Shown here: positions 1 through 25,720 of the stretch, piece by piece | How the letters are laid out: every line of letters starts with the position of its first letter | Position numbering within the stretch: the stretch's first letter is position 1 | DNA from: a virus | Direction: 5' to 3' (one strand) | Virus record (IMG/VR): IMGVR_UViG_3300008952_000271 | Span: 1-25,720 of that record | Length of the DNA stretch: 25,720 nt | The notes under the pieces: generated by a model | The model's database searches: none | Told to the model about the DNA's origin: nothing | What the model saw: the letters and a program-made list of their open reading frames with translations, nothing else | Program-made: the position numbers and the translations under genes

Positions 1-8
1 TTTGCCAT
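1..8 (-). CDS. First codons of next gene, probably major capsid protein (partial)
   Basis: The minus strand has an ATG at 8-6 followed by GCA and two further bases before the window ends. A GGAG Shine-Dalgarno lies just upstream (16-19 on the plus strand as CTCC). Only two residues (Met-Ala) are visible, so the identity is inferred from position: in related phages the capsid gene follows the scaffold gene and the small conserved gene that precede it here. Confidence 0.45.
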
Positions 9-15
9 AAGTTTT

Positions 16-46
16 CTCCGTAAGTTTACAGATTGCTCCGTAAACT
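16..46 (-). promoter_or_regulatory. Duplicated Shine-Dalgarno block and hairpin in the capsid leader
   Basis: The 77-nt leader between the gene ending at 86 and the start at 8 holds two copies of TTACGGAG on the minus strand (plus-strand 16-23 and 36-43). It also holds a perfect 7-bp inverted repeat, AGTTTAC at 23-29 and GTAAACT at 40-46. The upstream Shine-Dalgarno sits in the hairpin loop and stem; the downstream one is next to the start codon. This could be a translation enhancer or an RNA processing site ahead of the most highly expressed gene. That role is inference. Confidence 0.4.
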
Positions 47-85
47 GGTTAATAAAATTTCGTTGGATTAGGAATCGCTAATAAA

Positions 86-547
86 TTAGTTCTTCTTAGT
101 TCCACCGAAGGTTACACGAGTCTGCCTCTCAGCATTGATCGGCATACTTGGGTGCTGTTCCTTCATGAGATCTTGTTCAACCGCGGTGTCTTTGTCTTGA
201 GTAATCTTGTTAAAGTACTCGTCGCGCGATTTTACAATTTCCATCGGTATCCTTGCCAGCAAAAGGCCGCCAACTCCGATCACCCCTTTGTATTTTCCCT
301 CATTTAAGACTGGATAATTCGATCCTGGATATTCATCAGCTCTTACAAGCTCGTATCCTGATCTTAATTTACCGGCCATGTTCTTTGTATCATCAAAGCC
401 CATTGACTCAGCTCTTATCCATCTATGATGGTACCCGTCTGGTGCAGGGGGTGCATCTAAAGATGATGGTGGAGTCCAAACTTTTTTCTGAGAAGTTTTT
501 TCTCTAGTCTGACTCGCACGGGAAGTTTTAATGTCTTCTTTTTTCAT
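86..547 (-). CDS. Conserved phage protein between scaffold and capsid genes
   Basis: This 153-residue protein has a basic Lys/Ser/Thr-rich first 25 residues, then a segment running WTPPSSLDAPPAPDGYHHRW, a middle part with RADEYPGS and a GVIGVGGLLLARIP stretch, and an ending rich in charged residues (DLMKEQHPSMPIN). I recognise the pattern as a protein repeatedly found between scaffold and capsid genes in uncultured marine phages, but I know of no assigned function. The GVIGVGGLLL stretch is hydrophobic but short. The start is 4 nt from the stop of the scaffold gene, so it is probably cotranscribed and cotranslated with it. A minor head or assembly protein is the most likely role. Confidence 0.8.
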   Translation of the reverse strand: MKKEDIKTSRASQTREKTSQKKVWTPPSSLDAPPAPDGYHHRWIRAESMGFDDTKNMAGKLRSGYELVRADEYPGSNYPVLNEGKYKGVIGVGGLLLARIPMEIVKSRDEYFNKITQDKDTAVEQDLMKEQHPSMPINAERQTRVTFGGTKKN

Positions 548-551
548 ATGC

Positions 552-1562
552 TTATACCTCCTTCGTGATTTTTAGTTGTTTCGCATATTCTTCAAGTGGC
601 ACACCTAATTTTTTAGCGATTGCTACTTGTGATGATGTGAGTCTCACAGTATTGCGACTAGGTCGTACACTGCGCGTCGCTGACGCTACTGTTTGTGTCG
701 GTTTAGTCGATTCCTTAGACTCTGTTTTACCAAATTTATGTGGGAAGTCAAGACGCATTCGCTTGTCTATCTCCGCATAATATTCGTCAGATTTGGGATC
801 CATTCCCTCGTCCTCGGTTAGTTTTTTGTGATAATCAAAGGCTGTATAGGTCATAGCACTGTCTTTTCCAAACCAATCGTTCTTTTCAGCCCATGCTTCA
901 GCCTTTGGATCAGATGGTGGAGCTTTAAGTGCATCATCTAAAGAAGGGGTTTTAACTTCTTTTTCCTTCGTTTCAGATAATCTGCTCTTCAGTGTATTAA
1001 CTCTAGCTTCTTCAACACCCAGTCTTGCAATGTCTTTTTGTGCTTCAACTTCAGCATTGATATCGCCTGTTTCTCTTGCTCTTGCTAATTTTGCTTGAGC
1101 AGCTTGTAAGCCAGAATTAAGTCTATTTTCAATTGCCGTGACATAGTTTGGTTCCAATCGTGAAAGTTTCGTTTTCATTTGAGAATGTTCTTTTTGAACA
1201 CCTTTGGCATAATCTAAAGCGGCTTCCTTTTGTCTTTCCGCTTCACGCCATTTTTTCGTTAGTTTCGCGATTCTTTTTTGAACACCTTGACTATATTCTT
1301 CTAATTCTTCTTTTTTCTCGTCTTTTGTTTCTTTTACTTCTTCCTTTTTCTCTTCTTTTGGTTCTTCTTTAACTTCAGGTTCTTGGTCCGTGGTTACTGT
1401 TTCTTTAACCTCTTCTTTTGGCTCTTCCTTGACTTCAACGGGAGCCTTTTCTTCGGGAAGGGTAATATCAACATCTGGTCCTGATGTATCAATATCAACC
1501 GTCTTTTCTTCCTTGACTACTTCTTCTTTTTTTACTTCTTCTTTTACTTCTGCTTCTGGCAT
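552..1562 (-). CDS. Capsid scaffolding protein (putative)
   Basis: This 336-residue protein has a very acidic, low-complexity first third (Glu/Lys/Val/Pro repeats such as VKEEPKEE), a predicted coiled coil at about residues 85-210 (GVQKRIAKLTKKWREAERQK onward), and a basic C-terminal helical tail (SSQVAIAKKLGVPLEEYAKQ). This architecture, and the place between portal and capsid genes, is typical of phage scaffolding proteins, whose helical core and basic C-terminus bind capsid subunits. AGGAGG precedes the ATG. The acidic repeats are built from GAA/GAG-rich codons and are probably length-variable. Function is inferred from architecture and synteny rather than from a catalytic motif. Confidence 0.75.
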   Translation of the reverse strand: MPEAEVKEEVKKEEVVKEEKTVDIDTSGPDVDITLPEEKAPVEVKEEPKEEVKETVTTDQEPEVKEEPKEEKKEEVKETKDEKKEELEEYSQGVQKRIAKLTKKWREAERQKEAALDYAKGVQKEHSQMKTKLSRLEPNYVTAIENRLNSGLQAAQAKLARARETGDINAEVEAQKDIARLGVEEARVNTLKSRLSETKEKEVKTPSLDDALKAPPSDPKAEAWAEKNDWFGKDSAMTYTAFDYHKKLTEDEGMDPKSDEYYAEIDKRMRLDFPHKFGKTESKESTKPTQTVASATRSVRPSRNTVRLTSSQVAIAKKLGVPLEEYAKQLKITKEV

Positions 1563-1576
1563 AGTTCCTCCTATGT

Positions 1577-2035
1577 TTAAATATTATGCAGCACGGATTC
1601 TGGATTTTTAATCGTGCCCAAAACCTCATCGTCGTTTAACAGACGGACTTCTCCGCCTTCTATGGGTAATCTTGATCCTGCATAGCGAGCAAAGATCACC
1701 CAGTCACCCTTCTTGCACCACGGACCTGTGGTGAATTTTTCACGATCAGCATAAGCTAATGGTCCCATCTTCAAGACATAGCCACAATTCGTAGCCACTC
1801 GTAATTTGTCTAAAGATTCTTGTGCAATTAAAATTCCACCCTTCGTTTTTTCTCTAGGTGTAAAAGGTAATACTAATAACCTCCAGCCGCTAGGCATAGG
1901 GAGTTGTGAGATTTGGTCTTTGATATTTTCTGGATTTAAGGGTTCTTTTTCTTTGGTGTTTTGATATTTTTCTTCCAAAGCATTTCTATGTTTTGGGAGT
2001 TCCTTTTCCGAGGTCGATAACGTTTCCTTGTTCAT
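1577..2035 (-). CDS. GroES-like co-chaperonin (Cpn10)
   Basis: This 152-residue protein has an extra ~45-residue charged N-terminus and then a Cpn10-like barrel: GWRLLVLPF, a mobile-loop-like segment EKTKGGILIA at about 60-69, VLKMGPLAY, then KKGDWVIFARYAG and a C-terminal LLNDDEVLGTI. The fold order matches the GroES family, and the loop resembles the GroEL-binding mobile loop. Phage co-chaperonins such as T4 gp31 redirect host GroEL to fold the capsid protein, which fits its position in the head operon. The ATG has AAGGAG 9 nt upstream and overlaps the end of the preceding gene by 50 nt. It replaces or supplements host GroES by inference only. Confidence 0.85.
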   Translation of the reverse strand: MNKETLSTSEKELPKHRNALEEKYQNTKEKEPLNPENIKDQISQLPMPSGWRLLVLPFTPREKTKGGILIAQESLDKLRVATNCGYVLKMGPLAYADREKFTTGPWCKKGDWVIFARYAGSRLPIEGGEVRLLNDDEVLGTIKNPESVLHNI

Positions 2036-2225
2036 CTTTTTGCTCCTTAGCTTTTAGCAGGTTAGAGATTTCCTGAAGCATGTACTGATACGTACGTGCC
2101 TGTCCTAACATATATTGATATTTCTCCATATTGTCAATACCACCACTAATCATGGTGTCACCGACACGTTGAAGATTATCGCGCATTAGTTTTTGTAACT
2201 TTGATACGATAGTTAATGGATCCAT
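1986..2225 (-). CDS. Small helical phage protein, unknown
   Basis: This 79-residue protein is mostly helical: VSKLQKLMRDNLQRVGDTMI, then a Tyr/Gln-rich helix (YQYMLGQARTYQYMLQEIS), and a polar tail. No known domain was recognised. It starts at the last base of the preceding gene's stop (adjacent at 2225) and overlaps the co-chaperonin start by 50 nt, so it belongs to the head operon. Small helical proteins in this position are common in related phages but unassigned. Confidence 0.7.
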   Translation of the reverse strand: MDPLTIVSKLQKLMRDNLQRVGDTMISGGIDNMEKYQYMLGQARTYQYMLQEISNLLKAKEQKDEQGNVIDLGKGTPKT

Positions 2226-2419
2226 TAGATCATTTTTTTGTAATAATTCTTATAACTTTTATTTGACACTTTCACTCCACCCAAGTCACCTTGAATGTGA
2301 GTACCAATGTACTCTCCTGGTGCAGGTAAGTCAAATTCGTCAATTCTATCGTCTTTTAGATTTGTTTCCTCAGTTTTTCTTGAATTTGCGATTGTTGGTC
2401 GCCATCTTGGGTTTACCAT
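2225..2419 (-). CDS. Small conserved phage protein, unknown
   Basis: This 64-residue protein has a basic start (MVNPRWRPTIANSRK), an acidic middle with a DEFDLPAPGEYIGTH segment, and a Tyr/Lys-rich end (KSYKNYYKKMI). No domain was recognised. Its ATG overlaps the stop of the holin-like gene at 2419, and its stop overlaps the start of the next gene at 2225. Translational coupling on both sides supports a real gene. Function unknown. Confidence 0.7.
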   Translation of the reverse strand: MVNPRWRPTIANSRKTEETNLKDDRIDEFDLPAPGEYIGTHIQGDLGGVKVSNKSYKNYYKKMI

Positions 2420-2811
2420 TATTTTTTACCTCCTCCATTACGAAATATCTGTGTACCCTTTATACCAAATACGCTGGCAACTACAAGTATCCATAAATTT
2501 GTAAACCATTTCGGCAGATTAGAGAAATACTCAAAGAAGATTTCTATCTTCCTCATCGCCTCCGGATCCTCTGTCCAGACCGACCAGGCAAGCACGATTA
2601 TTGGAAGCGTAAGTATCGCAAGCACGATTTCGTCCTTGTAGTCGTTTTGCCGAGCTTCTAAAAGTTTGCCCTGGTAAGATTCCTCACCTCGGGCCATACG
2701 CTGCGCATGCATATGCTGTGCATCCGCCATCGCCATTTTAGTTTCTTGTCTTTTCTTATAAATGTGGCTTCCTGCTTGCAAAGCCATTTTTGCTAGTCCA
2801 AACCAAGCCAT
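2419..2811 (-). CDS. Two-helix membrane protein, holin-like (putative)
   Basis: This 130-residue protein has a polar, Met/Gln/Ala-rich N-terminal half (about 1-58) and then two hydrophobic segments, EIVLAILTLPIIVLAWSVW (about 61-79) and WFTNLWILVVASVFGIKG (about 103-120), followed by a basic tail ending GGGKK. The arrangement, with a soluble helix, two membrane segments and SVFGIKG near the end, resembles the holin-like proteins of gene transfer agents and many phages. Holins form the inner-membrane pores that time lysis. No endolysin is visible next to it, so lysis function is inferred. Start and stop are coupled to its neighbours. Confidence 0.6.
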   Translation of the reverse strand: MAWFGLAKMALQAGSHIYKKRQETKMAMADAQHMHAQRMARGEESYQGKLLEARQNDYKDEIVLAILTLPIIVLAWSVWTEDPEAMRKIEIFFEYFSNLPKWFTNLWILVVASVFGIKGTQIFRNGGGKK

Positions 2812-2812
2812 A

Positions 2813-2971
2813 TTACACCCAAGTTACAGGTTTTTGTGGTCTTGCTTTAACAACAGCTCCTCTTTTAACAGGATTTGTATCTTTTACAAATTTTTCCTGT
2901 TTAACGGGTCTGTCATTTCTCCGTGCGTCTGGAGATGCGACTGTTTTTTGTTTAACGTAGTTCCACGCCAT
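2813..2971 (-). CDS. Small basic protein after portal gene
   Basis: This is a 52-residue frame beginning MAWNYVKQKTVASPDARRND and ending KARPQKPVTWV. Its ATG overlaps the portal stop (TAATG at 2973-2969), and its stop lies one base from the next start at 2811. The product is rich in Lys, Arg, Val and Pro and has no recognised domain. The tight coupling on both sides and the lack of any other coding frame in this stretch support it as a gene. Function unknown. Confidence 0.65.
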   Translation of the reverse strand: MAWNYVKQKTVASPDARRNDRPVKQEKFVKDTNPVKRGAVVKARPQKPVTWV

Positions 2972-5466
2972 TAGTTACTCCTTCCATTAGTTCTAGGCTT
3001 CATTCTTGCAAGTGTCAATCTATTTTCATTTGCCATTTCTTGCTTCTCAATTGAAGTATCAGCTCTCAATTCAGCTAAATCTTCATTCTGATCAAGTTTA
3101 TCTTCAACATTTCCTTGATTCATCATCGCTCTCATTCTCTCAAGATTAATTTTTTCTTGCGCTGCTTTTCGTTTAGATTCGTTATCCATAGCTCTAATAT
3201 CAAGTTCTCTTGCTCTTAATTTAGCAATTGGATCATGATCGAACTGAGAAGTAACTGCTTTTTCCTCTTTCATGAATTCTTCCATCATTTCAGACACTAA
3301 AACAGCTTTTCTTGCTTCAATTTTCTGTTGAAGAGGTATTATTTGTTGTTGAATTTGTGGATTCTGTGGATTTTGTGCTGCTATTCGCTGCATTTGTGCT
3401 AATTGTTTCATTTCATCTCTAAATTCTAGCTCAATTTGCTCTTGAGCCATCAAAGAAATGTGTTGTAAACAGTTTTTTTCAATTGCAGCCCCTACCATAG
3501 GTGCATTTCTAACCATATTAGTCGCTAAAAAGTTTAAATGTGATGTAATATGCGATCTGTGGTCTTGTCCTGGAAAAGCTTGAAAGGGTAAACCTGCTAA
3601 AGCATCAATATGTTCTAAAGCTGGGTCTTTTGGAACCGGTCTTGGTGGTTTTTTCAAAATTAAATCAATATCTTTTGCACCTAATGCCTCATACATGTTT
3701 CGATATACTTCGTATTGGTTGTGAAGTGCTGGATTTGAGGCCGCCAATTGCAGTTCCGTTTGTGCGAGGGAGATCCTTTGAGTCTGACTAAAGATATTTG
3801 GATCCGCAACTGGCAGAATATCTACTCTGTCATCAAAGTCCGTTTGCATAATTTGCCTTTGGCCTCCAACAACATCGTATGGATATACGGCTGGTAGATA
3901 AAGTTTGAAAACTCTAGCAAGCAATGTAAATTCTTTTCTCATTGCTGCGTATAATCTCTTATGTATGGCTGACATCGTTCTTGAGCCTCTTTCTAAAAGC
4001 GCAACGGTCGTGCCCACTGCCGCTTGTTGATTACCCTCACCTACTTGCAGGTCCGCTATAGAAGCGAATCGTTGTCCTGCTTGTACCACGACGCCCATAA
4101 GTGCTAATAAGGTTTGAGAAGGTTCTTTAAACGGAAGCATCATAAATGCGTCTTTCAAATTTCCACCTGGTGCGTCGACATCTCTAAATTCTCCAGGTTG
4201 AATGGATTGTGCTTCGTCTCTCATTTTAATTCCACGCATTTTAAATCCTGCGGGTAAATTAGATAAGGTTCCTGCGTCTAGTAATTGTCTTAACGCAGCA
4301 GTTGCAGTTCTAGATAATCCACCTATCATGTGAATAAGACCAAAGCCATAAAAGCCTAAGCCTGGTAAAAATTTAAAATGAACAAAATAATCAATTTTCT
4401 TTTTCATTGGATCGCCCATTTGATAATTTCTACGAATGGATAAAATTTTTCTTGTACCTTCTTCAACGGTTACAATGTAGGGTAATTTAATTCCTGTAGA
4501 TTCTCCTGTTTGTGGGTTTGTATCTTCAAAACCATCTAAATTTAAATCAATATGGCATTCAAGAATCGTGAACATACGATCATCACGTCCTCTTGATGTT
4601 CCTTCCAGCTTTCTTTCCTTTTCTTGAAGTTCTGATTCAATTAGATGAGTTGGAGTTAATTCAATATCTCGATAAAATCCACCCACTTGCTGTTTTCTTA
4701 ATTCATTTTCCGTCATACGAACCATGTGAATAATAGATTCACATTCATCTAAAGATGAAACTGTATACGGAACGACTAAATCATCTGCAGGAACAAATTT
4801 AGAAACGGCTCTCTGCATCAATTCATCATAATAAATTTTTTTAAATGCAGACCCTGCAAGCGGTAAATAAAATAACATCTGATCAAATTCAGCCTCGTAC
4901 TCAGGCATTTTGTTCATGATCTGATAATTCATAAATTCTTTAACACGAATTCCTTGTTGCTCCTTATCAGGAGACAACATGCCAACGATTTGTGTTCTTA
5001 CGGGTCCTGTTGAAGGTAATAATTCTTTATATGCTAAAGATTGAAATTGAGTCACCGCTTCTGCAAGGACAGGGTGTGTTGCACCAGAGGCACCTTTAAA
5101 AGGTTCACTTCTGTCATCATATTTAAATCCTAAAAGATCTAATCCTGATGTATAAGCTCTTTCCCAATCACGTCTTGAATTTTTATAATCTTGATAATCT
5201 GTAAAAAGTTTTGATCCTAATGGATCTAAAACATCATCAGGTAATAATTCTGCTAAATTAGCAAAATGGTCTCCTGATTGTTCAACACTTCCAATGGAAG
5301 GGTCAAAATTAATGTCGACACTACCATCTTCGTTTTGTTGAACATCAATGGGTTTATCACCTTGTTGTTCAATTATATCTTTTTCTTCTTCTACTTGAAC
5401 ATCTTGTGGATTAGGTATGTTTATTGTTTGTTTAACGTTGGGTAACGCTTTGTCAATCTCTGCCAT
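2971..5466 (-). CDS. Portal protein
   Basis: This 831-residue protein forms the dodecameric ring at the capsid vertex through which DNA enters and leaves, and it docks the terminase. I recognise the N-terminal region (DINFDPS, then NLAELLPDDVLDPLGSKL) and the strongly conserved GFKYDDRSEPFKGASGATHP segment of large portals in uncultured marine phages. A long helical C-terminus rich in Gln and Glu (about 665-810) resembles the barrel/tail region of long portals. Length suits the large, P22-like portal class. GGAG precedes the ATG. It follows terL through a small overlapping gene and is followed by a coupled small gene. Confidence 0.9.
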   Translation of the reverse strand: MAEIDKALPNVKQTINIPNPQDVQVEEEKDIIEQQGDKPIDVQQNEDGSVDINFDPSIGSVEQSGDHFANLAELLPDDVLDPLGSKLFTDYQDYKNSRRDWERAYTSGLDLLGFKYDDRSEPFKGASGATHPVLAEAVTQFQSLAYKELLPSTGPVRTQIVGMLSPDKEQQGIRVKEFMNYQIMNKMPEYEAEFDQMLFYLPLAGSAFKKIYYDELMQRAVSKFVPADDLVVPYTVSSLDECESIIHMVRMTENELRKQQVGGFYRDIELTPTHLIESELQEKERKLEGTSRGRDDRMFTILECHIDLNLDGFEDTNPQTGESTGIKLPYIVTVEEGTRKILSIRRNYQMGDPMKKKIDYFVHFKFLPGLGFYGFGLIHMIGGLSRTATAALRQLLDAGTLSNLPAGFKMRGIKMRDEAQSIQPGEFRDVDAPGGNLKDAFMMLPFKEPSQTLLALMGVVVQAGQRFASIADLQVGEGNQQAAVGTTVALLERGSRTMSAIHKRLYAAMRKEFTLLARVFKLYLPAVYPYDVVGGQRQIMQTDFDDRVDILPVADPNIFSQTQRISLAQTELQLAASNPALHNQYEVYRNMYEALGAKDIDLILKKPPRPVPKDPALEHIDALAGLPFQAFPGQDHRSHITSHLNFLATNMVRNAPMVGAAIEKNCLQHISLMAQEQIELEFRDEMKQLAQMQRIAAQNPQNPQIQQQIIPLQQKIEARKAVLVSEMMEEFMKEEKAVTSQFDHDPIAKLRARELDIRAMDNESKRKAAQEKINLERMRAMMNQGNVEDKLDQNEDLAELRADTSIEKQEMANENRLTLARMKPRTNGRSN

Positions 5467-5570
5467 TTATTCTCCGTTAATATGTTTCTAACCTTTTTAT
5501 ATTGATTATTCAAGCCTTGTGATAGGGGTCCTCGTTTAGGAGGTACCGTTGTTGTTAGTTTTTTAACCAT
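5421..5570 (-). CDS. Small basic protein between terL and portal
   Basis: This 49-residue frame begins MVKKLTTTVPPKRGPLSQGL and ends RYPTLNKQ. Its ATG overlaps the terL stop (TAATG at 5572-5568), and its last 46 nt overlap the portal start in another frame. The KKLTTTVPPKRGP opening is a pattern I associate with small proteins at this locus in related phages, from memory. It is basic and Pro-rich at the start and has no known domain. A head-tail or packaging accessory role is possible but not shown. Confidence 0.6.
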   Translation of the reverse strand: MVKKLTTTVPPKRGPLSQGLNNQYKKVRNILTENKWQRLTKRYPTLNKQ

Positions 5571-7042
5571 TAATAATACTTATGTCTCGGTTTAAAGATC
5601 TTTTCATCTTTATAATCTTCAGGATGCGGTATTAACCCACCTTGTCTAAATCGCATCACGGCTTGGGTCATACTATCCACCAAGTCGTCATGATCCCCAT
5701 ACGGGAATGCAGCACATTCCTCTATGACTTCCTGTGCAAACTCCTTGTGAGTGGGCGCCCATATGGTGCCGCTTTCAAATAGCGGTGCCACCGAGTTTAC
5801 CCTTGTATGCTTATCATTTCCTTTGCTAGGTGTAAAGTTAATAACTGGGATGCCCATATTCCGTAATTCGTAAGTGAGCGGCAATCCTGAGGCTTTCGCT
5901 TCCACTAAAACTGTTTCCGGTTGCCAGTACTTATAAGATTCGAGGGCCTTTCTCCTTAATTCAGGGAACTCGTATCTTCCTTTAATGGCATCCACTAAAA
6001 TTAAATTAGGAGGTGCATCAACATCTTTTCTAAATACGCCCCATGTTGTAATGGCACTAAAGTCAGCCGTTTCTTTTTTCATAAAAGCCGTATCGTAAGA
6101 TTGTATCACGTGATCCAAGGTCGGCATCCAGTCGTGCTTCCACTTCTTCCACCATTCTCGTTTAATAATGGCTCCTTCTTCTGAAGTTGGGTTCTGCATC
6201 CACTGAGCATTCCATTTACCCAAGGACAACGAAGCCTTAACCGTTTCAAGTTCGCCCACCTTCCAATACTCTGGCCATACCGGTTTACCACTTGGCATGA
6301 TGGCTGGGAATTCTATTAATTCCCATTGATCCGCTTTCGCTTCTTTTTGAGCCTGCATCAACATACCTGTCAAATCTTTTGTATTCCATCTCGTCATGAC
6401 ACAGACAATTTGTCCGCCAGGTTGCAAACGTTGTCGTGGTCCTGAGGTATACCATTCGTAAGCACGCTCCAATGCGGTCAGGTTCATTGCATCTTGTTCC
6501 GAGTGTGGGTCATCAATAATCAATAAGTCCGCACCACGGCCCGTGATCGCTCCGCCAACACCCGCTGCGAAATATTCGCCGCCTTGCGCCGTTTCCCATC
6601 TTCCTGCCGCTTGTGAATCTTCTCGAAGTCTAGTTTCAAAGACTTGTTTATATTCAGGAGAGTCCATCAATGTTTTAGCTTTTCTGCCAAAACGAATGGC
6701 GAGCTCTCCTGTGTGAGTGGTTTGAATGATTTTTAATTTAGGGTTTCTGCCAATCATCCATGCCGGTAGCAACGATGAGGCAAATTCAGATTTAGTATGC
6801 CGTGGTGGCATATTAATAATGATTCTTTTACTTTTACCCATTGCCATGTCGTTAAATTTATTGGCTACAATCTTGTGATGGGATCCTTGGATGAATTCTG
6901 GCCACATATGCTTCACGAAGCTTAAAAAGTCACCACGGACCTTGGCTTCATGCTTCTTCTCGTTGTACTTCAAGTACATCTTATAGAAGTCTTTTTTCAC
7001 ATCAGGTGGTAATTTCTTTATTTTTTCTAGGTCTATTTGCAT
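5570..7042 (-). CDS. terL: Terminase large subunit (packaging ATPase and nuclease)
   Basis: This 490-residue protein is the motor that pumps DNA into the prohead and cuts concatemers. The ATPase domain has a Walker A-like MPPRHTKSE (about 78-86), Walker B LLIIDDPHSE (about 173-182) and a CVMTRW coupling motif (about 214-219). The C-terminal RNase H-like nuclease shows SYDTAF (Asp 317), VEAKASG (Glu 381) and GDHDDLVDS (about 450-457), which supply the acidic metal ligands. I chose the ATG at 7042 (MQIDLEKIKKLPPDV) because it matches the usual start; an upstream TTG at 7078 would add 12 residues. Neither has a clear Shine-Dalgarno, and the leader is a run of A/T. Confidence 0.95.
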   Translation of the reverse strand: MQIDLEKIKKLPPDVKKDFYKMYLKYNEKKHEAKVRGDFLSFVKHMWPEFIQGSHHKIVANKFNDMAMGKSKRIIINMPPRHTKSEFASSLLPAWMIGRNPKLKIIQTTHTGELAIRFGRKAKTLMDSPEYKQVFETRLREDSQAAGRWETAQGGEYFAAGVGGAITGRGADLLIIDDPHSEQDAMNLTALERAYEWYTSGPRQRLQPGGQIVCVMTRWNTKDLTGMLMQAQKEAKADQWELIEFPAIMPSGKPVWPEYWKVGELETVKASLSLGKWNAQWMQNPTSEEGAIIKREWWKKWKHDWMPTLDHVIQSYDTAFMKKETADFSAITTWGVFRKDVDAPPNLILVDAIKGRYEFPELRRKALESYKYWQPETVLVEAKASGLPLTYELRNMGIPVINFTPSKGNDKHTRVNSVAPLFESGTIWAPTHKEFAQEVIEECAAFPYGDHDDLVDSMTQAVMRFRQGGLIPHPEDYKDEKIFKPRHKYY

Positions 7043-7078
7043 TTGAAAAATTTTTTTTAAAATTTTTTTCAGTTTCAA

Positions 7079-7363
7079 TATGAAATTTTTTTAATTTATT
7101 CCATATTACGCTAATAATCAAGGCTACCCCCCATAATGGTTTATGGGGCTTTAACCGTCTAAATCAAGCACTAAAGCCCAAGAAAAAAGATTCCTTTTCT
7201 GAAAAAAATGTTTAAGGGTTAGGGGAATTTCAAATTCGTTGGCCGTTGTGGTACCTCTATCGAAGGAGTTCCCCCCTTCTAGTTCAATCAATCGTGGTTA
7301 ATAGTTCACGTTCCATAGTTCAACGCCAACGGAACACGAACCAATATAGATAAAAAGATTTTA
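7079..7363. other. Gene-free stretch upstream of terL
   Basis: No convincing frame is present. It contains a perfect 8-bp inverted repeat CCCCATAA/TTATGGGG (7129-7136 and 7141-7148, loop TGGT) without a U-tract, plus A/T runs close to the terL start. A CGCCAAC motif (7324-7330) and the 12-mer GAACACGAACCA (7332-7343) both recur at 7924-7930 and 7907-7918. The position beside terL makes a pac/cos recognition site or a terL promoter possible, but nothing in the sequence proves either. Confidence 0.5.
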
Positions 7364-7403
7364 TATAAAAGAAAACCTCTGACGAGGTGAGTCGTCAGAG
7401 GTT
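7364..7403 (-). terminator. Intrinsic terminator
   Basis: A perfect 11-bp stem (AACCTCTGACG at 7374-7384 with CGTCAGAGGTT at 7393-7403, 8-nt loop) is followed on the minus strand by a T-rich run, TTTTCTTTTATAT. It lies 13 nt past the stop of the minus-strand gene at 7416 and has no U-tract in the plus direction. It therefore ends that gene's transcript and insulates terL from it. Confidence 0.85.
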
Positions 7404-7415
7404 CGTGGATCTTGG

Positions 7416-7745
7416 TTATTTAGAAAAGCAACTTGAATGAGTCCCTTGCTTGATACAATACTGCTCAACTTCATTATCATAAGACTCAACCATTTTATCA
7501 TAATTAAGTTTTCTATATTTTGGTAGACTCATCACATAATCTTGACACTCACCACTTAACTCTTCAAAGTAGTCCTTGCCTACTTCTGATATATCAACCC
7601 ATTCCCATTCTCTCCAAAACTTGCCATTGAATATATTAAACTTACCTACATTCACATAAGCATTTTTTGGATTTAAAGCAATATTTTCAATTTTGTTAAA
7701 ATTATCGCTTTCAATCGCTTTATTCATTGTTTCGTTTGTACTCAT
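7416..7745 (-). CDS. Hypothetical protein, monocistronic
   Basis: This 109-residue protein is acidic overall, with an aromatic centre (FNGKFWREWEWVDISEVGKD) and a Tyr-rich C-terminal half. It has two Cys near the end (QYCIKQ, SSCFSK) and one at ECQDY. No known domain was recognised. It has its own Shine-Dalgarno GGAGGA, a plausible promoter (7764-7792) and a strong terminator (7364-7403), so it is a self-contained transcription unit. Two abutting palindromes lie about 60-100 nt upstream, making it a candidate for early or regulated expression. It shows no visible helix-turn-helix. Confidence 0.7.
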   Translation of the reverse strand: MSTNETMNKAIESDNFNKIENIALNPKNAYVNVGKFNIFNGKFWREWEWVDISEVGKDYFEELSGECQDYVMSLPKYRKLNYDKMVESYDNEVEQYCIKQGTHSSCFSK

Positions 7746-7763
7746 ACTTCCTCCTTTTTAATT

Positions 7764-7792
7764 AACATAAGATTTTATGGGAGAGCCGTCAA
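7764..7792 (-). promoter_or_regulatory. Candidate sigma70-type promoter for the gene at 7416-7745
   Basis: On the minus strand TTGACG (7792-7787) is followed after 17 nt by TATGTT (7769-7764). The start codon is 19 nt further. The two TGTTGC-N6-GCAACA palindromes begin 15 nt upstream of the -35 box, where an activator or looping repressor could bind. Confidence 0.45.
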
Positions 7793-7807
7793 GCTCTATT
7801 TCTATAC

Positions 7808-7843
7808 TGTTGCAAGAATGCAACATGTTGCCAGGATGCAACA
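7808..7843. promoter_or_regulatory. Two abutting 18-bp palindromic operator-like sites
   Basis: TGTTGCAAGAATGCAACA (7808-7825) is followed with no gap by TGTTGCCAGGATGCAACA (7826-7843). Both have the form TGTTGC-N6-GCAACA with perfect half-sites and a divergent centre, the hallmark of a dimeric DNA-binding protein. A third copy with the same half-sites and spacing is at 13807-13824. No obvious regulator gene is present in the window. Confidence 0.7.
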
Positions 7844-8091
7844 CCGGACACACAACCAGGACTAGAATTATCAGCATAGAAAAGGAACAGAGCTAGAAGA
7901 TCCATTGAACACGAACCACGAATCGCCAACTAAATGTGAATAACTTTTGACCGCGAATCAAAGGCTATAAAATTTGAGGTAATTACTTTTAAATACTCTA
8001 CTTTATAATGGTTCTAAATAAGGCAATAACTATTGATATTATACAACAATAAAGCGAAACGAATGGGCAATAATAGAGCTATAATTTAAAG
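7844..8091. other. Gene-free leader of the small-gene array
   Basis: No plausible frame with a start signal was found. It holds the second copy of GAACACGAACCA (7907-7918) with CGCCAAC (7924-7930), then AT-rich sequence leading to the candidate array promoter. Confidence 0.45.
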
Positions 8092-8130
8092 TACAAAAAG
8101 ACTTGCAATGGATATATAATAATGTAGGAT
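8092..8130 (+). promoter_or_regulatory. Candidate promoter of the small-gene array
   Basis: A consensus -10 TATAAT lies at 8115-8120 but has only a weak -35 (TACAAA, 8092-8097). An overlapping alternative is TTGCAA (8103-8108), 16 nt, then TAGGAT (8125-8130). The sequence downstream, GATAACAAA then AAGGAG, closely matches that following the second candidate promoter at 8807-8834, which supports shared function. Confidence 0.45.
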
Positions 8131-8157
8131 ACTCCGAGATAACAAAAAGGAGAAAAG

Positions 8158-8475
8158 ATGACAAAAAAAGAAACAGAAAAAAGAGAAGCAATAGAGTATC
8201 TAAAAAAGTCAATCAACAAAGGGGATACTCTTTACACAATAGTTACTCACGTTTCAAAAAGTGGAATGAGTAGAAATATCAAAGTATTAGATATTAAAAA
8301 TGAAAGTCCATCATATTGGAATTATAACATATCTAAAATTTTAGGTTATACTCTGAAAGATGATGGAACGTTAAAAGTTCAAGGTTGTGGAATGGATATG
8401 GGATTCCACGTTGTTTATCAATTATCAAAAGTTTTATTTGATGATGGTTATGCAATTAAACAAAGATGGATTTAA
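8158..8475 (+). CDS. Conserved phage protein with HVSKSGMSR and GCGMDMGF motifs
   Basis: This 105-residue protein is the first gene of the plus-strand array. Two motifs stand out: VTHVSKSGMSRNIKVLDI (about 39-56) and GCGMDMGFHVVYQLSKVLF (about 79-97). I recognise this motif pair as a conserved hypothetical protein seen in very diverse phages, with no assigned function that I know. The Ser/Gly/Met/Arg and Gly/Cys/Gly/Met-Asp/Met clusters look like an active or binding site. The start has a slightly degenerate form of the array start sequence (AAAAGGAGAAAAGATG). A 43-nt conserved hairpin follows its stop by one base. Confidence 0.8.
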   Translation: MTKKETEKREAIEYLKKSINKGDTLYTIVTHVSKSGMSRNIKVLDIKNESPSYWNYNISKILGYTLKDDGTLKVQGCGMDMGFHVVYQLSKVLFDDGYAIKQRWI

Positions 8476-8476
8476 A

Positions 8477-8519
8477 GACCGAAACACCCTCAATAGAGGG
8501 TGATGAGGTCAGAAACAAT
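8477..8519 (+). repeat. 43-nt intergenic hairpin repeat, copy 1
   Basis: The outer stem GACC (8477-8480) pairs with GGTC (8507-8510), and the inner stem CACCCTC (8485-8491) pairs with GAGGGTG (8496-8502) around loop AATA. The internal loop is GAAA opposite ATGA, which can form tandem sheared G-A pairs. A single-stranded tail AGAAACAAT runs to 8519, directly before the next start sequence. It lies one base after the stop of the preceding gene. Copy 2 at 8741-8783 differs only in one loop base. Confidence 0.8.
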
Positions 8520-8534
8520 GAAAGGAGAAAAAAG

Positions 8535-8741
8535 ATGGCAAAAGAAAAGTTTATTAAAACTGATATACAAGGTGGCAAATATCATTTACTAGATTTAAAA
8601 GAAAGTATTGATAATGCAGTAGATGAATTTCATAGATTAATTCCTATAGATAATGATTCAGATTTACAAGATCTATGGAATACTGTGAGTCGTTGTTGCC
8701 AAAAGTTTATTGAGGATAACAAAGAAAAAGAAGATGAATAG
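8535..8741 (+). CDS. Small acidic array protein, unknown
   Basis: This 68-residue protein begins MAKEKFIKTDIQGGKYHLLD and ends in an acidic tail (EDNKEKEDE). I took the ATG at 8535 because it follows the perfect start sequence GAAAGGAGAAAAAAG. An upstream in-frame ATG at 8466 would read through the intergenic hairpin and lacks a ribosome site. The Trp/Cys segment LWNTVSRCCQKF is the only distinctive part. Its TAG stop shares its last base with hairpin copy 2. Function unknown. Confidence 0.7.
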   Translation: MAKEKFIKTDIQGGKYHLLDLKESIDNAVDEFHRLIPIDNDSDLQDLWNTVSRCCQKFIEDNKEKEDE

Positions 8742-8783
8742 ACCGAAACACCCTCAACAGAGGGTGATGAGGTCAGAAACAAT
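8741..8783 (+). repeat. 43-nt intergenic hairpin repeat, copy 2
   Basis: This is the same structure as copy 1: GACC (8741-8744)/GGTC (8771-8774), internal loop GAAA/ATGA, CACCCTC (8749-8755)/GAGGGTG (8760-8766), tail AGAAACAAT. The only difference is the loop, AACA instead of AATA, which leaves every pair intact. It starts within the stop codon of the preceding gene. Unlike copy 1 it is followed by a candidate promoter, so it may separate transcription units. Confidence 0.8.
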
Positions 8784-8806
8784 ACAATTCCAGGTAGAAT
8801 TAAAAT

Positions 8807-8834
8807 TTGACTTCTATGTGGGATAATATAAGAT
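8807..8834 (+). promoter_or_regulatory. Candidate internal promoter of the array
   Basis: TTGACT (8807-8812), 16 nt, TAAGAT (8829-8834), then AACAAA and the start sequence of the next gene. This is the only roomy intergenic gap inside the array, and it follows hairpin copy 2. Confidence 0.45.
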
Positions 8835-8855
8835 AACAAAGAAAGGAGAAAAAAG

Positions 8856-9008
8856 ATGGAAGCAAAAATGTTAAACCAAATAGGTAAACACATTGAAAAT
8901 CTTCAATGGGATCTTGACAGAATGAGTCAAGGTGGAAGAGATGAATATTCTAAATTGGTTAAAATTTGGAATAAGTTAATAAATAAAAAGAAAGGAGAAA
9001 AAAGATGA
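8856..9008 (+). CDS. Small array protein with KGEKR tail
   Basis: This 50-residue frame begins MEAKMLNQIGKHIENLQWDL and ends in KKKGEKR. It is probably a single helical hairpin (helices around IENLQWDLDRM and SKLVKIWNKLI). It starts at a perfect array start sequence, and its own last codons are the start sequence of the next gene: the stop TGA overlaps the next ATG. No domain was recognised. Confidence 0.65.
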   Translation: MEAKMLNQIGKHIENLQWDLDRMSQGGRDEYSKLVKIWNKLINKKKGEKR

Positions 9009-9178
9009 AAATAAATAATATAAAACTAACTAAAAAAGAGTTTGATTTCTTGTGGGCTTGGTTAGAAGATGATTTAGATTGCCAAAGAAAAAACGGCTTT
9101 CATCCTAACTCAACACTTATGAGAAATTTAAAATCAATTGTTAAAAAATTAAGAAAGGAGAAAAAAGATGTACAATAG
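9005..9178 (+). CDS. Small array protein, unknown
   Basis: This 57-residue frame begins MKINNIKLTKKEFDFLWAWL and ends KKLRKEKKDVQ. Its Leu/Trp/Asp-rich centre (FLWAWLEDDLDCQR) suggests an amphipathic helix. It is coupled by ATGA overlap to the gene before it. It reads the next start sequence in a different frame, so its tail is RKEKKDVQ rather than KGEKR. Function unknown. Confidence 0.65.
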   Translation: MKINNIKLTKKEFDFLWAWLEDDLDCQRKNGFHPNSTLMRNLKSIVKKLRKEKKDVQ

Positions 9179-9374
9179 AGAAAGAATAAAAGAAGTAATA
9201 GAAGAATGTTTAAAACATTACACTATGGGAGATTGCACAACTGACAAGGAAGAAAAAGAAAACTTTGTTGAAAGTGTAATGATGGAGTTGGATAATTCTA
9301 ATACAATCTTAATAGGAAAGGATGATGTTTTAGTATTAAAGGATAAAAAAAATAGGAAAGGAGAAAAAAGATGA
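9168..9374 (+). CDS. Small acidic array protein with KGEKR tail
   Basis: This 68-residue protein begins MYNRERIKEVIEECLKHYTM and has a DCTTDKEEKENFVES segment, and a short beta-like ILIGKDDVLVLKD stretch before the tail NRKGEKR. It starts at a perfect array start sequence and overlaps the previous gene by 11 nt and the next by 4 nt. No domain was recognised. The helical opening followed by acidic turns is typical of small phage early proteins. Confidence 0.7.
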   Translation: MYNRERIKEVIEECLKHYTMGDCTTDKEEKENFVESVMMELDNSNTILIGKDDVLVLKDKKNRKGEKR

Positions 9375-9592
9375 GTTATACTTTTAATAAGGAAGAACTA
9401 GCCATTATCATTGATATGATGGAAAAGTTATCTACTAAATGTGAGCCAAAATCTTGTGCTGATTTAGTTATGGATTCAATTAATGACAATCCAAAAAATT
9501 ACGGCAATGTACAAGTTTCTTGGGAAGTAATGAATAAATTTACAGATAAAATAAACAAATATGAAAAAATACTGAAAGGAGAAAAAAGATGA
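9371..9592 (+). CDS. Small array protein with KGEKR tail
   Basis: This 73-residue protein opens MSYTFNKEELAIIIDMMEKL, then has TKCEPKSCADLVMD with two Cys, and ends YEKILKGEKR. It is likely all-helical. It is coupled by ATGA to both neighbours. Its last five residues are encoded by the next gene's ribosome-binding start sequence, as in three other genes of the array. Function unknown. Confidence 0.7.
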   Translation: MSYTFNKEELAIIIDMMEKLSTKCEPKSCADLVMDSINDNPKNYGNVQVSWEVMNKFTDKINKYEKILKGEKR

Positions 9593-9798
9593 GTAATAAA
9601 CCAATAGGTGTAAATGTTTTAGATATTAAGTTCTATCAGTATGATGAAGATGGAAATGATATTTTAAATAAAGATGGAACGACAAAAGAGTTTAGATTAA
9701 AAGCTATAAGATTTAAACCTCTTGAATATCTTTGTGAAGATTTAAAGGTTGATGATGTTGAGGAAATAAAGAAAGGAGAAAAAAGATGGAAAAGTTAA
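9589..9798 (+). CDS. Small array protein, unknown
   Basis: This 69-residue protein begins MSNKPIGVNVLDIKFYQYDE. A turn-rich EDGNDILNKDGTTKEF stretch leads to FRLKAIRFKPLEYLCEDLKV, suggesting a small mixed alpha/beta fold. The tail is KKGEKRWKS: the KGEKR is read from the next start sequence, but the frame continues three codons further and overlaps the next gene by 13 nt. No domain was recognised. Confidence 0.7.
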   Translation: MSNKPIGVNVLDIKFYQYDEDGNDILNKDGTTKEFRLKAIRFKPLEYLCEDLKVDDVEEIKKGEKRWKS

Positions 9799-9953
9799 AA
9801 GTAAAAATAGAATTTAATTGTTTAGCAAGTGAAGAAGAAACAAAGGAACAATTAAATAAAATAATTCTCTACCAAATTTATGAGAGAATTAGAAATGTTG
9901 AACATAATAAAGGTGTTAAACTAACAATAACAAAGAAAGGAGAAAAAAGATGA
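9786..9953 (+). CDS. Small array protein with KGEKR tail
   Basis: This 55-residue frame begins MEKLKVKIEFNCLASEEETK and contains LNKIILYQIYERIRN and then LTITKKGEKR. The pattern strand-helix-strand suggests a tiny alpha/beta fold. It starts at a perfect array start sequence, and its stop overlaps the next start (ATGA at 9950). Function unknown. Confidence 0.65.
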   Translation: MEKLKVKIEFNCLASEEETKEQLNKIILYQIYERIRNVEHNKGVKLTITKKGEKR

Positions 9954-10453
9954 AACTAGAACTAAAAAAAATAAAATATTGCAAGTGGATGAGTGAAGAA
10001 ACTCATTGTTATGATGCAGTAGTTTATGTTGATGGTAAAGCCACGATTGAAGTTAGTAATGATGGTCACGGTGGTGCAGATACTCAATGGGCAATTAAAC
10101 CATTTACAGACCAAGATATTGAAAAGGTTGAAACTTGGTGTAAGAAAAATCTTCCTAAATGGTATTCTTCTTTTGACAAAAGTCAAAATGATAAGGATTT
10201 AGAATATTGGTGTTGGGAAGAAGTTAATAAATATCTTGACGACAAGTATTTAAAAAAAGGTTTCAAAAGAGATTTGAAGTCAAAAATACTTTTTGTTGAG
10301 AATAAAGGGTTAAGACAAACTACTTTTAAAAAGTGTAAGGCATTAACTAATGCACATTTAGAATGGTTTAAGTCTAAATATCCTAATAGAGATGCTTTAA
10401 ACTTTATGCCACAAGACAAGGCATTTAAGATTTATGCACAATATATGAAATAG
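9950..10453 (+). CDS. Conserved phage protein, largest gene of the array
   Basis: This 167-residue protein has a conserved-looking N-terminal part: CKWMSEETHCYDAVVYVDGK (about 11-30), then ATIEVSNDGHGGADTQW (about 31-47). The His/Cys and Asp-Gly-His-Gly-Gly clusters resemble a family of phage hypothetical proteins I have seen, without assigned function. The rest is rich in Lys and aromatic residues, including WCWEEVNKYLDD. Being three times longer than its neighbours, it may be the only one with a globular multi-element fold. It starts at a perfect array start sequence. Confidence 0.75.
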   Translation: MKLELKKIKYCKWMSEETHCYDAVVYVDGKATIEVSNDGHGGADTQWAIKPFTDQDIEKVETWCKKNLPKWYSSFDKSQNDKDLEYWCWEEVNKYLDDKYLKKGFKRDLKSKILFVENKGLRQTTFKKCKALTNAHLEWFKSKYPNRDALNFMPQDKAFKIYAQYMK

Positions 10454-10467
10454 AAAGGAGAAAAAAG

Positions 10468-10635
10468 ATGAGTAAAAAAATAAGAGAACATACATTGAAT
10501 AGATTTAATGTATTAGAAAAATCCTATTTGGAGAAAGCATATAATGAAGCAAAACAAAAAGGATTAAAAGGGGATGAACTTTTTAACTATGTTGAAAAGG
10601 AATCTTTGAAAAGATGGGAAAATAGAGCAGTTTAA
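10468..10635 (+). CDS. Small basic array protein, unknown
   Basis: This 55-residue frame begins MSKKIREHTLNRFNVLEKSY and ends KRWENRAV. It is probably two helices around a KGLKGDELFNY turn. It has a perfect array start sequence and, unlike most neighbours, a few spare bases on each side. Function unknown. Confidence 0.65.
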   Translation: MSKKIREHTLNRFNVLEKSYLEKAYNEAKQKGLKGDELFNYVEKESLKRWENRAV

Positions 10636-10653
10636 ATAGAAAGGAGAAAAAAG

Positions 10654-10860
10654 ATGATAGACTTTAAATATAAAGGTTACGAAGTCAAAGTGGGTGGAAT
10701 AGCCAACACGACTAGAGTTGAAGCAGATAATGGAATGGACAGTTGTGTGTGGTTATTTAGTATTAATAGTCCTAAAGAAGCCAAATGGCATAGGTTTATT
10801 AAAAGAATACAACAAGCAATAACAGAACGAATAAATTATTTGAGAAAGGAGGAAATATGA
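10654..10860 (+). CDS. Small array protein, unknown
   Basis: This 68-residue protein begins MIDFKYKGYEVKVGGIANTT, a likely beta hairpin, followed by VEADNGMDSCVWLFSI and a C-terminal helix (WHRFIKRIQQAITERINYL) ending RKEEI. It is the last gene with the perfect 18-mer start. The DNA encoding its last 13 residues (10819-10860) is duplicated after the next gene, marking a cassette boundary. Function unknown. Confidence 0.7.
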   Translation: MIDFKYKGYEVKVGGIANTTRVEADNGMDSCVWLFSINSPKEAKWHRFIKRIQQAITERINYLRKEEI

Positions 10861-11033
10861 AAAATAAAATAGATAGAATAAAAGAAGAAGTAAAGGAATT
10901 AGAGCCGTTTATAAATGAACAATTATTTCAATTACTTGCTAATGGACACACTAAAGAACAAGCGAAAAAATTAGTATTAAATGAAATAAAACAAAATGTT
11001 TCAATTGTGGAACAAGAAAAAAAGAATAACTGA
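10857..11033 (+). CDS. Small helical array protein, unknown
   Basis: This 58-residue frame begins MKNKIDRIKEEVKELEPFIN and continues EQLFQLLANGHTKEQAKKLV to a Lys/Gln/Asn-rich end. It is all-helical with a plausible helix-turn-helix-like middle (LLANGHTKEQAKKLV), though too short to claim DNA binding. The start uses GAAAGGAGGAAAT, a different ribosome site from the earlier genes, and overlaps the previous stop (ATGA). It is the unit bounded by the 42-nt repeats. Confidence 0.65.
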   Translation: MKNKIDRIKEEVKELEPFINEQLFQLLANGHTKEQAKKLVLNEIKQNVSIVEQEKKNN

Positions 11034-11063
11034 ACGAATAAATTATATGAGAAAGGAGGAAGT

Positions 11064-11252
11064 ATGAAGAAATATGAAATAAAAGATTTTCTATCTTTTG
11101 CAAGTGCATTTGATTATTCTGACGACTTAGGAATAGTTGAAAATGAAAAACTGCATAAAGAAATGAAAAATTGGAATTTAAAAAAGTTTCAAGAATTTTA
11201 TGGTTTCACACATAGAGATGATAAAACAGGGCAAGATATAACAAAAAAATAA
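11064..11252 (+). CDS. Last gene of the small-gene array, unknown
   Basis: This 62-residue protein begins MKKYEIKDFLSFASAFDYSD, then DLGIVENEKLHKEMKNWNLK and KKFQEFYGFTHRDDKTGQDI. It is helical, with aromatic residues spaced as in a small bundle. GAAAGGAGGAAGT precedes the ATG, identical in type to the previous gene. It is followed by the partial third copy of the junction repeat and the end of a convergent gene. Function unknown. Confidence 0.65.
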   Translation: MKKYEIKDFLSFASAFDYSDDLGIVENEKLHKEMKNWNLKKFQEFYGFTHRDDKTGQDITKK

Positions 11253-11268
11253 CAGAACGAATAAACAT

Positions 11269-11634
11269 CTACTTGCCTATATTCTCAAAGTATAGGCAAG
11301 TCTCCTTCAGACCATAAACAATAGGTTTAACTGATAAGCCATTTTCAAATAGATCTCTTACTTGATTTCCAGAATATAAATGACAATCAGCTTTGGTCTT
11401 TACTAGAATAAAAGTATTTTTAGGGTGACGAATGTGAAAAGAAATTTGGTGAGGAGATAAACGAACTCTATTGCCGTTAGCAACCTTTAGTTCAACAGTA
11501 AAAAAGTGTTGATGAGTATTATAGCCCAATAAATCAGGAGTACCGAATAAGCTGTTATTTTCCAGCCTTGTCCATTTAATTTGTGATGTAATTCTTTTAA
11601 GCTCATACCAAAATTTAGTTTCTGGTTTAGGCAT
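11269..11634 (-). CDS. PD-(D/E)XK nuclease, VRR-NUC or resolvase-like
   Basis: This 121-residue protein has the compact order of a PD-(D/E)XK nuclease: Glu 6, GTPDLLGYN (Asp 34), FFTVELKVANG (Glu 48 and Lys 50) and SPHQISFH (Gln 63). Such small phage nucleases of the VRR-NUC type act on branched or flapped DNA in recombination or repair. It is the last of three minus-strand genes and converges on the plus-strand array. Its final codons lie inside an 11-bp inverted repeat. Exact substrate cannot be read from the sequence. Confidence 0.75.
   Translation of the reverse strand: MPKPETKFWYELKRITSQIKWTRLENNSLFGTPDLLGYNTHQHFFTVELKVANGNRVRLSPHQISFHIRHPKNTFILVKTKADCHLYSGNQVRDLFENGLSVKPIVYGLKETCLYFENIGK
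11271..11301. terminator. Perfect 11-bp inverted repeat between convergent genes
   Basis: ACTTGCCTATA (11271-11281) pairs with TATAGGCAAGT (11291-11301) around a 9-nt loop. It overlaps the last codons of the minus-strand nuclease and lies 18 nt past the last plus-strand array gene. Neither strand has a good U-tract, so it may stall or stabilise transcript ends from both sides rather than be a classical intrinsic terminator. Confidence 0.45.
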
Positions 11635-11645
11635 TTTTAACGAAA

Positions 11646-12284
11646 CTATTTCGGTGTCGCTTTAATATTAAAATGGATAAATCGAAACGGATCTATTCCA
11701 TTATCAACTTTAAACTCATGAGGCAAGTAAGAATTGAACATTAATAGCGTTCCAGGAAAAATTTTAAAACTTTGTCTCTCCATTGCATAACATAACTTGC
11801 TAGTATCCTTGAGAGGTAGATTTAACATCATTCTTCCTGCTCTTGGATCATGAAAAACGGGAACAGATGTTCTATCGGAGCATTTTAAGAAATAAAAACC
11901 AGAAATATGATTATCCCAATGGATATGAGTATCGTGATGACCGCCCCCTTGATCTGCAAATTGCTGCACCCACATTTCCGTATAATCTAATTGATGACCA
12001 GACATATCAAAGCCCTGACTATCCAATATATTTCTAGCTGTGGATCTAATTAACATCTCAAAATCAGCTAATCTTTTATCTTGATAAAGTTTGCCGTGTG
12101 AATGGTAAGACATTCCGTGATCTCCTATTTTAACTTTATATTTCTTTTCTCTTTCATAAATACTTTCTTTAGCTTGTTTTCTAGCTTTATGTAGATAATC
12201 GTTGGTAATTTTATTTATATCCTCAACATATTGAGGCAATTCTTTGCGATAAATAACTGATTCAAATAGTGTGGTAGAATCCAT
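11646..12284 (-). CDS. 2OG-Fe(II) oxygenase (TIGR02466-like)
   Basis: This 212-residue protein is a predicted 2-oxoglutarate and iron dependent dioxygenase. Likely metal ligands are in HDTHIHWDNHISGFYFL (His 120, His 122, Asp 124) and SYLPHEF (His 189); Arg 201 in PFRFIHF would bind 2-oxoglutarate. VFHDPR (about 143-148) is also typical of this family, which is common in marine phages and of unknown substrate. The ATG directly follows the stop of the upstream gene. It is clearly more distant from the two other oxygenases in the window (21928 and 23669) than they are from each other. Confidence 0.8.
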   Translation of the reverse strand: MDSTTLFESVIYRKELPQYVEDINKITNDYLHKARKQAKESIYEREKKYKVKIGDHGMSYHSHGKLYQDKRLADFEMLIRSTARNILDSQGFDMSGHQLDYTEMWVQQFADQGGGHHDTHIHWDNHISGFYFLKCSDRTSVPVFHDPRAGRMMLNLPLKDTSKLCYAMERQSFKIFPGTLLMFNSYLPHEFKVDNGIDPFRFIHFNIKATPK

Positions 12285-12524
12285 TTATAAGATAATGCCC
12301 CCGTGATCTTTAATTACTCTACCCATTGGAGCTTTCTCTGGCACAACCTCAATGACAATTCTATGACTTTCTCTTGCACCAAATATTCTATTTTCTAATA
12401 GTTTCATATTTTTAATATCGTGGTAAACACCATCAGATGTTCTTACCTGTATTCTGGCACTCTTAACTGTCTCTGCTTTCAAAAACTTGTCTAATGCCTG
12501 TCTTATTAATTGAGCACTGATCAT
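12285..12524 (-). CDS. Hypothetical protein upstream of oxygenase
   Basis: This 79-residue protein begins MISAQLIRQALDKFLKAETV, followed by VRTSDGVYHDIKNMKLLENR and RESHRIVIEVVPEK. It looks like a small alpha/beta fold. I chose the ATG at 12524; a TTG at 12560 would add 12 residues but would leave almost no leader against the divergent terS gene at 12564. There is no clear Shine-Dalgarno for either. It is coupled to the downstream oxygenase gene. Function unknown. Confidence 0.6.
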   Translation of the reverse strand: MISAQLIRQALDKFLKAETVKSARIQVRTSDGVYHDIKNMKLLENRIFGARESHRIVIEVVPEKAPMGRVIKDHGGIIL

Positions 12525-12563
12525 ATCTTGACTTGTACCCAAGATTACTCTAAAAGTCAAATT

Positions 12564-13190
12564 ATGGGAGTTCCAAAGAGATTAACAGAAATGCAAATGA
12601 AATTTGCTCACGAAATTGTGACAAATGAGGGAAGAAAAAACGGCTTTGAATGTGCGGTATCAGCAGGATACGCAGAAGATTCAGCAAGAGTTAGAGCTTC
12701 AGAACTACAAAATCCAAAATTATATCCTCTTGTTGTTAAATACATAGGGGAACTCCGAGAAGAATATCAAAAGAAATATGCGGTGACGTTTGAACGTCAT
12801 ATATCAGAACTAGGAAAGATTAGACAAGATGCCCTCAAAAAAGGAGCCTGGTCAGCAGCCGTCAATGCTGAAGTGGCAAGGGGAAAAGCAGCAGGACTTT
12901 ACATAGAACAAAAAATAATAAGAACAGGTAAGCTAGATGATTTATCAGCAGACGAACTAGAAAAAAGAATGGCTGAAATCATAGACCAATACTCACCCAT
13001 ACTAGAGGGTAAGGTTGAAGTTGCAGATGTTAAGAAGCTACAAAAAGATATTAGGTTGAATGAAGCAAAATCGAAAAATAATAAGCCACAGCAAACAGAG
13101 CTAAAGCCATTACATAAATTAAAAACTTCTGATAAGGAGGCAGCATCTAATTCAACTTCTTCATCTTCTTCACACAAGACAAAGGAATAA
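12564..13190 (+). CDS. terS: Terminase small subunit (putative)
   Basis: This 208-residue protein recognises phage DNA for packaging. The N-terminal part (RLTEMQMKFAHEIVTNEGRK, then ECAVSAGYAEDSARVRASEL, then NPKLYPLVVKYIGELREEYQ) has the pattern of the Terminase_2 DNA-binding domain. A helical middle (FERHISELGKIRQDALKKGA) and ADELEKRMAEI follow, and the tail is Ser-rich. I chose the ATG at 12564 (MGVPKRLTEMQ); an upstream ATG at 12510 lies inside the divergent gene. It is on the opposite strand from terL and about 5.5 kb away, an unusual arrangement. The last 44 nt overlap a convergent gene. Confidence 0.8.
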   Translation: MGVPKRLTEMQMKFAHEIVTNEGRKNGFECAVSAGYAEDSARVRASELQNPKLYPLVVKYIGELREEYQKKYAVTFERHISELGKIRQDALKKGAWSAAVNAEVARGKAAGLYIEQKIIRTGKLDDLSADELEKRMAEIIDQYSPILEGKVEVADVKKLQKDIRLNEAKSKNNKPQQTELKPLHKLKTSDKEAASNSTSSSSSHKTKE

Positions 13191-13446
13191 CGGTTCTTTC
13201 TCCAAAGACATAACCATCCTCATCTCTGTCATAACTTGCAAAGATCTTAATCACACACTCATTTTTCTCGTACAACCAACCTTCACTTACAGGGGTGGCT
13301 AATTTCATCTTATCAAACTCATGCTCACTAGCCCAACCGGAATCAGAGGCAATATCAAACCATTCAATCCGATACTTTGAATACGGGATACGGTTTTCTT
13401 TTAAACTTGAAAACCTTCTTTTTCTTTTTGGTTTTTTTCTTTTCAT
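13147..13446 (-). CDS. Conserved phage protein with SDSGWAS and SEGWL motifs
   Basis: This 99-residue protein has a very basic start (MKRKKPKRKRRF) followed by a compact domain: RIEWFDIASDSGWASEHEFD, ATPVSEGWLYEK, IKIFASYDRDEDGY and ERTVIPLSCVKKM. I recognise the W-DI-SDSGW / SEGWL / FASYD pattern as a widespread phage hypothetical family with a likely all-beta fold and no assigned function. I chose the ATG at 13446 because GGGAGGAATAAGG precedes it. It overlaps terS antisense at its 3-prime end. Confidence 0.75.
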   Translation of the reverse strand: MKRKKPKRKRRFSSLKENRIPYSKYRIEWFDIASDSGWASEHEFDKMKLATPVSEGWLYEKNECVIKIFASYDRDEDGYVFGERTVIPLSCVKKMKKLN

Positions 13447-13519
13447 CCTTATTCCTCCCATAGTAATAGTCAGGGTTATGCACCCTATTAAACATATCAA
13501 TAAATCGTTCCTCCGTCAT
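13364..13519 (-). CDS. Small Lys-rich protein overlapping next gene
   Basis: This is a 51-residue frame opening MTEERFIDMFNRVHNPDYYY, then a long Lys run (KDEKKKTKKKKKVFKFKRK) and ending PVFKVSD. The first 22 residues look like genuine protein; the Lys run is read from the same DNA as the basic start of the overlapping gene at 13446 and may be a by-product. The ribosome site is weak. Plausible but unproven. Confidence 0.4.
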   Translation of the reverse strand: MTEERFIDMFNRVHNPDYYYGRNKDEKKKTKKKKKVFKFKRKPYPVFKVSD

Positions 13520-13541
13520 TCCTATAAGGGATATACAGGAT

Positions 13542-13582
13542 AAAAAAGAAAAAAAGAAACGCTTTTGCGCGCGCGCGAAGGC
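13542..13582 (-). terminator. Possible terminator with GC-alternating hairpin
   Basis: An 11-bp alternating GC tract (13567-13577) lies in a self-complementary segment, followed on the minus strand by T-rich sequence at 13558-13542. Minus-strand transcripts from the right could end here. Pairing outside the GC core is imperfect on this strand, so confidence is low. Confidence 0.3.
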
Positions 13583-13590
13583 ACTACTGA

Positions 13591-13694
13591 ATTGGACACT
13601 TTATTTTGTCTATAAAATAAATTCTGTCCAACATTCTGTCTACACTTTAGCTAGTAATACCAACGATAATCGTTCATTTGGACAGAAAGACAGT
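13591..13694. repeat. TGTCCAA repeat cluster with 35-40 bp interrupted palindrome
   Basis: TTGGACA (13592-13598) and TGTCCAA (13625-13631) flank an inner perfect repeat TTTATTTT (13600-13607)/AAAATAAA (13614-13621). ATTCTGTCCA is repeated directly as ATTCTGTCTA (13621-13630 and 13633-13642), and an inverted copy TTTGGACAGAA lies at 13677-13687, followed by long T-runs. The iterated short sites in an AT-rich gene-free region suggest a replication-initiator or regulator binding region. This is inference. Confidence 0.55.
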
Positions 13695-13806
13695 TTTTTT
13701 TTATGTTTTTTTTTTTCAATTCAAAATTATTCTGTACATCTCTTATATGCTGTCCTTGCCTTAGGAAAAACACATTTATGCCACATTTGTGCCACAAAGC
13801 AACAAG

Positions 13807-13824
13807 TGTTGCTAATATGCAACA
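13807..13824. promoter_or_regulatory. Third copy of the TGTTGC-N6-GCAACA palindrome
   Basis: TGTTGCTAATATGCAACA has the same half-sites and 6-nt spacing as the pair at 7808-7843. It is preceded at once by an inverted half-site GCAACA (13799-13804), giving a possible overlapping second site. It lies about 110 nt upstream of the candidate promoter for the structured RNA. Confidence 0.65.
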
Positions 13825-13937
13825 CATAATAAAAATAATTTCACATCAAGTTGGATATGAAGAAAGTACGTATATCTTTTACTCATGCTGTTGAAAAATA
13901 AAAAAAATGCGGACATTAAGTAAGTATGAACTTGTTT

Positions 13938-13967
13938 TTGAGAATTTTATGCATATCCGTTTACTAT
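13938..13967 (+). promoter_or_regulatory. Candidate promoter for the structured RNA transcript
   Basis: TTGAGA (13938-13943), 18 nt, then TACTAT (13962-13967). The predicted start near 13974 would give a leader holding a tiny frame and then the structured RNA. The region is AT-rich, so chance matches are likely. Confidence 0.35.
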
Positions 13968-14027
13968 GACAAATACAGGAATATATATTTTTATATGCAA
14001 AGCTATTTAAAAATAAAAATTTGCGGA

Positions 14028-14103
14028 TATGGAGGTAATATGATGCTAAACAAACTTAAACAGAAAGGTATATTATGCTAGTTGTTGAAGATCCACCTCC
14101 ATA
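14028..14103 (+). promoter_or_regulatory. Tiny leader frame with self-complementary ribosome site
   Basis: GGAGG at 14031-14035 precedes a 13-codon frame at 14040-14081 (MMLNKLKQKGILC then TAG). TATGGAGGT (14028-14036) is perfectly complementary to ACCTCCATA (14095-14103), so the ribosome site can be closed by a sequence 14 nt after the stop. ACCTCC is also the bacterial anti-Shine-Dalgarno sequence. This looks like a translated leader or switch ahead of the structured RNA. Confidence 0.45.
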
Positions 14104-14470
14104 GGTAGCGAGTTATTTACCGCTGCGTGGCTGAACAACCCTCGGACCACCGAGGGGTAAGGCACAAAGTTAACGGGGTATGGCTTAATAGCTGAGGACG
14201 TTAACGGCGGTACATCTTAGAATCCTTTCTAGATTGTATAAATCTGGATCGGTGGTATGAACCTAAGATGTCTCAGGGCAGTCCTTGCATTTGCAGATGT
14301 AAGGCAGCTGTACACTTTTCGGGTACAGGACCAAACAAACCCCTGGCGCAGCGGTAAATGACTAACTTTATATGTGAAATGTACGGATGTACTAAATGGA
14401 AAATATTTATATGGGTAGTTCGTTCTGGACAGCTCCAAAAGCTCTTAACAAAAGCGGGGAGAGTTAATCT
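14104..14470 (+). ncRNA. Large structured non-coding RNA candidate
   Basis: A 17-bp helix closes a ~250-nt domain: AGTTATTTACCGCTGCG (14111-14127) pairs with CGCAGCGGTAAATGACT (14347-14363), one pair being G-U. Inside are perfect or near-perfect helices: CCCTCGG/CCGAGGG (14139-14145/14150-14156), GTTAACG/CGTTAAC (14169-14175/14199-14205), ACATCTTAG/CTAAGATGT (14212-14220/14263-14271) with an inner arm, CCTTGCAT/ATGTAAGG (14283-14290/14297-14304) and CTGTAC/GTACAG (14308-14313/14323-14328). A weaker 3-prime hairpin lies at 14433-14461. G-U pairs in at least three helices would be A-C mismatches on the other strand, so the RNA is plus-strand. No coding frame has a start signal. It matches no RNA class I can name; ornate phage RNAs such as GOLLD or ROOL are the conceptual relatives. 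Confidence 0.75.
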
Positions 14471-14502
14471 AGAAGTACAACTTATTCTTATGAAATGTGA
14501 AA

Positions 14503-15168
14503 CTAAACATTAGAATAGAATTGATTTAATCTTTCTAAAAATTTATGCCTATATTCTCTCATTTGGTCTCCTTCAAACCTAAATTCCTGAAAATAGAGGT
14601 CGGGAGTACAGACCATAATGACTCCTTGTTCTATATTGCTGCCGTGAACATAGTCATGCGCCATGGCATAAGCTCCTATTTGCAAGAAATAATCCTGAAT
14701 CCAATCCTCTCTCTTTGGGCGATTCGCTTGTTTAAAATCCACAATCGTTTCTTTGCCATTGTGAATACAGACTAAATCAGTACTCCCCGCGAATAGTCCA
14801 GGATAATATAATGATATTTCCGAGCCGTAATATTCTGTGACAGGGGTTAATCCTATGTCAATAATCTTTTGAGCCATTGGCTTAGCTTGTTGACCGATTT
14901 CCGTAAGGTCGTCATACCCTGCTCCCGTGATGTGTTTCTCAATGAATTTGTGCATGCTAGTCCCACGCTTGCTTGATAAATTCTTGATTCGTTCTGCCTC
15001 TTCATTGCCTACTTTTGCTCTCCATTTGTCTAAATAAGACTTGTCTTTAGTCTTGTCAAGAATAGTCGTGACACTAGGAAGTTTTGTCCCATTTACATCA
15101 TAGGTCCGTGTTCCGTTGTCCGTATGCCTTTCAACACTCACATAGTTATATTTTTCATTTCGCTTCAT
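14503..15168 (-). CDS. PD-(D/E)XK exonuclease, Cas4/RecB-like
   Basis: This 221-residue protein is a predicted DNA exonuclease for phage recombination or replication. The motifs run in RecB-family order: RGTSMHKFIE (His 73), EISLYYPGLFAGSTDLV (Glu 117 and Asp 131), TIVDFKQA (Asp 144 and Lys 146) and the QIGAYAMA motif (Gln 163). The opening YDVNGTKLPSVTTIL is typical of the Cas4/MGME1-like group. Length suits a stand-alone nuclease. The ATG overlaps the stop of the MT-A70 gene (ATGA), placing it last in the modification operon and convergent with the structured RNA. Confidence 0.85.
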   Translation of the reverse strand: MKRNEKYNYVSVERHTDNGTRTYDVNGTKLPSVTTILDKTKDKSYLDKWRAKVGNEEAERIKNLSSKRGTSMHKFIEKHITGAGYDDLTEIGQQAKPMAQKIIDIGLTPVTEYYGSEISLYYPGLFAGSTDLVCIHNGKETIVDFKQANRPKREDWIQDYFLQIGAYAMAHDYVHGSNIEQGVIMVCTPDLYFQEFRFEGDQMREYRHKFLERLNQFYSNV

Positions 15169-15692
15169 ACCTCATTCCCCCATACATCCCAACCAGGCGT
15201 TTTTTGTCGAGCAAAAAGCTCGATTCTTGGAACATCGCCACATAATTCCACAATTCTATCTCGAACACAATCTGGTTTCCTTGAATGTTCTCTAATCTTA
15301 TCTATTACAACTTGATGAACACTTTTGGACACTCTTTTAGGCTTACCTTTCGTAGCAAGTAGGCAGATTTCGTTATTAGCTCTTGTCCAGTATCCTAAAC
15401 CCCAAAACAAACTATCTGCTTTTTTATTTTCCTTTATCCAACTAAACCCGCAAGTAGAGTATTTAAAACCCCAAGATTTTATAGTATCCAAACCCTCTAT
15501 TAATAAAGGATAAGTTACCCAAATGAATAATATACAATTATCCAAAGCAATATTATTTACAGGTAGATTTTTAATATCGGTAAGAGTCATCAAATCATAT
15601 TTCGGAGACTTTTCTTTACCCTTATTAGACCAAGTTTTAAATGTCCAGGGCGGATCAGCGTAGATAACATTATATTTTTTATTCCATTTCAT
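15165..15692 (-). CDS. MT-A70 family N6-adenine DNA methyltransferase
   Basis: This 175-residue protein transfers methyl from S-adenosylmethionine to adenine N6. It has the catalytic DPPW (13-16) in YNVIYADPPWTFKTW and the C-terminal HSRKPDCVRDRIVELCGDVP and IELFARQKTPGWDVWGNE blocks that define MT-A70 proteins. Length is normal for phage members. Start and stop overlap neighbours by ATGA. Methylating adenines may shield phage DNA from host nucleases or regulate phage genes. The recognition site cannot be predicted. Confidence 0.92.
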   Translation of the reverse strand: MKWNKKYNVIYADPPWTFKTWSNKGKEKSPKYDLMTLTDIKNLPVNNIALDNCILFIWVTYPLLIEGLDTIKSWGFKYSTCGFSWIKENKKADSLFWGLGYWTRANNEICLLATKGKPKRVSKSVHQVVIDKIREHSRKPDCVRDRIVELCGDVPRIELFARQKTPGWDVWGNEV

Positions 15693-15886
15693 ATTTTATT
15701 CACGCACCATTTAATTCCTCGTTTAACATAATCCTTAATGAACTTGTTAAAAAAATAACGAACCACTCTCATAACAATTAAAATAGGAGAGCTTAAAACA
15801 TCGAACAAAATCAATGACATATCGACCACCAAATCAAGGGCATTGTCGCTATTCATCGCCCTCTTAAATCTTTTTTTAATTTTCAC
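15689..15886 (-). CDS. Small protein with hydrophobic helix
   Basis: This 65-residue protein starts at GTG (15886-15884), chosen because AGGAG lies 5-6 nt upstream. A basic start (KIKKRFKRA) precedes a hydrophobic helix (LVVDMSLILFDVLSSPILIV, about 18-38) and a basic aromatic tail (FFNKFIKDYVKRGIKWCVNK). It may be a peripheral or single-pass membrane protein. It overlaps both neighbours. Function unknown. Confidence 0.65.
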   Translation of the reverse strand: MKIKKRFKRAMNSDNALDLVVDMSLILFDVLSSPILIVMRVVRYFFNKFIKDYVKRGIKWCVNKI

Positions 15887-16082
15887 GTCTTCTCCTAAAA
15901 TAAATTCTCCATACCCAGGATCTTAAAATGGATATGCACATAAAAATGACCGCAATGTGAAAGCTCTCCCAGACGGTTGGATACATGCCAAAGAAAGGAA
16001 AAACAAACAACTGCAACGCTGTCGCCAGGAATAATCCCGAACCAACGTCAATGATGCTTTCTACAAGGCTACTGAGTTTCAT
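15876..16082 (-). CDS. Small two-helix membrane protein, DUF7220-like
   Basis: This 68-residue protein has an N-terminal SLVESIIDVGSGLFLATALQ helix, FPFFGMYPTVWESFHIAVIF, and ILRSWVWRIYFRRR at the end. The pattern S-L-x-E ... G-x-x-x-A ... F-P-x-F-G ... S-x-x-R-S-x-x-x-R matches a family of small phage and bacterial membrane proteins I recall as DUF7220. The C-terminus is strongly basic and probably cytoplasmic. It overlaps the gene on each side. Function unknown. Confidence 0.7.
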   Translation of the reverse strand: MKLSSLVESIIDVGSGLFLATALQLFVFPFFGMYPTVWESFHIAVIFMCISILRSWVWRIYFRRRREN

Positions 16083-16537
16083 TTCTTTTTTCCTTTAAGA
16101 ATAAAACAAGCTATGTGTCTACCTGTGCCTTTACCTGGTGATTTATCTTCTGTGGCTAACCATTTAACATCTCCTAAATTTCTTATTTCAGCACCAGCTT
16201 TAACCATCATTAAAATCCATTTATCTATCGGATAAACTAAAACTACATCTTTACCTTTTTCATTTTCAGCTATTGCTTTTCTAACCCAAGCAGTAGCACC
16301 CTTTTTTTTACCTTGATGAATAATTGAACCAAAAGGTGGATTAACATAATTAGATTTACCCCACTCACAAGTTAAACCATCAAAATCTTTTGGCTTAGGA
16401 AATGGAGCTGGATCAAAATCAAAATTAAACTCATCGTTTAATTCTTTCATTAAATCATCAGGAGTTAACCAATAATGTTTTCCGTCCACACTATTTCCTT
16501 TATGAAATTTATTATCTTTCGGTTTTATTTTTTTCAT
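16079..16537 (-). CDS. dam: Phage Dam-type N6-adenine methyltransferase
   Basis: This 152-residue protein belongs to the phage Dam family (PF05869 type). WLTPDDLMKELNDEFNFDFD (about 23-42), DPAPFP, DGLTCEWG and the catalytic YVNPPFG (NPPF at 66-69) occur in the expected order, followed by WVRKAIAENEKGKDVVLVYP. Enzymes of this family methylate adenine, often in GATC. It overlaps the C5 methylase by 4 nt and the membrane protein by 4 nt, so the three methylases belong to one operon. Confidence 0.9.
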   Translation of the reverse strand: MKKIKPKDNKFHKGNSVDGKHYWLTPDDLMKELNDEFNFDFDPAPFPKPKDFDGLTCEWGKSNYVNPPFGSIIHQGKKKGATAWVRKAIAENEKGKDVVLVYPIDKWILMMVKAGAEIRNLGDVKWLATEDKSPGKGTGRHIACFILKGKKK

Positions 16538-17787
16538 TCCATCGCCTTAATGATGGCTCTTCCTATTTCTTCCGCGATTTGCGGGACGATAGCATTTCCC
16601 AATCCTTTAAGTCGGTGTACCCTGCCGGATACCCCATGAGCCACTCGACCCACATCGGGTTCAACGTCCCACCAGCCGATCCTGCGAGTCTGCTTTTCTT
16701 CCTCGCTGTTTCGTAATTCGTGTTCGGACCCGAGTCTTTGTGATCCCGTGCGGTCGGTGTTGGAAGCATCGCTACTTCTTTCACTGCTGTTGGTAAATCT
16801 CTCTCTAGTCCCTTGTAGCTTCGACCTGAGCTGCCCTTCCAATCTTTCGCTACGGGTGTTGGCCACAGCTTCACTGCTGCGGGCAACATGATCTGATACC
16901 CCTTCTTCTTGATGTCCCTTGCGTATCTCCCGTTGTCGTTCACGTCCTGTTTGTGCATTCCCTGTGATGGTGTCGGCCACATCTTCGCTGCCCGATCCAA
17001 GGTTATCTGTACATGTTTGCCTGTCTTCGGATTGTAAGCTCTCTCTCCTAGTTTCGCTGGCTCTCCTTCCTTCGTTGTTAAGGTTTCCAGAAATTTTCCC
17101 TTCCCTGCTGTTTGATTCGTTGGTGTCGGCCACAGCTTCATCGTTTCTGGATCCACTTGTTCCCTCAAATTCGCTGGTCTTGATCTGCCCTTTCTCGTTG
17201 TTGTCGCTTGACGCAGCAGAGCTTCCTTCGATCGTTGAGGTAGGTGATCCATTGTGTTCGGAGTTGACCATAGATTCTTCTCGGATGGCAATGATCCAGA
17301 CTCTTTCTCTCCGATGGGGAGCACCGACGCCTGCAGCTGGAATAATGAACGGTTGAACTTCGTATCCTTCGCTTTCCAAGTCAGTGCACACAGTCTCGAA
17401 GACCACGCCGTCTTGGATGTTAATAAGGCCTCGCACGTTCTCGACAATAACGAACCTCGATTTGAATGCCTTGATGATGCGAAACATCTCTGGCCAGAGA
17501 TGTCGGTCGTCACTCGTTCCTTTTTGTTTGCCCGCGACACTAAACGGTTGGCAGGGTACGCCTCCTGTGATGACATCGGGAGATTCAATTCCATCTGCCT
17601 TGAGTCCTTCTTTCGTGATTTTTTTGACATCGTCATATATTTTAACTCCTTTCCAATGTTTTTGCAGCAACAATTTGCAATACTTGTCTATCTCGCAAAA
17701 GGCTACGGTTTCAAAATTTCCTGTTCGTTCTAATCCTACACTAAACCCACCGATACCACTAAATAGATCTAGGACATTTAATTTCAC
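16534..17787 (-). CDS. dcm: C5-cytosine DNA methyltransferase
   Basis: This 417-residue protein makes 5-methylcytosine. Motif I is VLDLFSGIGGFSVGLE (5-20), motif IV GGVPCQPFS with catalytic Cys 79, motif VI ENVRG (116-120), motif VIII GAPHRRERVW (155-164), and motifs IX-X end in LKGLGNAIVPQIAEEIGRAI. Between about 170 and 370 lies a long polar target-recognition region with repeats of the form VADT or VANT followed by Ser/Arg/Gly-rich sequence. This gene is visibly more GC-rich than its neighbours. A second long frame is overprinted on most of it. It overlaps the Mrr-fusion gene by 4 nt, as expected of a methylase-nuclease pair. Confidence 0.93.
   Translation of the reverse strand: MKLNVLDLFSGIGGFSVGLERTGNFETVAFCEIDKYCKLLLQKHWKGVKIYDDVKKITKEGLKADGIESPDVITGGVPCQPFSVAGKQKGTSDDRHLWPEMFRIIKAFKSRFVIVENVRGLINIQDGVVFETVCTDLESEGYEVQPFIIPAAGVGAPHRRERVWIIAIREESMVNSEHNGSPTSTIEGSSAASSDNNEKGQIKTSEFEGTSGSRNDEAVADTNESNSREGKISGNLNNEGRRASETRRESLQSEDRQTCTDNLGSGSEDVADTITGNAQTGRERQREIRKGHQEEGVSDHVARSSEAVANTRSERLEGQLRSKLQGTRERFTNSSERSSDASNTDRTGSQRLGSEHELRNSEEEKQTRRIGWWDVEPDVGRVAHGVSGRVHRLKGLGNAIVPQIAEEIGRAIIKAME
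16563..17636 (-). CDS. Overprinted WPTP-repeat protein inside the C5 methylase gene
   Basis: This 357-residue frame runs on the same strand as the methylase but in another frame. It contains ALTWKAKDTKFNRSLFQLQA (about 105-125), repeated LWPTP, MWPTP, KLWPTP and MLPTP motifs, and GGTLNPMWVEWLMGYPAGYT near the end. I recall independently annotated phage proteins with exactly this mix (TWK, LFQL, repeated WPTP, LNP-WVEWLMG), so this is probably a real product, not a shadow. The methylase VADT repeats and the WPTP repeats are two readings of the same DNA. No reliable function or start is known to me; the ATG at 17636 lacks a clear ribosome site. Confidence 0.5.
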   Translation of the reverse strand: MTMSKKSRKKDSRQMELNLPMSSQEAYPANRLVSRANKKERVTTDISGQRCFASSRHSNRGSLLSRTCEALLTSKTAWSSRLCALTWKAKDTKFNRSLFQLQASVLPIGEKESGSLPSEKNLWSTPNTMDHLPQRSKEALLRQATTTRKGRSRPANLREQVDPETMKLWPTPTNQTAGKGKFLETLTTKEGEPAKLGERAYNPKTGKHVQITLDRAAKMWPTPSQGMHKQDVNDNGRYARDIKKKGYQIMLPAAVKLWPTPVAKDWKGSSGRSYKGLERDLPTAVKEVAMLPTPTARDHKDSGPNTNYETARKKSRLAGSAGGTLNPMWVEWLMGYPAGYTDLKDWEMLSSRKSRKK

Positions 17788-20351
17788 GTTTTACTTTCCA
17801 AAAGCTTATTACCATCAATAAGTTCAATGTTAAACTTTTCAGCATACTCTCTAGCTCCTGGTGAGTATTGTGAAGATGTTATAAACATTAAAACTTTTTC
17901 ATGCTCCCTATCTTCTTCATCACATCCCGCTTTAAAATCACGCATTTCTCCAGGAGGAATAGGTTTATTCCAATGTTTACATTGAACCAATAGGTTTTTA
18001 ATCGTTCCATCTTCAAATTCTTTCAAGGCCCTAATATCAATGCCTCCATCATAGTTTTTTTTGGTATCAATCTTCCAGCCTCGAGTTTCTAAATATTGAT
18101 GACAATATTCCTCAAAACCAGCGGGAGATAGTCCGTGTATTTTTTCAGCTTCAGAAACTTCCTTTTTAGTATAGTAGAAAATACCGTGTAAAGATCGAGT
18201 TCTATATCGTTTTTCTCTCACAGGCATCGTTTTATCACCCCACATGCTTTTCTGAACAAAAGTATAACCAAAAGGTACTTCGATTGATTGTTTTCTTGCG
18301 AGAATAAGTTGTAGTTTAGCGGGTTTACTTCCCTCAGGTAAACGTCTTATGTGGGCTCTACGGGAACCGCTAAAATTTCTACCTTCAGAAAAGAAATCTT
18401 TTTCTTTTCTTATTTGTTCTTTACTAGAAGTTCTTCGATAAGAAACTCTAGGAAAATAAATATTATAGACAGAGCTTGTATTACTTCCATAAGGCTTTCT
18501 TCGTCCTCGGTAGCCCATCGTACTATCTCTTTCAATTAAAACTTTTCCATCCCGAATCGTTGATGCTAGTTTCGTGTAAATTTGATGAGTGCATTCTTCA
18601 GAATGATCCTTGGAATGTCTTAATTGATTCCATAATAGGTATTTAAAATCCCGTGTCTGTTTACAAAAGACTTCAATGAAATATCTTTCCTCAGTATCGC
18701 ACACCAACATGGTAATAAAATCTTCATATTCTCTAAATTTTACAAATTTAAATATCGGATCGTCAGGTATTTCAAAAACTCCATCGTAGGGCATGAGAAA
18801 ACCTGTCCCAGAGTCCATAGCCTCCTCTAAAATATGTTTTTCTTTGAAGGAAAATACTGAACCAGAAAAATGATTCTTTAATAGATCTACACTCTTTTTT
18901 TTAAAATCATCTGTTCCCATAGAGTGTACTTTTTTAAAATTAGTGGCACCCTCTAGATCATCCATAAGAGGAGTTAAAGATATGTGAGGGGCTAATGTTT
19001 CATCAAAAAGATCAAGATTATTAATAATTTGAGAATTGCGTATGCACAGTGGAAAATTTTTATCATTTAAAACATTAAAGAGTAGCTCAAAAAGATCTAT
19101 TTTTTTCCAAAAAAGAACGCAGTCTGCTTTTGTTTTGTTATCAATATTAATGTTTGTTCCATTACATAAAGTAGTGCCTTTGTTAGTGTGATAGTAAAGT
19201 GTCACCATTTTTAAAAGATTTTTTTTAAAGAATTTTTCTCCTAATTTTTTTTCAAAAGGAAAAACATCTTTCATATACTCTTGTTTGATTTCTTCTAGAG
19301 ATTTATTTTCATAGCTTTGAATTTGACCCCAAAAATCATTATCCATGTGTTTGCCTTCAGAAGCGAGAACACAGTTATTAGCAGATTCAATTAAAGCACT
19401 TTGATATCCTGCTTTTAATAATTCTTTATCACTAAAATTATAACTTTTTTTAAAATTAGCAGCTTTAACAGGGTCTTTTTTTTCTTGCTCTCGGCAAGTG
19501 TGTAAGTTTGTTATGACGGTATGTGCCGTTACAGTATAGTCATAAAAATTTTTAAATTCTCCTAAAGGTAGCTGTCGCTGTTTTTCGCTTCTAAAATGTT
19601 TAACCATTGCACTTAAATGAATATTATTTTTAAAAACAATTCTTACAGCTCTACTTTTAGCAATTTTAGGAACGACAACATAGAAGACCACTTGGTTATC
19701 AAATCTTTTATCCGTCCAGTTGATTTGGCCATAATTACGAAAAGTACTTTCGTACATTTGAACAATTATTTTTCCATCAATCTGCGAATTATCAAGGTTT
19801 GCAGATCCTACGGTCATCGCTATACAAATTCTGTTTCCTTTTTCTACATCTGTAACTAGCATTATTCCGTCCTTATAGGGCTTACCATAAATGTTATTTT
19901 TAAACATTGGCACATCTGAATATTCAGAATAATCAATGTCTACTGTTTCTGGTATAAATAAATTTGCCAATGTGCTTTCAGACTTATCTTTGAGTTTATT
20001 ATTTTTTACATCTAACTCTACTTGTCTTTGCGCAAAGTCAAAGCCCTGATGCAAATTCTTTTTTTTCCCTGCTTCAGCAAAAGTAAAAAAGACAGTTCTC
20101 TTATTGGATAAATCTTGCGATCCATCCTCTTCTCTTAGTCTATCTCTTTGCCATTCCTTATCATTCCTTGCTTCTTCGTATGTTTTTTCATAGAAAGCTT
20201 CTCTGTGTTTTTTCGGTACAGTTGCTTTAGCCTCGTCCCATTTTTTTACAACAGGGTCTTTTTTATTATGTATATCTGGAATACCCCTTAAACCATCGGC
20301 AGCATCCTGTAATATCTTGAATGATTCTGTTTGATCTAGTTCTTCTTTCAT
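17784..20351 (-). CDS. Large protein with C-terminal Mrr-type nuclease domain
   Basis: This 855-residue protein has about 740 residues of unrecognised sequence followed by an Mrr-like restriction domain. It starts LSPAGFEEYCHQYLETRGW (741), then NYDGGIDIRA (Asp 768 and Asp 772), LLVQCKHWNKP (Gln 790, Lys 792) and ITSSQYSPGAREYAEK, which is the complete D...QxK core. Ahead of it (about 640-720) is a basic block with GSRRAHIRRLPEG and VPFGYTFVQKSMWGD, seen in other phage proteins as I recall. The rest has no motif I know. It directly precedes and overlaps the C5 methylase, so a restriction-modification or modification-dependent role is likely but unproven. It is far longer than stand-alone Mrr (about 300 residues). 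Confidence 0.85.
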   Translation of the reverse strand: MKEELDQTESFKILQDAADGLRGIPDIHNKKDPVVKKWDEAKATVPKKHREAFYEKTYEEARNDKEWQRDRLREEDGSQDLSNKRTVFFTFAEAGKKKNLHQGFDFAQRQVELDVKNNKLKDKSESTLANLFIPETVDIDYSEYSDVPMFKNNIYGKPYKDGIMLVTDVEKGNRICIAMTVGSANLDNSQIDGKIIVQMYESTFRNYGQINWTDKRFDNQVVFYVVVPKIAKSRAVRIVFKNNIHLSAMVKHFRSEKQRQLPLGEFKNFYDYTVTAHTVITNLHTCREQEKKDPVKAANFKKSYNFSDKELLKAGYQSALIESANNCVLASEGKHMDNDFWGQIQSYENKSLEEIKQEYMKDVFPFEKKLGEKFFKKNLLKMVTLYYHTNKGTTLCNGTNINIDNKTKADCVLFWKKIDLFELLFNVLNDKNFPLCIRNSQIINNLDLFDETLAPHISLTPLMDDLEGATNFKKVHSMGTDDFKKKSVDLLKNHFSGSVFSFKEKHILEEAMDSGTGFLMPYDGVFEIPDDPIFKFVKFREYEDFITMLVCDTEERYFIEVFCKQTRDFKYLLWNQLRHSKDHSEECTHQIYTKLASTIRDGKVLIERDSTMGYRGRRKPYGSNTSSVYNIYFPRVSYRRTSSKEQIRKEKDFFSEGRNFSGSRRAHIRRLPEGSKPAKLQLILARKQSIEVPFGYTFVQKSMWGDKTMPVREKRYRTRSLHGIFYYTKKEVSEAEKIHGLSPAGFEEYCHQYLETRGWKIDTKKNYDGGIDIRALKEFEDGTIKNLLVQCKHWNKPIPPGEMRDFKAGCDEEDREHEKVLMFITSSQYSPGAREYAEKFNIELIDGNKLLESKT

Positions 20352-20509
20352 ACTTTTTTATTATTTCTTCTTTTCCATTGTTCCTGTTCCGCTAATCGTA
20401 TTGTTAGATCCTTTCGATCATCTAACTTTTTAACAACCCAAACAAAAACAGCTAAAACTGTCAGCCCCATAAGGGCTAACAGTAAATCGATTAAAAATAT
20501 TTCAAACAT
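20348..20509 (-). CDS. Small single-pass membrane protein
   Basis: This 53-residue frame begins MFEIFLIDLLLALMGLTVLA, then VFVWVVKKLDDRKDLTIRL and a basic end. One membrane segment (about 4-26) is followed by a charged cytoplasmic helix. Its start lies inside the end of the previous gene, and its TGA overlaps the start of the Mrr-fusion gene (ATGA), so it is coupled to that nuclease. It could anchor or escort it, or be a leader cistron. Confidence 0.6.
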   Translation of the reverse strand: MFEIFLIDLLLALMGLTVLAVFVWVVKKLDDRKDLTIRLAEQEQWKRRNNKKV

Positions 20510-20870
20510 AAACTACCTCTAATTTAATTTCAAAATCTTCTTTATCTTCTTTGCCGTTTTCATCTGTTCCATACTCTTTAACAACTGAACGACCTGTTTC
20601 TGTTTCTTTCGTATTTTCTGTCCCCCAATTTTTAACGTAATAATCATACGTTTTACCAACGTCATCACCATCTTTATCAATTTCAAGAGAAGCTCCTCCA
20701 AGATATACTTTCTTATCAATTAAATCGCTTTTGTCTTTTGCCAAAACTTTATATTTAACTGTAAAAACTATATCTTCCTCTACTTCAAACTCTTTTAAAC
20801 CTACATCTTTTTCGTCAGTATTGGGTTTTTCCTCGAAGTTAAAGTTGCTTGTCCAATCATCCCAACCCAT
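20502..20870 (-). CDS. Acidic hypothetical protein
   Basis: This 122-residue protein is strongly acidic with alternating beta-like segments (EEDIVFTVKYKVLAKDKSDL, KKVYLGGASLEIDKDG, DFEIKLEVVYV). The mix suggests a small beta-sandwich. Acidic small phage proteins can be DNA mimics, but nothing specific shows this here. It overlaps the membrane protein gene by 8 nt and follows the next upstream gene by one base. Function unknown. Confidence 0.65.
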   Translation of the reverse strand: MGWDDWTSNFNFEEKPNTDEKDVGLKEFEVEEDIVFTVKYKVLAKDKSDLIDKKVYLGGASLEIDKDGDDVGKTYDYYVKNWGTENTKETETGRSVVKEYGTDENGKEDKEDFEIKLEVVYV

Positions 20871-20871
20871 A

Positions 20872-21117
20872 TTATGTTGCCTCCTTTGCTACCCAATCTT
20901 TCTTTTCACTATTCCAAACTACTTCCTTGATAGTTGTTTCTTCGTCTTCGCTATCTGATTCATTTTCTTTAACACAAAGACACACTTTTGGATTAGCATT
21001 TTGATTCTCTGCAATCCATTTCGCTTGGTCTTTGGTTACATTTTGGATTAAGTAAGTATCATCGTATTTCTTTGTATAACTTAATGTAACTTCCCAATCT
21101 TTTTTTTCTTCTGTCAT
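20872..21117 (-). CDS. Small acidic hypothetical protein
   Basis: This 81-residue protein begins MTEEKKDWEVTLSYTKKYDD and has a helix around KDQAKWIAENQNAN, then VCLCVKENESDSEDEETT and a Trp-containing end. GAGAGGAGAAAAA precedes the ATG, a form close to the plus-strand array start sequence. No domain was recognised. Confidence 0.65.
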   Translation of the reverse strand: MTEEKKDWEVTLSYTKKYDDTYLIQNVTKDQAKWIAENQNANPKVCLCVKENESDSEDEETTIKEVVWNSEKKDWVAKEAT

Positions 21118-21129
21118 TTTTTCTCCTCT

Positions 21130-21276
21130 CTATTGTTGTTTTTCAAACTCCTCCTGAGCCAGTCGAGCTGCTTCCTTTTCTCTTTGCTCTAAAGGTAGTT
21201 TGTTATCTTTTGCTAGAATTTCTAAAAAATCCTCATAAAGTCTTTCTAATATTTCTTCATTTATAAGACAGCTCAT
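21130..21276 (-). CDS. Small helical protein
   Basis: This 48-residue frame begins MSCLINEEILERLYEDFLEI and ends RLAQEEFEKQQ. It is acidic and almost wholly helical. TGAAAGGAGAAAAA precedes the ATG, very like the array start sequence on the other side of the genome. A 12-nt gap separates it from the next gene. Function unknown. Confidence 0.6.
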   Translation of the reverse strand: MSCLINEEILERLYEDFLEILAKDNKLPLEQREKEAARLAQEEFEKQQ

Positions 21277-21293
21277 TTTTTCTCCTTTCAAGT

Positions 21294-21377
21294 TTAATAA
21301 TATTTATCAAACAAATAAATAATGGCTAATCCTACCATTGCCATTATTGGCGTAAACCAAATACTATCCACAATCAA
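21294..21377 (-). CDS. Possible 27-residue membrane microprotein
   Basis: A frame from TTG at 21377 would give a peptide ending WFTPIMAMVGLAIIYLFDKY then Tyr, a single membrane helix. GGAAGGAG lies 6 nt upstream of the TTG; a GTG two codons later is an alternative start. It overlaps the end of the zinc-ribbon frame. Its hydrophobic pattern is convincing, but the size makes it tentative. Confidence 0.3.
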   Translation of the reverse strand: MIVDSIWFTPIMAMVGLAIIYLFDKYY

Positions 21378-21468
21378 AACAAACTCCTTCCTGAATGGTA
21401 GACCATTCACCTGGTTTCGGTGTGCAGCCACAAATTGCGCACTCTGTATAATAATTATTAGCTTTCAT
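21364..21468 (-). CDS. Tiny zinc-ribbon protein
   Basis: This 34-residue frame begins MKANNYYTECAICGCTPKPG and ends EGVCFDCG. CAIC and CFDC form two CxxC knuckles separated by 16 residues, the minimal zinc-ribbon arrangement. AAAGAAAG precedes the ATG, a weak ribosome site. Such tiny zinc-binding phage proteins often bind nucleic acid or host polymerase, but no target can be read here. Confidence 0.55.
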   Translation of the reverse strand: MKANNYYTECAICGCTPKPGEWSTIQEGVCFDCG

Positions 21469-21499
21469 ACTTTCTTTATAAGTTATTGTGGGATAGATG

Positions 21500-21928
21500 T
21501 CAATGCTTTAAAAGATAATTTCTATGACTAGATATAGCGTTATGAACACGAACATTGCGGTCATTTGTATATCGTATGGGAAATTTGTCATAGTGATTAA
21601 TTACCTTTTGTAATGCTTCTCGTTTAACACGAGAATAAGGCAAAAGCAAATTTGCCAATTTTAAACAGTCTCGATAGCCACAACACCATCGCCATTGGAG
21701 TTTCCATTTTGGCTTATTATGATATCGCTTCGGTGCAACCCATCCCATTTTCAAGGTTTTGTGAAGCCACTTAATCGTTTTTTCTTCAGTCATAGCAATT
21801 TCAGCTCGAATGTACCAAGTAAGGTAGGCTTTTTTATTATGGGGTTTTTTTCTCATATACTGTTTGCACATAATATTACCTTCACCATCAAAAAGCCCTG
21901 CAATATAGGCTATATTCTCAGGAGACAC
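21500..21928 (-). CDS. LAGLIDADG homing endonuclease, free-standing
   Basis: This 142-residue protein has one LAGLIDADG motif, IAYIAGLFDGEGNI (5-18), so it would act as a homodimer that cuts long DNA sites and spreads its own gene. A typical C-terminal LANLLLPYSRVKREALQKVI segment supports the call. The start is GTG and overlaps the stop of the oxygenase gene (TAGTG at 21930-21926). No intron or intein surrounds it, so it is a free-standing mobile gene inserted within the operon. Confidence 0.85.
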   Translation of the reverse strand: MSPENIAYIAGLFDGEGNIMCKQYMRKKPHNKKAYLTWYIRAEIAMTEEKTIKWLHKTLKMGWVAPKRYHNKPKWKLQWRWCCGYRDCLKLANLLLPYSRVKREALQKVINHYDKFPIRYTNDRNVRVHNAISSHRNYLLKH

Positions 21929-22629
21929 TAATTGTTTCCCTTTAACGAGGGTTCTCCCATCTGTTTCATAATATCGTTAGGTTCAACCGGTTTTAATCCT
22001 CTAACGTCTTTGATCTTGATGTAATCCCTTACATTACCCGAGACACTAATTCGTGTGCATTTGCTCTTGAAAGGGTAAACCCAGTGCTTCAGCCATGCTG
22101 GAAAGATATACATATCCCCTGACTTTGGGAAAAATGAATGGTGAGTCACCGATTCACGAGGCCCATCGCCATAGATGAAGGTAATACCTCCTGGTCCTGC
22201 TGATCTTCCCTTATATTTAGCGTTTTCTGCCTTCAGCTCTTCAGGGACATCCAAGTAGATGACCCAAGATAAAGATCCACCATGATCGTGCGGTGGGTTA
22301 AAGTCTCCAGGTTCTTGAAAGTTAGCCCATAGGGCATCCAATTCATATTTCTGCTTGAAATCAATGCTGTCATCCCCCGTCCACTTCTTCAAAGCATCGG
22401 CGTAAAGTTCGAAGATCTTGCCAAAGAACTCTTCGAACATCGTGTAATCTCTGAAAGCCACCTGCTTTTGCACAATGCCGGCGAGTCTCGTCTCGAAGCT
22501 CATCTTGCTGGCTTTCGCTTCCTTCAAAAGCAGCTCTTGATTTTCCTTTGATATGCTTAACTTAACCAAACAAGGTCCCCAACGGAACATCTGATACTGT
22601 ATGGCTACTTTCTTTTTCTCTTCTGTCAT
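21928..22629 (-). CDS. 2OG-Fe(II) oxygenase, paralog A
   Basis: This 233-residue protein is a predicted iron and 2-oxoglutarate dependent oxygenase. FNPPHDHGGSLSWVIYL (His 114 and His 116) and PAWLKHWVYPF (His 182) give the metal site, and Arg 193 in CTRISVSGNV would bind 2-oxoglutarate. The opening FRWGPCLVKLSI and the RLAG segment are shared with the protein at 23669-24337. AAGGAGAAGAA precedes the ATG. Substrate unknown: protein, nucleobase or small molecule are all possible. It sits beside a glycosyltransferase gene. Confidence 0.82.
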   Translation of the reverse strand: MTEEKKKVAIQYQMFRWGPCLVKLSISKENQELLLKEAKASKMSFETRLAGIVQKQVAFRDYTMFEEFFGKIFELYADALKKWTGDDSIDFKQKYELDALWANFQEPGDFNPPHDHGGSLSWVIYLDVPEELKAENAKYKGRSAGPGGITFIYGDGPRESVTHHSFFPKSGDMYIFPAWLKHWVYPFKSKCTRISVSGNVRDYIKIKDVRGLKPVEPNDIMKQMGEPSLKGNN

Positions 22630-23330
22630 TTCTTCTCCTTTGTGAGTGCATCTTCAAACTTTCCGGGCCATCCGTAAGATCCGTGATGCGTGGTTCGTGA
22701 TTTAATATTCGCGTATATTTTGAATCCATAATCCCGTGCGAGTCTGCAGAACGATATGTCTTCTCCGCGCCATAGACCGTTATCCATGTCAAATGTCGTA
22801 TCCCAAAAGTTATAAAGATAAGGATCAGATTCCTTCTTAAAGGGATGCTTGATCTTTAAACGTGGGCAGCTGTCCATTAAGAATTCAAAGACTTTCCGGT
22901 GGATCAACATCAGTCCTGCAGGTCCTTCTGAAATTTCAACTAGATCACCTGGAAGAATGTTAACGTTCTTATCATCAGGAAAGCTCACGGAATATTTAGC
23001 GATATTGACATCTTGTGGAAATTTAACTCTATAGGGCGTTAGGATGATGTCTTTCTTCGTCACCAACATACGAATCACTGCTTCAGGTTCAAATTCAACG
23101 TCAGCGTCAATGAAGAGTAGATAATCATATTTACTTCTTAAGAATAATGCCGTTAATGCATTCCTCGCCTTACTCACATAAGGAGATTTAACCGTTTCAA
23201 TTTGCCATTCGAGTCCTGCTTTCGTAAATTCTTTAACCAATCGAGTTACGGATAACATCGTATTGATCTTGACCGAATCATAGCAGGCCATGGCAATGTA
23301 TATTTTAGGCGGTTGCTCTTTTTGCTGCAT
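22626..23330 (-). CDS. Glycosyltransferase, GT-A fold
   Basis: This 234-residue protein has the GT-A order: a nucleotide-sugar opening (KIYIAMACYDSVKINTMLSV), SKARNALTALFLRSKYDYLLF leading to the metal-binding DAD in FIDADVEF (about 75-77), and a later GLWRGEDISFCRLARDYGF acceptor block. Phage enzymes of this kind decorate DNA bases or surface glycans. I chose the ATG at 23330 because AGGA lies about 10 nt upstream; an ATG three codons earlier (23339) has almost no spacing. It overlaps the genes on both sides. Confidence 0.82.
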   Translation of the reverse strand: MQQKEQPPKIYIAMACYDSVKINTMLSVTRLVKEFTKAGLEWQIETVKSPYVSKARNALTALFLRSKYDYLLFIDADVEFEPEAVIRMLVTKKDIILTPYRVKFPQDVNIAKYSVSFPDDKNVNILPGDLVEISEGPAGLMLIHRKVFEFLMDSCPRLKIKHPFKKESDPYLYNFWDTTFDMDNGLWRGEDISFCRLARDYGFKIYANIKSRTTHHGSYGWPGKFEDALTKEKK

Positions 23331-23676
23331 AGTATGCATTTCCTGTTAAATGTTTTTTATTAATTTCTCTCATTTGTCTACGTCTTCGTGGCTGTGTTCT
23401 TAAACTTGTATTGACATTCCAACCATTTTTCTCTAAAATTTTTCTTCGAATTTTTGCCAGAACGTACTCTGAGTTCCTTCCTGAAAGTTCACAAATATTT
23501 TTAAAATCTTCGCTATTACTCATCAGCCAGGCTTGAGCTTGTCGTTTTTCTAATCCAGGAACATGACTTGAAAAGGCATCGTGAACCGCTTGACTGAGAA
23601 CGGCAACGAAAAGCCTTCGTTCTGGTGAGGTCCAGTCTGATGTATATGCGTTAGTCGATTTAATAAAATTACTCAT
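23305..23676 (-). CDS. Conserved phage protein, possible DNA-binding
   Basis: This 123-residue protein has a helical core: SPERRLFVAVLSQAVHDAFS, EKRQAQAWLMSNSEDFKNIC and ELSGRNSEYVLAKIRRKILE, then a very basic tail with RTQPRRRRQ. The AWL-SEDF-IC-L-G pattern is familiar from many phages, where a helix-turn-helix role has been suggested, though I know of no firm function. The basic tail fits nucleic-acid binding. It lies between the two oxygenase-glycosyltransferase genes and overlaps both neighbours. Confidence 0.7.
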   Translation of the reverse strand: MSNFIKSTNAYTSDWTSPERRLFVAVLSQAVHDAFSSHVPGLEKRQAQAWLMSNSEDFKNICELSGRNSEYVLAKIRRKILEKNGWNVNTSLRTQPRRRRQMREINKKHLTGNAYYAAKRATA

Positions 23677-24337
23677 GTTTGCTTTCGATGTCCTTAATGG
23701 CTGATTTAACGCCTTTTTCAGTCATGTATTTAAGTTCTAAACTATCTACGATGTTTCCAGAAACGGATATTCGCGTCACATCACTTTTATATGGAAAAAC
23801 CCAATGCTTTAACCAGGCAGGAAAAATGAACATTTCTCCTTCCTGAGGAAAGAAGCTGTTGTTAGTGACGGAATTCTTTTTATCAGAATCCCCCATGAAA
23901 AATCCTATGCATCCAGGGCCTGCACTTTTTTTAACTTTTTCATGTTCAATGCATTCTTCCTTTATTTCTTTTGGTACTTTCAAATAAATGACGAAGGAAA
24001 GCAATCCACCATGATTATGAGGAGGATTAAATTCATTTGCTTTTTGAAAATTGCACCAGAGATCCGTAAGGATGTACTGAAGATTTTGAGTTTTACCCAA
24101 CCACATGCTTAAGGCGTGATTATAAACATGAAAGACTTCATCAAAATATTTCGTAAGCCTAGAGGAATCCATTTTAACTTCTTTTTTAAGGTGACCTGCT
24201 AAACGATGTCCATAACTGACATTGCTTTTATTGGCTTCCTCTAAAAGAATCTTCTTGAATTTTTCGTCTATTGTGTATTGAACCACACAAGGACCCCATC
24301 TTAACGTTCGATACTGTATTTCTTTTTTTTCTTTCAT
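23669..24337 (-). CDS. 2OG-Fe(II) oxygenase, paralog B
   Basis: This 222-residue protein is a paralog of the protein at 21928-22629: it shares RWGPC, HRLAG, LWCNFQ, FNPPHNHGGLLSFVIYL (His 107 and His 109), FPAWLKHWVFPY (His 178) and RISVSGNI (Arg 189). All expected cofactor ligands are kept in both. Spacing between the shared blocks is nearly identical, so they arose by duplication, now separated by a glycosyltransferase and a small gene. Its ATG overlaps the stop of the upstream gene (TAATG at 24339-24335). Confidence 0.82.
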   Translation of the reverse strand: MKEKKEIQYRTLRWGPCVVQYTIDEKFKKILLEEANKSNVSYGHRLAGHLKKEVKMDSSRLTKYFDEVFHVYNHALSMWLGKTQNLQYILTDLWCNFQKANEFNPPHNHGGLLSFVIYLKVPKEIKEECIEHEKVKKSAGPGCIGFFMGDSDKKNSVTNNSFFPQEGEMFIFPAWLKHWVFPYKSDVTRISVSGNIVDSLELKYMTEKGVKSAIKDIESKHE

Positions 24338-24597
24338 TAATGTAAAATTTTCTTTAAGTGTTTATCATAATCAACAAAGTCAGGATCATAGGGTCTAACT
24401 TCAGAATCCATGACCGTTTTAATCATGTTTCTATATGAGTCTTCATCTAAGTGAGTTTTATAAAGTCTCATAGCGATGGCCATGTAAGTTGCAGCTATCG
24501 CTTGAACATCATAGTCGCGCATATATTCAATGGCGTCACTAAAAATCTCGTTGTAGATTTCTTCTAATTCTTCACTGCTGTGCTTTTTCTTTTTCAT
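24337..24597 (-). CDS. Small helical acidic protein
   Basis: This 86-residue protein begins MKKKKHSSEELEEIYNEIFS and continues DAIEYMRDYDVQAIAATYMA and AMRLYKTHLDEDSYRNMIKT. It is an all-helical bundle with a tail rich in Asp/Pro (VRPYDPDFVDYD). No domain was recognised. It overlaps the genes on both sides. Function unknown. Confidence 0.65.
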   Translation of the reverse strand: MKKKKHSSEELEEIYNEIFSDAIEYMRDYDVQAIAATYMAIAMRLYKTHLDEDSYRNMIKTVMDSEVRPYDPDFVDYDKHLKKILH

Positions 24598-24757
24598 AAT
24601 TTATAAACCTTTCTGAATTAATAATATTAAGATCTTCATTTCTTACTTTATTTCTTGTATACCGTTCTCTCATATAGATCCTTTTCTTTTCTTTATTTTC
24701 TTCTTTTTCATAATACTTCTTTCGTGCTCGATACCTGCTTTTGTGGTACATGTGCAT
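24572..24757 (-). CDS. Small very basic helical protein
   Basis: This 61-residue protein begins MHMYHKSRYRARKKYYEKEE and is rich in Lys, Arg and Tyr, with RYTRNKVRNEDLNIINSERF toward the end. Its ATG overlaps the stop of the SET gene (TAATG). The sequence resembles the basic linker found before HNH domains, but no HNH residues follow, so it is either a remnant or a separate nucleic-acid-binding peptide. Confidence 0.55.
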   Translation of the reverse strand: MHMYHKSRYRARKKYYEKEENKEKKRIYMRERYTRNKVRNEDLNIINSERFINYEKEKAQQ

Positions 24758-25071
24758 TATAGTTTATAGAACGTATACTTTAACGTTAGTTCTTCCCCTT
24801 CTTTAATGTTTTTAATCGTTACCAGATTCCATTTGGTAAAATCCATTTTAAATCTTTTATCCGTTTTAAAATAGAGTTTAACTTTCTCACAATTCGGATC
24901 GTCTGAATGATTAATGAATCCTCCTAAAGGAGTTCTAATAATGGTATCACTTATTTGTATATGACTCATCCCAAGATTAGTTCCTTGCTTTAAGCTTTCC
25001 TTAGCAAACAGTCCAATATCATGAATATCAGAAAAACCTAGTCGTAGTTCTTTAGGTAAAGGTTTATTCAT
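24757..25071 (-). CDS. SET-domain protein (possible lysine methyltransferase)
   Basis: This 104-residue protein is a minimal SET domain. GLFAKESLKQGTNLG (20-34) matches the first SET strand pair, GGFINHSDDPNCE (50-62) carries the NHS-x-x-PNC cofactor-binding motif, and VTIKNIKEGEELTLKYTFY (84-102) is the catalytic end with EEL-x-x-xY. SET enzymes methylate protein lysines. There is no post-SET cysteine cluster and no substrate-recognition domain. The presence in a phage suggests modification of a host protein. Stop and start overlap neighbours. Confidence 0.8.
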   Translation of the reverse strand: MNKPLPKELRLGFSDIHDIGLFAKESLKQGTNLGMSHIQISDTIIRTPLGGFINHSDDPNCEKVKLYFKTDKRFKMDFTKWNLVTIKNIKEGEELTLKYTFYKL

Positions 25072-25400
25072 TACATTCCTGACTTTCTAAGTTGATCAAT
25101 TTTATCTTCAATCTGTTGAGCAAGTTTCATATTATCAGCTTTAGTCTCCAGAACTTCTTGTTCCAGTTCCGTGATCCGTCGTCTAAGGTCCAGATTCTCT
25201 TCCACCAAGAATTGATAATCCGGATCCTTGAAATAATCCTTAGACTTTAAAGACTCTTCAAGATCAGCAATCTTGTTTTTGAGTTCTTCAATCTCTGCTA
25301 GCTTATTCATCATAAGCTTATCCGCTTCCTTTTTTACTTTCTCAATTTCTAAAATAGAATCAATCTCGTTTTTAGTCTGTGGGTCCCCAGGCTTTGTCAT
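25071..25400 (-). CDS. Coiled-coil protein
   Basis: This 109-residue protein is a long coiled coil from about residue 10 to 105: EIEKVKKEADKLMMNKLAEI, ELKNKIADLEESLKSK and LDLRRRITELEQEVLETKAD, with heptad Leu/Ile spacing. I chose the ATG at 25400 (MTKPGDPQTK) because AAGGAAAGGAA precedes it; a start 20 codons earlier has no such site. It overlaps the lipoprotein gene by 29 nt. It may be structural or an oligomerising partner. Function unknown. Confidence 0.65.
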   Translation of the reverse strand: MTKPGDPQTKNEIDSILEIEKVKKEADKLMMNKLAEIEELKNKIADLEESLKSKDYFKDPDYQFLVEENLDLRRRITELEQEVLETKADNMKLAQQIEDKIDQLRKSGM

Positions 25401-25635
25401 AAATATATTCCTTTCCTTCTTTTGCTTCTGCCCATGCTTTCTTCGCGTTGTCATAAACATGTCTCTTTATATCTTTATCAGTTCGCATAATTGTTAGCAC
25501 ATCAACACCATTATAGGCTTTAACATAGGCATTTTGTGATACAGCAATAGATGAACCTGAGGCCAGTAAAGCAAATTCACTGCAACCACTACAGGTTAGC
25601 AAGATAACGCAGAGCATGAATATTTTTCGTATCAT
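25372..25635 (-). CDS. Predicted lipoprotein
   Basis: This 87-residue protein has a signal peptide (MIRKIFMLCVILLTCSGC) ending in a lipobox with acylated Cys 18, so the mature part (about 70 residues) would be anchored in a membrane. The mature chain is helical (KDIKRHVYDNAKKAWAEAKE). GAGAGATAG precedes the ATG. Small phage lipoproteins include outer-membrane spanins and superinfection-exclusion factors; neither can be confirmed. It overlaps the coiled-coil gene. Confidence 0.7.
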   Translation of the reverse strand: MIRKIFMLCVILLTCSGCSEFALLASGSSIAVSQNAYVKAYNGVDVLTIMRTDKDIKRHVYDNAKKAWAEAKEGKEYIYDKAWGPTD

Positions 25636-25720
25636 TTTCTATCTCTCCTTGGTTATCGCATGCTTCACAGTCAATTACTACCTTAATGTTAGGCTGACTA
25701 GCGTCTTTGGTTATTCTACG
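25589..25720 (-). CDS. Partial gene entering from the right edge
   Basis: One minus-strand frame is open from the window edge for 43 codons (…RRITKDASQPNIKVVIDCEA, then CDNQGEIEN) to a TAG at 25591-25589; the other two close at once. It contains CEACD and overlaps the lipoprotein start by 47 nt. The N-terminus is missing. It is probably the end of an upstream gene, but short. Confidence 0.4.
   Translation of the reverse strand, partial: RRITKDASQPNIKVVIDCEACDNQGEIENDTKNIHALRYLANL

Follow-up and report, generated by a model that had tools for sequence, protein, structure and literature searches.

Does the stretch at 14,111–14,363 of a marine virus genome encode a functional RNA, and if so, of what kind? 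The sequence that we studied, IMG/VR virus record IMGVR_UViG_3300008952_000271, was analyzed over its full length of 25,720 nt (25.7 kb), hereafter the window. Its genes include a large terminase, a portal protein, a small terminase, an exonuclease and a methyltransferase, and by gene content the phage is not a cyanophage. A first-pass annotation made from the letters alone had described a large, highly structured plus-strand RNA at this site, a reading that proved right.

The structured RNA and its neighbors

The plus-strand fold of the region reached −108.6 kcal/mol, compared with −81.2 ± 5.3 for dinucleotide-shuffled sequences (z −5.20, with 0 of 200 shuffles as good), which bears out the excess stability over shuffled controls that the first-pass annotation had set as a check. 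The minus-strand fold of the same region gave a z of −3.99. The 17-bp closing helix described earlier (P1) is present and contains a single U–G pair (14114–14360), and the further inner helices are likewise found as P2, P3a, P3b, P4, P5, P5a and P5b (Table 1). A 2-bp pairing in the core joins G14130 to C14163 and C14131 to G14162.

Table 1. Features of the RNA locus in the window; L041 and L044 are related loci, R1 and R2 covariance models of the wider family.
Feature	Position	Strand	Description	Basis
Long ORF left of the RNA	13147–13500	−		
ORF A	14040–14081	+	MMLNKLKQKGILC-stop; in-frame 6-nt insertion in L041 and L044	locally conserved
ORF B	14075–14104	+	MLVVEDPPP-stop	in-frame 6-nt deletion and synonymous changes in L044
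Upstream hairpin	14095–14106	+	ACCU-CCAU-AGGU; 6 bp in L041	sequence
Whole structured RNA	14111–14363	+	253 nt; divergent member of the manA-like superfamily	z −5.2, R1 66.1 bits, covariation
P1 closing helix, 5′ strand	14111–14127	+	17 bp; last pair G14127–C14347	sequence, covariation
Core motif	14128–14166	+	UGGCUGAACAA – P2 hairpin – GUAAGGCACA	common to ~70 phage RNAs and manA
P2 hairpin	14139–14145/14150–14156	+	inside the core motif	
P3a	14169–14175/14199–14205	+		R2 match (R2 lacks the search motif), covariation
P3b	14183–14185/14190–14192	+	inside P3a; loop UAAU; context UAUG-NNN-AAAU-NNN-UGAGG	
P4 arm	14212–14271	+	inner helix 14229–14235/14241–14247	covariation
P5, T-arm-like	14273–14346	+	stem 14273–14278/14341–14346	covariation; position of the family GGU...AAUCC arm
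P5a hairpin	14283–14304	+	inserted in the P5 loop	
P5b hairpin	14308–14328	+	inserted in the P5 loop	
P1 closing helix, 3′ strand	14347–14363	+	holds TAA 14355–14357 and ORF C ATG 14358–14360	sequence
ORF C	14358–14513	+	51 codons; start codon inside P1	amino acid identity 96% (L041), 76% (L044)
Exonuclease gene	14503–15168	−		

Both nearest long genes lie on the minus strand, and the RNA is therefore transcribed away from the left one and toward the exonuclease gene, its sole convergent neighbor. The location between convergent operons reported earlier thus holds on the right side and fails on the left; nor is the region strictly gene-free, since the short conserved ORFs A, B and C flank the RNA. 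The ORF B start overlaps the ORF A stop, and the ORF B stop lies 6 nt before P1. The in-frame indels and synonymous changes in ORFs A and B, small in number, suggest that both are translated. The ORF C frame is kept without indels and its amino acid changes are mostly conservative, which makes a reading of ORF C as an RNA hairpin alone less likely.

Several further observations concern this neighborhood. The end of ORF B, Glu-Asp-Pro-Pro-Pro-stop, would be an expected ribosome-stalling context 6 nt before the 17-bp helix, and its CCACCTCC resembles an anti-Shine-Dalgarno sequence. The DNA of the first half of ORF C (14358–14440) is nearly unchanged in L041 and L044, synonymous sites included, and the second half shows changes mostly at the protein level. 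Elsewhere in the window, a 167-aa ORF (9950–10453) shares ~84% DNA identity with L041 and L044, far above its neighboring genes, and occupies another position and orientation in both. The small-ORF region at 8400–10870 contains numerous short repeats of 24–72 nt that are 80–100% identical. The gene at 17784–20351, which adjoins a DNA methyltransferase gene, encodes a protein of 855 aa whose C-terminal domain is an Mrr-type restriction endonuclease, and a gene for a LAGLIDADG-type endonuclease lies at 21500–21928.

Near relatives, covariation and allele exchange

A 20-nt piece of the RNA was also found in two IMG/VR contigs. One of them, L022, is a near-identical copy of the window (99%). The large terminase of the other, L041, shares 65% amino acid identity with that of the window, yet its RNA cassette is ~94% identical in DNA. 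At a further locus, L044, the flanks and closing helix are as in the window and L041, and the interior is different. Around the site, the L041 and L044 records are mostly 87–94% identical in DNA, with near-identical flanks comprising ORFs A and B, the P1 arms and the 5′ half of ORF C, whereas their RNA interiors have no blastn similarity. The window and L041, in turn, have a common interior though their other genes are ~70% identical. Unrelated interiors in the ~90% identical L041 (G002) and L044 (G001), together with the interior shared by the window and L041, indicate that RNA alleles are exchanged in one slot.

A search with a small terminase profile reached another relative, L090, with an RNA 72% identical to that of the window over 221 nt. 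Its closing helix differs (CTATTCTG/CAGAATAG), ORFs A, B and C are all absent, and a promoter-like TTGACA-17-TATATA stands immediately upstream. In the alignment of the window, L041 and L090, 99% of cells are paired and 19 pairs are changed on both sides, compared with 6.6 ± 2.1 in shuffles and 1–4 in slid alignments, where just 35–44% of cells are paired. Misaligned hairpin tips aside, no pair is broken, and six of the inner eight pairs of P1 are changed on both sides. The 19 two-sided pairs are the compensatory changes in homologs that the first-pass annotation had asked for, and the analysis confirms that 14111–14363 encodes a real, stable and covarying multi-helix RNA.

Other searches at this level were less productive. 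Blastn of the RNA region against phage records found nothing, and an exonuclease-based search recovered relatives without the cassette beside the exonuclease gene, L022 excepted. A profile of the 51-aa ORF C returned the same loci alone, as did the pattern AAACAGAAAGGTATAYTATGYTAG with the known loci.

A wider phage RNA family and its link to manA

No Rfam family matched the window at gathering threshold, and at E ≤ 10 the region 13900–14520 gave chance matches alone. GOLLD, ROOL, IMES, OLE, tmRNA, RNase P and the group I intron were thus unmatched, in line with the earlier failure to place the RNA by eye, and the group II intron models did not match either. ARAGORN and the Rfam tRNA and tmRNA models found no tRNA or tmRNA in the window. 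The manA model (RF01745) likewise gave no match on the window, neither at its gathering score (55.2 bits) nor at E ≤ 10. On L044 it gave a weak match of 19.3 bits, through which we noticed a shared core: a closing helix followed by UGRCYGAAYAA-hairpin-UAAGG.

Family loci were fetched from viral contigs by a core pattern ending in TAAGGCACA, yielding at least 79 loci (L144–L222). From 29 of them, with the subfamily of the window left out, we built the covariance model R1, which 71 of the 79 loci match at E ≤ 0.01 among the matches listed. In the training set, 87% of cells are paired compared with 64.5% after shuffling, and the covariation score is 0.518 compared with 0.137 (shuffled) and ~0.1 (slid). 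On the window, R1 matches 14123–14296 at 66.1 bits (E 2.1e-14; with filters off, E 2.8e-15 and 6.9 bits for the next place). Because part of the motif used to fetch these loci came from the window, we also built R2 from the same RNAs with the search motif removed. R2 matches the window at 14167–14274 with 29.8 bits (E 1.8e-6; next place 10.7 bits), L041 with 27.6 bits and L090 with 24.4 bits. In both alignments, the P3 of the window (UAUG-GCU-UAAU-AGC-UGAGG) and GGCGGUAC line up with their family counterparts. Both models misplace P5 and the P1 3′ strand of the window because of its extra hairpins; these two elements were placed manually, and covariation served as a subsequent check. L044 is not found by R1 (3.1 bits), so its membership rests on its position, the core motif and the weak manA match.

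In the plan common to the family, the closing helix is followed by UGRCYGAAYAA-hairpin-UAAGG and a central arm, and the last arm abuts the closing helix, as the T arm does in tRNA. In the window, P5 ends at 14346 and the P1 3′ strand begins at 14347, with zero bases between, and the same holds in the R1 family. The loop of the last arm opens with GGU and usually closes with AAUCC, and the arm can be likened to the tRNA T arm with its sequence GGUUCGAAUCC; the loops of these T-like arms are ~12 nt or longer, not 7.

Outside viral contigs, the core pattern is almost absent from bacterial and archaeal genomes. A scan of these returned 17 pattern matches, of which one was strong (L263, 159 bits) and the others reached 20 bits at most. 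L263 is a contig with phage genes in a single-cell alphaproteobacterium assembly and has a small-terminase-like gene beside the RNA. As blastn queries, L145 and L149 gave no match to an isolate.

The relation to manA was assessed with 12 cyanophage manAs. R1 scores 24–31 bits on them, starting at the exact 5′ end of manA, and R2 gave no match except to part of the last arm; the direct link between R1 and manA therefore depends mostly on the core, and it is intermediates that hold the clan together. RF01745 finds 18 of the 28 records tested, six of them above its cut-off: Rhodococcus phage Francesca (72.9 bits), L183, L203, L180, L179 and L199. Three of the 29 R1 training RNAs (L179, L180 and L203) are among those that pass. 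Since these training RNAs and the Francesca RNA pass the manA cut-off, the window RNA is a divergent manA relative beyond the reach of the Rfam model. Taken together, these results show that it falls on a divergent branch of a much larger superfamily of phage RNAs, manA included, most members of which are not recognized by Rfam; the earlier suggestion of a new class is thus right in part. A hairpin 5′ of P1 is also present in manA and most relatives. A weak covariance-model link between tRNA and manA has been reported, and its authors judged it presumably false (PMC3692125).

Individual manA loci offered some further observations. In the cyanophages P-SSM7, P-HM1 and S-SSM5 (L047, L049 and L052), inspection by eye revealed a consensus promoter before manA and intrinsic-terminator-like hairpins after it, suggesting free-standing transcripts rather than leaders. 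L058 carries two tandem manA-like units at 1336–1690 (R1 23.4 and 13.6 bits; manA 32.7 bits on the second), which adjoin a tRNA-Ala and terminator-like hairpins and apparently form one larger structured RNA. In L199 and L204, a manA match above cut-off lies ~110 nt upstream of a short tmRNA-model match that misses a large part.

Genomic context and candidate functions

Where a phage has a tRNA array, as do L215, L196, Rhodococcus phage Francesca and Corynebacterium phage C3PO, the family RNA sits among closely spaced tRNAs. The gaps to the neighboring tRNAs are 4 and 8 nt in L215, 26 and 7 nt in Francesca and 24 and 99 nt in L196, and in C3PO the RNA lies between tRNA-Trp and tRNA-Ser. Among the matches listed, a tRNA within 1 kb of the RNA occurs at just 6 of 71 loci. 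Many members outside tRNA arrays are followed 17–35 nt downstream by a gene with a ribosome-binding site. A sigma-70-like promoter lies within 70 nt upstream in 12 of 12 cyanophage manAs and in 27 of 65 other members compared with 25% in shuffles, so an upstream promoter is partly supported in the latter. A small terminase relative occurs at 30 of 70 family loci among the matches listed, ~0.6–5.6 kb from the RNA; its presence near many members and near L263 places the window RNA in the usual neighborhood of its lineage. A packaging-RNA (pRNA) role, prompted by this neighbor, was rejected, as the family RNAs of other phages have no terminase close by.

The occurrence of some members in tRNA arrays, combined with the tRNA-like arm, points to an RNA that is probably processed, and not to a conventional gene switch. 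The last arm (P5) may stack on P1 as the T arm does on the acceptor arm of tRNA, and tRNA-processing enzymes or enzymes of the RNase III type would excise the RNA from its transcript; it is the close placement among tRNAs that points to RNase P and tRNA 3′-end processing. Once released, the RNA could mimic a tRNA and act in trans in the infected cell, with the ribosome or a tRNA-handling host protein as possible targets. We consider it moderately probable that the window RNA is such a processed, trans-acting tRNA mimic within a virus-associated, cloverleaf-like family that includes manA, and from the evidence at hand we favor this function over a riboswitch role. Counting against it, few members lie in tRNA arrays, and the layout of an RNA followed by a gene also fits a cis-regulator.

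The main rival is accordingly a cis-acting leader, that is, a riboswitch or similar element controlling the gene directly downstream. This role was put forward for manA by Weinberg et al. in 2010 (PMC2864571), and manA has since been treated as a cis-regulatory riboswitch candidate (PMC9964418). The idea is best supported at the window itself, by the ORF C start within P1 (as also in L041 and L044) and by the Pro-Pro-Pro-stop of ORF B: P1 would hide the ORF C start, and translation of ORF B or stalling on it would open P1. The in-frame indels and synonymous changes of ORFs A and B and the 17–35 nt spacing before a gene in many relatives agree with it. Against this, the downstream genes do not form the consistent class expected of a riboswitch: one encodes a single-strand DNA binding protein, another a regulator-like protein, several have no PHROG match, and they are unrelated to one another. 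Moreover, members in tRNA arrays have no downstream gene, L090 has the RNA without any of the three ORFs, and an expression platform common to the family was not found. The family is thus shown to be independent of any one gene, and we regard a purely cis-regulatory role as unlikely; locally, a tRNA-like trans-acting RNA and a cis-acting leader may both apply.

Two other explanations fare far worse. An isolated class of ornate RNA with no described relative, close to the suggestion in the first-pass annotation that the RNA may be a new class, agrees with the Rfam result on the window, negative at every threshold tried, but it is already contradicted by the R1 and R2 matches on the window (66 bits for R1) and by the link of the family to manA, and is very improbable. 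An intron-like or translational-bypass element joining ORF A or B to ORF C, for which one could cite a conserved unit running from the ORF A ATG to the ORF C stop, the lack of a clear ribosome-binding site for ORF C and the joining of both ends by P1, was dropped because L090 has the same RNA without the ORFs, and it is further opposed by the absence of a group I or II intron match, by the in-frame TAA preceding ORF C and, for bypass from ORF B, by the absence of a matching Pro codon near the ORF C start, which leaves it hardly credible.

Returning to the processed tRNA-like RNA, we tentatively extend this reading to the whole family: manA and the RNAs found here could constitute one very widespread class of phage tRNA-like non-coding RNAs, excised by tRNA-processing enzymes, targeting host translation or tRNA metabolism in trans, and swapped in and out of one slot. 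manA, a riboswitch candidate since 2010, is here widened to a family mostly unrecognized by Rfam. Some members are now placed in tRNA arrays of isolated Rhodococcus and Corynebacterium phages, which makes the function directly testable in laboratory phages. The family shows a T-arm-on-acceptor-like layout, and the finding as a whole argues against a gene-specific switch.

Among the closest systems, the unclassified R1-family RNAs (e.g., L145, L110 and L263) share with the window the whole fold, the core motif, the UAUG-NNN-AAAU-NNN-UGAGG arm, GGYGGUAC, a related phage lineage and a nearby small terminase gene, whereas the subfamily of the window has additional hairpins in P4 and P5 and exceeds them in length by ~80 nt. 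manA also occurs in phages and has in common with the window RNA the upstream hairpin, a closing helix ending in G, the UGRCYGAAYAA-hairpin-UAAGG core with its 2-bp pairing (A–U/C–G in manA, G–C/C–G in the window), a multi-arm center and a GGU...AAUCC arm that comes last and abuts the closing helix. It differs in having three stems in P3 instead of a single hairpin (P3b), a P1 of 5 bp instead of 17 bp, and neither of the two extra hairpins of the window P5. GOLLD and ROOL are likewise large structured phage RNAs of unknown function, often near tRNA islands (PMC12286853); their structure and size differ from those of the window RNA, with no covariance-model match, and the present family is a compact addition to such unexplained RNAs. 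Compared with tRNA and tmRNA, the window RNA has no anticodon arm and its loops are larger, but the family shares with them the cloverleaf-like plan, the last arm directly adjoining the closing helix and the placement in tRNA arrays.
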